From an uncultured Bacteroidales bacterium (GTDB lineage Bacteria; Bacteroidota; Bacteroidia; Bacteroidales; JAUNSR01): a stretch of 64,000 nt of DNA. The stretch is taken from positions 1-64,000 of the forward strand of contig CAMTOJ010000006.1 of assembly GCA_947074145.1 (NCBI GenBank), read 5' to 3'. Below, one piece after another: positions 1-64,000 of this stretch. Every line of letters starts with the position of its first letter. Positions within the stretch are counted from its first letter, which is position 1. The notes under the pieces are model-generated. The model had not been told where the DNA came from. It worked only from the letters and a program-made list of their open reading frames with translations, and searched no databases. The position numbers and the translations under genes are program-made.

Positions 1-51
1 AGCATCTGCCTTACAAGCAGAGGGTCGGCGGTTCGAATCCGTCAACGCCCA
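1..51 (+). tRNA. tRNA-Val(TAC), 3' part only
   Basis: This is the 3' portion of a tRNA cut by the window edge. From the anticodon arm onward it is identical to the complete copy at 86-160. The loop CTTACAA gives anticodon TAC (valine, GTA codons). The T arm with GTTCGAATC and the 3' acceptor strand AACGCCC are intact, discriminator A is at 51, and CCA is not encoded. Confidence 0.93.
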
Positions 52-85
52 CTAATTGACTTTCGTTAATGTATAAACCCAAAAA

Positions 86-160
86 GGGCGTTTAGCTCAG
101 CTGGTTCAGAGCATCTGCCTTACAAGCAGAGGGTCGGCGGTTCGAATCCGTCAACGCCCA
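86..160 (+). tRNA. tRNA-Val(TAC)
   Basis: This is a complete tRNA. The acceptor stem GGGCGTT pairs with AACGCCC, the D arm contains TTAGCTCAGCTGG, the anticodon loop CTTACAA carries anticodon TAC, and the T loop is GTTCGAATC. The discriminator base is A and no CCA follows. It repeats the partial tRNA 34 bases upstream, so the two are a tandem duplication, probably in one transcript with the following tRNA-Leu. Confidence 0.97.
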
Positions 161-184
161 CCTTTTTGAAAAAAAAGATCCAAT

Positions 185-266
185 GCGGATGTGGTGTAAT
201 TGGTAGCCACGTCAGACTTAGGATCTGATGCCGAGAGGCGTGGGGGTTCGAGTCCCTTCATCCGCA
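185..266 (+). tRNA. tRNA-Leu(TAG)
   Basis: This is an 82-base class II tRNA. The acceptor stem GCGGATG pairs with CATCCGC. The anticodon stem TCAGA/TCTGA encloses the loop CTTAGGA, giving anticodon TAG (leucine, CTA codons). A long variable arm (GCCGAGAGGCG) fits leucine tRNAs. CCA is not encoded. It closes a short tRNA cluster and is followed directly by a terminator. Confidence 0.96.
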
Positions 267-267
267 C

Positions 268-300
268 AAGGAGCCTATATGGGCTCCTTTGTTTTTTTTT
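268..300 (+). terminator. terminator of the tRNA cluster
   Basis: AAGGAGCC and GGGCTCCTT form a stem around a short TATAT loop and run into a long T tract. It begins one base after the tRNA-Leu discriminator region. Confidence 0.9.
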
Positions 301-749
301 GTAAATATGTATAAACTAATAATTAAAAATTATATCTTTAGAACGAAATATTTATAAATGACGATATACCACGGAAAACTTATATAAATATTTTGTGTTA
401 GTTCTATAAAATAAGGGAATGTGAAGATTTTATTGAGATTAAATTGTATAGATCTCAGATCACAGAAACGGTAAGTTTTACTGAAAGAAGAGTTTATTGT
501 GTTTAGGAAGATATAATTTTAAACCGAAACAAAATCTATTATACTTATAGAATGATTTTTGAATAAGATACTCAAAACCAAGTACCTCAATTGAAAATTC
601 AAAATATTAATTATCTTTGTCACAAGATATAATATTTCGGATACTTAGTGTTTTATATTGAGGAAAGTGTATATTGATATAAAAAACAGAGAATTGCATT
701 GAATAAAAAGCCGCGAGGCTAGAATCTTATAACAAACATAATATTTCCC
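301..749. other. AT-rich intergenic region before the rluB-like gene
   Basis: I see no convincing gene here. The only recognisable site is a Bacteroidetes-type promoter at 591-619. This leaves an untranslated leader of about 125 bases before the ATG at 750, in which I see no strong hairpin. Confidence 0.6.
591..619 (+). promoter_or_regulatory. promoter of the rluB-like gene
   Basis: The -7 element TATCTTTG is at 612-619 and a -33 TTG is at 591-593, 18 bases apart. This matches the Bacteroidetes primary sigma consensus (TTTG, about 19-20 bases, TAnnTTTG). Confidence 0.6.
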
Positions 750-2165
750 ATGGAAAGAGAACAAGGTAAAAAAAGACCTCGTATTAGTAGAAGTGAGGCT
801 TCAGGCCATGAAGGTAATTCAGAGAATTACGAAAGAGTGAATTTTAACAGACCCGAAGGGCAATCCCGTCCTCGTGTAATCAAAGTTAATAGATCAGAGG
901 GTGATGGCGATCAGCCTGCTCGTAGATATGATAATCAGGATAGAGGTTATCAGTCACGTCCTCAGGGTGGATATCAGCAAAGAGATGGAGGATACCAACG
1001 TCGAGAAGGTGGATATCAGCAAAGAGACGGTGGATATAAACCACGTCAACAAGGCGGATACCAACAAAGAGAAGGTGGTTACCAACCTCGTCAGCAAGGT
1101 GGATATCAGCAAAGAGAGGGTGGTTATCAATCACGTCAGCAGGGTGGTTATCAGCAAAGAGAAGGTGGTTATCAACCACGTCAACAAGGTGGTTACCAAC
1201 AAAGAGAGGGTGGCTATCAACCACGTCAACAAGGTGGCGGCTATGGTAATAATAATAACCGTGGCGGCTATGGTAATAATAATAATCGTGGAGGCGGCTA
1301 TAACAATAGAGGTGGTGGCTACAATAATAATCGCGGCGGTGGCGGTGGTTATAATAACTACAACAACAATAATAGAGGATATAATCCAAACGATAAATAT
1401 AGTCAGAAAAAACAGCTTGAATATAAAGATCTTCTGACTGATCCAAATGAACCAATTCGTCTTAATAAATATTTAGCGAACGCTGGCGTTTGCTCAAGAA
1501 GAGAGGCTGATGAGTTTATTGCAAATGGTGCTGTAAAAGTAAACGGAGAGGTTATCACAGAAATGGGAACTAAAATTCATAGAAATGATAGTGTACTATT
1601 CAATGATCAACCAATCAATTTAGAGAAAAAAGTTTATGTTTTATTGAATAAACCAAAAGACTGCGTAACTACATCAGATGATCCACATGGACGTTTGACT
1701 GTTATGGATATCGTAAGAAATGCAGCATCTGAAAGAATTTATCCGGTTGGTCGTTTAGATAGAAATACAACAGGAGTACTTCTTCTGACAAATGACGGGG
1801 ATCTTGCTTCAAAACTTACTCATCCTAAATTTGTTAAGAAAAAAATCTATCACGTTTGGTTAGATAAAGATATTAATGAAGAGGATTTGGCTAAGATTGC
1901 TGAAGGAATAACTCTTGAGGATGGAGAGATTCATGCTGATGCTATTAGTTATGCAAATGATACAGATAAAAATCAAGTGGGAATAGAGATCCATTCTGGA
2001 CGAAATCGTATCGTAAGAAGAATATTCGAACATTTGGGTTATAGAGTAATTAAATTAGACAGAGTTTATTTTGCGGGATTAACAAAGAAAAATGTACCGA
2101 GAGGACGCTGGCGTTATTTAACACAACAAGAAGTAAATATGCTTCGAATGGGAGCATTTGAATAA
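750..2165 (+). CDS. rRNA pseudouridine synthase, RluB/RsuA family, with repetitive RGG/YQ-rich N-terminus
   Basis: The C-terminal half is a canonical RsuA/RluB/RluE/RluF-type enzyme that isomerises a uridine in ribosomal RNA. An S4 RNA-binding domain starts near residue 236 (IRLNKYLANAGVCSRREAD), and the catalytic motif GRLDRNTTGVLLLTNDG places the catalytic aspartate at D337. The first roughly 225 residues are unusual. After a basic, Arg/Ser/Glu-rich lead comes a tandem array of GGYQQREGGYQPRQQ-type units (about residues 69-160), then a Gly/Asn/Tyr/Arg stretch (to about 220). Bacteroidetes homologues often carry an extended low-complexity N-terminus, so this is probably real sequence. The array resembles RGG-box RNA-binding tails, so extra RNA affinity is an inference. 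The ATG at 750 follows a good promoter. Substrate (23S or 16S) is not certain. Confidence 0.9.
   Translation: MEREQGKKRPRISRSEASGHEGNSENYERVNFNRPEGQSRPRVIKVNRSEGDGDQPARRYDNQDRGYQSRPQGGYQQRDGGYQRREGGYQQRDGGYKPRQQGGYQQREGGYQPRQQGGYQQREGGYQSRQQGGYQQREGGYQPRQQGGYQQREGGYQPRQQGGGYGNNNNRGGYGNNNNRGGGYNNRGGGYNNNRGGGGGYNNYNNNNRGYNPNDKYSQKKQLEYKDLLTDPNEPIRLNKYLANAGVCSRREADEFIANGAVKVNGEVITEMGTKIHRNDSVLFNDQPINLEKKVYVLLNKPKDCVTTSDDPHGRLTVMDIVRNAASERIYPVGRLDRNTTGVLLLTNDGDLASKLTHPKFVKKKIYHVWLDKDINEEDLAKIAEGITLEDGEIHADAISYANDTDKNQVGIEIHSGRNRIVRRIFEHLGYRVIKLDRVYFAGLTKKNVPRGRWRYLTQQEVNMLRMGAFE
951..1380 (+). repeat. in-frame tandem repeats in the pseudouridine synthase gene
   Basis: The coding sequence holds about ten degenerate units of the form GGTTATCAGCAAAGAGAAGG followed by CAACCACGTCAACAA-like sequence, encoding alternating GGYQQRE and GGYQPRQQ. 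They grade into GGTGGCTATAATAATAAT-type units encoding GGY plus Asn runs. The DNA units are close to each other in sequence, so array length may vary between strains by slippage or recombination while staying in frame. Confidence 0.9.
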
Positions 2166-2189
2166 AAACGAAATAGCGAATTGCTTAAA

Positions 2190-3593
2190 ATGGAAAAGAT
2201 TGTCAGAACTAAAGTCGTTGACTTGTTAAAGAGTGATGTTTTCGATACATCAGTAAACGTAAAAGGTTGGGTTCGAACAAAAAGAGGAAATAAAAATGTA
2301 AACTTCATAGCAATTAATGACGGATCTTGCTTAGCAAATGTTCAGGTCGTAGTTGATGTAGTAAATTTTGATGAAGATACATTAAAGAAAATAACAACAG
2401 GGGCATGTTTAAGCGTAAATGGTAAGCTTGTAGCTTCACAAGGACAACAGAAATGTGAGATTCTTGCAACAGATATAAAAGTGCTTGGAGAAGCTGATCC
2501 AAATACATATCCGTTACAAAAGAAAGGTCATACTTTAGAATTCCTTCGTGAGATAGCGCATCTTCGTCCAAGAACGAATACATTCGGAGCAATTTTCCGT
2601 GTTCGTCATAATATGGCAATGGCTATTCATGATTTCTTTCATAAAAGAGGTTTTTTCTATTTTCATTCACCTATTATAACAGCTTCAGATTGTGAAGGAG
2701 CAGGACAAATGTTCCAGGTTACAACTATGAATCTTTATGATTTGAAAAAAGATGAGGATGGATCTATCAATTACGATAATGATTTCTTCGGACGTCAGGC
2801 TTCATTGACAGTTTCAGGACAGCTTGAGGGGGAATTGGCAGCTATGTCATTAGGATCAGTTTATACATTCGGCCCAACATTTAGAGCGGAAAATTCAAAT
2901 ACACCGAGACACTTGGCGGAGTTTTGGATGGTTGAACCTGAGGTTGCGTTCAATGAAATTGAAGACAATATGGATCTTGCAGAAGACTTTATCAAATATT
3001 GTATTCAATGGGCTTTAGATAATTGTATGGAAGATCTAACATTCTTAAGTGATATGTATGACAAAGATCTTATTGAAAGATTACATTTTGTTGTAGATAA
3101 TAACTTTATCAGACTTCCTTATACAGAAGGTATCAAAATCCTTGAAGAGGCAATTGCTAATGGAAAGAAGTTTGAATTCCCAGTTTATTGGGGTGCAGAT
3201 CTAGCGTCAGAGCATGAGCGCTATCTTGTAGAGGATCATTTCAAATGTCCTGTTATACTTACAGATTATCCTAAAGAGATAAAATCATTCTATATGAAAC
3301 AGAATGAAGATGGAAAAACAGTAAGAGGAATGGATGTTCTTTTCCCTAAAATCGGTGAGATAATCGGTGGTTCGGAAAGAGAAGAGGATTTGGAAAAACT
3401 TACTACCAGAGCAAGAGAAATGGGTGTTCCAGAAAAGGATATATGGTGGTATCTTGATACTCGTCGATTCGGAACGGCTCCTCATTCAGGTTTTGGTTTA
3501 GGTTTCGAAAGATTACTACTTTTTGTAACAGGGATGTCGAATATCAGAGATGTGATTCCTTTCCCAAGAACACCAAAAAGTGCGGAGTTTTAG
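2190..3593 (+). CDS. asnS: asparaginyl-tRNA synthetase
   Basis: This class IIb aminoacyl-tRNA synthetase charges tRNA-Asn with asparagine in the cytoplasm. An N-terminal OB-fold anticodon-binding domain ([21 protein letters not shown]) is followed by the catalytic core. Motif 2 lies in the [21 protein letters not shown] region and motif 3 is [15 protein letters not shown] close to the C-terminus. At 467 residues it has normal family length. The open frame extends to a TTG at 2181, but the ATG at 2190 gives the standard MEKIVRTK start of Bacteroidales AsnRS, so I use it. The gap to the upstream pseudouridine synthase is only 24 bases, which suggests cotranscription. A strong terminator follows. 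Confidence 0.97.
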
Positions 3594-3634
3594 AGATTAA
3601 AGATTTTAATTTAAAATCATAAAACTAATAATAT

Positions 3635-3680
3635 AAAATCCTTTCAACTGTTATGTAGTTGAAAGGATTTTTTGTTTTTT
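3635..3680 (+). terminator. terminator after asnS
   Basis: AAAATCCTTTCAACT and AGTTGAAAGGATTTT form a long perfect stem with a small loop, followed by a T-rich tail. Confidence 0.92.
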
Positions 3681-4167
3681 GTTTGTCTTTACATTTTATA
3701 AATCGATTGACTCTTCGTTTGTAAGAAGTTCAAATAAATTTATTATAATTCGAATATAAAACGCTAACTTTTTAAATTATGACATATTAAATTAAGAGCT
3801 CATATCTTATATAAAGTCATGTTAGGATGAGGTATTCTGATACAAAAAAATGATAATATCCTCTGTACTTTGAGTGTTGTATTTATTATTTTATGTTAGG
3901 ATTAAGACTTCAAGAAATAGTCTCCTCCATTAATTAAAGATATTGGATTTAAGAATTAAAATAAAGTGTATGTTTCAAAATGTGTAAAATATTAATATTA
4001 AATACTTGCATTTGTCTTTAGTCAAAAACCAAAGGCAAAGAGATAGGTTTTTTAATTATTTATTATTTCATATCTTTACTTTCGCTTAGGTAGTCTACAT
4101 AAACTTATAATAGAAAGCGTTAATATACATTGAAGACAAGACCTGATTAACCAAAGAAATATTCCTA
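3681..4167. other. AT-rich intergenic region
   Basis: No open frame here looks like a gene. TATCTTTA at 4071-4078 is one base off the Bacteroidetes -7 consensus and could be the promoter of the next gene, but no clear -33 element precedes it. Nothing else was recognised. Confidence 0.5.
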
Positions 4168-5751
4168 ATGGAAAAAAATAAAAAGTGTGCTATAATAGCA
4201 GGTGCCGGTCCGGCCGGTTTGACGGCAGCTTATGAATTCTTAAGAAATAATGATGTACATCCCATTGTTTTTGAATCAACCAATGAGATAGGAGGTATAT
4301 CCAAAACTGTTTGTTATAAAGGGAACAGGATGGATATAGGTGGCCATCGTTTTTTTTCCAAAAATGAGAGAGTAAAATTGTTTTGGGATGAGATTATGCC
4401 TTTGCAGGGAAAGCCCTCTCAAGATGATATATTATTGCAAAATAACACGAAAGAACTATCACAGCACGGACCTGACCCAGAAGTTGAAAATCGTGTTATG
4501 CTTATAAGGGAGCGTATTTCCAGAATTTTTTATTTAAGACATTTTTTTGATTATCCAATATCTTTAAAATTATCGACTTTTACCGGAATGGGATTATATC
4601 GAACCATAAATGCCGGTTTGGGTTACTGTAGGTCTTTGATTTCCAAAAGAGAAGAAAATTCTCTTGAAGATTTCTATATAAATAGATTCGGAAAACCTCT
4701 TTATAAAATGTTTTTTGAAGATTATACAGAGAAAGTATGGGGAGTACATCCCTCGCATCTTGGTGCGGATTGGGGAGCGCAAAGAGTAAAAGGATTATCT
4801 GTTTTTGCAATATTGAAAGATGTTTTGACGAAGAACTTAGGGAACAAAAAAGATAGTTCACAAGTAGAAACATCCTTAATTGAACAATTCATATATCCTA
4901 AATTGGGTCCCGGACAATTGTGGGAAACTGTAGCTGAAGATATACAGAAAAAAGGAGGAGATCTCTATTTGGAATCTGATGTAAAAAAGATAAAAATAGA
5001 AAATAACAGAGTCAAATCAGTAGTTATATCTACTTCAGAAGGAGATAAAGAGTATGAATGTGATTATTTCCTGTCATCAATGCCTATAAAAGATCTTATT
5101 CCCGCACTTGAGGGAATAGAGGTTCCTGATGAGATAATGAAGATAAGCTCAGAGTTACCTTATAGAGATTTTATAACTGTCGGATTATTAATAAATAAAA
5201 TGAAAATTGATAATTCTACAAAAATTAAAACCTACAAAAATAGAATACCAGACACTTGGATTTATATACAAGAAAGAGATGTAAAGATTGGGCGTCTTCA
5301 GGTATTTAATAATTGGTCCCCTTATTTAGTGAATGATTATGAAAATACAGTGTGGTTAGGTCTTGAGTATTTTTGTACCGAAGGAGATGAAATGTGGGAA
5401 ACAGATGAAGCCATTTTTCGAAAAAATGCGATTGAAGAGTTGGAACGCATAGGTATGATAGATTCATCGGATGTTTTAGATTCGGTACATGTAAAAATAA
5501 AAAAAGCATATCCTGGTTATTACGGAGCCTACTATGAGTTAGATAAAATAATCGAATTCCTAAATAATATTGAAAATCTATACTGTATTGGAAGAAATGG
5601 ACAGCATAGATATAATAACATGGATCATTCGATGTTGACTGCTATGATGGCCGTTGATAATATTGAAGGAGGTGTAGACAACAGAATGGAGATATGGTCG
5701 GTTAATACAGAGAATGAATATCATGAGAGTGAAAAATACAGTAAAAAATAA
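4168..5751 (+). CDS. FAD-dependent amine-oxidase/UDP-galactopyranose-mutase-like oxidoreductase
   Basis: The N-terminus has a dinucleotide-binding Rossmann fold ([16 protein letters not shown], residues about 9-24) followed by an acidic residue ending the second strand (VFES). The downstream GGISKTV and GGHRFFSKN motifs resemble the FAD/NAD(P)-binding and UDP-galactopyranose-mutase-like proteins common in Bacteroidetes. A C-terminal FAD-contacting segment ([18 protein letters not shown]) is also present. At 527 residues it is longer than a true Glf (about 370-400), so I do not call it UDP-galactopyranose mutase. Such proteins are often encoded with cell-surface polysaccharide genes, but here the gene stands alone between two promoter regions. 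Cytoplasmic; substrate unknown. Confidence 0.82.
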
Positions 5752-5858
5752 AACATTTAATAACGTTTATTTTCATATGCATTTGAAAAATAGATGAAAA
5801 AATAATTATAATTAAATATTTCATAGTTATAACATTCTCATAACTGATATGTTATAAT

Positions 5859-5866
5859 TATCTTTG
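5859..5866 (+). promoter_or_regulatory. -7 element before the thioredoxin-like lipoprotein gene
   Basis: TATCTTTG matches the Bacteroidetes -7 consensus exactly. No clear TTTG is seen at -33. It would give a leader of about 50 bases. Confidence 0.45.
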
Positions 5867-5924
5867 TAGTATAAATGTTACACCTATACTTTTATTACAT
5901 AAATTTTCTAACAATTGTGTTTTG

Positions 5925-7067
5925 ATGAAGAAAAATAAAATTATATCATTTTTAATTCTTGTTACTATTATTCTTTCTTCCTGTGAAAGAAATAAGGGTG
6001 TTGAGATAAAGGGGAAAATAGATGGCGCAGAGGGTAAAATTATAATACTTGAATCTAATGATGCCAGAATAAAAACTGATACCCTTAATATTGACGAAAA
6101 CGGAGAATTTATTACAAACATTATTCCGCTTCAATATCCTGAATTTATGACTTTAAATATTGATAATAATATTATAAGTCTCGCTGTTGATTCCGCTGAA
6201 AGAATACACATAACCGGAAATATAAAAGATCTTGTAAATACTTATAAAGTTGAAGGCTCTCCTGAAAGTCAAAAGATTAAGGAAATTTCAGCAGCGGGTT
6301 CAAGTTTAAAACAATCATATAATAAATATGATGCTTTGTATCTTACTCATAAAATCACAGCAGAACAATTTGCTGATTCTGTAAGACAGGCACTATTATA
6401 TTATAAAGAGATTGTTACTCCATACATATACGAGAATCCTTCAAGTGCTGCAGCTTATTTTGCAGTATTGCAAAAGGTAAACGGTTTGCTTGTATTTGAT
6501 CCGAATGAAAAGAACGATTATGTTGCATATGCCGCGGTGGCTACAGGTTGGGATACTTACCGTAAAAATCATAGCAACACAAAACCAATAAAAGATATAG
6601 TATATCTTGCTCTTCAAAGAAGACGAAATGAGAAAGCCACAAAGGAACGTTTCGGAAAAATAGAAGAACAAAACATGATTGAGATTGTTTTACCTGATAT
6701 TAAAGGAAAACAGGTAATGCTTTCACAAATGAGCGGCAAAGTTGTCTTTCTTGATTTTACAATGTATGGAGCTGAATATTCTCCTACATATAATATGCAA
6801 CTAGCATCTTTGTATAATAAATATAAAAATAAGAATTTTGAGATTTATCAGGTATCACTTGATGCAGATCAAAACTTATGGAAAAACGTAGCTTCTAATT
6901 TACCATGGATTACAGTGAATGATAAGGAGTCTGTTTACTCACAAGCAGCAAAGAACTACAATGTAACATCACTTCCAACGGCGTATATTTTAGATAAAGA
7001 GGGGACTGTGATTGTTAGAGTCTCCGATTTCAATGAAGCAGAAAATCAGATACAAAAACTACTTTGA
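5925..7067 (+). CDS. DUF4369 / thioredoxin-fold lipoprotein lacking the CxxC motif
   Basis: This is a predicted lipoprotein of 380 residues. A hydrophobic signal ends in the lipobox LSSC (lipidated Cys20). A DUF4369-type beta domain follows (KGKIDGAEGKIIILES onward), then a helical linker, then an AhpC/TSA-TlpA-like thioredoxin fold from about residue 250. The fold is recognisable by VVFLDFTMYGAEYSP, the FEIYQVSLDAD strand and the cis-proline region SLPTAYILDKEG. Where TlpA proteins carry WCxxC this one reads YGAEYSP, with no cysteine, so disulfide exchange is not expected. Related cysteine-less proteins occur in Bacteroidales, so this is probably a lineage trait. The frame opens at a TTG at 5922, but the ATG at 5925 is the better start. 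Role unknown; envelope location inferred. Confidence 0.85.
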   Translation: MKKNKIISFLILVTIILSSCERNKGVEIKGKIDGAEGKIIILESNDARIKTDTLNIDENGEFITNIIPLQYPEFMTLNIDNNIISLAVDSAERIHITGNIKDLVNTYKVEGSPESQKIKEISAAGSSLKQSYNKYDALYLTHKITAEQFADSVRQALLYYKEIVTPYIYENPSSAAAYFAVLQKVNGLLVFDPNEKNDYVAYAAVATGWDTYRKNHSNTKPIKDIVYLALQRRRNEKATKERFGKIEEQNMIEIVLPDIKGKQVMLSQMSGKVVFLDFTMYGAEYSPTYNMQLASLYNKYKNKNFEIYQVSLDADQNLWKNVASNLPWITVNDKESVYSQAAKNYNVTSLPTAYILDKEGTVIVRVSDFNEAENQIQKLL

Positions 7068-7080
7068 TAATATAAAATTG

Positions 7081-7105
7081 TTGTCAGGTAGTTTGTACTT
7101 GACAA
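7081..7105. promoter_or_regulatory. inverted repeat overlapping the greA -33 region
   Basis: TTGTCAGGTA and TACTTGACAA form a 10-bp inverted repeat (one G-T pair) around a five-base spacer. It covers the -33 TTG of the downstream promoter, so it could be an operator. It could also be the 3' hairpin of the preceding gene, although no T tract follows. Confidence 0.4.
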
Positions 7106-7129
7106 CGGAACAAAAAAATAGTATATTTG
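7099..7129 (+). promoter_or_regulatory. promoter upstream of greA
   Basis: A -33 TTG at 7099-7101 and the -7 TATATTTG at 7122-7129 are separated by 20 bases, close to the Bacteroidetes consensus. Transcription would start near 7133-7136, only about 20 bases before the terminator hairpin at 7153. Confidence 0.65.
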
Positions 7130-7152
7130 TAATATACATAATTTAGAAAAGA

Positions 7153-7186
7153 GTTCCGGCATGTCAAATGCCGGAATTCTTTTTTG
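7153..7186 (+). terminator. terminator hairpin in the greA leader
   Basis: TTCCGGCA and TGCCGGAA pair around a seven-base loop, followed by TTCTTTTTTG. It lies between the promoter at 7099-7129 and the greA ATG, so it would release a transcript of about 50 bases. Confidence 0.85.
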
Positions 7187-7247
7187 TAATATATACTAAC
7201 GTATAAAAAAATAAATAAAAAAATTAACCTATAAAATATATACAATT

Positions 7248-7718
7248 ATGGCAGTAAGTTATATGACAGAAGATGGCTACAAAAAGCTAATTGAGGAAAT
7301 AGCCTTTTTGGAAACAACAAAAAGACCTGAGATTTCACGTCAAATAGCTGAAGCTCGTGATAAAGGCGATCTTTCAGAAAATGCAGAATATGATGCAGCA
7401 AAGGAGGCACAAGGTCTTTTGGAAATGAAAATTGCACAGTTAAAAGATCTATTATCAAAAGCAAGGATTATTGACGAAAGCAAAATTTCAACTGATTCGG
7501 TTCAGATCCTTAATAAAGTGAAAATAAAGAATCTTAAGAACAATGCTTCCATGACTTATACTTTAGTATCTGATTCAGAAGCAAATCTAAAAGAGGGAAA
7601 AATATCAATAAGTACACCAATAGCCAAAGGTTTATTGGGAAAGAAAGTTGGTGATGTAGTAGAAATTAAAGTTCCTTCTGGACTTATGAATTTTGAAATT
7701 GTTGAAATTTCTTGTTAA
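7248..7718 (+). CDS. greA: transcription elongation factor GreA
   Basis: GreA binds the RNA polymerase secondary channel and stimulates cleavage of backtracked transcripts. The 156-residue protein has the N-terminal antiparallel coiled coil with the acidic tip motif GDLSENAEYDAAKE; D41 and E44 match the functional acidic pair of E. coli GreA. The C-terminal FKBP-like domain ends with GKKVGDVVEIKVPSG and a short final strand. Length is normal. The ATG at 7248 gives MAVSYMTEDGY; the internal ATG at 7263 would give MTEDGY and is possible. The leader has its own promoter and an early terminator, so expression is probably set partly by termination. HIT-family genes commonly follow greA in Bacteroidales, as here. 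Confidence 0.96.
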   Translation: MAVSYMTEDGYKKLIEEIAFLETTKRPEISRQIAEARDKGDLSENAEYDAAKEAQGLLEMKIAQLKDLLSKARIIDESKISTDSVQILNKVKIKNLKNNASMTYTLVSDSEANLKEGKISISTPIAKGLLGKKVGDVVEIKVPSGLMNFEIVEISC

Positions 7719-7813
7719 TTTAATAACGAATTAGAATATTTCTATAAATTTACGACCTGTTTATGAATATAAGCAGGTCTTTTTTATTGAAACAAAATCA
7801 AAAAAATTACGAT

Positions 7814-8209
7814 ATGGCATCAATTTTTTCTTTAATAATAAGAGGTGATATACCATCTTATAAAGTTGCAGAAGATGACAACTTTTATGCTTTTCTAGAT
7901 ATAAATCCGGTCGCAAAAGGTCATACTCTTGTCATTCCCAAAAAAGAGATAGATTATATTTTTGATATGCCGGATGCAGAGTTGGGAGCTTTTAATATTT
8001 TCGCCAAGAAGGTAGCTCTTGCTTTACAAAAAGCTGTACCATGTAAAAGGATTGGAGAATGTGTAATGGGATTAGAAGTTCCTCATGCTCATATTCATCT
8101 TATTCCGATGACAAATGAAAAAGATATGGACTTCAGAAAAGAGAAGCTAAAATTCACACCTGAAGAAATGAAGGAAATAGCTGATTCTATTGCTTCTAAT
8201 TTTATATAA
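7814..8209 (+). CDS. HIT family protein (histidine-triad hydrolase)
   Basis: This is a small nucleotide-binding hydrolase of the histidine triad superfamily. The signature HAHIHLIP is at residues about 91-98, with His91, His93 and His95 forming the triad. The upstream segment FYAFLDINPVAKGHTLVIPKKE is typical of HINT/Fhit-like proteins that hydrolyse purine nucleoside phosphoramidates or dinucleotides. The open frame extends back to 7763, but the ATG at 7814 (MASIFSLIIRGDIPSYKV) is the conserved start and gives a normal 131-residue protein. It lies 95 bases after greA with no terminator between them, so it is probably cotranscribed. The natural substrate is not known. Confidence 0.93.
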   Translation: MASIFSLIIRGDIPSYKVAEDDNFYAFLDINPVAKGHTLVIPKKEIDYIFDMPDAELGAFNIFAKKVALALQKAVPCKRIGECVMGLEVPHAHIHLIPMTNEKDMDFRKEKLKFTPEEMKEIADSIASNFI

Positions 8210-8211
8210 TA

Positions 8212-8243
8212 AAAAAAAGGCGACTCATCTCGAGCCGCCTTTT
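8212..8243 (+). terminator. terminator after the HIT gene
   Basis: AAAAGGCG and CGCCTTTT enclose CTC/GAG pairing and a short loop. A-rich and T-rich flanks suggest it works in both directions, although the minus-strand PspC gene ends further right. Confidence 0.85.
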
Positions 8244-8356
8244 CCATCTTCATCTAACTAAGAACTTATTACCTAAATAACACTCAAAATCATGAAATTT
8301 TTATGTTTTTTATAACTAAGAATTTTTATTTTATACTAAGAATTTTCTCTCATTTA

Positions 8357-9451
8357 CTACCATATTAGCCAAATCATCACCAATCTTGATACTACAAATA
8401 TCAATGCAACAATCCAAATCAAAACTAAACTGAGTTTTAGTGATCCGTTCATCGGCTTACTTTTATTATTCTTTACGAGAATATAATGTATCAGAGATGC
8501 AATCGGAATCAAAGCTATCACAACACAAGCGATGTAAAATATAACCTGTAATACAGGAAGAGTAGACAACGTAAGTTGGAATGTGCTATTTCCCATCGGC
8601 ATCATAGGACCACCCATGTTTCCATTAAGGAAATGACCTGGATTTCCAACAAGAAAAAACATTGGTATAAGGACAAGCAGAATAGGCAGAAGTGTTAAGG
8701 TCACACCTACAACAGCTAATATGGCTATCACTTTTACTACAAAACCAAGAACAACACTAAGATTGTTATGATTTTTATCATTATTCTGCGATATTTCTCC
8801 ATCATTTATCGCTTGTCTTATATTCTCTACACTCGGATCAATACCCTTCATTTGTAGTTTTTGAGCTACATTTTTAGCTTCAGGCATAATCGCCCATAGG
8901 ATAGCATAAAGCAGAAGAGTCATACCGAAACTGAATATCAGCGATATAATAAATAGAATTCTGATAATAATAGCGTCAACATTAAGATAACAACTCAAAC
9001 CGGAACATACACCTGCAATAACTTTATTATCAAGATTTCTGAAAAGACGTTTAACCTTTTTCTCTCCGTTTTTATCTGTTGATTTTCCGTTTTGCTTATT
9101 TGAAGATTCCGTTTCCTCTTCTTTCACTTCAGCATCACCTGAATAAGAATTATTTTTCGAGTCATCAGTATCTATATCAGTATTATCTTCATTCTCTATC
9201 TGACACGGATTCCCCATTATCTTTATCATGTCTTGCACATCAGCTTCGCTGATAACTTGCATTCCGTAGCGCATTCTTTCTGAAAATAGTTCACCTATTC
9301 GGGCTTCTATATCTTCCATTATTTCGTTTGCGCCCTCTTCTGATGCAAAAATGTTCTTTAAAGAGTCAAGATATTCATTAAGAACTTCATAAGCATCATC
9401 GTTTATATTGTAAACGCGACCATTAAGGTTTATTGTAAAAGTCTTGTTCAT
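8357..9451 (-). CDS. PspC-domain membrane protein
   Basis: The 364-residue protein has a cytoplasmic N-terminal region rich in acidic residues, including a helical segment EDIEARIGELFSERM. It has a PspC domain at about residues 134-192 (KRLFRNLDNKVIAGVCSGLSCYLNVD followed by hydrophobic helices), then several more membrane segments in its C-terminal half. PspC proteins are linked to phage-shock/envelope-stress responses in Proteobacteria; in Bacteroidetes this fused form is usually encoded next to a PadR regulator, as here (gap 13 bases). Probable role: membrane stress sensing or homeostasis, inferred. No PspA gene is seen in the window. Confidence 0.88.
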   Translation of the reverse strand: MNKTFTINLNGRVYNINDDAYEVLNEYLDSLKNIFASEEGANEIMEDIEARIGELFSERMRYGMQVISEADVQDMIKIMGNPCQIENEDNTDIDTDDSKNNSYSGDAEVKEEETESSNKQNGKSTDKNGEKKVKRLFRNLDNKVIAGVCSGLSCYLNVDAIIIRILFIISLIFSFGMTLLLYAILWAIMPEAKNVAQKLQMKGIDPSVENIRQAINDGEISQNNDKNHNNLSVVLGFVVKVIAILAVVGVTLTLLPILLVLIPMFFLVGNPGHFLNGNMGGPMMPMGNSTFQLTLSTLPVLQVIFYIACVVIALIPIASLIHYILVKNNKSKPMNGSLKLSLVLIWIVALIFVVSRLVMIWLIW

Positions 9452-9464
9452 AAAGTTTACTTTT

Positions 9465-9794
9465 TTATTCTTTTTCTCTTATGTGATTTATGACATAGTT
9501 CAGTTCATTCCAGGAAGCCTCTAGTTCATCAAGGAAAATTCTTCCCTTATCTGTTAACTCGTAATATTTACGAGGAGGACCTTGTGTTGATTCAACCCAT
9601 TCATAATTCAGGAGACCGGAATTTTTTAATCTGGTCAGCAGAGGATACAAGGTACCTTCAACAACAATTAGCTTGGCCTCTTTTAATGACTGGATTATAT
9701 CCGAGACATAAGCTTTTCGTTTGTTGAGAATAAGAAGAGTACAATACTCGAGTATACCCTTTCTCATCTGCGATTTTACATTTTCTGTATTCAT
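9465..9794 (-). CDS. PadR family transcriptional regulator
   Basis: The 109-residue protein is a compact winged-helix repressor. The family features are the N-terminal MRKGILEYCTLLILNKRKAYVSDIIQSL, the recognition segment VEGTLYPLLTRLKNSGLLNYEWVESTQGPPRKYYELTDKGR, and a C-terminal dimerisation helix. It is the first gene of a two-gene unit with the PspC protein. A 9-bp inverted repeat, GTACTATGT then ACAAAGTAC, sits in its promoter at 9834-9854 and fits the ATGT/ACAT half-site pattern of PadR repressors, so autorepression is likely. The ligand is unknown. Confidence 0.93.
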   Translation of the reverse strand: MNTENVKSQMRKGILEYCTLLILNKRKAYVSDIIQSLKEAKLIVVEGTLYPLLTRLKNSGLLNYEWVESTQGPPRKYYELTDKGRIFLDELEASWNELNYVINHIREKE

Positions 9795-9814
9795 CCCTCA
9801 TTAGGTTTATGGTT

Positions 9815-9822
9815 CAAATATA
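9815..9822 (-). promoter_or_regulatory. -7 element of the padR-pspC promoter
   Basis: The plus strand reads CAAATATA, that is TATATTTG on the minus strand, an exact -7 match. A possible -33 (CAA on plus, 9847-9849) is 24 bases further upstream, inside the operator-like repeat. Confidence 0.55.
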
Positions 9823-9833
9823 TATATTATTAG

Positions 9834-9854
9834 GTACTATGTATCACAAAGTAC
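9834..9854. promoter_or_regulatory. putative PadR operator
   Basis: GTACTATGT (9834-9842) and ACAAAGTAC (9846-9854) are inverted half-sites, 8 of 9 positions matching, around ATC. The site overlaps the -33 region of the padR promoter, where a bound repressor would block polymerase. Confidence 0.65.
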
Positions 9855-10222
9855 TTAATAATGCCATATTTTTAACAATGTTTTGCGTTTTCATTTTTAT
9901 AATGCATGGTTCTGTTAAATTATTAACCGATTATTCTCTCAAAAATCAAACACCTTGCAAGATAGAAAGTGACACTTTGCAAAAAAATATTACAAATCGT
10001 GTAAGAAATAGATAAGAACATGGAAAAAACGAAATATCAAACGAGAAATAATTATTCAAAGAGAAAGAGCCCGGTCCAATACCGAGCTCATACATATATA
10101 AATTAATAACTTTTTGTTCAACAATTGGGTTGCATTACAAAGAAACGGAACATTGATATATATAAATAATTATTTGTTCAGCTTGTTAATAGCGAATAAC
10201 TAGATAATGATAATACAATCTC
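9855..10222. other. intergenic region between padR and the kinase pair
   Basis: Apart from the padR operator to its left and the minus-strand terminator at 10058-10089, I see nothing here. A 68-codon plus-strand frame at 9809-10015 crosses the operator and has no protein-like features. Confidence 0.5.
10058..10089 (-). terminator. terminator of the kinase operon
   Basis: Read on the minus strand, GAGC then CGGT, loop, ACCG then GCTC form a hairpin followed by TTTCTCTTTG. It lies about 130 bases past the stop of the second kinase. Confidence 0.6.
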
Positions 10223-12250
10223 TTAAGTCAGGTCGATATCAATGATAAATTCTGCACCATCTTTATATTCCGGATTTAAAATTATAGTTCCGTTTAATTT
10301 TTCGACTATCGATCTACATATTGACAAACCAAGACCGGCTCCTGTGGAGAAATCATCCAATTTTTCAAATCTTTCAAAAATCAATTCTCTTTTATCATCC
10401 GGTATTCCACAGCCAGTATCCCTAATATAGAATTTTAATCTGTCGCCATCATAAAAAAGTTCTAATGTAATTTTTCCTTCATCTGTAAATTTAGCTGCAT
10501 TCTCAAGTACAAAATTAAGTATTTGCTTAAGTTTGTGATAATCGGTGGTAATGATTAGATTTTCATAAAGAGATATAAATTCGAACTCTAAATCTTTTTC
10601 AATTGTCTTTGCGAAAGAATCTAAAGTATATTTTGCAAAAACAACAACATCATTTTTCGTATTATTAATATTGATAATCTTAGAATCAAGTCTACTGAGA
10701 TCCAGGATATTATTTATAAGTTTTATAAGCAAATCTGAATTCATTTTTATTATTTCGCTATACTCTTTTTCTAAACTCTCTTCGCTCGCAGAGGAGGAAA
10801 TAAGCTCAGAGAAACCTGCAATAGCATTGAGAGGGGTACGAAGCTCATGACTCATATTTGCCAGAAAAGAACTCTTTAATCTATTACTTTCGTTAGCTTT
10901 ATCCCTCGCCATTTCCATGTGAGATTTGGCTCTAAGCAGATCATTCCTTTCTTTAATCAATTCCTTTTGAGTAAGTCTAAGTTTCGTTTTCATTTTTCTT
11001 GAACGAACATAGAAAATAATCATTACAATAATAACGATAAAGATAAAGACCGTAATAATTATAGTAAGCTTGTATAAACTCTTTTGCTGTAATACTTTAA
11101 GATGAGCAGACTCCGTTTTGATATTATTTATTTCCTCATTAACAAAATAATTATCAACATTATTTCTTACCCTTTTATCGTAATTATTTTTTTGATTTTC
11201 TAAATATTCACTAAGTATCTCGTTTGCTTTTTCATATTCTCCCTTCATTCCATAAAAGAAGAATAACCTGCTAAGCAAAGAACTATCATCCTTTTTATAT
11301 TCAAGAGCTTTTAAAATTTCATTTTTTGCATTTTCACAATCAAACATCCTAAGATAGAACTCAAAAAGAGCATAGTGAGTACTCTTTTCAACATACCAAT
11401 CATTTATTTTTGGCATTACCTTTAGCTCTTCAACGTATTTATTTGAAATTTTAAGATCACCCTTTTGAATATTAACAAAGAGTCTGAAAATAGTACAAAA
11501 CTTTCTGCACCAGTCTTCCGGTAGAGAAGAAGATTCCGATTCAATATCTTTGTTCACATAATCTTCAAAAATATCAATGTAGTAATTCGCTTCATCAAGT
11601 TCTTTTTTGTGAAGACTCGTTTCTATCATATAAATATATAACTGAGCTTTTAGACTTATTCTAGTTGCATTGTTTTCCTCAATTATTCTTATTGCATTAA
11701 GAAATGATTCTTGACCTTTTTCGTAATTTTCAATCTTGACATACATCTTACCCATAATAATATTATGGATAAGATTAAAATTATAGTCATTTGTAGCTTT
11801 AGCAAAATCTTGTAATTTCTTCACAGAAGATAAAACATTTTCAAAACGATTCTCATGAATATCAATAAAACATAAATACGAAAAAGCAGAACAAAATTCA
11901 AAATAGAATTTATGTTCCATCGCAATCGGCTCGAGTCGTTTCATATAATACATCACACTATCATTAATATCTCTATTATAATAATTGCGAGTTATATCTC
12001 TATATGACTTGATTGTCACTTTGTGATTTTTTGTTTTATCAGAAATACTTATAATGTCAAGACAATAATTCACCTCTTTGCTCGTGTTGAAATTCAAACG
12101 AGCCAATTCAGTAAGTATATTTATTTTCTTTTCATTTGAAGTGGTATTTTTAAGTTCATTGAGCAATGTAATTTCGTTCTCTTCATTTTCCGAAAAAGAG
12201 AGAAATATATTGAATAGAAAAAGTATAGAAAATAAGATATATTTTTTCAT
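10223..12250 (-). CDS. TPR sensor histidine kinase
   Basis: This is a membrane histidine kinase of 675 residues. A signal-like N-terminus (MKKYILFSILFLFNIFLSFS) precedes a long periplasmic helical region with tetratricopeptide-like repeats. One membrane helix lies near residues 388-409, followed by a short coiled coil and the kinase core. The HisKA H-box is SHELRTPLN with phospho-acceptor His468. The HATPase region shows the N box (NFVLENAAKF), the DTGCGIPDD G1 box and the GAGLGLSICRSIV G2 box. There is no receiver or DNA-binding domain, and no response regulator is encoded in the window, so the partner is unknown. It lies 17 bases after a paralogous kinase and is probably cotranscribed with it. 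Confidence 0.9.
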   Translation of the reverse strand: MKKYILFSILFLFNIFLSFSENEENEITLLNELKNTTSNEKKINILTELARLNFNTSKEVNYCLDIISISDKTKNHKVTIKSYRDITRNYYNRDINDSVMYYMKRLEPIAMEHKFYFEFCSAFSYLCFIDIHENRFENVLSSVKKLQDFAKATNDYNFNLIHNIIMGKMYVKIENYEKGQESFLNAIRIIEENNATRISLKAQLYIYMIETSLHKKELDEANYYIDIFEDYVNKDIESESSSLPEDWCRKFCTIFRLFVNIQKGDLKISNKYVEELKVMPKINDWYVEKSTHYALFEFYLRMFDCENAKNEILKALEYKKDDSSLLSRLFFFYGMKGEYEKANEILSEYLENQKNNYDKRVRNNVDNYFVNEEINNIKTESAHLKVLQQKSLYKLTIIITVFIFIVIIVMIIFYVRSRKMKTKLRLTQKELIKERNDLLRAKSHMEMARDKANESNRLKSSFLANMSHELRTPLNAIAGFSELISSSASEESLEKEYSEIIKMNSDLLIKLINNILDLSRLDSKIININNTKNDVVVFAKYTLDSFAKTIEKDLEFEFISLYENLIITTDYHKLKQILNFVLENAAKFTDEGKITLELFYDGDRLKFYIRDTGCGIPDDKRELIFERFEKLDDFSTGAGLGLSICRSIVEKLNGTIILNPEYKDGAEFIIDIDLT

Positions 12251-12267
12251 TTAATAATAAAGATATT

Positions 12268-14307
12268 TTAAAGCGGGTGTTCGAAGATAAACTTCGCTCC
12301 GTTGACGTATGTCGGGTCTATATATAATTTTCCATTAAGTTTTTCAGAAATAGAACTACAAATCCAGAGACCGAGTCCTGTTCCACTGTCCTGTTCATTG
12401 ATTTTTTCAAACTTTTTAAAAACCTTTTCATGATTACTTATCGGTATTCCACACCCGGTATCTGTTACTACAAACTTTAAGTGGTTTTTATCAATTATAA
12501 TTTCAAGAGTTATTTCCCCCTCTTGAGTAAATTTTGCTGCATTTCCAAGAAGATTAGTAAGAATTTGCTGAATTCGGAAAATATCTGTTCTGATAATAAA
12601 TGAATCCACATTTGATTTGATATTTATTCTGACATTCGGTTTTATTATCTTATCTATACTACTAACAACATTATGTGCACATTTCATAACATCGGAATCT
12701 GCATATTCTATACTTATTGATTCGGATTCTAAACGACTCTGATTAACAATATCATTAACAAGTTTCAGTAATAAGACCGAGTTGCTTTGTATAATAGAGG
12801 CAAATTCTTTATCAACGTTTAAGTCATCTCCCTCTTCAATAATAAGTTCGCTAAAACCAATTATGGAATTTAATGGTGTTCTTATTTCGTGGCTCATTGA
12901 AGCAAGAAATGCTGTTTTTTTAATGTTACTCTCTTCTGCTTGTTTAAGCACATCCTCAAGGTTACGTTTGGTTATTTCCAACATCCTTTTCTCTTCATTT
13001 AGAGATAAGGCTGATGTCTGTAGTTTTCTCTCGTATTTGTTATTGTAAAGAATAAGAGCTATTACAAAAGATAGAATTAGTATAAGTAATAATAATAGAA
13101 AATAATTTACTCTGTTTTTTTCACGTTGAGCCAAGTATTCAAGTTCACTATTTTCCAATTGTGCATAGAATAGCTCGGTTTGTTCTTTTAGGATATCAAA
13201 CTCTTTGACAAATAATTCTTTCCATGCCCCGACCTGCTTATCAAGCGCAAAACTATACTGTGCATAAGCTTCTTTATGGAGCCCCATTTTTGAATAGATA
13301 TCACCTTTATAGCCAAAATAAGTTTCAGTTTCACGGGTAGGATTAAGATCTATGCTTTTATTAATAGCATCTAAGGCTTTCTCAAGATCGTTTATCAAAA
13401 CATAGTATTGAGCTTTAACATAGAAAAAATAGGGTCTATTATAGTTAGCAGAATTATCTGAATGTTTATCTGCAAGATCAAGATAATATTTTGCATTTTC
13501 TATATCTTCTTCTCCCAGATAATAAAGGAAATGATAATAATAATTGTACCATTCTGCTTTCGCTATGGCAAATGATGGCACAGTTTTTTTCTGTTGATCA
13601 TCTAAAAATTTAGAAAAATCATTTAATGCCTGTATTTTTTTTTCAGAATCAGTATTGTCAAACACAGCCATTAATAAATAGAGATAAATTTGACATTTCA
13701 GAGGATCTCGATGAGGAAGGAATACCATTAAATCAAGTCCTTGTTCATAGAAATTTACCGCTTTTTTATAATTTTTGGTCTGATAATTGATTAATCCTAA
13801 AATCTGAAAACAACCCACTTTACCCTCATAACTATTCATTCGTTCTGCTTCATCTTGGATTGAAAGAATCATATTTGAGGCAACGGTAAAGTTTTTGTTA
13901 CGTACATACCACATACAGCCGAATATTTGAGTATTAAAGTAAAACTCATAGTTATTCGCTCTATGACAGGCTTCAGTAGTTTTGTCTATCCATAGAAAAA
14001 GAGAGTCTTTTTGTTCCTTATTAAAATGTACACGAGCAATATTTGCATAAGCTTTTATTTTAATGATATCTTTTCCTAAGCTATCTGCAATTTCAGATTG
14101 TAATTTATACCAATGAGTCGAGTTTGAAGCGCCAAGATCCTGGTTAAATAATTCTCCGATTAATTCAAGTTTCCGTTCATAGTCAGATGTATTATTAATC
14201 TCTTCTTTTAATAAGGTAATTTTCTTTTGAGATTCCGATGTGTTAGCATTCGCTATGTTAAAACAAAAATTGAATATTAAAAACGTAAATATTAATAAAT
14301 AATGCAT
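12268..14307 (-). CDS. TPR sensor histidine kinase (paralogue of the next gene)
   Basis: The 679-residue protein has the same architecture as its neighbour: signal peptide (to ANANTS), periplasmic TPR-like repeats (units such as AVNFYEQGLDLM and ALDAINKSIDLNP), a membrane helix near residues 398-416, and a kinase core. The H-box is SHEIRTPLN with His473. The HATPase boxes include NLLGNAAKF, DTGCGIPIS and GTGLGLWICSSIS. It is the first gene of the pair. The two proteins are clearly diverged (moderate identity by eye), so the tandem is an old duplication. Bacteroidetes TPR kinases often sense unknown envelope or nutrient cues; the ligand is not evident here. Confidence 0.9.
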   Translation of the reverse strand: MHYLLIFTFLIFNFCFNIANANTSESQKKITLLKEEINNTSDYERKLELIGELFNQDLGASNSTHWYKLQSEIADSLGKDIIKIKAYANIARVHFNKEQKDSLFLWIDKTTEACHRANNYEFYFNTQIFGCMWYVRNKNFTVASNMILSIQDEAERMNSYEGKVGCFQILGLINYQTKNYKKAVNFYEQGLDLMVFLPHRDPLKCQIYLYLLMAVFDNTDSEKKIQALNDFSKFLDDQQKKTVPSFAIAKAEWYNYYYHFLYYLGEEDIENAKYYLDLADKHSDNSANYNRPYFFYVKAQYYVLINDLEKALDAINKSIDLNPTRETETYFGYKGDIYSKMGLHKEAYAQYSFALDKQVGAWKELFVKEFDILKEQTELFYAQLENSELEYLAQREKNRVNYFLLLLLILILSFVIALILYNNKYERKLQTSALSLNEEKRMLEITKRNLEDVLKQAEESNIKKTAFLASMSHEIRTPLNSIIGFSELIIEEGDDLNVDKEFASIIQSNSVLLLKLVNDIVNQSRLESESISIEYADSDVMKCAHNVVSSIDKIIKPNVRINIKSNVDSFIIRTDIFRIQQILTNLLGNAAKFTQEGEITLEIIIDKNHLKFVVTDTGCGIPISNHEKVFKKFEKINEQDSGTGLGLWICSSISEKLNGKLYIDPTYVNGAKFIFEHPL

Positions 14308-14330
14308 TTAAGGTGATTCGGTTTACATTT

Positions 14331-14338
14331 CAAAAGTA
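14331..14338 (-). promoter_or_regulatory. possible -7 element of the kinase operon
   Basis: CAAAAGTA on the plus strand is TACTTTTG on the minus strand, which fits TAnnTTTG. It lies 24 bases before the ATG. No clear -33 element is visible, so this is tentative. Confidence 0.35.
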
Positions 14339-14657
14339 TACAAATAGATTTATTATCATGTTGATGTTGAGTATTCTAAATTGATTTTTTGAATTTTTAC
14401 GTAAATGGTGTTTTTATCAGCTTTTTTTGGTTAAAAAACAAAAATAAATTATTAATACAAAGGCGAATATGCCATATCTTGTCTGTTTAGACAAAATCTG
14501 AAAAACAAAGAGGAATAATTTATAAGTATATATTTTTTGCAAAGAAAACAAATAACATATTTTTGAATAAATATAATAAATACAAAAATCCGCTATTATA
14601 ATATGAAATAATTAAAAGCAAAAAACTTATATATCATAATAAAATAATCGCAAAAAC
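14339..14657. other. AT-rich divergent intergenic region
   Basis: This stretch between the kinase operon and the leu promoter is very AT-rich. I see no gene and no strong secondary structure in it. Confidence 0.5.
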
Positions 14658-14689
14658 TTTTGGAATGTAAATTCAACTGTTTATATTTG
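14658..14689 (+). promoter_or_regulatory. promoter of the leu operon
   Basis: TTTTG at 14658-14662 and TATATTTG at 14682-14689 are 19 bases apart, an almost ideal Bacteroidetes promoter. The start site would be near 14693-14696, about 30 bases before the leader-peptide ATG. Confidence 0.82.
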
Positions 14690-14725
14690 CACTCATAAAA
14701 TAAATAAGCCTAATTATTGGAGACA

Positions 14726-14782
14726 ATGATCAACAATTCACTAAATATTAATTCAATTATTATTCTGCTCTCTGGAGATTGA
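14726..14782 (+). CDS. Ile/Leu-rich leader peptide of the leu operon attenuator
   Basis: This 18-codon open frame reads MINNSLNINSIIILLSGD and ends in TGA at 14780-14782. Five codons are Ile (positions 2, 8, 11-13) and three are Leu (6, 14, 15), including an uninterrupted Ile-Ile-Ile-Leu-Leu run. GGAG at 14719-14722 is a possible ribosome-binding site. The frame begins about 30 bases after the predicted start of transcription and precedes mutually exclusive hairpins and a terminator ahead of leuA. That is the classical layout of ribosome-mediated attenuation, in which stalling at scarce Leu- or Ile-tRNA prevents termination. The function is inferred from layout and codon content. Confidence 0.82.
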   Translation: MINNSLNINSIIILLSGD

Positions 14783-14870
14783 GTAGTAAGGAGGTTATGT
14801 GCATGTGAATTGTAAATTATAAAGATATTCAAGCCTTTCTTACTTAAATGTAATGAAAGGCTTTTTTTTG
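14765..14870 (+). promoter_or_regulatory. leu attenuator: alternative RNA structures
   Basis: Segment 1, CTGCTC (14765-14770), contains the last Leu codons of the leader peptide and pairs with segment 2a, GAGTAG (14781-14786). Segment 2b, GTAAGGAGG (14786-14794), is complementary (two G-U pairs) to segment 3, CTTTCTTAC (14835-14843), which is the 5' arm of the terminator. A ribosome stalled on the Ile/Leu run would cover segment 1, free segment 2 to pair with 3, and block the terminator. A ribosome reaching the stop codon would cover segment 2 and allow termination. The pairings are read directly; the mechanism is inferred. Confidence 0.75.
14831..14870 (+). terminator. attenuator terminator before leuA
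   Basis: AAGCCTTTCTTAC and GTAATGAAAGGCTT form a stem (one bulged T) around TTAAAT, followed by eight T residues. It lies 28 bases before the leuA ATG. Confidence 0.93.
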
Positions 14871-14897
14871 ATATGATAATAAGAAAAACTTAAATAT

Positions 14898-16394
14898 ATG
14901 TCTGATAAATTATTCATTTTTGATACTACATTGCGAGACGGAGAGCAGGTTCCGGGATGTCAGTTAAATACAGTTGAGAAGATTCAGGTTGCCAGAGCAT
15001 TAGAGTCTTTAGGTGTTGATATTATAGAAGCAGGATTTCCGGTATCAAGTCCCGGTGATTTTAATTCTGTAGTAGAAATTTCCAAAGCAGTAACATGGCC
15101 AGTTGTTTGTGCTCTTACAAGAGCTGTAGAAAGAGATATTGATGTTGCGGCTGAGGCATTGAAATATGCTAAACGCGGACGTATTCACACAGGTATCGGA
15201 ACATCGGATTATCATATCAAACATAAATTCAACTCAACAAGAGAAGAGATTATCGAAAGAGCTGTGGCAGCAGTAAAATATGCTAAACGTTATGTTGAAG
15301 ATGTGCAGTTTTATGCCGAAGATGCAGGTAGAACAGACAATGAGTATCTTGCTCGTGTGGTTGAGGCTGTAATCAAGGCCGGAGCAACAACAATCAATAT
15401 CCCGGATACAACAGGATATTGTCTTCCTGAACAATTCGGAAAAAAAATACTTTACCTAAAAGAGAATGTGGTGGGTATTGATAATGTTGTTATCGCTACA
15501 CACTGTCATAATGACCTTGGAATGGCAACAGCAAATACAGTATCAGGGATAATGAACGGAGCGCGTCAGGCAGAGGTAACAATTAATGGTATCGGAGAGC
15601 GTGCCGGAAATACATCTCTTGAAGAGGTCGCTATGATTATGAAATGTCATCATGATCTTAATATCGAAACCAATATTAATACACAACGTATCTCAAGCGT
15701 AAGTAAGATGGTTTCGGGTCTTATGAATATGCCGGTTCAGGCAAATAAGGCAATTGTTGGTCGTAATGCTTTTGCTCATAGTTCGGGTATTCATCAAGAT
15801 GGAGTTTTGAAAAATCGCGAGAGCTACGAAATAATAGATCCTAAAGATATAGGTCTTGATGAAAACTCTATACAACTTACTGCACGATCAGGAAGAGCAG
15901 CACTTAAATTCCGCTTAGAGATGCACAATGTCAATCTTGATAAAGAACATCTTGATCAAGTATATGAGAAATTTCTTAAGCTTGCAGATTCTAAGAAGGA
16001 TATCAATGATGACGATATATTGATGCTTGCCGGTCAGGAGAGAGCATCTTCTCATAGAATTAAGCTAGATTATCTTCAGGTTACTTCAGGAATAGGAGTA
16101 AAACCTATCGCAAGTGTAGGATTAGAAATTGCCGGAGAACGTTTTGAAGCGGCAGCAACCGGTAACGGCCCTATTGATGCTGCTATAAAGGCAGTTAAAC
16201 AGATTATTAGCAGAAAAATGACACTTCAGGAATTTGTTATACAAGCCATTACTAAAGGAAGTGATGATATTGGTAAAGTTCATATGCAGGTTGAACATAA
16301 AGGAATGATTTACTATGGATTTGGAGCCAATACGGATATTATAGCCGCTTCTATTGAAGCATATATAGATGCAATAAATAAGATAAACGAGTAA
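14898..16394 (+). CDS. leuA: 2-isopropylmalate synthase
   Basis: LeuA condenses acetyl-CoA with 2-oxoisovalerate in the first committed step of leucine synthesis. The 498-residue protein starts with the TIM-barrel motif [14 protein letters not shown] (metal-binding D14) and has the metal-binding HCHND motif with His202 and His204. The catalytic barrel is followed by linker subdomains and a C-terminal LeuA allosteric domain (about 360-490), the site of leucine feedback inhibition in the family. It is the first structural gene after the attenuator, and leuC follows 15 bases later. Length and motif set are those of a true LeuA, in contrast to the second synthase at 18505. Confidence 0.96.
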
Positions 16395-16409
16395 ATATAT
16401 ATAATAAAG

Positions 16410-17804
16410 ATGAATACATTATTTGATAAGATTTGGGATTCGCATGTTGTAAGTTCAGTGTCAGATGGTCCCGTACAGTTGTATATAGATCGTCATTACT
16501 GTCACGAAGTAACATCGCCACAGGCTTTTGAAGGACTAAGAACAAGAGGTCTTAAAGTATTTCGTCCGGCACAGACAACATGTTCACCGGATCATAATAT
16601 TCCTACAATAAATCAGGATCAGCCTATTTCAGATCCTATTTCAAGAAATCAGGTTGAAACACTTGAAAAGAACGCAACAGAATTCGGGGTAACTTATTAC
16701 GGATTGGGAAATCCTAAGAATGGTGTAATCCATATTATCGGTCCTGAAAATGGAATAACAAGACCAGGTATGACTATCGTATGTGGAGATTCTCATACAT
16801 CAACACACGGAGCATTCGGAGCTGTTGCTTTCGGTATCGGAACATCAGAGGTTGAAATGGTGCTTGCATCACAATGTATCTTGCAGTCTAAACCAAAGAC
16901 AATGCGTATCAATGTAAACGGAAAGCTTGGCAAAGGTGTAACAGCTAAGGATGTTGTACTTTATATAACTTCAAAGGTGACAACCGGAGGAGGAACAGGA
17001 TATTTTATCGAATTTGCAGGTGATGTGATTCGTAATATGAGCATGGAGGAGAGAATGACCGTCTGCAATATGAGTATCGAGATGGGTGCTCGTGGCGGTA
17101 TGATTGCTCCAGACCAGACTACTATAGATTATGTAAAAGGAAGAGAATTTGCCCCTAAAGGTGAAGAATGGGATAAGGCAGAGGCTTACTATCGCACTCT
17201 TTATTCAGGTGATGACGCAGTGTTTGATAAAGAACTTTATTTCGATGCTGAGGATATCAAACCGATGGTAACTTACGGAACTAATCCGGGTATGGGTATG
17301 GCTATCGATTCAGCAATTCCTACGCTTGACACTATTGATGAGGCAGGAAAAGAAACATATATCAAATCACTTGATTATATGGGATTCAAACCGGGGGAAA
17401 AGATGCTTGGCAAGAAGATTGATTATGTATTCCTTGGAAGTTGTACTAACGGACGTATTGAGGATTTCAGAGAGTTTGCTTCTTATGTAAAAGGTAAGAA
17501 AAAAGCAGAAGGTATCGTATGCTGGTTAGTACCTGGTTCTTGGGGTGTAGAAAAACAGATAAGAGAAGAGGGACTTGATAAAATTCTTAATGAAGCAGGA
17601 TTTGAGATTCGTCAACCTGGGTGTAGTGCTTGTCTTGCTATGAATGATGATAAAGTGCCGGCAGGCAAATATGCTATGTCAACTTCAAACAGAAACTTTG
17701 AAGGTCGTCAGGGTCCGGGAGCAAGAACAATACTTTGTGGTCCGCTCGTAGCAGCTGCTGCAGCAATAACTGGTCATATTACTGATCCGAGAGAAAATCT
17801 TTAA
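16410..17804 (+). CDS. leuC: 3-isopropylmalate dehydratase, large subunit
   Basis: LeuC is the iron-sulfur subunit of isopropylmalate isomerase and interconverts 2- and 3-isopropylmalate together with LeuD. The 464-residue protein has the aconitase-family motif [14 protein letters not shown] and the three [4Fe-4S] ligands C345 (GSCTNG), C405 and C408 (GCSAC). Family length is normal. It sits 15 bases after leuA and 13 before leuD. In organisms with a citramalate pathway the same isomerase also acts on citramalate, relevant because a second synthase gene follows in this operon. Confidence 0.97.
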
Positions 17805-17817
17805 AAAGAAATTTATT

Positions 17818-18414
17818 ATGAAACAGAAATTTACAACAATAACATCATCATATTATCCTCTTCCTATTGAGAATGTAGATACGGATCAGATCATTCCGGC
17901 TCGTTTCCTTAAAGCTACAGATAAAGAGGGATTCGGCGATAATCTTTTCTTTGACTGGAGATATACTAAATCGGGAGAAAAGAATCCGGAGTTTGTTTTA
18001 AATAATGATAAATATACAGGCGAGGTGCTTGTTGCCGGAAAGAATTTCGGTAGCGGATCGAGTCGCGAACATGCAGCTTGGGCTGTGGCAGGTTTTGGAT
18101 TTAGAGTAGTGGTATCAAGCTTTTTTGCTGATATTTTCAAAAATAATGCTTTGAACAACGGAGTACTTCCTGTGGTTGTAAGCGAAGATTTTCTTGCAGA
18201 GATATTCGAATCAAATAAGAAAGATCCTAAGAATACCGTTACAGTAGATCTTGAAACACAGACAATCACAAATAACGGAACAGGAAAGAAAGAGAATTTC
18301 GATATCAATTCTTATAAGAAAAACTGTTTGCTTAACGGATATGATGATATCGATTATCTTTTAAGCAAAAAAGAGGAGATCGTGGGTTATGAGACTCAAC
18401 ATCCTGGGCTTTAA
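17818..18414 (+). CDS. leuD: 3-isopropylmalate dehydratase, small subunit
   Basis: LeuD is the swivelling-domain partner of LeuC. The 198-residue protein has the family signature [13 protein letters not shown] near the start and the conserved [13 protein letters not shown] loop, which binds substrate in the shared active site, followed by [19 protein letters not shown]. Length is normal for bacterial LeuD. The start ATG lies 13 bases after the leuC stop. A hairpin with T-rich tail follows, 28 bases after its stop, possibly reducing readthrough to the second half of the operon. Confidence 0.97.
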
Positions 18415-18441
18415 AATTGTTATCGACACGATATAGACTTT

Positions 18442-18472
18442 AAAGAGAATAATCTTTTTAATTCTCTTTTTG
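18442..18472 (+). terminator. intercistronic hairpin between leuD and the second synthase
   Basis: AAAGAGAAT and ATTCTCTTT pair around a ten-base loop and are followed by TTTGG. It looks like a weak terminator or an RNA-processing/stability hairpin. Confidence 0.6.
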
Positions 18473-18504
18473 GTCTTCTAATATGAATTGCAAAAACTCT
18501 TAAT

Positions 18505-20046
18505 ATGAGATTTGAAATAATGGATACTACACTTAGGGATGGAGAACAGACCTCGGGTGTTGCATTTAACTCTAATGAAAAACTTAATATTGCCAGATTT
18601 CTTCTTGAAGAGGTTGGAGTGGATCGTCTTGAGATTGCATCGGCAAGGGTATCTGATGGGGAATATCAGGGTGTAAAAAGAATTGTTGAATGGGCTGAGT
18701 CGACAGGCCGAATTCCTCAGATTGAGGTGTTGGGATTTGTTGATAACGGTGTATCTATTAATTGGATTAAGTCTGCCGGCTGTCAGGTGATGAATTTGCT
18801 AGCCAAAGGATCACTAAAACATTGTGAAAGTCAATTAAGAAAAACTCCTGAACAACATTTTGATGATGTTCGCCGAAATGTAGAGATGGCAAAAACCGAG
18901 GGTATAGATGTAAATCTTTATCTCGAAGATTGGTCTAATGGAATGCTTAATTCTCCAGACTATGTATTTGATATGATTGAATCATTAAAAGATTCCGGTA
19001 TAAAACGATTTATGTTATCAGATACCTTAGGGATACTTTCTCCATATCAAACCTTTTCAATGTGTACCAAGATACTTAAAAGATTTCCTGAACTTCATTT
19101 TGATTTTCACGGACATAATGATTATGACCTTGCTGTGTCAAATGCATTTGCCGCAGCCAAAGTGGGAGTACAGGGATTACACTGTACAGTGAATGGACTT
19201 GGCGAAAGAGCGGGTAATGCAACATTGTCGAGTCTTGTAGCAGTTCTTCATGATATGCTTGATGCGGAAACAGGAATTAACGAAGAGAAACTTAATCAGG
19301 CAAGTCGATTGGTTGAATCTTACTCGGGAATTCGAATATCGGGTAATACACCTATCGTAGGTGAGAATGTTTTTACTCAATGTGCGGGAGTGCATGCTGA
19401 TGGAGACTCCAAAGACAAATTGTATTTTAATGATCTTTTGCCTGAACGTTTCGGTCGAATGAGAGAATATGCACTTGGGAAAACTTCCGGTAAAGCTAAT
19501 ATAAGCATGAATTTAGAAGCTTTAGGAATAAATCTTGATGATGAGTCGATGAGGAAGGTTACTCAAAGGATTATAGAACTTGGTGATAAGAAAGAGCTTG
19601 TAACTCAAGATGATCTACCTTATATAATGGCAGATGTCCTTCAACAGGACTCAGATGATACACATGTAAAGATCCTTAATTATTCATTATCTCTTGCACA
19701 CGGATTAAAACCTTTTGCCGCTCTTAAGATTGAGATAAACGGAGAGGTCTATGAATCATCCTCTTCCGGTGATGGTCAGTATGATGCTTTTATGAAGGCT
19801 TTACGTAAGGTATATACCGAGCAACTTGAACGACAATTTCCCACACTGACCAATTATTCGATTACAATACCTCCGGGTGGACGTACGGATGCATTGGTAC
19901 AGGCTCTTATTACATGGGATTTCAATAGTTTATCGTTTAAAACCAAGGGGCTTGATGCAGACCAGAGTGAGGCGGCTATAAAAGCAACAATCAAAATGCT
20001 GAATAAGATTGAAAAATTGATTTCAGAAGAAAACAAACAGAATTAA
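18505..20046 (+). CDS. 2-isopropylmalate/citramalate synthase family enzyme (second synthase)
   Basis: The 513-residue protein belongs to the DRE-TIM metallolyase family. It has [13 protein letters not shown] with metal-binding D12, the metal-binding HGHNDYDLAVSNA motif, GLGERAGNATL, and a C-terminal LeuA-type regulatory domain (about 375-505). It differs clearly from the operon's own LeuA in sequence and barrel-loop composition. It most likely makes (R)-citramalate from pyruvate and acetyl-CoA, giving 2-oxobutyrate for isoleucine through LeuCD and LeuB. The alternative is a second isopropylmalate synthase. The Ile-rich leader peptide supports an isoleucine role for the operon. Motif reading cannot prove substrate choice. 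Bacteroides species have the same gene order as far as I recall. Confidence 0.88.
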   Translation: MRFEIMDTTLRDGEQTSGVAFNSNEKLNIARFLLEEVGVDRLEIASARVSDGEYQGVKRIVEWAESTGRIPQIEVLGFVDNGVSINWIKSAGCQVMNLLAKGSLKHCESQLRKTPEQHFDDVRRNVEMAKTEGIDVNLYLEDWSNGMLNSPDYVFDMIESLKDSGIKRFMLSDTLGILSPYQTFSMCTKILKRFPELHFDFHGHNDYDLAVSNAFAAAKVGVQGLHCTVNGLGERAGNATLSSLVAVLHDMLDAETGINEEKLNQASRLVESYSGIRISGNTPIVGENVFTQCAGVHADGDSKDKLYFNDLLPERFGRMREYALGKTSGKANISMNLEALGINLDDESMRKVTQRIIELGDKKELVTQDDLPYIMADVLQQDSDDTHVKILNYSLSLAHGLKPFAALKIEINGEVYESSSSGDGQYDAFMKALRKVYTEQLERQFPTLTNYSITIPPGGRTDALVQALITWDFNSLSFKTKGLDADQSEAAIKATIKMLNKIEKLISEENKQN

Positions 20047-20058
20047 TAAAAACGAAAT

Positions 20059-20095
20059 AAAAGAGTTTGCTTTATTTTGATAAAGCCCCTCTTTT
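20059..20095 (+). terminator. intercistronic hairpin before leuB
   Basis: An outer AAAAGAG/CTCTTTT stem and an inner GCTTTAT/ATAAAGC stem form a two-tier hairpin. It lies 17 bases upstream of leuB and resembles a partial terminator or a stabilising element. Confidence 0.6.
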
Positions 20096-20112
20096 AAAAA
20101 ATATATAAAACA

Positions 20113-21186
20113 ATGAAATTAAAAATCGCAGTATTACCGGGTGACGGAATAGGACCGGAAATAATTGAGCAGGCATTGAATGTCACTAAAGCTATTTGTG
20201 AAAAATTCGGACATGAGATAGAATATACATACGGAATTTGCGGTGCAGCTGCAATCGATAAGGTTGGTAATCCTTATCCTGATGATACTCATCAGATCTG
20301 TATGGAGAGCGACGCAGTACTTTTCGGTGCTGTGGGAGATCCGAGATTTGATAATGATCCATCGGCAAAAGTTCGTCCTGAGCAGGGACTTCTTGCAATG
20401 AGAAAGAAACTTGGTCTTTATGCAAATATTCGTCCTGTTACTACTTTCCCTTGTCTTATTCATAAATCACCACTAAGAGCAGATCTTATCGAGGGGGCTG
20501 ATTTCATGTGTATCAGAGAACTTACAGGTGGTATGTATTTCGGTCGTCCACAGGGTCGCTCAGAAGATGGCAACACTGCTTACGATACTTGCGTTTATAC
20601 TCGCGAGGAGATTGAAAGAATCGTAACTCTTGCTTATGAGTATGCTATGAAACGCAGAAAGAAAGTGACAATTGTAGATAAAGCTAATGTTCTTGCTACA
20701 TCACGTCTTTGGAGAGAGGTCGCAAAAGAGATTGCTCCTAAATATCCAGAAGTGGAAACTGAATTTATGTTCGTTGACAATGCGGCAATGCGTATGATTC
20801 AGTGGCCTAAAGATTTCGATGTTATGGTTACTGAAAATATGTTTGGAGATATCCTTACAGACGAAGGTTCGGTAATCACCGGTTCTATGGGTATGCTTCC
20901 TTCTGCTTCTATCGGAACTTATACTTCAGTATTTGAGCCTATCCACGGATCATGGCCACAAGCAGCGGGACAGAATATCGCTAATCCTCTTGCAACTATT
21001 CTTTCGGCTGCAATGATGTTTGATTATGCTTTTTCTCTTAAAGCTGAGGCAAAACTTATTCGTGATGCCGTTGATGCATCTATGGATCAGATGGTAAGAA
21101 CAGGAGATATTCAGGAAGCAGGAAACAAAAACTATTCAACTTCGGAAGTTGGTGAGTGGATTGTTGATTTTATAAAAAAGAATTAA
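20113..21186 (+). CDS. leuB: 3-isopropylmalate dehydrogenase
   Basis: LeuB oxidatively decarboxylates 3-isopropylmalate with NAD+ to give the 2-oxo acid precursor of leucine. The 357-residue protein has the family motifs [10 protein letters not shown] at the N-terminus, [27 protein letters not shown] and the metal/substrate segment [22 protein letters not shown]. Length is normal. It closes the leu operon. If the second synthase makes citramalate, LeuB or a related dehydrogenase would also be needed for 3-methylmalate; that dual use is inferred, not visible in the sequence. Confidence 0.97.
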
Positions 21187-21314
21187 TTACCCGACTTATT
21201 AATCGGGGGATATTCGAATAACAGAAAAACAACTAAAATATATATTGCGGAGTATATGTTTTAATTGAAATCAATGTCTGAGAAGACAAGATTTATACTT
21301 TTGAATTTTATTGA

Positions 21315-21348
21315 AAAAACGGTGATGTTGTTAGCATCACCGTTTTTA
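21315..21348. terminator. bidirectional terminator between leuB and the TonB receptor gene
   Basis: AAAAACGGTGATG and CATCACCGTTTTT form a 13-bp perfect stem with a seven-base loop. It has A- and T-rich ends on both sides and sits between convergent genes. Confidence 0.93.
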
Positions 21349-21353
21349 GTTTA

Positions 21354-23657
21354 TCAAAAAGAAAGTTTTATACCTGCAAAATAAGAACGAGGCGTTGCCG
21401 GACCGTATATATAACCTGAATCACGATTTTCACCCTTATCAAAATCAGATTGATAGGCATTAAAAATGTTCTGAATACCGGCACAAATATCCATCTCTAT
21501 ACCTCTGTATAGTTTGAATTTATAAACTGCTTTGAAATTTATATCGAAAAAATCAGGTGTTTCAACATTCATATCAACAGGAATATTGCCGGCTCCTGCT
21601 CTGTGTTGAACAAGCATATCACCTGTATATGTACCGGAAAGAGAAAGAGTAACCGGTCTCACCGGGGTATAGTTTGCCGTAAAATATCCATATAGGTTAG
21701 GAGTTCTGAACATTCTTCTTTCTGCTTCTACCTCGTCACTCCAAACCTCTTCTTCGTCATATAAACTTTTTTGTATAGTTGCTCCTACCTGAAGATCGAA
21801 TTTATCTTTATAAGCCATTTTTCCCTCAACTGTTAATCCATATACTTTTGCACCCTCTCCATTGCGTCGTTGTTTGATAAGTATTTCATCTCTATAACCT
21901 AAATCGTCTATAATGAAGACGTCATTAAGTCGGGTGTAGAAACCTTCAATAAGAATATTGGTACTCAAACCCCTGAATTGTTTGTACATATCTGCTGAAA
22001 GACTGAAACTATTTGATTTTTCCTCTTTAAGATTAGGATCGATTTCAATCATGGAAACCGTGCCTCCAACATTTTCGATATGTAGATCTTCATCAAAAGC
22101 CTGAGGAGCACGGAATCCTGCTGTATATGTAGCACGTATGTTCAGGTTTTCGTAAGGATTGAATCTAAGATTCGCTCTGGGACTGAAAATAGGATTTTTC
22201 AACATATTATGTTTATCCATTCTCGCTCCAATAAGAAAGCCCCACATATCATTTTTCCATTCATTCTGAGCAAAAGCACCAAACGTTCTTACATCTTGTT
22301 TTATGTAACGATCATATCCCCACATATCGTCTTCTATGTTGTCGGATGTATATTCGGCTCCGGTTGTCAGTTCTGCCGGCATGAACAGACATTGATTAAA
22401 TTTATAAGAATATTGTGCACCTCCGAGAAGCGTGATATTAGTTGTTTCTCCGTAAGCATTAGGATCTTGTCCACCTCCATAATAACTATTTCTCATTATA
22501 TATTGAGCGGAAGTATAAAGAGTAAATCTCTGACGACTGTCAGGACTGAACATGTCGAATTTTAGACCGCCTCCGTTAATTGAGCTTTCCACTTGTTCTG
22601 CAATATCGGCTTCATGGGGTGGTCTGTTAAACATATTACCTCCACGACGAAACTCTTGCATATTATGATATTCTAATGATATTTTAGAGTAATTGCCGGT
22701 TTTAACAAATGATCTGAAACCGAAAGTATTATTTTTAAGTTCAGGAAGTTCTGAGAATCGGTCTCCATCATGATCATAATGGTTACGAATTCTGCTTTGA
22801 CCGAATACATATATTCCACCTTTATGATTGTCTGTGACAAGAGATGCATTTACAGTTGTATTATTATCAACAGCATCCCAATTGCCAATAGAAGTAAGAT
22901 TATGTGATATTTGGGCTGAGTTGTTAATTGGTTCCTTGGTTATGATATTTATTGAACCGGCAATAGCAGCGGCTCCTGTGATTGCAGATCCTCCTCCGCG
23001 CATAATTTCAACTCTTTCAATCATGTTGGCCGGAATTTGCTCAAGTCCATAAACCGCAGAAAGTGCACTGAATACCGGTCGTGAATCAATAAGAATCTGA
23101 GTATACGGACCATCAAGACCATTTATACGAACTTGAGTATATCCGCAATTTTGACAATTGTTTTCGACTCTTACCCCCGGTTGAAAGTTTAAACCCTGAG
23201 AAAGATTTACTGAATTTGTGGACTCAAAACTTTTTATATCCAGAACATTTATAAGTGAGGGAGATGCCTTTCTTGTTTCCATTATAGGATTGGCAGAGAT
23301 CACGACATTTTCAAGAGCAATCTGATTTTCTTCAATTTCAAAATTGACTTCAATAGATTGATTTTTTGATATCTGAATCTTTTTTGTCAATGTTGAATAA
23401 CCAAGAGATGTTACCTCGAGAGTTATTTCGCCTGTCGGTATATCTTTAAGGAAGAAATGACCACTATGATCGGTTGCAGTACCTATTGTAGTTCCTTTTA
23501 TTACGATATTAATATATGGAAGATGTTCATTGGTCCTTTTGTCTATAACATGACCAAAAATATTGGCATCGCTGAATTTATTTTCAATAGCGAAGAGAGA
23601 GTAAGGGAATATAATGGTATAGCATAAGCTGACCAAAATAGATATAATTTTTGTCAT
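21354..23657 (-). CDS. TonB-dependent outer-membrane receptor
   Basis: The 767-residue protein has a signal peptide (to about residue 23), then a carboxypeptidase-regulatory-like beta domain (IFGHVIDKRTNEHLPYINIVIKGTTIGTATDHSGHFFLKDI). A plug domain follows (VVISANP... NGLDGPYTQILIDSRPVFSALSAVYGLEQIPANMIERVEIMRGGGSAITG), and then a 22-strand-type barrel ending in the terminal aromatic residue of ...AGIKLSF. The plug contains ENNCQNCGYTQVRI, a cysteine pair found in a receptor subgroup often linked to metal or heme uptake. The adjacent gene encodes a His-rich small membrane protein, which supports a metal ligand such as zinc or copper. Ligand assignment is inference. The gene is separated from that neighbour by 317 bases. 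Confidence 0.92.
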   Translation of the reverse strand: MTKIISILVSLCYTIIFPYSLFAIENKFSDANIFGHVIDKRTNEHLPYINIVIKGTTIGTATDHSGHFFLKDIPTGEITLEVTSLGYSTLTKKIQISKNQSIEVNFEIEENQIALENVVISANPIMETRKASPSLINVLDIKSFESTNSVNLSQGLNFQPGVRVENNCQNCGYTQVRINGLDGPYTQILIDSRPVFSALSAVYGLEQIPANMIERVEIMRGGGSAITGAAAIAGSINIITKEPINNSAQISHNLTSIGNWDAVDNNTTVNASLVTDNHKGGIYVFGQSRIRNHYDHDGDRFSELPELKNNTFGFRSFVKTGNYSKISLEYHNMQEFRRGGNMFNRPPHEADIAEQVESSINGGGLKFDMFSPDSRQRFTLYTSAQYIMRNSYYGGGQDPNAYGETTNITLLGGAQYSYKFNQCLFMPAELTTGAEYTSDNIEDDMWGYDRYIKQDVRTFGAFAQNEWKNDMWGFLIGARMDKHNMLKNPIFSPRANLRFNPYENLNIRATYTAGFRAPQAFDEDLHIENVGGTVSMIEIDPNLKEEKSNSFSLSADMYKQFRGLSTNILIEGFYTRLNDVFIIDDLGYRDEILIKQRRNGEGAKVYGLTVEGKMAYKDKFDLQVGATIQKSLYDEEEVWSDEVEAERRMFRTPNLYGYFTANYTPVRPVTLSLSGTYTGDMLVQHRAGAGNIPVDMNVETPDFFDINFKAVYKFKLYRGIEMDICAGIQNIFNAYQSDFDKGENRDSGYIYGPATPRSYFAGIKLSF

Positions 23658-23974
23658 AAAAATCTGGTTGAGGAATGATCTGAAAAAAGATATATAAGAG
23701 AAGTTATCTTTAATCAGAATTGATTATTTGATAGTAATATATGCGAAGAGTCTGTTTTAAAGGAATATAAAATCGAGTCTATATGATATTTCTTTTGCAA
23801 TATCACACGACCTTTCTTACCAAAAATGATTTGATGTTTCTTTAAAAAAAGCTTAATGTTAAGACTTTCGGATATATGGAGTCAGTTCGGATTTATTTAT
23901 AATTTCTCAATTGATATTTTTACATGTCAATTTTAGAAATAAATAAAAGCCGAATAATTAAAAATAAAAAAATA
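23658..23974. other. intergenic region between the receptor and the His-rich protein gene
   Basis: It is AT-rich and I see no gene. There is no exact minus-strand -7 match here, so the receptor may be transcribed from the promoter of the upstream His-rich gene. Confidence 0.4.
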
Positions 23975-24316
23975 TCAAATGACAGGGGGAGCTCTTAGAG
24001 AGGTTACTCTGATTATAATCAGAGGGATTTCGGATATTGCGATGAAATTGTCAAACACAGATAATATTTGAGGATAAAAACCTTCAAAATATGAATCTGT
24101 TATATCGTCTGTTAATGCAGATGAATTGAAAGAATGAATTAATTCAATCTCCGAAGTATTATGTTCATGAGTCACATCTTTATCGAATGGATGTGAATGG
24201 ACTATCGTAACTCCGTTAATGATGTGAGTATGCATAAAAAAACTTATGCCTGCCATGTAAGAAATAAATATACACGGTAGGATAAATTTTAATATGTCTA
24301 ATAATTTACCTTTCAT
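23975..24316 (-). CDS. small His-rich membrane-anchored protein
   Basis: The 113-residue protein has a hydrophobic N-terminal segment (ILKFILPCIFISYMAGISFFM). It is followed by a histidine-rich periplasmic stretch HTHIINGVTIVHSHPFDKDVTHEHNTSEIELIH, which contains eight histidines, and a second hydrophobic region. The H-x-H and H-x-H-P pattern with acidic residues suggests transition-metal binding. It lies upstream of, and on the same strand as, a TonB receptor. I recall similar small proteins beside receptors in other Bacteroidales but cannot name a characterised family. A role in metal handling is inferred. Confidence 0.8.
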   Translation of the reverse strand: MKGKLLDILKFILPCIFISYMAGISFFMHTHIINGVTIVHSHPFDKDVTHEHNTSEIELIHSFNSSALTDDITDSYFEGFYPQILSVFDNFIAISEIPLIIIRVTSLRAPPVI

Positions 24317-24333
24317 AACACATCTTGAGTCTG

Positions 24334-24341
24334 CAAATATA
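24334..24341 (-). promoter_or_regulatory. -7 element before the His-rich protein gene
   Basis: CAAATATA on the plus strand is TATATTTG on the minus strand, an exact -7 match 17 bases upstream of the ATG. No clear -33 element is visible. Confidence 0.5.
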
Positions 24342-24539
24342 CTCTAATCTATTATAAAAACTGCATTTATATAATTACATAGATATTACAACTCTTGTAA
24401 TTAACAAATATTGAATATAAATACAATAACGATAAAAATATTTTAATTTTCATCATATTGATAAGTGTATTTAGTATATTTATCCTGTTGTCGAAAACAA
24501 TTGTGTTAAGAGTATTTATTAAGATATAAAAAGTAAATT

Positions 24540-25988
24540 ATGGAAATTAAGGATCTACAACCTGAACTTATATGGAAATATTTTGAAGAGATTACAAAAG
24601 TGCCTCGTCCATCAAAAAAAGAGGAAAAAATAAGAGAATATCTTATTGATTTTGCAAAAAAACATCACCTACCATATAAAGAGGATAAAACAGGAAATAT
24701 ACTTATCAGTAAGAAAGCAACCTCAGGTTTTGAGAAGAAAAAGCCCGTTGTTCTTCAGTCGCACATGGATATGGTATGTGAGAAAAATAATGATGTTGAA
24801 CATGATTTTGAGAATGATCCGATTCAAACTTATATAGATGGTGACTGGTTGAAAGCTAAAGGTACAACACTTGGAGCAGATAACGGTATCGGTATGGCTG
24901 CACAACTTGCGGTACTTGCAGATAACAACGTTGAACATGGACCTATTGAAGCCCTTTTTACCGTAGATGAAGAAACTGGACTTACAGGAGCTTTTGCTCT
25001 TGAAGAGGGATTTTTCGATTCAAAGATATTATTGAATCTTGACTCGGAAGATGAGGCAGAAATATTTATTGGTTGTGCAGGGGGAATAGATACTAAGGCT
25101 TATTTTAAATATAAAACCTCGATGTCTCCTGCAAATTATCATTATTGTAAGATCGAAGTTAAAAATCTTCTCGGAGGTCACTCAGGAGGGGATATACATT
25201 TGGCAAGGGGTAATGCTAATAAAATATTGAACAGATTTTTATGGCAGACAATGAAGAATACAAATCTTGTTCTTTGTAACATCAACGGAGGTAATCTTCA
25301 TAATGCAATACCACGTGAAGCTTCTGCAGTTATTGGTGTTCCTTCATCAAAGAAAGAACAGTTGCGCATTGACCTGAATATTTTTATAGCAGATATGGAA
25401 GCTGAATATGCCGGTATCGAACCAAATATGCAAATATTAATGGAGTCAGAGGAGAAACAAAATGTCTGTATAGATGCTTCTACTACTAAAAATCTTATCT
25501 ATTCATTATATGCTTGTCCTCATGGTGTTATTTCAATGAGTAATGATATGCCTGGACTTGTAGAAACTTCTACAAACCTTGCATCAGTAAAGATGAAAGA
25601 GGATAATACCATATTAGTAGCTACAAGTCAAAGAAGTTCTGTAGAATCAAGGAAATATGATATAGCCAACATGGTTGAATCTGTTTTCGTTTTAGGCGGA
25701 GCAGAGGTGACTCATGGAGATGGGTATCCGGGATGGAGACCTAACCTTAATTCTTCAATTATGAAAACTGCTATTAAAACCTATGAAGAGTTGTATAATG
25801 TGACTCCTAAGATTAAGGCAATACATGCAGGACTTGAATGTGGATTATTCTTAAAAAAATATCCCGGTCTTGATATGATATCATTTGGCCCGACAATGAC
25901 AGGAGTTCATTCTCCTGATGAGAAGCTTAATATACCTGCTGTAGAAAAATTCTATAATCATCTTCTTGCTATATTGAAAAATGTATAG
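24540..25988 (+). CDS. pepD: aminoacyl-histidine dipeptidase (peptidase D)
   Basis: This is a cytosolic metallodipeptidase of the M20C family with broad dipeptide specificity (carnosine-type Xaa-His). The 482-residue protein has the zinc-site motifs QSHMDMV (His75, with Asp77 supporting), LGADNGIG (bridging D114) and VDEETGLTG (general base and ligand E144/E145). A lid/dimerisation domain lies between about residues 210 and 380, and the C-terminal segment IHAGLECG...GPTMTGVHSPDE carries further metal and substrate residues. Length matches E. coli PepD. It stands alone with a strong terminator. The short leader shows TATATTTA, near-consensus at -7, but no matched -33. Confidence 0.95.
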   Translation: MEIKDLQPELIWKYFEEITKVPRPSKKEEKIREYLIDFAKKHHLPYKEDKTGNILISKKATSGFEKKKPVVLQSHMDMVCEKNNDVEHDFENDPIQTYIDGDWLKAKGTTLGADNGIGMAAQLAVLADNNVEHGPIEALFTVDEETGLTGAFALEEGFFDSKILLNLDSEDEAEIFIGCAGGIDTKAYFKYKTSMSPANYHYCKIEVKNLLGGHSGGDIHLARGNANKILNRFLWQTMKNTNLVLCNINGGNLHNAIPREASAVIGVPSSKKEQLRIDLNIFIADMEAEYAGIEPNMQILMESEEKQNVCIDASTTKNLIYSLYACPHGVISMSNDMPGLVETSTNLASVKMKEDNTILVATSQRSSVESRKYDIANMVESVFVLGGAEVTHGDGYPGWRPNLNSSIMKTAIKTYEELYNVTPKIKAIHAGLECGLFLKKYPGLDMISFGPTMTGVHSPDEKLNIPAVEKFYNHLLAILKNV

Positions 25989-26006
25989 AGATTCGATATA
26001 AAATTA

Positions 26007-26047
26007 GAAACGGGAAAGGATTAATTAATCTCTTTCCCGTTTTTTTA
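26007..26047. terminator. terminator after pepD
   Basis: AAACGGGAAAG and CTTTCCCGTTT form a perfect stem with an AT loop, followed by a long T run. It is placed between convergent genes. Confidence 0.92.
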
Positions 26048-26101
26048 TTCAACGATTATATATAATTTCTTTTTGTTATCATATGATAATTTAATAACCT
26101 A

Positions 26102-28507
26102 TTAAGATATAGTCGAATTAACTTCTGAAATATCTGATTTTGTTTTGACTTTAGCATCTATGTATGGTATAGTAAACCAGAAAATTGAACCTTTGTTTAT
26201 TTCTGATTCTACTCCTATTTGACCACCAAGTGATTCAATAATATTTTTGGAAATCGAAAGTCCTAAACCTGAACTCTCGTTAGGAGCATTAAAACGAGTA
26301 AACTTATCAAAAATCATATCCATCCGTTCTTTCTCAATGCCAATTCCTGTATCACAAATAATGAATTTTATAAATTCACGATTTTTCTGAGTAATCTTAT
26401 CAAATGATATGGTTATAGATCCTTCTTCTGTATATTTTATCGCATTTGATATTAAATTATTGAGGACTTGCTTTAATCTATCATAATCTGATTTTATTAC
26501 AATATCTGATTTATTAGTATTAAGGATCATAATGACATTGTTGCTACAGTCTTGATAATTATTATGATATACATCATTACAAATATCATTTACCTTAAAC
26601 TCTGAATAGATATAATTATATAATCCAGACTCTATTTTAGAAAGATCAAGAATATCGGAAATAAGGCTCAACAGAAGATCACTATTTGTCTTTATTGAAT
26701 TTATAAACATTGATCTCTCTTCTTGATTTTCAGCATCATTGACTAAATCAGAGAATCCAACAATAGCATTTAGAGGAGTGCGTATTTCGTGGCTTATATT
26801 AGCAAGGAAAGCAGGTGTAGAGCTGAAAGAATCTTCATAGTGCTCTATAGATCCCATTTTATTAATTTCTTTCTTCCATTTTGTAATGTCGCTTATAACA
26901 CCGACGTAACCAATGATGTATCCGCCTTTTTTCATTTCAAATGGTTTCATTTGAATACTTTTATATATATATTCTTCACTTTCGTTACTATATTTAATTC
27001 TGTATTCAATAGGAGGAATGCTTATATCTCCCGTATTCATTTTCTCAAACATTGCTAAGAAATCATCATAATCCTCAGGATGTATAAGATCTTTGAAATA
27101 TGATGGCAAAACATGAGTGTTTTCGTTAATTAATTGATTATTTAGGAACTTTATTTTTTTAGTGATATTGTTATATTCAATTATCATCATATCACTTTTT
27201 GAAATTGATTTTTCTAATCTGTATTTGTATTCCTCAAGTTTAGATTTCGCATTATAAAGTTCAATATCTCTTTCAAATTTTTTAGTCACATCCTTAAAAG
27301 AACCTACAACATTCTTTATCGTTCCATCTTTAATAATAGACATCATATTGATCTCGGCATAAACCTTTTGTTCTTTACTATACATAGGAGCAGAGAATGA
27401 TGCTTTTTTGATACTTAGACTTTGAAGATCATCGATAATATTGAATAACTGAGCTCTATATTTCTCACTTATCATATCAGTCACTTTGTCAAGTGTGATA
27501 TTATTGTAGAATAAAGAAGAATATCCATGAAGAAACTTGAATTTTTTAGTTTTCGAGTCGTAAATCCATATTATAAGATTATTACTATCAATAGCAAGAG
27601 AAAGTTTGTCAAACATACTTTTGTTCTCTTTATTTTTCTTTATTAATTTGATTATAAGATAAAAAATAATGACAAACAAAATCAGTCCCAGTACCCCTCC
27701 TATATAAATAAATCTTTTTACAAATGGAGAAATTGCATTAATTTGTTCAACTCCAAACCATTTTTCTCTTATTTTGCTAAATCGACCATCTGTGGTTATT
27801 TCTTTGAAACTTGCATTAAATTGAGGAATAAAATGTTTAGTGCTTTCAGAAAATATAAAGCGAAGATCATTTTTTTCAAAATCTTCTATTTTTTTACAAA
27901 CAATACCTTTTAATTGATATCGTTCAATCATATTCGTAGCTAAATCTTCAGAACAGATAACAGCATCAGCTATACCGGTAACAACAATTTTGATACCGTC
28001 ATATAAGTCACTTACAATTGTAACATGATTAGAAATATCAGATAATATTGGTAACTCTTTTATTCGCGGGCCGTTGACATACACTATCTTTTTATCCTTC
28101 AAATCAGAAAAACAATTAAAATTCGATCCTTCACTATAAATCATAATTCGAGAAATAGATCCATATGAATTACTCACATTATAATTAGATAAATCATTAT
28201 AAGGGATACTTGTGGCTATAATGTCTATCTCATTGTTTTGGAATTTATCTTTTATATTTTTCCAATTATCAATAATAACTTCATATTCTATATTCGCATT
28301 TTCTAAAATAGTTGTCAATAGTTCAAATTCGTATCCCTGCGCTGAATTCATATCTTCAGAAAACTGAAAAGGAGCAAGGTTGGATGCACAACCGATAATG
28401 AAATTATTCTTTTCAATAGAAGAATAGAGATTCGGTAATTGCTCGGCATGTAGTATAGATAAAGATTTTATAAATGAAATGATAATAAGAAATGAAATTC
28501 TTTTCAT
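26102..28507 (-). CDS. sensor histidine kinase with periplasmic solute-binding-like domain and PAS domains
   Basis: The 801-residue protein has a signal peptide (to HAEQ) and a family 3 solute-binding-protein-like periplasmic domain (about residues 35-250: IIGCASNLAPFQFSE, GYEFELLTTIL, NEIDIIATSIPY). A membrane helix follows at about 262-284, then one or two PAS-like segments (about 300-545), and the kinase core. The H-box is SHEIRTPLN with His573. ATPase boxes are NNLISNAIKY, DTGIGIEKER and SSGLGLSISKNII. The binding domain resembles amino-acid receptors, as in BvgS/EvgS-type sensors, so an amino acid or small peptide ligand is likely (inferred). No receiver domain or nearby regulator. It lies 104 bases after the small peptide gene on the same strand. 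Confidence 0.9.
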   Translation of the reverse strand: MKRISFLIIISFIKSLSILHAEQLPNLYSSIEKNNFIIGCASNLAPFQFSEDMNSAQGYEFELLTTILENANIEYEVIIDNWKNIKDKFQNNEIDIIATSIPYNDLSNYNVSNSYGSISRIMIYSEGSNFNCFSDLKDKKIVYVNGPRIKELPILSDISNHVTIVSDLYDGIKIVVTGIADAVICSEDLATNMIERYQLKGIVCKKIEDFEKNDLRFIFSESTKHFIPQFNASFKEITTDGRFSKIREKWFGVEQINAISPFVKRFIYIGGVLGLILFVIIFYLIIKLIKKNKENKSMFDKLSLAIDSNNLIIWIYDSKTKKFKFLHGYSSLFYNNITLDKVTDMISEKYRAQLFNIIDDLQSLSIKKASFSAPMYSKEQKVYAEINMMSIIKDGTIKNVVGSFKDVTKKFERDIELYNAKSKLEEYKYRLEKSISKSDMMIIEYNNITKKIKFLNNQLINENTHVLPSYFKDLIHPEDYDDFLAMFEKMNTGDISIPPIEYRIKYSNESEEYIYKSIQMKPFEMKKGGYIIGYVGVISDITKWKKEINKMGSIEHYEDSFSSTPAFLANISHEIRTPLNAIVGFSDLVNDAENQEERSMFINSIKTNSDLLLSLISDILDLSKIESGLYNYIYSEFKVNDICNDVYHNNYQDCSNNVIMILNTNKSDIVIKSDYDRLKQVLNNLISNAIKYTEEGSITISFDKITQKNREFIKFIICDTGIGIEKERMDMIFDKFTRFNAPNESSGLGLSISKNIIESLGGQIGVESEINKGSIFWFTIPYIDAKVKTKSDISEVNSTIS

Positions 28508-28611
28508 AACATATGAAGTTGTTTTTACTCAAATAGTTAAATAATAAATAAAATTAATTATAAATTACCAATTAACTAAACATAAATAGGTAAAATATAT
28601 ACAATTAATAC

Positions 28612-28806
28612 TTATTCGCTTTTATTTCTACCTCCAAAGGGATAACGTGCCTCAGGAATTCTAGCATCACGATCATATCTTTTTTCTTCAATGCCTACTG
28701 ATGCAGAAATTATATTCTCACATTCTATATAAATAACAGATATTATTGGTCTTCTATAAGGCTGTTTTATAGATGATGATTTAATTGATAAGTTGTTGTT
28801 TTTCAT
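28612..28806 (-). CDS. 64-residue peptide of unknown function
   Basis: I do not recognise a named family. The peptide starts MKNNNLSIKSSSIKQPYRRP, has a hydrophobic core IISVIYIECENIISASVGIEE, and ends in a charged, glycine-containing tail RYPFGGRNKSE. The pattern Tyr-x-x-Pro, then I-E-x-E-x-I-I-x-A-S, recalls short proteins found widely in Bacteroidales near secreted-protein genes, but I cannot attach a function. There is no signal peptide. It begins 12 bases after the stop of the large secreted-protein gene, so the two are very likely cotranscribed. The kinase gene follows. The tight spacing argues that it is real. Confidence 0.65.
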   Translation of the reverse strand: MKNNNLSIKSSSIKQPYRRPIISVIYIECENIISASVGIEEKRYDRDARIPEARYPFGGRNKSE

Positions 28807-28818
28807 GATTTATATATA

Positions 28819-31800
28819 TTAGATTAAAATTTTGGTGTTATTCACAATGAAGAAACCTTTGAAAAGATTTATTTTATTTAATCCGATATTAAGTATATTA
28901 TGATATATTAATTTACCTGATATATCATATATCTTTATCTCTTGTTCTGTAGGGGAGAAAATAATAATAGTTTGATTTTCTCCTTTATAAATCTTTATAT
29001 CATCTTTCTCTTCTTCTATATCATTTCCGACAATTGTATTTTGTAAATGTTTCAATTTGAATATAGTGTCATTGTTTTTTCTATTAATCTTTAGTGTGGC
29101 CCTGAATGGGGAAACAGATGATTTCTCCGTTCCTAAAGCAAAAAAACTTTTATTTTCATCGCTCACAAGAATATAATCATCTTGAGCACTTCTCTTTAAA
29201 TAAGTTCCACAAAAAGAGGTTTTAAGACTATTTTTGTAATTAGAATTAATAAAACAGCCGTCATTATTCCGAAATTCTACTAAAGTTTTTGAATCGGAAA
29301 TATCTCCTTTCCATCTCATTATATAAGGGGTATGTGCTTCTAAAAATTCTGTACTTTGGAAAGTAACGGAAGTATCATTAATTGATATGAATTTTTCAAA
29401 ATGGAATCCCTTTGGCATATTTTCTTTTGGGACATCAAATGGAATTATTATTGATTCCCATCCTCCATCAGTATATGCATTTCTACTATATAATGCCTTT
29501 TTAGCATAAAAATCAATTTCAGTGTTAAATGGCTCATAATCTGTAAGAACAAGATAATCACATGTGATAAAATTGTCCTCTTTTTTTAATATATTAAAAG
29601 GATTAATGCTATTTACATTGGGTGGAAGATATATCAGACAATTTGGATTTGCACAAATTAATTTAATATCTATATCAGACATACTACATTGTGATAAATC
29701 TGCAAATTTCAAAAATCTATTTTCGCATAATTTTACAATATCATTTTCTGAAATCTTTTCATTAAATAAGATATTACCCACTTTATATCGCTTTAGAGTT
29801 TCGGAATATTTATCAGAGGAGGATGCATTAAAATTCTTAAAATAGTTATATGAATATCTAAATTTTAAGAAATTATTAGAAGAAGATGAGCCTTTTACAA
29901 AATATACAGAGTCATTATTTTTATTATCTTCATCCTTCTTTTTAGTCCCCCAGATCCAATTAGTTGATGATCCTGATAAAGAAAGTTTGATTTTATCTCT
30001 AGAAGCGTTCAAATATTTACCCTCATTTGACATTATTGTTTCTTCGTAAGGATTATCTGGAGATGGGTTTCGGATATCCCAAACTACATTTTTATTAAAT
30101 ATATAAGCTTCATTATTTTCATCTATCCAAACTTCGTATGCACATGCGGCTTCAGATTTTATTATCGAAGACATTGCACAAAATTTATCATTGTAGAAAG
30201 TTCCAATAATGTATTTCTCAATTTTTGATAGAGAAACAGAAACAGTATCGCTAATAATATCGTTGATTGTGGCATAGCAACTTATTTTACCTGCATTATA
30301 AACTTTCATTTGTGCAGGTGAAATAGCTTCAGTTTTTGTATTATTATGTGTAATAAATAAAGATGCTCCCTTTTCAGAAATGATTTTTATATTACAATTA
30401 TTATCAAAAGGTGTGTGATATTCTATTAGAGGAGCATCAAGATAAGCAGAAAACCAAAGGCATATGTAATCACTTTGTATATTATCTTTAGATGCACATA
30501 CTTCTATCTTTTGCAAAGAAGAGGATATTGTTATTTCATCTTCTATTTCATTTCCGTTAATATCAAGAAATATAACATCAGGAACAAGAGATATTATTTT
30601 GACTTTTTCGCCATATTTAATTTTAGTAGGATTATTCTTTGTTCCACCTATTATACTTAAAACTGGAGGAAATAATATATTTAGTTCTCCGGTTTTATCC
30701 TTTACATTGTTTACATCAGGAATTATTATTGTTGTTTTATCATCTTGCAGTAAAGCCAAACATATAATGTCGCAATAATAGGGAAATTCAAAATCCGAAT
30801 TGTCACTATTATTAATTATAATATCTGCTATTTTCAGATTCGTATTGCCTTGTATAAAACTGTATTTCCCATCTTCTATATTTTTTAAGACTTTAATATT
30901 CTCTAATTTTATTAGAACAGGGAATTTATAATCATCATTGTTAAGCTTCGATAACTCATATGTTAAAACATCAAGAGATTCTTCTTTATAAGAAATTATA
31001 ATATCGTTGAAGTCATCAGCTATAAAGTGTCTCAAATTATTATCTCTAAAAGAACCAGAAAACCAGCCTGATAGACAATTGCCTTGAGAAATGTTTAACC
31101 CATTATTTTTCAAAATGAATGCATCCTGATCATTTTGAAGAATGATAAAATCATCATTGCATGATGTTACAACAAAATCAGCAAAAGAGAAGTAAGTTTT
31201 TTTATTATTCGAAGATTCAATAAACTCGATAAATGATGTTAATGGTGTAATTTTTATAAAATCTTGTTCGGTAACAAAAGAACGTTCATTGTTATCAGAA
31301 TATGAAACAGCCTTTATAGTAACTGTTTCATCTATTTCAATTGGAGCGGTATATTTGGTAGAATTAAAATCAGGTTCCGTTCCATCTATTGTATAATAAA
31401 TATCTCGGTTTTCTTCTTGATATAAGGAGATGATTTTAGTGTTCAGAAATTCATTTTTATTGAAAATAATTTTAGGTGCTTTTACTTTTTCAATATAAGT
31501 ATTTCCGTAAAGAATAATATCGTCAATATTAACAGATCTTTCTATTTTCAAAAATTTCGAACTAGGAAATATCCTAATAATTAATTTAAAAGGTGATGTG
31601 ACAGCTATTGATTCTATATTAATAATATCCTCATTTTTTTTTGGTTTATAAATTTTTTGAGCTAAAACTATTGTATTTGTTTCATCTTTTTCAATTGAAA
31701 CTTCTATATTTAAAGGCTCATTACTAAGGGCATATTTGAACGAAATTGATTTTAGTGTATCAAAACCAAAGTCAAAATAATCGCTCTTCAACTGTGGCGA

Positions 31801-32070
31801 GTTAGTAGTTCCCATCTTACAAAAACCTACAAAATTAACCTTTCCTGTTATAACATTTAGATTATTATAACTACCAAAAAAATCACCATAAAGAGTATTC
31901 CATTTCATGCCATTTGAAGAGACTGAATTTGGAGTTGCAAAATTGGCCACGGAAGATTTTGTAATATCTTCAAAACCGGTCTGATATAAAATTACTTGGT
32001 CATTTTCTGAAAAGACCGATGTGAAATTTAATAAAAACAACAGCAATAAAAAATCTAATTTAGAATCCAT
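28819..32070 (-). CDS. large secreted protein with chitobiase-C-like domain and T9SS-like C-terminal tail
   Basis: The 1083-residue protein has a signal peptide (LLLLFLLNFTSVFS). After an N-terminal beta-sandwich-like region comes a chitobiase/beta-hexosaminidase C-terminal-type module at about residues 195-270 (YYTIDGTEPDFNSTKYTAPIEIDETVTIKAVS). Further beta-rich modules follow, including a segment ALYSRNAYTDGGWESIIIPFDVP seen in many Bacteroidales surface proteins. The last roughly 60 residues (IKIYDISGKLIYHN... KGFFIVNNTKILI) resemble the type IX secretion type A sorting domain, although the sequence is degenerate. No catalytic domain is recognised. It heads a three-gene minus-strand group with the small peptide and the binding-domain kinase. 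Surface adhesin or glycan-binding role is a guess. Confidence 0.78.
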   Translation of the reverse strand: MDSKLDFLLLLFLLNFTSVFSENDQVILYQTGFEDITKSSVANFATPNSVSSNGMKWNTLYGDFFGSYNNLNVITGKVNFVGFCKMGTTNSPQLKSDYFDFGFDTLKSISFKYALSNEPLNIEVSIEKDETNTIVLAQKIYKPKKNEDIINIESIAVTSPFKLIIRIFPSSKFLKIERSVNIDDIILYGNTYIEKVKAPKIIFNKNEFLNTKIISLYQEENRDIYYTIDGTEPDFNSTKYTAPIEIDETVTIKAVSYSDNNERSFVTEQDFIKITPLTSFIEFIESSNNKKTYFSFADFVVTSCNDDFIILQNDQDAFILKNNGLNISQGNCLSGWFSGSFRDNNLRHFIADDFNDIIISYKEESLDVLTYELSKLNNDDYKFPVLIKLENIKVLKNIEDGKYSFIQGNTNLKIADIIINNSDNSDFEFPYYCDIICLALLQDDKTTIIIPDVNNVKDKTGELNILFPPVLSIIGGTKNNPTKIKYGEKVKIISLVPDVIFLDINGNEIEDEITISSSLQKIEVCASKDNIQSDYICLWFSAYLDAPLIEYHTPFDNNCNIKIISEKGASLFITHNNTKTEAISPAQMKVYNAGKISCYATINDIISDTVSVSLSKIEKYIIGTFYNDKFCAMSSIIKSEAACAYEVWIDENNEAYIFNKNVVWDIRNPSPDNPYEETIMSNEGKYLNASRDKIKLSLSGSSTNWIWGTKKKDEDNKNNDSVYFVKGSSSSNNFLKFRYSYNYFKNFNASSSDKYSETLKRYKVGNILFNEKISENDIVKLCENRFLKFADLSQCSMSDIDIKLICANPNCLIYLPPNVNSINPFNILKKEDNFITCDYLVLTDYEPFNTEIDFYAKKALYSRNAYTDGGWESIIIPFDVPKENMPKGFHFEKFISINDTSVTFQSTEFLEAHTPYIMRWKGDISDSKTLVEFRNNDGCFINSNYKNSLKTSFCGTYLKRSAQDDYILVSDENKSFFALGTEKSSVSPFRATLKINRKNNDTIFKLKHLQNTIVGNDIEEEKDDIKIYKGENQTIIIFSPTEQEIKIYDISGKLIYHNILNIGLNKINLFKGFFIVNNTKILI

Positions 32071-32486
32071 AAAAACAGTGTTATTTGCCTATACTTTGAT
32101 AAAATTTAAAAAACTAAACAATCGTTGTTTCTCAAAAGTTTTCATCTTTTAAGGATTTAACGTTGTATGAATAATTCTATAACAATTCAATCTATATTCT
32201 ATTGTTATAGAATTATTCATATAAAAGAGATGTAAGAACTATTGAAAATAAAATACATTGAGTATAAATATGCAATAATCGATGCATATTTTATGTATAA
32301 AACAAAAGGGAGTTATATAAATTTTATAAAGAGGAATCTAATTAAAAACAACTTTCAATTTTGGTAAAAGGTTATAGATTAGGATTTTATCTATTGTGGG
32401 GGATTGAGGTGTTTATGCTCTTGTTTAAGAAAATAGAAAGTTTATTGCGTGTTTTTGTTCCAAAATGAAAGAAAATAACATTTTTA
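32071..32486. other. divergent intergenic region between the secreted-protein gene and gltB
   Basis: It contains a 21-bp perfect AT-only inverted repeat (32166-32221) and ends at the gltB promoter at 32487-32518. I see no gene in it. Confidence 0.6.
32166..32221. repeat. 21-bp perfect inverted repeat
   Basis: The left arm starts at 32166 and contains ATGAATAATTCTATAACAAT (32167-32186). The right arm is its exact reverse complement (32201-32220), extended by one further pair. The 14-base spacer is 32187-32200. With no T tract it is not a standard terminator for either neighbour. It could be a regulator-binding site or an AT-rich cruciform. Confidence 0.9.
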
Positions 32487-32518
32487 TCTGTCAAATAATT
32501 ATTTATTTATTATATTTG
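32487..32518 (+). promoter_or_regulatory. probable gltB promoter
   Basis: The -7 TATATTTG is at 32511-32518. TCTG at 32487-32490, one base off TTTG, is 20 bases upstream. It would give a leader of about 65 bases before the gltB ATG. Confidence 0.6.
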
Positions 32519-32590
32519 TGACGACATAAGTAAGAAAGATACTATATAAATAGCAAAAGTGTCAGAGTTTTGATTTTAAAAAGAGCTATT

Positions 32591-35500
32591 ATGCAAAATC
32601 AGTTTCCCCAGCGACAAGGTCTATATGACCCGCAATACGAACACGACGCATGTGGCGTCGGGTTACTTGTAAACATAAACGGCGGAAAATCTCATGAAAT
32701 AGTTGAGAAAGGTTTACAGGTATTGGAGAATATGGTGCATCGAGGTGCAGAAGGTGCAGACAGTAAAACCGGAGATGGGGCCGGAATAATGTTACAGATT
32801 CCACACGAGTTTATTCTTCTTCAAGGTATACCGGTTCCGGAAAAGGGCCGTTATGGTACAGGTCTTGTTTTTCTTCCAAAGGATGAGAAAGAACAGGCTA
32901 TGTGTATTAATATTATTCAGACCGAGATTAAAAAAATGGGTCTGGATCTATTGGCATGGAGAGATGTGCCGGTCAACAGCGAAATTTTAGGCGTTGTATC
33001 CGGAGCAGCCGAACCAACAATAAAACAGATCTTCGTTACAGGCAATGTTCCAACTCAGGCAGAACTTGAACGTATACTTTACATTCTTAGAAAGAAGATC
33101 GAACGAGCTGTATTAGCTTCTAAACTTAAAGTCAAACGCAGTTGCTATATAGTTTCTCTATCTACGAGAACAATTATATATAAGGGGATGCTTTCATCTC
33201 TTCAATTAAGATATTATTATCTTGATCTTATTAACCCTTATTTCACTTCAGGACTTGCTCTTGTACATTCAAGATTCTCTACTAATACTTTTCCTACATG
33301 GGACTTGGCTCAACCATTCCGTTTGTTAGGACATAATGGTGAGATCAATACAATCAGAGGAAACAGAAGTTGGATGGAAGCTCGCGAAAGTGTACTTGAT
33401 CCGGGCTTATTAGGAGGTATTGAGAATATAACTCCAATACTTCAACCTGAAATGAGTGACTCTGCATCTCTTGATAATGTGCTTGAGTTTTTTGTAATGT
33501 CAGGATTGTCATTACCTCACGCTCTTTCTATGCTTGTGCCTGAAAGTTTCAATGATAAGAATCCTATTTCTCCTGAGTTGAAAGCTTTCTATGAATACCA
33601 TTCTATCCTTATGGAGCCATGGGACGGACCTGCTGCATTATTGTTCTCTGACGGACGTTATGCCGGAGGTATGCTTGACCGTAACGGTCTTCGCCCTGCA
33701 AGATATCTTATCACTAAGAATGATATGATGGTTGTGGCTTCTGAAACCGGAGTTCTTACTTTCGATGCTGCCGAGATCAAGGAAAAAGGACGTCTTCGTC
33801 CAGGAAAGATCATCATGGTGGATATGGAGAAAGGAGAGGTTTATTACGACGCAGAGGTAAAAGAGGGTCTTGCAAAAGCTTATCCTTATTCAGAATGGCT
33901 TCGCAAAAACCGTGTACGCCTTGAAGATATCTCTTCTGGTCGTTCGGTTAAAAACACAATCGATAATTATCCGGTGCTACTAAAAGCATTTGGTTATCAT
34001 AAAGAAGATATCGAAAAACTTATTGTACCGATGGCGTCTGCAGGAGCAGAACCAACAGCGTCAATGGGTAACGATACACCTTTGGCTATCATGTCTGATC
34101 AGCCACAGAGATTGTTCAATTATTTCCGTCAACAATTTGCACAGGTGACAAATCCTCCGATTGATCCAATTCGTGAGCAACTTGTAATGTCGTTGACCGG
34201 ATATATCGGAGCAATCGATAAAAATCTTCTTAATCCTTCTCCTGAACTTTGTAAAATGGTGAAACTAAGTGAACCAATCATTACAAATCAGCAATTGGAT
34301 CTATTATGTAATCTTCGTTATAAGGGATTCCGCACTCTTACATTACCAATGTTATTCTCTGTTAAAGAGGGTGCAAAAGGAATGGAAAAAGCATTGGAAG
34401 AACTTTGTCATCAGGCAGAGAAAGCTATTGATGAGGATTACAATTACATCGTTCTTACTGACCGTGGCGTTTCATCCGAAATGGCTGCTATTCCATCGCT
34501 ACTTGCGGTATCGGCAGTTCACAATTATCTGATTGCTTCACATAAACGTACAAAAATCGCTCTTATCGTTGAATCGGCAGAACCACGTGAAGTTATGCAC
34601 TTTGCACTTTTGTTCGGTTATGGAGCCAGTGCGGTTAATCCTTATCTTGCTTTTGCAGTACTTGATGATCAGGTTAAGCGTAAAGAGATAATGCTTGATT
34701 ATTACTCGGCAGAGAAAAACTATATCAAGTCAATCTGTAAAGGATTGTTGAAAGTGATGTCTAAAATGGGTATATCAACTCTTATGAGTTATAAGGGTGC
34801 TAAGATCTTTGAATCTTTGGGTATATCGCAGGAACTTCTCGATAAGTATTTCGGTCAGACAATATCAAAAATTGATGGTATTACAATGAGCGACATCGCA
34901 CAGGAAGTTTTAACTCCACATGTTGAGGCATTTGCTTCAGATGCAGAACCAGAAGAGATGTTGTCTAATCTTGGACAATATTCTTATCGTAAAGATAGCG
35001 AGAAACATTCATGGAATCCTGAAACTATCTCTACTCTTCAGCTTGCAACAAGACTTGGAAGTTATAAGAAATTTAAAGAATTTACATCTCTTGTAGATGA
35101 TAAGAAATATCCGATGTTCCTTCGTGATTTCATGGATTATAAAAAGAATCCTATAGATATCAATGAAGTGGAATCGGTTGAGGCAATTACTCGCAGATTT
35201 ATGACTGGTGCGATGTCTTTCGGATCTATCAGTAAAGAAGCACATGAGGCAATTGCTATTGCAATGAACAGAATTGGCGGACGCAGCAATACCGGAGAAG
35301 GTGGTGAGGATCCAACTCGTTTCAAACCACGTGAAGACGGATCATCTGCAAGATCATCAATCAAACAGGTAGCATCAGGACGTTTCGGTGTAACAACTGA
35401 ATATCTTGTAAATGCCGATGAAATTCAGATTAAAGTTGCTCAGGGTGCAAAACCTGGTGAAGGTGGTCAGTTACCTGGATTCAAAGTTGATAAGATTATC

Positions 35501-37105
35501 GCTAAGACTCGTCACTCTATTCCTGGAATCTCACTTATCTCGCCTCCACCGCATCACGATATATATTCAATCGAGGATTTGGCTCAGCTTATTTTTGACC
35601 TTAAGAATGTAAATCCAATTGCAAGAATAAGCGTTAAGCTTGTAGCAGAATCGGGAGTTGGAACAATTGCTGCCGGTGTAGCTAAGGCAAAAGCAGATAT
35701 GATTGTTATTTCAGGTGCAGAAGGTGGAACGGGAGCTTCTCCTGCAAGTTCTATCAAACATGCCGGTCTTCCTCCTGAAATCGGTTTGGCTGAAACTCAG
35801 CAGACACTTGTTATCAACGGTCTACGCGGACAAGTTACGCTTCAAACTGACGGACAGATCAAGACAGGTCGCGACGTTGTTCTTATGGCCCTTTTGGGAG
35901 CTGAAGAATTCGGTTTTGCAACATCTGTACTTATCATCCTTGGTTGTGTGATGATGCGTAAATGTCACCTAAACACATGTCCAGTGGGTGTGGCAACACA
36001 AAATGAAGAATTGCGTGCCCGTTTCCTTGGACGTGCCGATTATCTTGTAAACTACTTCCAGTTCCTTGCTCAAGAGATCCGCGAGCATCTTGCTGAAATG
36101 GGAGTTCGTTCTCTTCAGGAAATCATCGGTCGTACCGAATTGATGGAGCCAAAGAAATGGAACAACAATGATAAAGTTGCAAAACTTGATATCTCAAAAC
36201 TATTATATAAACCTGCTGAAGCAGAATATTATGCAATCAGCAAGATTAAAGATCAGGATCATCAGATCGAAGAGGTTAAAGATCGCGCCTTAATACGTCT
36301 TTCAATGCCGGCAATCGAATCACGTATGCCTGTACAGCTTGACTATAAGATTTGCAATACCGATCGTTCGGTAGGAGCAATGCTTTCCGGAGAAGTTGCA
36401 AAACGTTACGGAAATGCAGGTCTTGCGGAAGATACTTTACGTGTAAGATTCAAAGGTTCTGCCGGTCAGTCATTCGGAGCATTCCTTGCACATGGTGTAC
36501 ATTTCGTACTTGACGGTGATGCAAATGACTATTTAGGTAAAGGCCTTTCAGGTGGAAAGATAACAGTGGTTCCTCCACAAGGAACAACTTTTGCAGCTGA
36601 GAAAAACATCATCGCCGGTAATACACTTCTTTATGGAGCAACTTCAGGTGAAGTGTTTATCAACGGTAGAGTAGGCGAGCGTTTCTGTGTTCGTAACTCA
36701 GGTGCTACAGCTGTAGTAGAAGGTGCCGGAGACCATTGTTGTGAATATATGACAGGTGGTCGTACAGTGGTACTTGGATCAGTAGGTCGTAACTTCGCGG
36801 CAGGTATGTCAGGAGGTGTGGCTTATGTATTAGACCTTGATGGTAACTTCGATTATTTCTGTAATATGGAAATGGTAGAATTAACCTTAGTAGAGGAAAG
36901 TCAAGCAAGAAGAGAACTTAAAGCTCTTATAACAAAACATTATGAGCATACCGGTTCAGAAAATGCAAAGAAAATCCTTGACAACTGGGAAGAATACATT
37001 GATAAATTTATTCAGGTAACACCGATCGAATACAAAAAAGTACTTCATGAAGAAAAAATGAAGGAACTTGAGAAGAAAATCGGAGAAGTACAGCGCGATT
37101 ACTAA
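32591..37105 (+). CDS. gltB: glutamate synthase, large subunit
   Basis: GltB converts glutamine and 2-oxoglutarate to two glutamates, drawing electrons through GltD. The 1504-residue protein has an N-terminal class II amidotransferase domain whose catalytic cysteine is C21 (HDACGVGLL), exposed by removal of a short propeptide. Then come the central domain and the FMN-binding synthase domain (SAEGGTGASPASSIKHAGLP region). The [3Fe-4S] ligands are C1119, C1125 and C1130. A C-terminal right-handed beta-helix (GXGG...GE...GATSGEVFINGR) follows. The frame opens at a TTG at 32570, but the ATG at 32591 gives MQNQFPQRQGLYDP, the usual start. gltD follows 18 bases later. Confidence 0.97.
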   Translation: MQNQFPQRQGLYDPQYEHDACGVGLLVNINGGKSHEIVEKGLQVLENMVHRGAEGADSKTGDGAGIMLQIPHEFILLQGIPVPEKGRYGTGLVFLPKDEKEQAMCINIIQTEIKKMGLDLLAWRDVPVNSEILGVVSGAAEPTIKQIFVTGNVPTQAELERILYILRKKIERAVLASKLKVKRSCYIVSLSTRTIIYKGMLSSLQLRYYYLDLINPYFTSGLALVHSRFSTNTFPTWDLAQPFRLLGHNGEINTIRGNRSWMEARESVLDPGLLGGIENITPILQPEMSDSASLDNVLEFFVMSGLSLPHALSMLVPESFNDKNPISPELKAFYEYHSILMEPWDGPAALLFSDGRYAGGMLDRNGLRPARYLITKNDMMVVASETGVLTFDAAEIKEKGRLRPGKIIMVDMEKGEVYYDAEVKEGLAKAYPYSEWLRKNRVRLEDISSGRSVKNTIDNYPVLLKAFGYHKEDIEKLIVPMASAGAEPTASMGNDTPLAIMSDQPQRLFNYFRQQFAQVTNPPIDPIREQLVMSLTGYIGAIDKNLLNPSPELCKMVKLSEPIITNQQLDLLCNLRYKGFRTLTLPMLFSVKEGAKGMEKALEELCHQAEKAIDEDYNYIVLTDRGVSSEMAAIPSLLAVSAVHNYLIASHKRTKIALIVESAEPREVMHFALLFGYGASAVNPYLAFAVLDDQVKRKEIMLDYYSAEKNYIKSICKGLLKVMSKMGISTLMSYKGAKIFESLGISQELLDKYFGQTISKIDGITMSDIAQEVLTPHVEAFASDAEPEEMLSNLGQYSYRKDSEKHSWNPETISTLQLATRLGSYKKFKEFTSLVDDKKYPMFLRDFMDYKKNPIDINEVESVEAITRRFMTGAMSFGSISKEAHEAIAIAMNRIGGRSNTGEGGEDPTRFKPREDGSSARSSIKQVASGRFGVTTEYLVNADEIQIKVAQGAKPGEGGQLPGFKVDKIIAKTRHSIPGISLISPPPHHDIYSIEDLAQLIFDLKNVNPIARISVKLVAESGVGTIAAGVAKAKADMIVISGAEGGTGASPASSIKHAGLPPEIGLAETQQTLVINGLRGQVTLQTDGQIKTGRDVVLMALLGAEEFGFATSVLIILGCVMMRKCHLNTCPVGVATQNEELRARFLGRADYLVNYFQFLAQEIREHLAEMGVRSLQEIIGRTELMEPKKWNNNDKVAKLDISKLLYKPAEAEYYAISKIKDQDHQIEEVKDRALIRLSMPAIESRMPVQLDYKICNTDRSVGAMLSGEVAKRYGNAGLAEDTLRVRFKGSAGQSFGAFLAHGVHFVLDGDANDYLGKGLSGGKITVVPPQGTTFAAEKNIIAGNTLLYGATSGEVFINGRVGERFCVRNSGATAVVEGAGDHCCEYMTGGRTVVLGSVGRNFAAGMSGGVAYVLDLDGNFDYFCNMEMVELTLVEESQARRELKALITKHYEHTGSENAKKILDNWEEYIDKFIQVTPIEYKKVLHEEKMKELEKKIGEVQRDY

Positions 37106-37123
37106 CAGTCAAAAAAAACAATT

Positions 37124-38554
37124 ATGGGAAATCCAAAAGCATTCTTAACTATAGATAGAAAAGAGGCAGGATATCGTCCTGTTGATGAACGTAAATGTGA
37201 TTTCGGTGAGGTAGAGCAGACTCTAAATCCCGAAGACCGCCGCCTACAAGCTTCTCGCTGTATGGATTGCGGTGTGCCTTTCTGCCACTGGTCTTGTCCG
37301 GTAGGTAACAAACAATCAGATTGGCAGGATCTTGTTTACAAAGGAAAATGGCGTGAAGCATATCTTTCACTTACTGCAACAAACGATTTTCCTGAATTTA
37401 CAGGGAGAATTTGTCCAGCCTTATGTGAAAAAAGCTGCGTTTTGAATCTTACAATCGGCCAGCCGGTAACAATACGTGAAAACGAAGCAGCAATAGCTGA
37501 AAGAGCTTTCTCTGAAGGTTATGTTGTCCCGAAAACAAATATCAAAAGATCAGGTAATAAAGTTGCCGTTATCGGTTCGGGACCTGCAGGTCTTGCTTGT
37601 GCTAACCAACTTAACCTAAAAGGTCATGAAGTAACGGTATTTGAGAAAAATGAATATTGCGGAGGTCTTCTTCGTCTTGGTATTCCGGACTTCAAACTTA
37701 ATAAGAATATAGTTGAACGTCGTCTTAATGTAATGAGAGCTGAAGGCGTTGAATTTAAGAACGGAGTAAATGTTGGAAAAGACATTAAGATGAAAGATAT
37801 CCTTGGACAATTTGATGCAGTATGTGTAGCAATTGGCTCGGAAACACCACGTAATCTTAATGTAGAAGGTCGTGATCTTCAAGGTGTGCATTTCGCCCTT
37901 GAAATGCTACAGCAACAAAATCGTGTAGTTGCAGGTGCAACTGTAAAAGATAAGGAAAGAATATCAGCAAAAGGCAAACATGTTCTTGTAATCGGTGGTG
38001 GTGATACAGGTTCTGACTGTGTTGGAACATCTAATCGTCACGGAGCTGCTAAGGTTACTCAGATTGAGATCATGCCAAAACCTCCTGTTGGTACTAATCC
38101 TGATACTCCCTGGCCAATGTTCCCAATGGTTCTTAAGACATCATCTTCTCACAAAGAAGGATGTGATCGTCGCTGGAATCTTGATACTGTTCGTTTTATC
38201 GGTGAAAACGGTAAAGTTACTGGTGTTGAAGTTGAGGAAGTTGTTTGGAGCAAAGATGAAAACGGTCGTATGTCACTTGCAAGAACAGGAAATAAAGAGG
38301 TCATTAAAGCCGATCTTGTTCTTCTTGCAATGGGATTTGTACATCCTGTACACGAAGGGCTTGTTGCTGAGCTTGAACTTGAGAAAGATGGTCGTGGTAA
38401 TATCATGACAGGAGAGTCTCAACTTACATCACACTCACGCGTTTTCGCAGCAGGTGATGCTAATGTAGGAGCAAGTCTTGTAGTTAGAGCAATCGCTTCA
38501 GGAAGAAGTGCGGCAGAATCTATTGATTCATTCTTAAAAGAGAGAAAAAAATAA
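37124..38554 (+). CDS. gltD: glutamate synthase, small subunit
   Basis: GltD passes electrons from NAD(P)H via FAD and [4Fe-4S] clusters to GltB. The 476-residue protein has two N-terminal cysteine clusters (CMDCGVPFCHWSCPVGN and CPALCEKSC). The FAD-binding motif is VAVIGSGPAGLACANQL, the NAD(P)-binding motif is VLVIGGGDTGSDCVG, and the C-terminus has VFAAGDANVGASLVVRAIASGR. Length is normal. It forms a two-gene operon with gltB and is followed by a strong terminator. Confidence 0.97.
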   Translation: MGNPKAFLTIDRKEAGYRPVDERKCDFGEVEQTLNPEDRRLQASRCMDCGVPFCHWSCPVGNKQSDWQDLVYKGKWREAYLSLTATNDFPEFTGRICPALCEKSCVLNLTIGQPVTIRENEAAIAERAFSEGYVVPKTNIKRSGNKVAVIGSGPAGLACANQLNLKGHEVTVFEKNEYCGGLLRLGIPDFKLNKNIVERRLNVMRAEGVEFKNGVNVGKDIKMKDILGQFDAVCVAIGSETPRNLNVEGRDLQGVHFALEMLQQQNRVVAGATVKDKERISAKGKHVLVIGGGDTGSDCVGTSNRHGAAKVTQIEIMPKPPVGTNPDTPWPMFPMVLKTSSSHKEGCDRRWNLDTVRFIGENGKVTGVEVEEVVWSKDENGRMSLARTGNKEVIKADLVLLAMGFVHPVHEGLVAELELEKDGRGNIMTGESQLTSHSRVFAAGDANVGASLVVRAIASGRSAAESIDSFLKERKK

Positions 38555-38563
38555 ATAATCTTT

Positions 38564-38600
38564 GAAAACAGGAGCATCTCCGTTTATTGCTCCTGTTTTC
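38564..38600 (+). terminator. terminator of gltBD
   Basis: GAAAACAGGAGC and GCTCCTGTTTTC form a 12-bp perfect stem around a 13-base loop. The 3' arm ends in TTTTC. Confidence 0.9.
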
Positions 38601-38745
38601 AAATTATAAGATAATATTTATTTGAAAATATAAAATATTCTAAGACAAGTAGTATTTCATCAGGATGTGATATCCCGGTTATACGGTATGTTTTTAATAT
38701 AAATAGTCTTTTTAAAAAAAGACATTTTGATGTTTTTGCTATTGA

Positions 38746-38786
38746 GATGGGACAGATGACAGCGGTCATTGTCCCATCTTTTTTTA
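38746..38786 (+). terminator. orphan intrinsic terminator
   Basis: GATGGGACA then ATGAC pair with GTCAT then TGTCCCATC around an AGCG loop, followed by a seven-base T tract. No gene ends within 190 bases, because gltD has its own terminator 145 bases upstream. Confidence 0.85.
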
Positions 38787-39132
38787 TAATTAATATAATA
38801 TATAAGATCACTTTATATAGAAAGTAGACATAATTAGCTATTCGCACTTATTTGTATTACCCGAATAACAAAGTATGAACAAAAGAAAGTCTAAATCGTA
38901 AAATGTAATGGTAAAACTATATGCTCTAAAAGAAATCGAACATTATCTGTTTTATTAAGAAGAGATATATTTAATTAAAAAATAAAGTCATATATAAACC
39001 TGCTTAAACTAATTGAAACAGTGAAAGATGCAACGTATATGCAATATGCAATATAAATAGAATATTTATACTATAATTGGCTTAAAAGTTTAGAAAAATA
39101 GTTCAAATGTACTCTGTTTTTGAAATTTAATG

Positions 39133-39140
39133 TACATTTG
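39133..39140 (+). promoter_or_regulatory. -7 element before glsA
   Basis: TACATTTG matches the Bacteroidetes -7 consensus, 24 bases before the ATG. No good -33 is present at the right distance; a TTTTTG lies only 10 bases upstream. Confidence 0.45.
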
Positions 39141-39164
39141 TCATGCAAAGTATAAACACGCATT

Positions 39165-40016
39165 ATGACATCTAACGAAATACTTCAAGTCAATCTGGAG
39201 AGTGTAATAAAAAAGAAAGCCCCAAAAGCTCACAAACGAATACCTACTTTTATTATCCGACTCGTTGAAATGATCGTTCGTCAGAAAGAGATGAATAGAA
39301 TATTAGCTGAGAGGAAATATGCAAGCGAGCCAAATGGCACATTGCATGGTGTAGATTTTGCAAGAGGTATATTATCATCTTTAAATGTTGATATTGAACT
39401 AATAGGAGAAGAGAATATCCCACAAGATGGCAAATTTATATTTGCCAGCAATCATCCACTTGGAGGACTTGACGGAATGGCTCTTATATCTTTCTTTGGA
39501 AAGAAGTATAATAATAATATAAAATTTATCGTAAATGACATATTAATGCATCTCGAAAATCTATCATCTGTGTTTATTCCAATCAATAAACATGGAAATC
39601 AGGGAAAAGACAATGCAAAAATTCTAAATGATGAATTTAATTCCGAAAATCAAATTCTTATTTTCCCGGCAGGACTTTGTTCAAGACTACAAGGTAATAA
39701 AGTAGAGGATCTTGAATGGAAAAAAGCCGTTATTTCCAAAGCAATAGAATATAAAAGAGATATAGTTCCTTTATATTTTGATGGAAAGAATTCGAGTTTT
39801 TTTTACTTATTCGCTAAATGGCGTAAACGTTTAGGTATTAAAGTAAACCTGGAAATGGCACTTTTACCAAACGAAATGATAAATAATAACAATAAAATCT
39901 TTAAGGTACGCGTAGGTAAGCCTATTTCATGGGAGGAATTTGATAAAACAAAATCCCACAAAGCCTGGGCGCAATATTTAAAAGATAAAGTTTACCAATT
40001 GAAGAAAACAAATTGA
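39165..40016 (+). CDS. glsA: glycine lipid O-acyltransferase (PlsC-like)
   Basis: GlsA adds the second acyl chain in glycine-lipid synthesis. The 283-residue protein is a PlsC/LPLAT-family membrane-associated acyltransferase. Its acceptor motif is NHPLGGLDG, where His and Asp are five residues apart rather than the four of classical PlsC; this variant is common in the OlsA-like group. Downstream motifs include FPAGLCSR, which resembles the family substrate-binding block, and a C-terminal VRVGKPISWEEF. glsB follows after three bases, the pair known from Bacteroides thetaiotaomicron to make glycine lipids. The sequence-based call is acyltransferase; the glycine-lipid role rests on this gene pair. 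Confidence 0.88.
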   Translation: MTSNEILQVNLESVIKKKAPKAHKRIPTFIIRLVEMIVRQKEMNRILAERKYASEPNGTLHGVDFARGILSSLNVDIELIGEENIPQDGKFIFASNHPLGGLDGMALISFFGKKYNNNIKFIVNDILMHLENLSSVFIPINKHGNQGKDNAKILNDEFNSENQILIFPAGLCSRLQGNKVEDLEWKKAVISKAIEYKRDIVPLYFDGKNSSFFYLFAKWRKRLGIKVNLEMALLPNEMINNNNKIFKVRVGKPISWEEFDKTKSHKAWAQYLKDKVYQLKKTN

Positions 40017-40019
40017 TAT

Positions 40020-40997
40020 ATGAAACCAATTATATCACCTGTTGACAGAACGTTACTTAAAGCCGAACTGACACCTGAACGACTACTAAGAACTACAAGA
40101 AAAGCCAACAATGAAATTTATATATTCAGAGCTATAGATTGTCCAAATCTTATGAAAGAGATTGGTCGTTTAAGAGAAATTGCATTTCGTCATGCCGGTG
40201 GGGGCACAGGACTAGATTGTGATATCGATAAATACGATCTAATGGATGAGCCTTATTGGCAACTTATAGTATGGAATCCTGATGCAGAAGAGATATTAGG
40301 AGGTTATAGATATATATTGGGCGAGAATGTTGTTCTTGATGATAATCAACAGCCGGTTCTTGCAACTTCACATATGTTTCATTGTTCCGAACAATTCATT
40401 AATGAATATCTTCCCTATACAATTGAATTGGGACGTTCTTTCGTTACTCTTGAATATCAATCCTCGAGAGCAGGAACAAAAGGTCTTTTTGCTTTAGATA
40501 ATCTTTGGGACGGATTAGGCGCACTAACAGTAAAACATCCAACATATAAATATTTCTACGGAAAGTTCACTATGTATCCTTCATATGCTTGTGAAGGAAG
40601 AAATATGATACTCTATTTTCTGTCTAAATATTTCCCGGATAATGAAAAACTTGTTACTCCTTATACTCCTTTAAGTACAAATATTAATGAGGAGAAACTC
40701 TCTTCTATCTTTAATAATAAAGAATTTAAAGACGATTATAAAATATTGAATCACGAAGTGAGAAATATGAGTTTGAATATTCCTCCTTTGGTGAACGCAT
40801 ATATGAGTCTTTCCCCTACAATGAAAATGTTTGGTACGGCAGTAAACGACGAATTTGGAGATGTTGAAGAATCCGGAATCCTAATAACTATAGAGGAGAT
40901 TACTTCGGACAAAAAAGAAAGATACATTGAAACATACGAAAAATATCTTGCTGAAAAAGAGATTCACGCAAAAGATATATTTGAGAATGTAATCTAA
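40020..40997 (+). CDS. glsB: glycine N-acyltransferase (OlsB-like)
   Basis: GlsB transfers an acyl chain from acyl-ACP to the amino group of glycine in the first step of glycine-lipid synthesis. The 325-residue protein is an OlsB-like GNAT-superfamily enzyme: REIAFRHAGGGTGLDCDIDKYD near residue 60, YWQLIVWNPDAEEILGGYRYILG, and ELGRSFVTLEYQ followed by LFALDNLWDGLGALTVKHP. Its start lies four bases after the glsA stop, so the two are translationally coupled. Glycine lipids help Bacteroides survive stress in the gut. A long perfect terminator hairpin follows. Confidence 0.88.
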   Translation: MKPIISPVDRTLLKAELTPERLLRTTRKANNEIYIFRAIDCPNLMKEIGRLREIAFRHAGGGTGLDCDIDKYDLMDEPYWQLIVWNPDAEEILGGYRYILGENVVLDDNQQPVLATSHMFHCSEQFINEYLPYTIELGRSFVTLEYQSSRAGTKGLFALDNLWDGLGALTVKHPTYKYFYGKFTMYPSYACEGRNMILYFLSKYFPDNEKLVTPYTPLSTNINEEKLSSIFNNKEFKDDYKILNHEVRNMSLNIPPLVNAYMSLSPTMKMFGTAVNDEFGDVEESGILITIEEITSDKKERYIETYEKYLAEKEIHAKDIFENVI

Positions 40998-41016
40998 TCA
41001 AATCATAAAATAAAAA

Positions 41017-41069
41017 ATAAACCGATTGATATTCATAACAAAGAAATATCAATCGGTTTATTTTTTTAT
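41017..41069. terminator. bidirectional terminator between glsB and the DUF3109 gene
   Basis: AATAAACCGATTGATATT and AATATCAATCGGTTTATT pair almost perfectly around about ten bases, followed by a T run. It serves convergent genes. Confidence 0.92.
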
Positions 41070-41081
41070 CTGCGATATATT

Positions 41082-41666
41082 TTAAAGTTCATTATTCTTT
41101 TGAAGCTCGGCAGCACAAATTTCTACCTCTTTATACCAATCCTCTCCGAATTTCTTTATTAACGGCTCTTTTAAGAACTGATATAGTTTAACTCCCTCTT
41201 TTTTCCCAAGTAATTCAGCTGCTTTACAAATACCCCATTTATGATAATTCACTGCAGTAAAAGTTGGGTATTTCTTACATCTTATTGGATAGAGATGGCA
41301 TGAAATAGGTTTATAAAAAGAAGTTTTTCCTTCGCGAAAAGCCTTTTCTATTGTACAAAAACAAGTGTTGTTTTCACCATAATAGGTAAAAATACAATCT
41401 CTGCCATTAACGACAGGTGTAACCCAATCACCATCCTCATCTTGAAAAGCTATACCTTTTTCCTCAATCACTTTTTTTGCTTCAGGCATAAGATCATCCC
41501 ACACAATAGGCAATACTTCCTTTAAAAGATTTAGCTCCGATTCTTCAAGAGGAGCACCGGAATCCCCCTCTTCATTACAACATGCGCCCCGACACTCTTT
41601 TAAATCACAAATAAATTCTTTCTCAAAAATATCAAGGCTTATTATAGTATCTCCAATCTGTATCAT
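41082..41666 (-). CDS. DUF3109 cysteine-rich protein
   Basis: The 194-residue protein belongs to the DUF3109 family of cysteine-rich proteins. The cysteine pattern is FICDLKECRGACCNEEGDSG at the N-terminus, then GRDCIFTYYGENNTCFCTI, SCHLYPIRCKKY and HKWGICKA. At least ten cysteines and one conserved HLYPIRC block suggest a bound metal or iron-sulfur cluster, as in YkgJ-like families. It is cytoplasmic, with no signal peptide. The function of the family is unknown to me. It stands alone on the minus strand. Confidence 0.85.
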   Translation of the reverse strand: MIQIGDTIISLDIFEKEFICDLKECRGACCNEEGDSGAPLEESELNLLKEVLPIVWDDLMPEAKKVIEEKGIAFQDEDGDWVTPVVNGRDCIFTYYGENNTCFCTIEKAFREGKTSFYKPISCHLYPIRCKKYPTFTAVNYHKWGICKAAELLGKKEGVKLYQFLKEPLIKKFGEDWYKEVEICAAELQKNNEL

Positions 41667-42041
41667 TTCATAATTATTTTGACGTGCAAAATTAACCTAT
41701 TTATCTCTATAAAAAAATATATCTAAACATCTGTATATCAAAATGAGAATAAAAATAACTAAACATTGTAGAGATAATATAAGATGACTTAATGTAAAAA
41801 ATAAGGATTTTGTAAATAATGAAGAAATCAAAAAACGGTATAAATAAAGAATTATGATATCACAAAGTTTATATCAAACATATTAAAACCTCTATAAAGG
41901 CAACAAATTATAGTTTTTAGAGCTGTAAGATCGTAAATATATATTTCGAAGGATTAGCAATTATTGTAAAATATATGTTTATATTTTATTATTTAGACTA
42001 ATTGCTTTGATTTCAAAGATATTTAATTTAATTTTGACCCT
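41667..42041. other. AT-rich intergenic region
   Basis: I see no gene in this stretch. To its right lie a short direct repeat and an orphan plus-strand terminator, so a plus-strand small RNA starting within this region is possible. Confidence 0.4.
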
Positions 42042-42046
42042 TGAAG

Positions 42047-42085
42047 AGCCTGTGAAGGCGATATTTTGTAATAAGCCTGTGAAGG
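42047..42085. repeat. direct repeat AGCCTGTGAAGG, two copies
   Basis: AGCCTGTGAAGG occurs at 42047-42058 and 42074-42085, each followed by an ATATTT-containing stretch. The period is 27 bases. It lies about 30 bases before the orphan terminator. Confidence 0.85.
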
Positions 42086-42117
42086 TAAATATTTAATGTG
42101 TTAATAATTGTTTTAGG

Positions 42118-42148
42118 AGCATTCCCCAAGAGGGAATGCTTTTTTATT
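42118..42148 (+). terminator. orphan plus-strand terminator
   Basis: GAGCATTCCC and GGGAATGCTT pair around CAAGA, followed by TTTTTAT on the plus strand. On the minus strand no U-rich tail follows the hairpin, so it does not suit gpmA, which ends at 42144. No plus-strand gene ends here. Confidence 0.8.
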
Positions 42149-42887
42149 TAATCAACCCTTGTGACTTTATTGCTTCAAGATTTTTTTCTATTTCACTTTC
42201 ATCACCAAGAAAGAAATCTCTTATCAATTCATCATCATCAGTAAATTCAAAAACATAAGGTATCCCGGTAGGAATATTCAAATTAAGAATCTCTTCATCT
42301 GAAATATGTTTTATGAATTTAATTATTGATCTCAGGCTATTACCGTGTGCTGTCACCAAAATTTTTTGATTCTCTTCTGTTAATCCGATTATCTCTTTCC
42401 AATAAGGCACCGTACGCTGATAAGTATCTTTAAGCGATTCTGTTAAAGGTAGAATGTCGGGTGAAATAGCTTTATAACGAATATCAAACACAGGATTACG
42501 AGGATCATCCTTATCCAAAGCCGGTGCTGCAACATCATAACTTCTTCTCCATATCAGAACCTGATCTTCACCATACTTCTTGGCAGTTTCCGATTTGTTT
42601 AATCCCTGTAAAGCACCATAATGCTTTTCATTTAGCTTCCAGCATTTTTCCGTCTGTACCCAATCCAGGTCCATTGTATCGAGTACAATATTATGAGTCT
42701 TAATGGCGCGTTTCAAAAGAGAAGTATATCCATAATCAAAGATAAACCCACTTTCTTTAAGCACCTTTCCTGCATTTACAGCTTCTTTAATTCCTTCGTC
42801 AGTTAAATCGACATCAGTCCAACCGGTAAAACGATTTTCTTTGTTCCAAACACTTTCCCCATGTCTTAGTAAAACAATTGTTTTCAT
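42144..42887 (-). CDS. gpmA: 2,3-bisphosphoglycerate-dependent phosphoglycerate mutase
   Basis: GpmA interconverts 2- and 3-phosphoglycerate in glycolysis through a phosphohistidine. The 247-residue protein starts [15 protein letters not shown], with the phospho-acceptor His9. Family motifs are [35 protein letters not shown] and the second catalytic histidine in [11 protein letters not shown]. An ATG lies five codons upstream (42902), but the start at 42887 is the family norm. It stands alone on the minus strand; no standard terminator fits its 3' end. Confidence 0.95.
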
Positions 42888-43114
42888 ACAGAATAATTTC
42901 AAATAATAATTACCTAATTATAGATAGAATGACAATTAAAAATGTGTCAATACGTTATTTCTAAACGTTCTCTACTTAATTAACAAAAAAGTTATTCCTA
43001 GAGTTCGAATTGCTATTTATTAAGTGTTTGTAAACTAATTATCTATAAAAATAATAAGAACGAAAAATAATTCATTTATAATACAATTTTACCAAATACA
43101 TCAATTGCTAATAT
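42888..43114. other. divergent intergenic region between gpmA and the DUF2264 gene
   Basis: It is AT-rich and has no gene. The only recognised site is the promoter of the DUF2264 gene immediately to the right. Confidence 0.5.
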
Positions 43115-43145
43115 TTTGAATAAAAGGATAAAAATAATAACTTTG
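43115..43145 (+). promoter_or_regulatory. promoter of the DUF2264 gene
   Basis: TTTG at 43115-43118 and TAACTTTG at 43138-43145 are 19 bases apart, an ideal Bacteroidetes promoter. The leader is about 60 bases. Confidence 0.78.
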
Positions 43146-43210
43146 AGGTCTACAAAATTTAAAAAAAAATAATATTTCAAAACACTGTACACATATCATA
43201 TAACTAACCA

Positions 43211-45232
43211 ATGAAAAGAAAATCTTTATTTTCCATAGCGGCAGCTGTGCTCCTATTTACTGTTAACACAACCGATATATCGGCTAAGACCAAAGCTGCA
43301 GAAAATATCTTTGTGATAGAGGAACCTGACTACAAAACCAACCCATATACGGGTATGAGCAGAAAACATTGGATGGATGCAGCCAAATATCTTTTAAATG
43401 GTGCATTCAGTTACATCAAAACAATTGATGATCCGATGAAGTTTCCTAAACATCTTGAGAAGGCATATCCTCATACGGAGGGCCAATTAGCTACAGAAAA
43501 ACTTGAGGGACTTTGTAGAACTCTATTTATCGCAGCTCCAATTCTTAAAGAGGAGCCGGATCTTGTACTAAATGGAATAAAAGTCGCAGATTACTACCGT
43601 CATCAAATACTCAACCTGATTAATCCTAATCATCCAAGTTATATCAAACATCGTGGCAACGGTGGTCCGAGTCAAATACTTGTAGAGTTTGGTGCACTTG
43701 CAATTTCTCTTTCGGTTACAGATAATGTACTTTGGAATTCATTTACAAAAGAACAACAAGATGCTATAGCTGCTATGATGATAAGTTATGGCGATGGTCC
43801 GACTATCAATTCAAACTGGCGTTTTTTCAATATTTTCGTTTTGAGTTTCTTCAAAGAGAAAGGATATCCTATCAATGAAGCACGTATGATTGAGAATCTT
43901 GATAAAGTTCTTGATTTTTATCGTGGTAACGGATGGTATAACGATGCTCCTGCTTATGATTATTATAGTATGTGGGCTTTTCAAATGTACGGTCCGGTAT
44001 GGGCACATCTATATGGATATAAACAATATCCTGAATATGCCGATTATTTTATCACAAATCTTAGTGAAATGACAACTAATTATCCTTATATGTTCAACCG
44101 TGACGGACATATGAACATGTGGGGAAGAAGTATAAGTTATCGTTTCGGAGCAATCGCACCACTTCCGTTACTTACATATACAGATAATCCAAATGTAAAT
44201 TTAGGATGGCTTCGTTATATCTCATCAAGCACTCTTCTTCAGTTCCTTCAAAATCCTGATTTCATGGAAGACAATGTTCCTACACTCGGATTTTATGGGA
44301 AATTTGCTCCGGCAGTACAGATTTATAGCTGTCGCGGTAGTGTATATTGGGCAGGAAAAGCATTTTTTATTCTTTCAGTAATGCCTGAAGATGATCCTTT
44401 CTGGCATAGCAAAGAGAATATTGATCCTTGGAATAAAGAATTGAAAAAAGGAAATGTTTATAATAAATTCCAACCCGGATCAAACTTGTTGATCACAAAC
44501 TATCCTAATAGTGGATCTTCAGAGATGCGTTCTTGGTGTCATGAATCGGTTGCAAGTGATTGGCAGAAATTCCGTAGTACAGAGAATTACAATAAACTTG
44601 CCTACAACACCGATTTCCCTTGGATGGCTGATGGCGAAAACGGAGAGATCTCAATGAACTACGGTGTGAAAAATAATAAAGGACAATGGGAAGTTTTACG
44701 ACTTTATACATTCAAAAGTTATGACAATGGTATATATCGTCGTGATGCAGTGTTAGAAACAAATAAAGATATCAAATTCCAGCTTGTAGATATACCGTTG
44801 GCAAATGGTATACTTCGTGTGGATAAAGTTACAACTCCGGTAAAAACAAATATAACTCTTGGACATTATTCTCTTCCTGAGTATGAAACTCCTATTACAG
44901 GTATGATTAAACCTGTAAAAGATCAGACAGTTTATACAATTAACAATAGCAAATATGAGCTTGCAATGATACCTCTTGCGGGATGGGAAACATCAAGAGC
45001 CGTAAGAGCAAAAGGTATACATCCCCTTAGTGAAAATTGTGAAACTCTAATGAGTTATGATAGAGTGGAAACACAAGAGATTTACATAACTCTTCAACTT
45101 TGGAAAAAAGGTGGAAAATCACTTTCAAAGAAAGAGCTTACTCCTGTAAAAAAATATATTATATCAGATGATAAAAAATTGGTAGAGATCTATTTTAGCG
45201 ACAATACCAAAAAGGTTATCTATTTCGAATAA
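43211..45232 (+). CDS. secreted DUF2264 protein
   Basis: The 673-residue protein has a signal peptide (SIAAAVLLFTVNTTDISA). It has a DUF2264 domain over most of its length, an alpha-barrel-type fold seen in carbohydrate-degrading loci. Motifs include YTGMSRKHWMDAAKYLLNGAF, HTEGQLATEKLEGLCRTLF, NSNWRFFNIFVLSFFKEKGY, DGHMNMWGRSISYRFG and SCRGSVYWAGKAFF. The C-terminal part is beta-rich. Such proteins are often encoded in polysaccharide-utilisation loci and may act on uronic-acid-containing glycans, but catalytic residues cannot be assigned. Here it stands alone with its own promoter and terminator and no SusC/SusD pair nearby. Confidence 0.87.
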   Translation: MKRKSLFSIAAAVLLFTVNTTDISAKTKAAENIFVIEEPDYKTNPYTGMSRKHWMDAAKYLLNGAFSYIKTIDDPMKFPKHLEKAYPHTEGQLATEKLEGLCRTLFIAAPILKEEPDLVLNGIKVADYYRHQILNLINPNHPSYIKHRGNGGPSQILVEFGALAISLSVTDNVLWNSFTKEQQDAIAAMMISYGDGPTINSNWRFFNIFVLSFFKEKGYPINEARMIENLDKVLDFYRGNGWYNDAPAYDYYSMWAFQMYGPVWAHLYGYKQYPEYADYFITNLSEMTTNYPYMFNRDGHMNMWGRSISYRFGAIAPLPLLTYTDNPNVNLGWLRYISSSTLLQFLQNPDFMEDNVPTLGFYGKFAPAVQIYSCRGSVYWAGKAFFILSVMPEDDPFWHSKENIDPWNKELKKGNVYNKFQPGSNLLITNYPNSGSSEMRSWCHESVASDWQKFRSTENYNKLAYNTDFPWMADGENGEISMNYGVKNNKGQWEVLRLYTFKSYDNGIYRRDAVLETNKDIKFQLVDIPLANGILRVDKVTTPVKTNITLGHYSLPEYETPITGMIKPVKDQTVYTINNSKYELAMIPLAGWETSRAVRAKGIHPLSENCETLMSYDRVETQEIYITLQLWKKGGKSLSKKELTPVKKYIISDDKKLVEIYFSDNTKKVIYFE

Positions 45233-45257
45233 GATTTTTTTAACTATTGATATCAAT

Positions 45258-45295
45258 AAAAAGATCCGGATGATTTTTCATTCGGATCTTTTTAT
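45258..45295 (+). terminator. terminator after the DUF2264 gene
   Basis: AAAAAGATCCG and CGGATCTTTTT form an 11-bp stem and lead into TATTTTAT. Confidence 0.9.
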
Positions 45296-45467
45296 TTTAT
45301 TATCATAAATCAAATGAGACAAGTTTAATAAGACCTGTTGAAAAGAGTAGTCTATATAATTTATAAGTTAATATTAATCGAGTCAACTTACTTTGAGAAT
45401 AAGAGATTTAAGAGTTAAAGAAGAGAGATAAACAATTCTTTTTTTGAAAAAAAATCCCTTAAAGACA
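45296..45467. other. intergenic, left of the 22-bp repeat element
   Basis: AT-rich sequence with no gene or structure recognised. Confidence 0.4.
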
Positions 45468-45565
45468 TTTTTGCTGCTCCTTGCTAGTTATCAACTGATA
45501 ACTAGCAAATTATCAGTCGATAACTAGCAAGTTATCAGTTGATAATTAGTTAAGAGCAGCAAAAA
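45468..45565. repeat. composite repeat: three 22-bp palindromic units inside a 12-bp inverted repeat
   Basis: TTTTTGCTGCTC (45468-45479) and GAGCAGCAAAAA (45554-45565) are exact inverted repeats. Inside are three tandem 22-base units, 45487-45508, 45509-45530 and 45531-45552. Each has the form TTATCA, two bases, TGATAA (the middle unit slightly altered) followed by an ACTAGCAA-like linker. A CTTGCTA precedes the first unit and is the complement of the linker. The whole could fold into several alternative hairpins. No flanking gene explains it. Confidence 0.93.
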
Positions 45566-45760
45566 GAGCATTGAAAAAATAAAAATGAACAAATAGTGGG
45601 AAATAAATGATCAATTATAAAAATATATATGTTCAAATAATAAATTGATAAGCATTGTTGTGGGCAAACTATGCCGATTATAAAATAAAAATACCTATTC
45701 GATATAGACAATGATGTTAGAGCCGACAAAGAATAATTATTAATAAAAAATTATATCATT
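45566..45760. other. intergenic, right of the 22-bp repeat element
   Basis: No gene seen; no exact promoter match was found before the lipocalin ATG. Confidence 0.4.
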
Positions 45761-46210
45761 ATGGCTAATGAAGTTCAGACAGTTGAGTTTGTGGACCTGG
45801 AAAAATACTCCGGAATATGGTATGAGATAGCCAGATATCCGAAATGGTTTGAGAAGAAAATGACAAATGTCATAGCAGAATATATACCTGAAAAAGATTA
45901 TATCAAAGTAATAAATTCGGGTGTTCGAAGTGGTGAACGTCGAAGAGTTGAAGGTAAAGCGTATGTAGTAGAAAATACCGGTAATGCAGTCTTAAAAGTT
46001 AGCTTTTTTGGGCCTTTTAAAGGCGATTATCGTATTATTGATCTTGAACCGGATTATAAATGGGCTGTAGTATCGGATAAAAAAATGAAATCTTTATGGA
46101 TTCTTAGTCGCACAGCTCAACTTGATCAGAATATTTTGAAAGCTATTCTCGAGAGACTATCTCAAAAGGGATATGATCTTCAAAAACTTGAGTTTACTAA
46201 TCAGTCATAA
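45761..46210 (+). CDS. blc: lipocalin family protein (Blc-like)
   Basis: The 149-residue protein is a bacterial lipocalin that binds hydrophobic ligands in an eight-stranded barrel. The first structurally conserved region is LEKYSGIWYEIARYPKWFEK (G-x-W motif). The second block is VISDKK/VVSDKKMKSLWILSR, and the strand VEGKAYVVENTGNAVLKVSFFGPFKGDYRIIDLEPDYKWAVV matches the family core. Blc of E. coli is an outer-membrane lipoprotein, but this one has no signal peptide or lipobox, so it is probably cytoplasmic. A long inverted-repeat hairpin follows. Confidence 0.92.
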   Translation: MANEVQTVEFVDLEKYSGIWYEIARYPKWFEKKMTNVIAEYIPEKDYIKVINSGVRSGERRRVEGKAYVVENTGNAVLKVSFFGPFKGDYRIIDLEPDYKWAVVSDKKMKSLWILSRTAQLDQNILKAILERLSQKGYDLQKLEFTNQS

Positions 46211-46319
46211 GATGGAAAAACAAGGTCATGGAATAATAGAGTAACAACAAAATAGTGTGATAGGTGTATAATGTAAAAAGTTTACAAGGTAAAAGAAACT
46301 AAATAATAAGGTAATAAAG

Positions 46320-46362
46320 AAACGAAGTAACTTAGAACCGAATTTTCTAAGTTACTTCGTTT
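46320..46362. terminator. long perfect hairpin between the lipocalin and ruvB genes
   Basis: An 18-bp perfect stem begins AACGAAGTAACTTAGAA at 46321 and closes at 46345-46361. The seven-base loop makes it a probable bidirectional transcription barrier between convergent genes, although the T tract is short. Confidence 0.75.
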
Positions 46363-46438
46363 AGAGATGGTAAGATGAATAGATCTCACCCGGTATTTTT
46401 ATTCATGTCATCTTGTAAGAGAAGACGAAATTAGTGTA

Positions 46439-47464
46439 TTAAAAAATGAATCCGTCTTTAAGTTTTCCGCTTTTGCCAAGATGTTTATATGCAAGGTCGG
46501 TCACTTCACGGCCTCGAGGAGTACGTTTAAGAAATCCCTCTTTAATAAGATATGGTTCATAAACCTCTTCAAGAGTACCGGGGTCTTCACTAAGAGCTGT
46601 AGCAATAGTTGAAAGCCCAACAGGTCCACCGCCGAATTTATCTATTATTGTTAGCAATATCTTGTTGTCTATTTCATCAAGACCATATTGATCGATGTTA
46701 AGAGCCTCAAGAGCATATTTTGATATTTTTATATCGATATTCCCGTTCCCTTTTACCATTGCGAAATCTCTCACTCTTCGAAGTAAAGCATTTGCAATAC
46801 GAGGTGTACCGCGGCTACGAAGAGCAATCTCAATAGCAGCTTCTTCTGTACATTTTACTCCTAAAATTGATGCAGAACGACCCACGATAGACGACAAAAC
46901 ATTGTTGTCATAATATTCAAGGTGAGAGTTTATACCGAATCTGGCTCTAAGAGGAGATGTAAGAAGTCCGCTTCTTGTAGTAGCACCCACAAGAGTAAAC
47001 GGATTAAGATCAATCTGAATTGAACGAGCACTCGGACCCTTATCAATCATTATATCAATCCTGTAGTCCTCCATAGCGGAATAAAGATATTCCTCAACAA
47101 TGGGACTTAGACGATGTATCTCGTCAATAAAAAGCACATCATTAGGTTCAAGACTTGTCAGAAGTCCGGCCAGATCACCGGGTTTGTCAAGCACAGGACC
47201 CGAAGTAACTTTAAATCCAACGCCAAGTTCGTTGGCGATAATGTTGGAAAGAGTAGTCTTTCCCAATCCCGGAGGTCCGTGAAGAAGAGTATGATCGAGA
47301 GCTTCCTCTCTCATTTTAGCTGCCTGGACAAAAATCTTAAGATTTTCGACAATCTTCTCTTGTCCGGAAAAATCTTCAAATCTTAAGGGTCGAAGAGCTT
47401 TATCTATATCTTTTTCCCGATCGGGAACAGAAGAGTTTCTTATATCAAAATCGTTATCATTCAT
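46439..47464 (-). CDS. ruvB: Holliday junction branch-migration helicase RuvB
   Basis: RuvB is the hexameric AAA+ motor that migrates Holliday junctions with RuvA. The 341-residue protein has the N-terminal [18 protein letters not shown], Walker [10 protein letters not shown] and Walker [11 protein letters not shown]. The beta-hairpin that contacts RuvA ([24 protein letters not shown]) and sensor and arginine-finger segments ([23 protein letters not shown]) are also present, with a winged-helix C-terminus ([21 protein letters not shown]). The frame extends to 47494, but the ATG at 47464 ([12 protein letters not shown]) gives a family-length protein. It is monocistronic as far as seen. Confidence 0.96.
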
Positions 47465-47560
47465 ATATTTTTCACATAAAATGTGATTAAGCAAAAAAAT
47501 AGATCTAAATGTTTATCTGACTATAAATATAATCAAAAAACATCCATCTTCATTCTGTTA

Positions 47561-47568
47561 CAAAGATA
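47561..47568 (-). promoter_or_regulatory. -7 element before ruvB
   Basis: CAAAGATA on plus is TATCTTTG on minus, an exact -7 match about 100 bases upstream of the ATG. No -33 partner was found. Confidence 0.45.
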
Positions 47569-47635
47569 AGCGATGAATGATGATTTAGAAGGTGAGGAAA
47601 AAGTAAAAAAATGAAATGAATAATATAGAATAAAC

Positions 47636-48604
47636 TTATAGCATAAATTTGCATAAAATTCGTCCTAAAGATTCGTTAAGAGAACAAATCTTGAAGAAAC
47701 GAAGCATTCTTTTTCCATAAATAATTTTCAGCGAAGGATGTTCATTAAGAATCTGCAATGCCTCCGTACTTCTATCTTTAGCAGAATCGAAACATCTGTA
47801 AGTAAAACATTTTATTATAGACTGAAGTCTTAGAGATGCTATACACTCTTTTAATTGAGGATATTCCAGTTTATCCTTTAGAAAATCTTCAATTAAACGT
47901 GGATATGTGATAAGATCGAAATAACTTTTCTGAGAAAAACAGCGACGTTTTTCCTCCGGTGCCTTTCTTATATAATGTTTCAGTACAGGTTTGGAGTTTA
48001 GTTTTACAATCTTTTTTGAGAAATAAGCAAGTTGAGTTGTAAGTAGTGCATCCTCACCAAGGAAAAGATTGGAATCAAACTTTATTTTGAAATTAGAATA
48101 AAGCGAACGCTTATGAAGTACACTCCATATCATCCAATAGTTTTGTCGAAGATAAAGAGTTCTTATGAAATCTATCCCCGAAAGACGAACAAATCGCATC
48201 GACGCAGATTCCTTCTCCATGCCGTTGTAAGCATGATTTACAATGAAATTTAGAACGACCATGTCTGCATCACATTCTTGAGCTTTACCATAAAGAAGTT
48301 CAAGTGCATCATGCTCAAGAGTATCATCTCCATCAAGATGAAGGATATACTCTCCCTTAGCAAAATTTAACCCTGCTTTACGTGCCATTGGAAGCCCTTC
48401 ATTCGACTTATTAATAAGTTTTATGCGGGGATCCTTATCCATAAAACGAAGAATGATGTCACTTGTATTGTCTGTGCTACCTCCCTCGACCACTATTACC
48501 TCAATATCTTTCAGTGTTTGTCCTAAAACGGATTCAAGACATGCTGAAATGTGATTTCCCTGATTTATAACAGGGATAATAACAGATACTTTGACTGAAT
48601 TCAT
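47636..48604 (-). CDS. glycosyltransferase family 2
   Basis: The 322-residue protein has the GT-A fold of family 2. It starts VKVSVIIPVINQGNHISACLESVLGQTLKDIEVIVVEGGSTDNTS, followed by LDGDD (the DXD-type metal/nucleotide-sugar motif, near residue 93). The C-terminal part contains helices around YFDLITYPRLIEDFLK. No membrane segment is seen, so it is cytoplasmic or peripheral. It lies 140 bases from ruvB, and a cluster of glycosyltransferases follows across an intergenic gap. A role in surface polysaccharide assembly is inferred; donor and acceptor are unknown. Confidence 0.9.
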   Translation of the reverse strand: MNSVKVSVIIPVINQGNHISACLESVLGQTLKDIEVIVVEGGSTDNTSDIILRFMDKDPRIKLINKSNEGLPMARKAGLNFAKGEYILHLDGDDTLEHDALELLYGKAQECDADMVVLNFIVNHAYNGMEKESASMRFVRLSGIDFIRTLYLRQNYWMIWSVLHKRSLYSNFKIKFDSNLFLGEDALLTTQLAYFSKKIVKLNSKPVLKHYIRKAPEEKRRCFSQKSYFDLITYPRLIEDFLKDKLEYPQLKECIASLRLQSIIKCFTYRCFDSAKDRSTEALQILNEHPSLKIIYGKRMLRFFKICSLNESLGRILCKFML

Positions 48605-49008
48605 AACTCTTAATTTAAGTAACTGTATTTTTCATGATTGTGTTAGATAATTCCTATACTTCAACGAAGTATTATTAAATCAGTTCTTATAAACAAAAAA
48701 ATTAAATAATAATTAGCACTCGCGTAAAACACTGCAACATAATAAGATGCAAATATATACGAAAATGGGAAAAATGAAATATTCCCATGAATAAAAAATG
48801 CATGTTTATTGTTAATTATAATAGTTATGTGAATTAGAGGCAAAATTAACCAAATATTATCGCGTTTTCATATCAATTTATAAAAGGGATTAATTTGTAA
48901 ACAAAAGATATTCAGCTGATTTATTTAAAATAGCGAAAAAAGAAAAATAAATAAACAAATCATCAATTTTATTTTTCTAATACTATATAATTCAATATAG
49001 TATTTAGA
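48605..49008. other. divergent intergenic region in the polysaccharide cluster
   Basis: It is very AT-rich and has no gene. It holds the -7 match for the GT2 gene (48750-48757, minus); no clear promoter is seen for the gene at 49009. Confidence 0.45.
48750..48757 (-). promoter_or_regulatory. -7 element of the GT2 gene
   Basis: CAAATATA on plus is TATATTTG on minus. The start would lie about 140 bases upstream of the ATG at 48604. No -33 partner is visible. Confidence 0.4.
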
Positions 49009-50064
49009 ATGGCGACAACTCCTAGTATAATAATTGATTGTGATAAGATGAAATATGCCAATACGGGACTATTTTCTTTTTGTTATTATTTAATTACAGA
49101 ACTCAATAAAGTGGCTGAAAAGTATGATGAAACAATTGCCGTTTTTGCACCTGATAAAGTAAGACAAAGAGAACATTTTCCTGAGAGTGTAAAATTTATA
49201 TCGAGCAAAACATGGAACAAATATTACTTACATTTACCTTCTCACTATAAAGTTTGGCACTCAACTTTTCAATTAGGTAAATATTGGCCGAAAAACGATA
49301 TACCCAAGATACTAACAATACATGATTTGAATTTTCTTTATCACGGAGATGATAAAGAGTATGACTATAGTCTTAGCATTTTAAGAAAAAATGTAAAGAG
49401 GGCAGATAAGATTATAACAATATCTGAATTTTCGAAAAACGACATATTGCGATATCTAAATGTTGAAGATAAGAAAGTTGAAGTTATTTATAACGGATGC
49501 AACTATTTTCATGGAGAACTTGTTGCTCCCGCAGAACAGCATCGAGCGTTCCTGTTTTCAGTAGGAACAATATTGCCGAAAAAGAATTTTCATGTTCTTC
49601 CGTGTCTTCTCAAAGACAATGATCTTGATCTTATTATAGCAGGAAACACAAGTGATTACTGTAACGTAATAATGAGAGAGGCAAAAAAATGGAATGTCGA
49701 GAACAGAGTTAAGATTGTGGGACCAATCTCAGAGGGAATGAAACATTGGTATTTAAAAAACTGTTATGCCTTTGTTTATCCCTCTATTGCCGAAGGATTT
49801 GGTTTGCCGGTTGTGGAGGCTATGAATTATGGCGTTCCGGTATTTCTTTCACGCCATACGAGTTTGCCGGAGGTAGGAGGAGAAACGGCTATATATTTCA
49901 ATCGTGAATTTGATCCCGAAATGATGCAATTTGAATTTCTACGCGGAATAAACAACTATAACAGCGATTCGAAAGTTAAGGAAAAAATAAAGGAGAGAGC
50001 TGGAATGTTTTCTTGGTCAACTGCTGCAAAACAATACTGGGATATATATAAAGAAATAACCTGA
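49009..50064 (+). CDS. glycosyltransferase family 4, paralogue A
   Basis: The 351-residue protein has the GT-B fold. A glycine-rich N-terminal segment is NTGLFSFCYYLITELNKVA, the interdomain linker region is LFSVGTILPKKNFHVLPCLL, and the nucleotide-sugar motif is PSIAEGFGLPVVEAMNYGVPVFLS with the paired Glu residues typical of GT4. It is arranged head-to-head in 3' orientation (convergent) with a close paralogue at 50118. The paralogues share a 73-base identical tract. Probable role: polysaccharide synthesis; donor and acceptor are not known. Confidence 0.9.
   Translation: MATTPSIIIDCDKMKYANTGLFSFCYYLITELNKVAEKYDETIAVFAPDKVRQREHFPESVKFISSKTWNKYYLHLPSHYKVWHSTFQLGKYWPKNDIPKILTIHDLNFLYHGDDKEYDYSLSILRKNVKRADKIITISEFSKNDILRYLNVEDKKVEVIYNGCNYFHGELVAPAEQHRAFLFSVGTILPKKNFHVLPCLLKDNDLDLIIAGNTSDYCNVIMREAKKWNVENRVKIVGPISEGMKHWYLKNCYAFVYPSIAEGFGLPVVEAMNYGVPVFLSRHTSLPEVGGETAIYFNREFDPEMMQFEFLRGINNYNSDSKVKEKIKERAGMFSWSTAAKQYWDIYKEIT
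49779..49851 (+). repeat. 73-base identical tract, copy 1
   Basis: This encodes SIAEGFGLPVVEAMNYGVPVFLS in the plus-strand glycosyltransferase. Its exact reverse complement is 50328-50400, in the convergent paralogue. Elsewhere the two genes differ. Confidence 0.97.
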
Positions 50065-50095
50065 ATATACTCAATAGGAATATATTCAGGTTATT
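50055..50095. terminator. bidirectional terminator-like hairpin between convergent glycosyltransferases
   Basis: AATAACCTGAATATA and TATATTCAGGTTATT form a perfect 15-bp stem with an 11-base loop. It starts inside the last codons of the plus-strand gene and includes its stop codon. Confidence 0.8.
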
Positions 50096-50117
50096 CTGAT
50101 ATCGGATATTATAATAA

Positions 50118-51173
50118 CTATAAAAGTTCTTTATATATCTTCCAATATTCTCGGGCTGCAGTGTCCCATGAGAATTTAGAAGATTGAGCTTTTATTTGCG
50201 TGCTCATATCCGTTTCTTTGTATTTTTTCAATCCTTCATTGAATTCATTTATCATCCCTTCAGGATCAAAGTCTTCGTTAAAATAGGTAGCAACATCTCC
50301 TCCAATTTCAGGAAGACTCGTATGCTTTGAAAGAAATACCGGAACGCCATAATTCATAGCCTCCACAACCGGCAAACCAAATCCTTCGGCAATAGAGGGA
50401 AAAACGAAAGCATAACAGTTCTTGAGATACCACTGTTTGTTGCTTTCATCAACCGGACCAATGATTTTAACCCTGTCACTTACACCCCATTTATGAGCTT
50501 CTTTCATGATCTGAAGAGAATAAGAGGAGATATTTCCTGCTATAATAAGATCAAGATCATTGTCTTTCAGAAGACACGGAAGAACATGAAAATTCTTCTT
50601 CGGAAGAATAGTTCCGAGAGAAAATATAAAAGGTCTTGTAGGTTTATTCAAAGGTTCGATGACAGGACCATCATATTTATGACATCCGTTATGAATCACT
50701 TCTACTTCTTTTCCGTTAAGATCGAGATGACTAAGTATATCTGATTTTGTAAATTCGGAGATTGCAACTATTCTATCTGCTCTTTCAATATTTCTTTTTA
50801 TATTTTTCATGCAGAATTCATAATCCTTTTCTCTCCTATGATAGAGAAAATTAAGATCGTGAATAGTAAGAACGTTTGATTGTACGTTTTTAGGCCAATA
50901 TAAACCAAGTTGAAAAGTAGAGTGCCAAACTTTATAATCGCCAGGTAAGTTGAGATAATATTTGTTCCACAAACGGCGTCTTACGTATGTTATATTTTTA
51001 TCAAAAAGATTGCGATCTAAAACTGATTGAGGTGCAAAAACAGATAAATATTCGTCCTCTTCAGTTGCGACTTTTCCTAAAGCAGTCGTTAGATAAAGAC
51101 AAAAAGAAAAAAGTCCTGTATTAGGTTTTTTCATCTTGTCGCAATCCAAAATTATTTTAGGAGAAATATCCAT
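50118..51173 (-). CDS. glycosyltransferase family 4, paralogue B
   Basis: The 351-residue protein has exactly the same length as the convergent paralogue A and high similarity: NTGLFSFCLYLTTALGKVA, LFSLGTILPKKNFHVLPCLL and PSIAEGFGLPVVEAMNYGVPVFLS are shared almost word for word. The nucleotide-sugar motif region is identical to A at DNA level for 73 bases, and a second tract (50533-50598) differs at very few positions. The N-terminal acceptor-binding half is more divergent, so acceptor specificity may differ. It has its own promoter at 51200-51230. Confidence 0.9.
   Translation of the reverse strand: MDISPKIILDCDKMKKPNTGLFSFCLYLTTALGKVATEEDEYLSVFAPQSVLDRNLFDKNITYVRRRLWNKYYLNLPGDYKVWHSTFQLGLYWPKNVQSNVLTIHDLNFLYHRREKDYEFCMKNIKRNIERADRIVAISEFTKSDILSHLDLNGKEVEVIHNGCHKYDGPVIEPLNKPTRPFIFSLGTILPKKNFHVLPCLLKDNDLDLIIAGNISSYSLQIMKEAHKWGVSDRVKIIGPVDESNKQWYLKNCYAFVFPSIAEGFGLPVVEAMNYGVPVFLSKHTSLPEIGGDVATYFNEDFDPEGMINEFNEGLKKYKETDMSTQIKAQSSKFSWDTAAREYWKIYKELL
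50328..50400 (-). repeat. 73-base identical tract, copy 2
   Basis: This is the exact reverse complement of 49779-49851 and encodes the same GT4 nucleotide-sugar motif in paralogue B. It forms an inverted-repeat pair with copy 1, 476 bases away. Confidence 0.97.
50533..50598 (-). repeat. second near-identical tract shared by the two paralogues
   Basis: It corresponds to 49581-49646 on the plus strand (encoding about KNFHVLPCLLKDNDLDLIIAG) with one or two mismatches. It again falls in a conserved catalytic-domain block. Confidence 0.85.
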
Positions 51174-51199
51174 ATAAATAAAGTTGTAATAATGTGGGC

Positions 51200-51230
51200 C
51201 AAAGATATGCTAAAAAAACAGTATACTCAA
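51200..51230 (-). promoter_or_regulatory. promoter of glycosyltransferase paralogue B
   Basis: On the minus strand TTG (51228-51230) and TATCTTTG (51200-51207) are 20 bases apart, a near-ideal Bacteroidetes promoter, 27 bases before the ATG. Confidence 0.75.
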
Positions 51231-51320
51231 TTATTTAATCAATAATGATTGTTTTTCTATTTATAAGAACAAAAAGCTACTATAATTATTCAATTATATA
51301 GAGAGGTAAAATCAAATTAA

Positions 51321-51328
51321 TATCTTTG
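51321..51328 (+). promoter_or_regulatory. -7 element before the third GT4 gene
   Basis: TATCTTTG is an exact -7 match 25 bases before the ATG at 51353. No TTG is at the expected -33 distance. Confidence 0.4.
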
Positions 51329-51352
51329 AATAAAAAAGCTTAAATAAAGAAA

Positions 51353-52480
51353 ATGAACATAGCTTTTGATGCCAAAAGGATCACCCATAATTCAACGGGA
51401 TTAGGAAATTACAGCAGATATATAGTTGATATATTATCGGATTATTATCCTGATAATAACTATTTGTTGTTTACACCTTCTCCGGGTCAGGAACGATTAA
51501 GAAGTAAACTCCCTCAAAAGGAAAATATCATATACAAATATCCCACCGGGATAAATAAGCATTTCAAATCATATTGGAGATCACGAAATATTTTACATGA
51601 TCTGAAACATGATCAAGTTGATATATATCATGGTCTTACAAACGAATTACCTGTCGGTATAGAGAAAAGCGGTATCCCGTCTATTGTGACTATTCATGAT
51701 CTGATATTTCTTAGATATCCACATTTTTATAAATATATAGACAGAAAAATCTATGATTATAAATTTAGAAAAGCATCAGAAACAGCTGATAAGGTTATTG
51801 CAGTAAGTGAGATGACACGTCGGGATATTATCAACTATTATGGTATTGATGAAAATAAGATAATTACTATTTATCAGGGATGTGACGATTCTTTCAGAAA
51901 AGATAGCAGTAAAGAGAAGAAAGAAGAGGTGAGAATTAAATATTCTCTTCCGCAAAGATATATTTTAAACGTAGGGACTATTGAGAACAGAAAAAATTTG
52001 ATGTTATTGATTAAAGCTCTTCCTCTGATAAAAGATAAAGCTATCAAGGTTGTGGTTGTTGGTCGCAAAACATCATATTTTGAAGATGTTGAAAAGTATA
52101 TAAACGAGCATAATCTTCAGGATCGAGTGTTATTTTTAAGTGGAATACCTTTTGATGAGTTACCTTGCATCTATCGAATGGCAACTTTATTTGTATATCC
52201 ATCTTTTTTTGAGGGTTTTGGAATTCCTATTATTGAGGCAATGTATTCAGGGATACCTGTAATAGGAGCCACAGGTTCCTGCCTTGAGGAAGCCGGAGGT
52301 CCTGATTCTTTGTATGTAGATCCTGAAAATGTGGGTCAACTTGTAACCTATATTAATGAATTGGTAAACGATGATGCTTTGAGAATGAAAATGATTGAGA
52401 ATGGATTGTCATATGTACAACGTTTCAATCCTGAAGTTATATCATCACAAATAATGACTCTATACAAAGGGCTTAAATAA
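51353..52480 (+). CDS. glycosyltransferase family 4
   Basis: The 375-residue GT-B protein starts MNIAFDAKRITHNSTGLGNYSRYI, a typical GT4 N-terminus. It has YILNVGTIENRKNLMLLIKAL in the hinge region and SFFEGFGIPIIEAMYSGIPVIGATGSCLEEAGG as the nucleotide-sugar/EX7E motif. It resembles mannosyl- or rhamnosyl-type transferases, but the donor is not determinable. It does not share the DNA tract found in the two 351-residue paralogues. It is followed 32 bases later by the flippase gene, so it probably belongs to the same operon. Confidence 0.9.
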   Translation: MNIAFDAKRITHNSTGLGNYSRYIVDILSDYYPDNNYLLFTPSPGQERLRSKLPQKENIIYKYPTGINKHFKSYWRSRNILHDLKHDQVDIYHGLTNELPVGIEKSGIPSIVTIHDLIFLRYPHFYKYIDRKIYDYKFRKASETADKVIAVSEMTRRDIINYYGIDENKIITIYQGCDDSFRKDSSKEKKEEVRIKYSLPQRYILNVGTIENRKNLMLLIKALPLIKDKAIKVVVVGRKTSYFEDVEKYINEHNLQDRVLFLSGIPFDELPCIYRMATLFVYPSFFEGFGIPIIEAMYSGIPVIGATGSCLEEAGGPDSLYVDPENVGQLVTYINELVNDDALRMKMIENGLSYVQRFNPEVISSQIMTLYKGLK

Positions 52481-52512
52481 ACGATTTAAAATCAAAAAAA
52501 TTACTTTAAAAT

Positions 52513-54030
52513 ATGGCCGGTTTAAAAGGATTGGTAAAAGATACAGCCTTGTATGGATTAAGTTCTATACTTGGTAGATTACTTAATTGGCTTCTTGTGC
52601 CGCTTTATGTAGCTAAAACAAGCGATTATGAGTATGGTCAGGTTACTCAAATTTATGCTTGGGTGGGATTTCTACTTGTATTATTGACCTATGGTCTTGA
52701 GACCGGTTTTTTTAGATTTGCCAACAAAGATACAGATACAGACGCTAATCTCGTTTATACAACCTGTCTATCATCAATAATCACAACAACTGCATTTTTT
52801 GTTGCTTTGATCTTTATTTTTCTTTCACCTATTGCCGGCTCATTGGGGTATGTAGGGATGGAGAATTACATATCAATGATGGTTATTGTACTTGCTATGG
52901 ATGTAATATGTTCGATACCTTTTGCATATTTGAGGTTTAAGCAAAGGCCTTTAAAATTTGCACTTGTCAAGTTGCTTTATGTTGGTTTGAATATTGCCCT
53001 TAACCTGTTTTTTCTGGTTTTGTGTCCTACGATTTATGGAGGAGAAGATTCTCTATTGAGTCTTGTTTATTCACCACAAAGAAGTCCTGTATTCTATATA
53101 CTTCTTTCGAATCTCCTTAGTACAACAATACAAACATTGTTTCTTTCAAGCGAGCTGTTTGCAATAAAATATAGGTTTGACTTTTCGTTATTTAAAGATA
53201 TTCTTAGGTACTCTTTCCCATTATTGATATTGGGAATTGCAGGGGTAATAAATCAGACAGGAGCACAAATATTATTTGAGATTGTTTATGATGATCCTCA
53301 GACAGCTATGCAGCAACTCGGTATTTATGGGGCTAACTATAAATTTGCAGTTGTTATGATTATGTTTATACAGGCCTTTCGATTTGCATATGAGCCATTT
53401 GTATTTGGAAAATATAGAGATAAGGATAATAAGGAATCTTATATACAGGCAATGAAATATTTTATAATATTCGGTCTCTTTATATTTCTAAGTGTAGGGT
53501 TGTTAATCCCCTTCCTGGCAGATATTCCATATATAGCATCACATCCAAGAATAAGCAGTTATATGACTGGTCTTGCCGTTGTACCTATAATAATGATGGC
53601 TGAACTATTTTTCGGAATATATTTCAATCTTTCGTTCTGGTATAAGTTAATAGATAAAACTAAATGGGGAGCTTATTTCTCTTTGACAGGATCTGTGTTG
53701 ACAATAGGGCTGAACATATGGCTTGTTCCCGTATTTGGATATATGGCCTGTGCATGGATCGCTTTTACCACATATTTCGTGATGATGCTCTCTTCTTATT
53801 TTGTGGGAAAAATCTATTATCCTATCAATTATGAGATTAAAAATGCTTTATTCTATATCTTAATAACTGCATTATTCTATTTCGCAGGGATGTTTTTACC
53901 TATCGACAATCTATATATAAAACTTATTTTTAGAGTATGTCTGATCATAATTTATATATATATTGTTTTTAGAAAAGATCTATCAATCTCTGATATACCT
54001 TATTTAAATAAACTTCATGGCAAAAGATAA
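52513..54030 (+). CDS. lipopolysaccharide/O-antigen flippase (Wzx-type, MATE-like)
   Basis: The 505-residue membrane protein has about 12-14 hydrophobic helices, for example LLNWLLVPLYVAKTS, AWVGFLLVLLTYGLETGFF, YILLSNLLSTTIQTLFLSS and MKYFIIFGLFIFLSVGLLIPFLA. It belongs to the polysaccharide biosynthesis/MOP flippase superfamily. Wzx-type proteins translocate undecaprenyl-linked oligosaccharides across the inner membrane. It is placed after a glycosyltransferase and overlaps the next gene by 14 bases, suggesting translational coupling. Polymerase and chain-length genes are not seen in the window. Confidence 0.9.
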   Translation: MAGLKGLVKDTALYGLSSILGRLLNWLLVPLYVAKTSDYEYGQVTQIYAWVGFLLVLLTYGLETGFFRFANKDTDTDANLVYTTCLSSIITTTAFFVALIFIFLSPIAGSLGYVGMENYISMMVIVLAMDVICSIPFAYLRFKQRPLKFALVKLLYVGLNIALNLFFLVLCPTIYGGEDSLLSLVYSPQRSPVFYILLSNLLSTTIQTLFLSSELFAIKYRFDFSLFKDILRYSFPLLILGIAGVINQTGAQILFEIVYDDPQTAMQQLGIYGANYKFAVVMIMFIQAFRFAYEPFVFGKYRDKDNKESYIQAMKYFIIFGLFIFLSVGLLIPFLADIPYIASHPRISSYMTGLAVVPIIMMAELFFGIYFNLSFWYKLIDKTKWGAYFSLTGSVLTIGLNIWLVPVFGYMACAWIAFTTYFVMMLSSYFVGKIYYPINYEIKNALFYILITALFYFAGMFLPIDNLYIKLIFRVCLIIIYIYIVFRKDLSISDIPYLNKLHGKR

Positions 54031-55411
54031 AATAGACAGATTTGTAAATCTGCTTAAAAGAGCAAGAAACTGGGTAAGGATCTATCTTGATCTTAAACAT
54101 GATCAGGAAGCAACATCTCAGACATATGAGGCAATAGCTTCGGGAACAGAGTTTAGAGGAACTAATCTTTGGGTCCTAATTTTTGCTATTTTCGTAGCAT
54201 CGCTCGGATTGAATATGAACTCTATTCCGGTAATAATCGGAGCCATGTTGATTTCCCCTTTAATGGGTCCAATTCAGGGAGTTGGATTGGGTATAGCCGT
54301 TTCTGATTTGACGTTGGTGAAAAAATCGTTTATAAATCTTGCTGTGGCTACTATATTCAGTATGCTAACATCATGTTTTTATTTTCTTATTTCACCTATT
54401 GATGAAGCAAGATCAGAATTGTTGGCAAGAACGACACCTACAATTTATGATGTGCTGATTGCCTTCTTCGGAGGGATGGCCGGAATTATAGCAACTGCCA
54501 GTAAAGGTAAAGGAAATGTGATACCTGGCGTGGCAATTGCTACTGCTTTGATGCCACCCTTATGTACAAGCGGATACGGACTTGCCACTTTACAGATGAA
54601 ATTTTTTTTCGGAGCTTTTTATCTTTACATGATCAATTGCGTATATATCGGATTTGCAACATGGCTTGGTGTTAGAATACTGAAGATCCCTAAAGTTGCA
54701 ATGACTGATCTTGTAAAAAAGAAAAAGATAATAAGAGCTGTGACTTTTATTGTGTTAATCACAGCACTTCCAAGTATTTATATCACATATAAAATTCTGA
54801 AGGAAAATATTCAACAAAATGAGATAAATAGTTTTGTGTCAAATGAGTTTGATTTTTCTTCAACTCAGGTGATCAAAAAAAATCTTATAACTGATAAGGA
54901 TGGAAGAGAGATATTGGAAGTAACTTTGGTTGGTGAAAATATTCCTGCAGACTCGATTAATATTATATCATCGAAGATGCATTTTTACGGATTGAAAAAT
55001 ATGGTCCTAAAAGTAACTCAAGGATATAATCCGAATAATACGTTAAATCAACAGGAACTTACTACGACTATTGTACAGGATATGTTAAAACATAATCAAA
55101 CGATAATTGATGATCAGAGATCTAAAATTACCGAACTTGAAAGTCAATTGTCGAACTATAAAACCCTTGACTCCATAGGAACTCTTATAGCTCCGGAAGT
55201 CAAAGTTTTGTTTCCTACAATCAATGATATAGCTGTTGCATCAACCTACTTCAATGAGATAGATTCTTTAAAATTAAAGCCAATCACTTTGGCTTTGGTA
55301 TCATCTCAAAAAGTAATATCGGAATCGGAAAGATCGAAGCTGAAAGAGTGGTTGTCTGCCAGAATAAGAAGGAATGATATAGATATAATATTCACTACTG
55401 ATTATAAATAA
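54017..55411 (+). CDS. DUF389 (TIGR00341-type) membrane protein
   Basis: The 464-residue protein has several hydrophobic segments in its N-terminal half (LWVLIFAIFVASLGLNMNSIPVIIGAMLISPLMGPIQGVGLG, VLIAFFGGMAGIIATAS, FFFGAFYLYMINCVYIGFATWLG). This is the conserved DUF389 region. It is followed by a soluble C-terminal part with a helical stretch DDQRSKITELESQLSNYKTLD that looks like a coiled coil. DUF389 membrane proteins have no established function that I can state. The 14-base overlap with the flippase gene implies cotranslation, unusual for this family and worth noting. Confidence 0.85.
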   Translation: MAKDKIDRFVNLLKRARNWVRIYLDLKHDQEATSQTYEAIASGTEFRGTNLWVLIFAIFVASLGLNMNSIPVIIGAMLISPLMGPIQGVGLGIAVSDLTLVKKSFINLAVATIFSMLTSCFYFLISPIDEARSELLARTTPTIYDVLIAFFGGMAGIIATASKGKGNVIPGVAIATALMPPLCTSGYGLATLQMKFFFGAFYLYMINCVYIGFATWLGVRILKIPKVAMTDLVKKKKIIRAVTFIVLITALPSIYITYKILKENIQQNEINSFVSNEFDFSSTQVIKKNLITDKDGREILEVTLVGENIPADSINIISSKMHFYGLKNMVLKVTQGYNPNNTLNQQELTTTIVQDMLKHNQTIIDDQRSKITELESQLSNYKTLDSIGTLIAPEVKVLFPTINDIAVASTYFNEIDSLKLKPITLALVSSQKVISESERSKLKEWLSARIRRNDIDIIFTTDYK

Positions 55412-55472
55412 AAAATAAAAAAAATATAAGATATATAATTGGCAATGAGATGTAGTTCAAATTGAAAATACG

Positions 55473-55506
55473 TTGATAGACTTAATATAAATAAAGATTA
55501 TATTTG
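55473..55506 (+). promoter_or_regulatory. promoter of the first rhomboid gene
   Basis: TATATTTG is at 55499-55506 and TTG at 55473-55475, 23 bases apart (slightly long). The start near 55512 supports the ATG at 55552 rather than the upstream TTG frame. Confidence 0.55.
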
Positions 55507-55551
55507 TGTTGCTCAAATTTATCGAATAATAAAAAGTTAAATAGAAAAATT

Positions 55552-56256
55552 ATGCTTAACGGAAGTATGGGATTACGCAACATTGCACCGGTAACTCTGA
55601 ATTTAATAATAATAAATGCTCTCTTTTTTCTTGCATCTCTTGTATTTCCTCATTTAGGAATCAATTTGACAAGTGTATTAGGGTTGCATTATTGGACTGC
55701 CTCAGATTTTAATTTGGCACAATTTGTGTCTTATATGTTTATGCATGCCAATTTTAATCATCTGTTTTTTAATATGTTTTCTCTTTTCATGTTCGGAAGT
55801 ACTCTTGAAAGAGTATGGGGCGGAAAAAGATTTCTTACTTATTATATCGTATGCGGACTTGGAGCGGCCCTTGTCCAGGAACTTGTATGGATGTATGAGA
55901 TAGCGGATATAATGAAATATGAACAGGTGAATTTAGGTCACAAAATAATCTCGGTATCGGAGTATATTAATAGATTTTTTATAACAATAGGGGCATCTGG
56001 TTCTGTTTTCGGAATTCTTCTTGCATTTGGAATGCTTTTCCCGAATGCCGAATTGTTTCTTTTATTTATCCCTATTCCGATAAAAGCAAAATATTTCGTT
56101 ATCGGATACGGAATAATAGAACTATTCCTTGGAGTAAGTAATTTCTCAGGAGACAATATAGCTCATTTCGCACATTTGGGAGGAATGATATTCGGATTCA
56201 TATTAATTAAGATTTGGAAAAAACAGGATTCCAATAACGGACGTTATTTCTATTAA
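55552..56256 (+). CDS. rhomboid family intramembrane serine protease
   Basis: The 234-residue protein is a six-helix intramembrane protease. The serine motif GASGSVFGILL places the nucleophile at S149, and the partner histidine is in NIAHFAHLGGMIFGF (H208 by alignment). FNHLFFNMFSLFMFGSTLERVWGGKRF is the usual rhomboid L1/TM2 signature. The open frame runs upstream to a TTG at 55504, inside the -7 promoter element, so the ATG at 55552 is preferred; an ATG at 55567 (MGLRNIAPV) is also plausible. A second rhomboid gene starts 18 bases after its stop. Confidence 0.92.
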   Translation: MLNGSMGLRNIAPVTLNLIIINALFFLASLVFPHLGINLTSVLGLHYWTASDFNLAQFVSYMFMHANFNHLFFNMFSLFMFGSTLERVWGGKRFLTYYIVCGLGAALVQELVWMYEIADIMKYEQVNLGHKIISVSEYINRFFITIGASGSVFGILLAFGMLFPNAELFLLFIPIPIKAKYFVIGYGIIELFLGVSNFSGDNIAHFAHLGGMIFGFILIKIWKKQDSNNGRYFY

Positions 56257-56274
56257 AGAGATAAAATAATTACT

Positions 56275-57153
56275 ATGAATGAATTGTGGCAAAATATAAA
56301 AAGGAGATATTTTAACGGGACGGCGTTGATAAGGATTATATTTATTAACGTTGGAATTTTCATTATAGCGTCTATATTGAATATAGGAGGGAAATTGTTG
56401 GGAATGCATCCTGACTTGATTTTCCGATACCTTGAATTACCGTCCAATCTTTTTTATCTTTTGACCAGACCATGGACTTTGATAACATATATGTTTTTTC
56501 ATCTTGAAGTATTTCATATACTGTTCAATATGTTATGGTTGTTCTGGTTTGGTAATATGTTTTTAAGTAGGTTTTCACAAAAACAGCTTGTGGGAGTTTA
56601 TTTCGGAGGTGGGATATGCGGAGGTATTCTCTATCTTATTTTATATAATATCTTGCCTGTTTTTGAAACGATCTCACAGTTTAGTTTCTTGTTAGGAGCT
56701 TCAGCGTCAGTTTTGGCAATCGTAGTAGCCACAGCATTACGTGATCCTAATGACAAAGTAATGTTGATGTTTCTTGGAGCTGTAAAACTAAAGTATATAG
56801 CAATATTTGTTGTTTTACTCTCATTTCTTAATGTTGTATCGGAGAATGCCGGAGGAAACATCGCTCATTTGGGAGGTGCATTATACGGATTTATATTTAT
56901 ATATTTTTGGAAAAAAGGAAAAGATATCACAAAGTGGCCTATCAACCTATATGAAAAAATTATAGCGATGTTTAAGCCTAAAAAGCAGTTTCGGGTTTAT
57001 CAAAACGGAGAGAATATCGATATGCGTTATAACAGAGATAAGAAAATGCAATCGGACGAGATTGATGCTATACTTGATAAAATGAAAAGAACCGGTTATG
57101 ACGGTCTTACAAAGGAGGAGAAGCAGAAATTATTTGATGCAAGTAAGAAGTAA
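56275..57153 (+). CDS. second rhomboid family protease with DUF6576-like tail
   Basis: The 292-residue protein is a rhomboid with serine motif LLGASASVLA (S143) and histidine motif NIAHLGGALYGF (H198). FHLEVFHILFNMLWLFWFGNMFLSRF is the L1/TM2 signature. After the membrane domain a cytoplasmic tail follows, ending DEIDAILDKMKRTGYDGLTKEEKQKLFDASKK, which I recognise as a DUF6576-type tail. The motif Gly-Ala-Ser-Ala instead of Gly-Ala-Ser-Gly is a common active variant. It lies 18 bases after the first rhomboid; the two differ clearly and are probably cotranscribed. Substrates are unknown. Confidence 0.92.
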   Translation: MNELWQNIKRRYFNGTALIRIIFINVGIFIIASILNIGGKLLGMHPDLIFRYLELPSNLFYLLTRPWTLITYMFFHLEVFHILFNMLWLFWFGNMFLSRFSQKQLVGVYFGGGICGGILYLILYNILPVFETISQFSFLLGASASVLAIVVATALRDPNDKVMLMFLGAVKLKYIAIFVVLLSFLNVVSENAGGNIAHLGGALYGFIFIYFWKKGKDITKWPINLYEKIIAMFKPKKQFRVYQNGENIDMRYNRDKKMQSDEIDAILDKMKRTGYDGLTKEEKQKLFDASKK

Positions 57154-57178
57154 TTATTGAAAATTTATAGTTTTAAAG

Positions 57179-58270
57179 ATGAAGATTATAGGTAAGATAT
57201 TAGATGGGATGATGTTGTTAGCCAACATTATAGCATCATTGTTTCTTATAGTTTCCTCCTATTCAGATCATATTGCACCGGATAAATTTATCTATCCATC
57301 TTTTCTTGGTATAATGTTTCCTTTTTTTCTTATACCAATTGTTTTCTTTCTAATATATTGGGCATTCAGAAGAAAAATGTATTTAATACTCCCTCTTATT
57401 ACCATAGCGGTATGTTGGGAGCCTGTAAAAAGATATGTTCCCATTAATGTATCTAAGAATCAGCCAACAGAAAAAGTGCTAAAATTTATTACTTATAATA
57501 CTTGTAGTATGGGGAGATCAAAGGAATTTGATCCGGACAAGGGTAATAATGTAATCAATTTTCTTAAATCTGAGGATCCTGATATTATTTGTTTACAGGA
57601 ATATACTTATCATAAGAATCCGAAATATCTTACAGAGAAACAAATAAGAAAGGAGTTAAAAGATTATCCGTATTATAATTATACCAGAGCTACGACAAAA
57701 CATAACGGCGGGCTTGCTGTATTTTCAAAGTTCCCAATAACTAAGGTTAAGCAGATAAATTATGAAAGCCTTTATAATACATCTTGTCTTTATGAAATAG
57801 ATGTCTATGGAAAAAAAATTACTGTAATAAATAATCATCTTGAATCAAATAAGCTGTCGAAAGAGGATCGCGAATTTTATAATGAAATGATTAAGCATTT
57901 TCAGTCGGAGAAATTAGGGACTTTTAAAAATACACTTATAAGTAAGCTTGCAACAGGTTATCGAATAAGAGCATCTCAGGCAAGACAACTAAAACAAGTG
58001 ATAGATAAGGTTGAAACCCCTCTTATAATTTGTGGTGATTTTAATGATACACCGATATCTTATTGTTACCAACATATACGCGGTGATCTTAATGATGCTT
58101 TTGCAAATACAGGGTTCGGTCCGGGTATATCATATCATGAAAATTTATTTCTTTTTAGGATAGATCATATATTTCATAGTGATCATTTCAATTCTTATAA
58201 CGCAAATATCCATAAAGTGACCTATTCAGACCATTATCCGATGAGCGTCAGTTTAGAACTAAAGAATTAA
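57179..58270 (+). CDS. endonuclease/exonuclease/phosphatase-family membrane protein
   Basis: The 363-residue protein has three N-terminal membrane helices (about residues 10-85: MMLLANIIASLFLIVSS, PSFLGIMFPFFLIPIVFFLIYWAF, MYLILPLITIAVCWEP). They precede an EEP hydrolase domain: TYNTC (N), CLQEYTYH (metal-binding E), NNHLESNKL (H), CGDFNDTP (D, N) and SDHYPMSVSLEL (D-H). Catalytic residues look complete. Members hydrolyse phosphodiesters of nucleic acids, sphingomyelin or phospholipids; membrane anchoring does not decide the substrate. It lies 25 bases after the second rhomboid and is probably in the same transcript. Confidence 0.9.
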   Translation: MKIIGKILDGMMLLANIIASLFLIVSSYSDHIAPDKFIYPSFLGIMFPFFLIPIVFFLIYWAFRRKMYLILPLITIAVCWEPVKRYVPINVSKNQPTEKVLKFITYNTCSMGRSKEFDPDKGNNVINFLKSEDPDIICLQEYTYHKNPKYLTEKQIRKELKDYPYYNYTRATTKHNGGLAVFSKFPITKVKQINYESLYNTSCLYEIDVYGKKITVINNHLESNKLSKEDREFYNEMIKHFQSEKLGTFKNTLISKLATGYRIRASQARQLKQVIDKVETPLIICGDFNDTPISYCYQHIRGDLNDAFANTGFGPGISYHENLFLFRIDHIFHSDHFNSYNANIHKVTYSDHYPMSVSLELKN

Positions 58271-58354
58271 TATGGATTTTGTTGTTAGATAATAGTTGAT
58301 TACATTTATAGTCGAAACAATTTTCTATCTAAACTTAAGATTATATATAAAAAA

Positions 58355-58380
58355 GTCGGATAAATAGCACATTTACCGAC
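58355..58380 (+). other. hairpin upstream of the M3 peptidase gene
   Basis: GTCGG then TAAAT pair with ATTTA then CCGAC around AGCAC. No T run follows, so it is not an obvious terminator; a leader hairpin is possible. Confidence 0.5.
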
Positions 58381-58429
58381 AGTATATCAGCTTCATCACT
58401 AACCTGAATATTATTAAAGTGCAATAAAT

Positions 58430-60529
58430 ATGAAAAAATTAATTTTAACTACTTGTGTTGCAGCTATGATGTTATCTTGCAATCAACAAAAAAACGAGAA
58501 TCCGTTTTTTGCGGAATCTACAGCTCCTTTCGGAGCACCGATGTTTGAACTTATCAAATCGGATCATTATATGCCTGCATATCTTAAGGGATTTGAGGAG
58601 CATAATAATGATATTGCATGTATCATAAATAATAATGAAGCTCCAAATTTTGAAAATACAATCGGCGCTCTTGATCGTGCAGGCGCACTTTTGGGCCGCG
58701 TGGGAATGGTTTTCGGAAATCTTACCTCTGCTGAAACAAATGAGGATCTTATCCGTATCGAGAATGAAATTTCACCATTGGAAACAGAACATTTCGATAA
58801 CATTGCCCTCAATGATAAGTTGTTTGAAAGAATCAAATGTGTATATGATAATCAGGATAAAGAGAATCTGACAGAAGAACAAAAAAATCTTCTTGAAAAG
58901 AAATATAAAGAATTTATTCGTTCCGGAGCATTACTATCTTCTGAAGATAAAGAGAAGCTAAAGGAGATAAACAAATCGTTAGGTTTGCTTTATATTAAGT
59001 TTTCAAACAATGTATTGGCTGAAACAAATGCATTCAAACTTGTAATTGAAGATGAATCACAATTATCGGGATTACCACAATGGGTACGCGATGGAGCAGC
59101 AGAAGAGGCCAATCTTCAGGGAAAATCCGGTAAATGGGTATTCACACTTGCTAAACCGAGTCTTATACCTTTCCTTCAATATTCTGATGTAAGGGAATTG
59201 AGAGAGAAAATGTATAAAGCATACAATAACAGAGGAAATAATAGTAACGAAAACGATAATAATGACGTTATCAATCAGATTCTTAAACTTCGATTGAACA
59301 GATCACAGTTGTTAGGATTTGATACATTTGCCGAGATGGCACTTGATAACAGAATGGCTAAAAAGCCTGAAAACGTATATAATCTTTTGAATAAAATATG
59401 GGATGCAGCATTGCCGAAAGCAAAAAAAGAGGCAGCAGAACTACAAAAGATGATAAAAGCTGAAGGTGGAGATTTTAAACTTGCCGGATGGGACTGGTGG
59501 TATTATACTGAAAAAGTAAGAAAAGAGAAATATGCCCTTGATGAGAGTGAGATCAAACCTTATTTTGCAGTTGATAATGTAAGAGACGGAGCATTTATGG
59601 TGGCTAATAAGTTGTGGGGCATATCATTTAAAGAGCTTAAAGGGATGCCTGTGTATCATCAGGATGTAAAGGTATTTGAAGTTCTTGATGCGGATAATTC
59701 TCATATCGGTATCTTTTATATAGATTATTTTCCACGTCCTGGTAAGAGAGCTGGAGCCTGGATGAGCAGTTATAAAGATCAATATGTTGAAAACGGAGTA
59801 GATATACGTCCGATAATCGTTAATGTTGGTAATTTCTCTAAACCTATTGGAGACACACCATCTTTATTGAATATTGATGAGGTGGAAACTTTGTTTCATG
59901 AGTTTGGGCATGGCCTTCACGGATTGTTGACAAGATGTAATTATCCAGGAGTAAGCGGAACAAGCGTGGCTCGTGATTTCGTTGAGCTGCCTTCTCAGAT
60001 TATGGAACATTGGGCAACACATCCTGATGTTTTGAAAATGTATGCTAAGCATTATCAGACAGGCGAGGTGATCTCAGATGAAATGATTGAGAAAATATCA
60101 AATGCATCAAATTTCAATAACGGTTTTACAACTACCGAACTTGTTGCGGCTGCAATTCTTGATATGGATATGCATACAAGAACTTCTTATGAAGATTTTA
60201 ATGCGACAGAAGCAGAGAAAGAAACAGCAAAAAGAATCGGATTGATAAATGAGATAGCTTTCAGATATAATTCTACATTCTTTAATCATATTTTCTCAAG
60301 CGAGGGATATGCAGCAGGTTACTATAGTTATTTATGGGCAGAGGTTCTTGATGCTGATGCATTTGATGCATTTGTTGAAAACGGAATATTCGATAAGAAT
60401 ACAGCTAAACTTTTCAGAGAAAATATTCTTGAAAAAGGAGGTGGTGTAGAACCTATGAAACTATATAAAAATTTCAGAGGCCAGGATCCTAATCCTGATG
60501 CTTTGTTAAGATGTAGAGGTCTTAAATAA
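58430..60529 (+). CDS. dcp: M3 family oligopeptidase (peptidyl-dipeptidase Dcp-like), lipoprotein
   Basis: The 699-residue zinc metallopeptidase has the M3 HEFGH motif (H490, E491, H494) inside VETLFHEFGHGLHGLLTRC. Further blocks are GTSVARDFVELPSQIMEHW, which supplies the third zinc ligand, and GYAAGYYSYLWAEVLDADAF. The N-terminal helical region begins PFFAESTAPFGAPMFELIKSDHYMPAY, the Dcp/oligopeptidase A signature. A lipobox MMLSC (Cys about 17) follows a short signal, so the protein is probably anchored in the envelope, unlike cytoplasmic E. coli Dcp. It releases dipeptides or cleaves short peptides. A separate gene unit with a strong terminator follows. Confidence 0.93.
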   Translation: MKKLILTTCVAAMMLSCNQQKNENPFFAESTAPFGAPMFELIKSDHYMPAYLKGFEEHNNDIACIINNNEAPNFENTIGALDRAGALLGRVGMVFGNLTSAETNEDLIRIENEISPLETEHFDNIALNDKLFERIKCVYDNQDKENLTEEQKNLLEKKYKEFIRSGALLSSEDKEKLKEINKSLGLLYIKFSNNVLAETNAFKLVIEDESQLSGLPQWVRDGAAEEANLQGKSGKWVFTLAKPSLIPFLQYSDVRELREKMYKAYNNRGNNSNENDNNDVINQILKLRLNRSQLLGFDTFAEMALDNRMAKKPENVYNLLNKIWDAALPKAKKEAAELQKMIKAEGGDFKLAGWDWWYYTEKVRKEKYALDESEIKPYFAVDNVRDGAFMVANKLWGISFKELKGMPVYHQDVKVFEVLDADNSHIGIFYIDYFPRPGKRAGAWMSSYKDQYVENGVDIRPIIVNVGNFSKPIGDTPSLLNIDEVETLFHEFGHGLHGLLTRCNYPGVSGTSVARDFVELPSQIMEHWATHPDVLKMYAKHYQTGEVISDEMIEKISNASNFNNGFTTTELVAAAILDMDMHTRTSYEDFNATEAEKETAKRIGLINEIAFRYNSTFFNHIFSSEGYAAGYYSYLWAEVLDADAFDAFVENGIFDKNTAKLFRENILEKGGGVEPMKLYKNFRGQDPNPDALLRCRGLK

Positions 60530-60548
60530 AGGGAATTAACATAATAAA

Positions 60549-60587
60549 GAGGGGCTGCATCAGATAAGATGTTGCCCCTTTTTTCTT
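60549..60587 (+). terminator. terminator after the M3 peptidase gene
   Basis: GGGGC then GCATC pair with GATGT then GCCCC (one mismatch) and run into TTTTTTCTT. Confidence 0.92.
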
Positions 60588-60659
60588 AAAATTCATTTTT
60601 AACATTGATATTCAATTAATAGAAGATATTAGAGTGGATAATAAAAAAAAAAATAGTAT

Positions 60660-60667
60660 TACCTTTG
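60660..60667 (+). promoter_or_regulatory. -7 element before the PAP2 gene
   Basis: TACCTTTG is an exact -7 match 33 bases before the ATG. No -33 partner seen. Confidence 0.4.
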
Positions 60668-60700
60668 ATCTATTATCATTATTTGATTATATAATTAACA

Positions 60701-61354
60701 ATGTACAGATTTTTACTTATTACCTTTATTGTAACTATATTTTTGATTTCTACCCGCACTCAAATGTTAGCTTCATATCCATGGGATGCAAGGATGTTAC
60801 ATTCAATTAATTCATGTTCGGGTAAAGGTTTGACAAATTTTAATAAATTTGTATCGGATAGCGAGATATTCCTCCTTATCGGTATACCTATTGGTATAGG
60901 TGTTTACGGAGCTGTAACTCATGATGATGCCAAGATAGATCAGGCTTTAAGCATAGGTGTTTCTGTGGTATCGTCGTATGTGGTCTCAACTTTGATGAAA
61001 GTAATAATACAGAAGCAAAGACCTTACGATAAATATCCCGGCTATATTGTGGCGCGGGAACGGGAAAATAGTTATGCATTTCCGTCAGGGCATACAATGA
61101 GTGCCTTCGGATTAGCAACATCATTGACATTAAACTATAAAAAATGGTATATAATAGCTCCCGCTTATGCTTGGGCTTCAGCTATCGGATATTCAAGAAT
61201 GCAATTGGGAGTACATTATCCAAGTGACGTTTTTGCCGGAGCAATTTTAGGAAGTGCCTGTGCTTGGGGAAGCTATGAATTGACAAAATTATGGACAAAA
61301 GAGCGTAAAAAAAGAGAATTCAACTACTGGTTGAAAAATGATGCGCTTTATTGA
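60701..61354 (+). CDS. PAP2-family membrane phosphatase
   Basis: The 217-residue protein has a signal-like N-terminal helix and further membrane helices. The three phosphatase motifs are present: KVIIQKQRPYDKYP (K-x6-R-P), PSGHT and SRMQLGVHYPSDVFAG (S-R-x5-H-x3-D). PAP2 enzymes act on lipid phosphates such as undecaprenyl pyrophosphate, phosphatidic acid or phosphatidylglycerol phosphate. The substrate is not set by the sequence. A C-terminal basic tail (KERKKREFNYW) faces the cytoplasm. The gene is 56 bases upstream of parE on the same strand. Confidence 0.93.
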   Translation: MYRFLLITFIVTIFLISTRTQMLASYPWDARMLHSINSCSGKGLTNFNKFVSDSEIFLLIGIPIGIGVYGAVTHDDAKIDQALSIGVSVVSSYVVSTLMKVIIQKQRPYDKYPGYIVARERENSYAFPSGHTMSAFGLATSLTLNYKKWYIIAPAYAWASAIGYSRMQLGVHYPSDVFAGAILGSACAWGSYELTKLWTKERKKREFNYWLKNDALY

Positions 61355-61410
61355 TTTCAATTGTTTTATATTGGTTTTTTATAACCTCTTTTTATTAAAC
61401 TATCTAAATA

Positions 61411-63276
61411 ATGGAAGAAAATACTATTTCAAAAAACGATATTGATAATTACGGATCAGATACGATTAAAACTCTTGATTGGAAAGAGCATATCAGACGC
61501 CGTCCCGGAATGTATATAGGGAAATTAGGCGACGGTACATTGTCGGAAGACGGAATATATGTATTGTTGAAAGAGGTTCTTGATAATGCTATAGATGAAT
61601 ATATGATGGGATTTGGTCGCCAGATCGAAGTCAATATAGAATCCGGAGTAGTGAGCGTAAGAGACTTTGGTAGAGGTATTCCTTTGGATAAAGTCAATGA
61701 CGTAGTTTCGAAGATGAATACGGGCGCAAAGTATGATTCTAAAGCTTTCAAAAAATCGGTAGGACTTAATGGAGTAGGTATCAAAGCTGTTAATGCTTTA
61801 TCAACAGATTTCTACATATGTTCATATCGCGATGGAAAATGTAAAGAGAGTGAGTTTTGTTGTGGTGAGATAACAAAAGATTCTCCAATTAAGCCAACAA
61901 ATGAAGATAATGGTACTTATGTAAGATTTACTCCTGATAATACTATATTCAGAGATTATAAATATAGAGATGAGTTTGTTGAAACTCTTCTGAAAAACTA
62001 TACCTTTCTTAATTCAGGCCTTTCAATTTATTATAACGGACGCAAATTTTACTCAAAGAATGGTCTACAGGATCTACTTGTAGAGAATATGACTGTAGAT
62101 CCTCTATATCCTATCATTCATTTAAAGGGAGAGGACATAGAGATAGTGATGACTCATAGTAATCAATACGGAGAGGAATATTATTCTTTTGTTAATGGTC
62201 AGCATACTACCCAGGGAGGTACACATTTGACTGCTTTCAGAGAGCATGTGTCCAGAACAATAAAAGAATATTATAATAAGAATTTTGAATTCTCTGATAT
62301 TCGTAATGGAATAATAGGTGCAGTAAGTATAAAGGTTGAGGAGCCCGTATTCGAATCACAGACCAAGACAAAACTTGGTTCAAAGGACATGTCGCCTGAT
62401 GGAGGAATCAGTGTTAATAAATTTATTGGAGATTTTTTAAAAAAGGAGCTTGATAATTATCTTCATAAGCATAATGAAACATCTGAAATACTTTTAAAGA
62501 AAATTCTTGATTCGGAAAAAGAGCGAAAAGCAATTGCGGGTGTGACAAAACTTGCAAGGGAAAGAGCAAAAAAATCGAATCTTCATAATAAGAAACTAAG
62601 AGATTGCAGAGTACATCTTAATGATACTAAAGGGGAAAAAAGAGAAGACTCAAGTATATTTATTACCGAGGGTGATTCTGCATCAGGATCAATCACGAAA
62701 AGTAGAAATGTAGAGACTCAGGCAGTATTCTCTTTAAGGGGAAAACCGCTTAACACCTTTGGTCTGACTCGAAAGGTAGTTTATGAAAATGAGGAATTCA
62801 ATCTTTTGCAAGCTGCCTTAAATATTGAAGACAGTATAGAAAATCTGAGATACAATAAAGTGATAATAGCGACTGATGCCGATGTCGACGGTATGCATAT
62901 TCGATTATTGTTGATCACTTTCTTTTTGCAATTTTTTCCTGATTTGATTAAGAAAGGTCATGTATATATTCTTCAGACACCTCTATTTCGAATAAAAAGT
63001 AAGAAAGAGAATTTTTATTGTTATAGTGAAGAGGAGCGTCTTTTAGCTATGAAAAAAGCGGGAGCAAATCCGGAGATTACCCGATTTAAAGGACTTGGAG
63101 AGATCTCTCCTAATGAGTTCAAGGATTTTATCGGAGAAAATATTCGTCTTGATCCTGTATCCTTAAGAAAAGATGATCTTGTAAAGGAATTGCTTGAATT
63201 CTATATGGGTAAGAATACAATGGAAAGACAAAATTTCATTATTAATAATCTTGTTGTAGAAGAAGATGTCGAGTAA
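61411..63276 (+). CDS. parE: DNA topoisomerase IV subunit B
   Basis: ParE is the ATPase subunit of topoisomerase IV, which decatenates chromosomes with ParC. The 621-residue protein has the GHKL ATP site ([39 protein letters not shown]), the QGGTHLTAF transducer motif and the TOPRIM motif ([14 protein letters not shown]... [11 protein letters not shown]). Length fits ParE; gyrase B of Bacteroidetes is longer and starts differently. A subunit-A gene (parC) is not in the window. It overlaps coaD by 11 bases, so the genes are translationally coupled. Confidence 0.93.
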
Positions 63277-63901
63277 AATAATAAATAAAAGGACTCATAT
63301 AGAAACTCCCATTCTTGATACGGAAGTCGATATTCTTGATCTTATAGAAAAAGATGCCCAATCGAAACCGGAAAATATAAAAAGATCAAAACCTGAGAAA
63401 AAAAGTTTGCTTAAGGATGAAATTCAAAAAATAGCAATTTTTCCGGGTACCTTTGATCCGTTTACATTGGGACATCAGTCTGTTGTGGACAGAGGACTGG
63501 CTCTTTTTGATAAAATAATCATAGCTATTGGTATTAATGAATCAAAAAGGGGCTACTTTTCTATTGAACAACGTATAAAAATGATTAAATCTTTATTCTT
63601 GAACAACCCCAAGATAGAGGTGGATTCTTATAATATTTTGACAGTCGATTATGCTACCAAAGTGGGAGCAGGTTATATCTTGAGGGGGATTAGATCGGTC
63701 AATGATTTCGAATATGAAAAAACCATTGCCGATGTTAACAGAGAGCTTTCAGGAGTCGAAACAATAATATTCTTTACTGAACCTAAATACACTCATATTA
63801 GTTCTACTATTGTAAGAGAGTTGATTCGCTATAAAAAGGATGTTTCAGGATTTGTTCCGAGTGAAATGAACTTAGATAGCTATGTGAGAAATAATTATTA
63901 A
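63266..63901 (+). CDS. coaD: pantetheine-phosphate adenylyltransferase with N-terminal extension
   Basis: CoaD transfers AMP to 4'-phosphopantetheine, the fourth step of coenzyme A synthesis. The catalytic domain starts at about residue 55: [23 protein letters not shown] with the T/HxGH nucleotide motif, then [16 protein letters not shown] and [19 protein letters not shown]. It is preceded by about 54 charged residues ([35 protein letters not shown] in part) that normal CoaD (about 155-165 residues) lacks. No in-frame ATG lies between, although a TTG at about residue 48 could start a short form. It overlaps the parE stop by 11 bases, which favours the long start. Confidence 0.93.
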
Positions 63902-63914
63902 TATAGAAACTAAT

Positions 63915-64000
63915 ATGAAGAATCTTTCCATTTTCATATTTGTGGCAATTTTGAGTATTTCAAACTTATTTGCTTCAAATATTTTTTTAGATGATGACCA
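63915..64000 (+). CDS. start of a secreted protein, cut by the window edge
   Basis: The frame starts at the ATG at 63915, 13 bases after the coaD stop. It reads MKNLSIFIFVAILSISNLFAS, a good signal peptide, then NIFLDDD before the window ends. In several Bacteroidales an S41 C-terminal processing protease follows coaD, so this may be that gene, but too little is visible to decide. Confidence 0.6.
   Translation, partial: MKNLSIFIFVAILSISNLFASNIFLDDD

Follow-up and report, generated by a model that had tools for sequence, protein, structure and literature searches.

The leu operon of E. coli and Salmonella is preceded by the leuL attenuator, whose leader frame uses cognate codons, the rare Leu codon CUA among them, and which has three alternative helices and an intrinsic terminator, and the ilvGMEDA operon of E. 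coli has in ilvL a multivalent branched-chain leader. Sensitive attenuators such as E. coli leuL typically use rare cognate codons. In Actinobacteria, leader-peptide attenuation has been predicted for branched-chain and leucine genes (PMC1262725). A 2010 survey knew of leader-peptide systems only in Proteobacteria and Actinobacteria besides its own Firmicutes cases (PMC2965389), and neither it nor a 2013 survey (PMC3766115) reports such systems in the phylum to which the Bacteroidales belong. Within that phylum, amino-acid operons in Flavobacterium psychrophilum have been suggested to be under leader-peptide attenuation, with hisG and pheA elements that are conserved in Flavobacteriaceae (PMC9723704), and in B. 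thetaiotaomicron leader-like small frames have been noted and attenuation noticed in general form (PMC7366714). The F. psychrophilum leaders share with the element described here the phylum, the amino-acid operons and the proposed mechanism, and the main text of that study describes no leu operon, helices, codons or Bacteroidales. The literature that we searched, which did not take in the survey of Lopatovskaya et al. (2010), does not describe a leu attenuator from Bacteroidales. The claim of the initial annotation, which knew of no described leader-peptide attenuator for leu operons in Bacteroidetes but allowed for related predictions, should be moderated, as attenuation had already been proposed for F. 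psychrophilum and noticed in B. thetaiotaomicron.

The leader described here occupies positions 14659-14870 of the window, by which we mean the whole stretch of 64,000 nucleotides analyzed from contig CAMTOJ010000006.1 of an uncultured Bacteroidales bacterium, and lies ahead of leuA (ATG 14898). All of its elements are on the + strand and were read directly from the window sequence. A Bacteroidetes-type promoter (14659..14689), with TTTG at -33 (14659-14662) and TATATTTG at -7 (14682-14689), is followed by a leader peptide frame of 18 codons, MINNSLNINSIIILLSGD (14726..14782, ATG 14726-14728, TGA 14780-14782), which contains five Ile and three Leu codons and in which the conserved I/L run, Ile11-Ile12-Ile13-Leu14-Leu15 (14756-14770), forms the putative regulatory site. 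Fold and covariation both indicate a 1:2 hairpin (anti-antiterminator and possible pause hairpin; 14757..14789), where TTATTATTC (14757-14765) pairs with GAGTAGTAA (14781-14789). Strand 2, AGTAAGGAGG (14785..14794; GGAAGTGAG in most relatives), is also the 5' strand of the antiterminator, and strand 3, CTTTCTTACT (14835..14844), can pair either with strand 2 or with strand 4. In the 2:3 antiterminator, GTAAGGAGG (14786-14794) pairs with CTTTCTTAC (14835-14843), with up to 10 pairs if the helix is extended, and the intrinsic 3:4 terminator with its U tract (14831..14870), recognized from sequence, fold and covariation, has a stem of AAGCCTTTC (14831-14839) and GAAAGGCTT (14855-14863) followed by a T run. 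The promoter, frame, antiterminator and terminator that the initial annotation had placed in this order at 14658-14897 were all located. The hairpin that it drew from the last Leu codons also exists, but its best fold is that given above, and the pairing of CTGCTC with GAGTAG represents this hairpin in another register. A pause-like element, GG-N6-TGTG (14790..14801), lies 11 nt past the 1:2 hairpin and matches the conserved box of the relatives. This G(G)TATGT / GGCTGTGTA box, located 3' of strand 2, is conserved in the leu, ilvD and pheA leaders of Bacteroidales beyond what pairing requires, and it is possible that it serves as a polymerase pause signal.

The locus therefore presents a predicted frame with a cognate codon run upstream of the operon, mutually exclusive antiterminator and terminator helices, a 1:2 hairpin containing the regulatory codons, and a stop codon at which a ribosome would mask strand 2. 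The proposed mechanism is the same as that of the enterobacterial leu and ilv attenuators, although the leader stands outside the Rfam leu leader family, since it gave no covariance-model match to RF00512 at the gathering score. It differs further from leuL in using Ile and Leu codons where leuL uses Leu only, in the cimA-like gene within the operon, in its Bacteroidetes promoter, and in sequence and strand layout. In contrast to ilvL, the leader is almost without Val, and the Bacteroidales ilvD leader (Ile/Leu/Val, see below) is the closer functional match. The actinobacterial leu and ilv leaders share the predicted mechanism but belong to another phylum (PMC1262725).

The operon contains leuA (2-isopropylmalate synthase, 14898..16394, above the cut-offs of TIGR00973 and NF002086), leuC (16410..17804), leuD (17818..18414), a citramalate synthase-like (cimA-like) gene (18505..20046) and leuB (20113..21186), all on the + strand, with leuC, leuD and leuB assigned by profile search. 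The best model for the cimA-like gene is NF042433 (CimA) at 658 bits, which is below the Leptospira-specific cut-off of 950, while the next best, a leuA model, reaches 344; the gene did not attain the NCBIfam equivalog cut-off for CimA, scoring 165 bits with TIGR00977 (cut-off 450). From its best model we infer a probable citramalate synthase specificity, and we call the gene CimA-like only. The order leuC-leuD-cimA is kept wherever the contig is long enough, a few loci ending early or holding extra intergenic DNA. Citramalate synthase together with LeuCD and LeuB leads to 2-oxobutyrate, the isoleucine precursor, and the operon most likely serves both the leucine and the isoleucine pathways, with LeuCD and LeuB shared, but not that of valine, which would explain why the leader contains Ile and Leu codons and almost no Val. 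On the minus strand, upstream of the leu operon and divergent from it, are two hybrid sensor kinase-like genes in tandem (window 10223-14307; 675 and 679 aa).

The alternative that survives best accepts the attenuator and supposes that it responds chiefly to leucine (or chiefly to isoleucine), with a structural role for the remaining codons. Codon usage lends this some weight. The Leu codons are the rare CTA and CTC, with CTA making up 36% of Leu codons in the leaders and 2% in leuA, and the Ile codons, which are located in the 1:2 hairpin arm, are nearly all ATT (83% in the leaders versus 41% in leuA). Part of the codon bias may serve the hairpin. On the other hand, the Ile and Leu runs are both conserved across lineages in spite of sequence drift elsewhere, and leuA is in one operon with a citramalate synthase-like gene. 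We regard sensing of mainly one amino acid as a real but tentative option, and our preferred reading is an attenuator that responds to both.

The comparison across Bacteroidales that the initial annotation had called for revealed the same arrangement, an Ile/Leu frame with covarying helices, ahead of leuA at 64 of 76 related loci, the loci counted being those LeuA relatives of the genome collection whose upstream sequence spans 200 nt or more. Examples of the leader peptide are MNQSFIHILLCGIIILLAKVGGSECRA in Bacteroides fragilis, MKQNIANSLIISLNIILLWERDRK in Parabacteroides, MNRSYLHILLLGIIILLQNK in Paludibacter and MNNFGLLHIINIIIRLQDGVGSEKVCM in Prevotella, and a closer relative (G004) retains the version MYSFNTYTLLCILLTSG, as read by eye. 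The promoter is conserved as well: 61 of 62 relatives (7% of shuffles) have a -7 box, TAnnTTTG, within the 80 nt that precede the leader ATG, at a median distance of 34 nt from the ATG, and 60 relatives also have TTG at the -33 spacing. The leader is absent at 12 of the 76 leuA loci, including those of Paramuribaculum and some Symbiothrix. At one locus (L056) a terminator-like hairpin lies about 47 nt before leuA, near a promoter and without a leader frame, looking like the remnant of a lost attenuator. Leaders of Paraprevotella and Prevotella (L070, L080, L047 and L065) have Arg (CGA) at one of the Leu codon positions (..IRLQ..), conserved within the group, and this codon may serve timing or the 1:2 hairpin. 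A search of the other sampled orders of the class for leaders immediately ahead of leuA gave none, and neither did one for ilvD leaders.

The three helices could be evaluated separately. Strands 2 and 3 co-vary, the combinations GTGAG/CTCAC, GTAAG/CTTAC, GCGAG/CTCGC, GGTAG/CTACC and GAGAG/CTCTC all being present. When strand 2 is realigned by its consensus, with pairing left out of account, 21 cells of the 2:3 helix show changes in both strands compared with 8.9 ± 2.4 after shuffling (0 of 2000, with 37 distinct combinations), where it should be noted that shuffle tests on related sequences, here and below, do not give true probabilities. The cognate 2:3 pairing score is 1299 versus 1102 ± 19 when partners are permuted, and the pairing is lost when the partner is slid along the sequence. 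An earlier per-column count for this helix (alignment A1) was discarded because MAFFT had misplaced strand 2 by one column in half of the rows. The 3:4 terminator helix has 35 double-sided changes versus 9.2 ± 2.3 shuffled (0 of 500). For the 1:2 hairpin, whose 5' arm is formed by the last Ile-Leu-Leu codons, the strand 1 pairing is short and its register differs between lineages. Its score with its own partner is 15.3 versus 12.45 ± 0.32 with the permuted partners of other lineages (0 of 5000 as high), a clear result, whereas a folding test, in which its pairing probability was compared with that obtained after shuffling the upstream sequence, gave a weak difference (0.77 versus 0.69, p 0.003) because strand 2 readily finds partners. 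All three helices agree and share their strands in mutually exclusive ways. The spacing also fits: the median distance from the last I/L codon of the run to strand 2 is 15 nt, and the stop codon is inside or beside strand 2, most commonly as the TGA within GGAAGTGAG (30 leaders), so that strand 2 would remain accessible while the ribosome is stalled at the run and would be masked once the ribosome has reached the stop. A pyrimidine-G step 11-13 nt past the end of the 1:2 hairpin is present in 85% of leaders, compared with 25-42% at nearby offsets, and is where a hairpin-type RNA polymerase pause would be expected, although this is suggestive only.

The leader RNA folds at -43 kcal/mol, compared with -28.4 ± 3.5 kcal/mol for shuffled sequences (z -4.2, with 0 of 200 as good), and a frame together with a terminator arose in 1 of 4000 dinucleotide shuffles of 14693-14897, the criterion being an ATG frame of 10-36 codons that includes an uninterrupted stretch of five I/L/V codons and is followed by a terminator of nine pairs or more. 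Among the 24 genes of the window that have non-coding upstream DNA, only leuA is preceded by a frame with an I/L/V run and a terminator. Generic sigma-70 and terminator scans of the window speak neither for nor against the leader, as they follow the rules of E. coli, which do not hold for this type of promoter, and the terminator scan missed the leader terminator because its inner bulge and loop break the rule. Folding of partial transcripts agrees with the initial proposal that stalling would expose the antiterminator: with a stalled ribosome and the polymerase just beyond strand 3 the predicted structure is the 2:3 antiterminator, and with the ribosome at the stop codon it is the terminator. 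The completed terminator remains the more stable fold even in the stalled state, and antitermination would therefore depend on timing, as it does in E. coli.

The strongest evidence for the attenuator reading is codon specificity across operons. A search with a covariance model of the leu leaders turned up related leaders ahead of other genes. In the genome of the window, where the run of the leu leader is IIILL, MITNYTIIRLISSILVVVA ahead of ilvD (G000:C3) has the run ILVVV, MKSITIHHHHFSQR ahead of hisG (G000:C32) has HHHH, MNNSINNLWWWRLQLLKS ahead of the trp genes (G000:C1) has WWW, and MQHTNATYFRFYFYYFYSNSKSGNLCM ahead of pheA (G000:C11) has FRFYFYYFY. In the relatives, a rule blind to composition, which takes the longest frame ahead of the best terminator, gave 22% His in his leaders, 13% Trp in trpE leaders, 21% Phe and 15% Tyr in phe leaders, and 20% Val in ilvD leaders (VV in 12 of 13) versus 2% in leu leaders. 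A threonine leader was sought ahead of thrA and not found. Across all long loci, 283 genes are preceded by non-coding DNA, and the 53 leaders with an Ile/Leu/Val-type run found among them were all ahead of leu, ilv or phe genes; since most long loci were fetched for holding genes of these types, what counts is the lack of such a leader at every other gene there. His leaders ahead of hisG extend to further orders and classes within the phylum, whereas Ile/Leu/Val leaders were not seen there. The initial reading as a ribosome-dependent attenuator is supported in every respect that sequence can address, with the frame, run, three helices, promoter and spacing conserved with covariation and the codons following the operon product.

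These data also bear on the idea that the frame is a small gene for a functional hydrophobic peptide (membrane or toxin-like, for example) with a terminator of its own, leuA being merely downstream. The peptide is indeed short, hydrophobic and conserved, with a terminator 3' of its frame, but the homologous leaders carry poly-His, poly-Trp or Phe/Tyr runs that each fit their operon, and the 5' arm of the terminator is complementary to the end of the frame, with covariation; on these grounds we rejected the idea as highly improbable. We likewise rejected, as having next to no likelihood, a riboswitch or T-box-like element that senses a metabolite or uncharged tRNA directly, the frame being incidental, for although riboswitches too use alternative helices and a terminator, neither the leader nor its relatives match any Rfam family (the T-box model RF00230 gave no covariance-model match to this leader), there is no conserved aptamer core besides the switch strands and the short box, codon identity follows the operon product, and the leaders favor rare codons.

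We conclude that the leader very probably acts on the leu operon as a transcription attenuator of the classical ribosome-dependent kind. From the anatomy, conservation, covariation, operon-specific codons and rare-codon bias evident in the sequence, we infer a mechanism comprising a transcription start, pausing, stalling and a response to each amino acid. Transcription would start near 14693-14697, a ribosome would begin to translate the 18-codon frame, and RNA polymerase may pause near 14800, right after the 1:2 hairpin has formed. When charged Ile-tRNA or Leu-tRNA is scarce, the ribosome would stall at Ile-Ile-Ile-Leu-Leu in strand 1 and open the 1:2 hairpin, and the freed strand 2 would pair with strand 3, so that no terminator forms and leuA-leuC-leuD-cimA-leuB is transcribed. 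When both tRNAs are charged, the ribosome would reach the TGA just before strand 2 and cover that strand, allowing the 3:4 terminator to form, and if the frame is not translated the 1:2 hairpin would form and lead to termination as well. The Ile and Leu codons would match LeuA, for leucine, and the citramalate synthase-like enzyme, for isoleucine.

More broadly, we consider it likely that Bacteroidales by default control their leu, ilv, his, trp and phe operons through classical leader-peptide attenuation (with his leaders phylum-wide), that this attenuation arose apart or has long been separated from the proteobacterial systems, and that its leu version is a two-amino-acid sensor for an operon of leucine and citramalate-isoleucine synthesis. 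A complete set of codon-specific attenuators in Bacteroidales fills a gap left by the 2010 survey (PMC2965389), and such attenuators offer an explanation for how amino-acid synthesis is tuned in abundant gut bacteria.

Two further observations concern the surroundings of these leaders. An FopS sRNA (Rfam RF04319, 73 bits) is located at 2035-2105 on the minus strand of L107 (G000:C3), some 500 nt upstream from the leader of ilvD in the same genome. A tRNA gene cluster at window positions 1-267 includes tRNA-Val(UAC) and tRNA-Leu(UAG), the latter of which decodes CUA, the codon enriched in the leu leaders.
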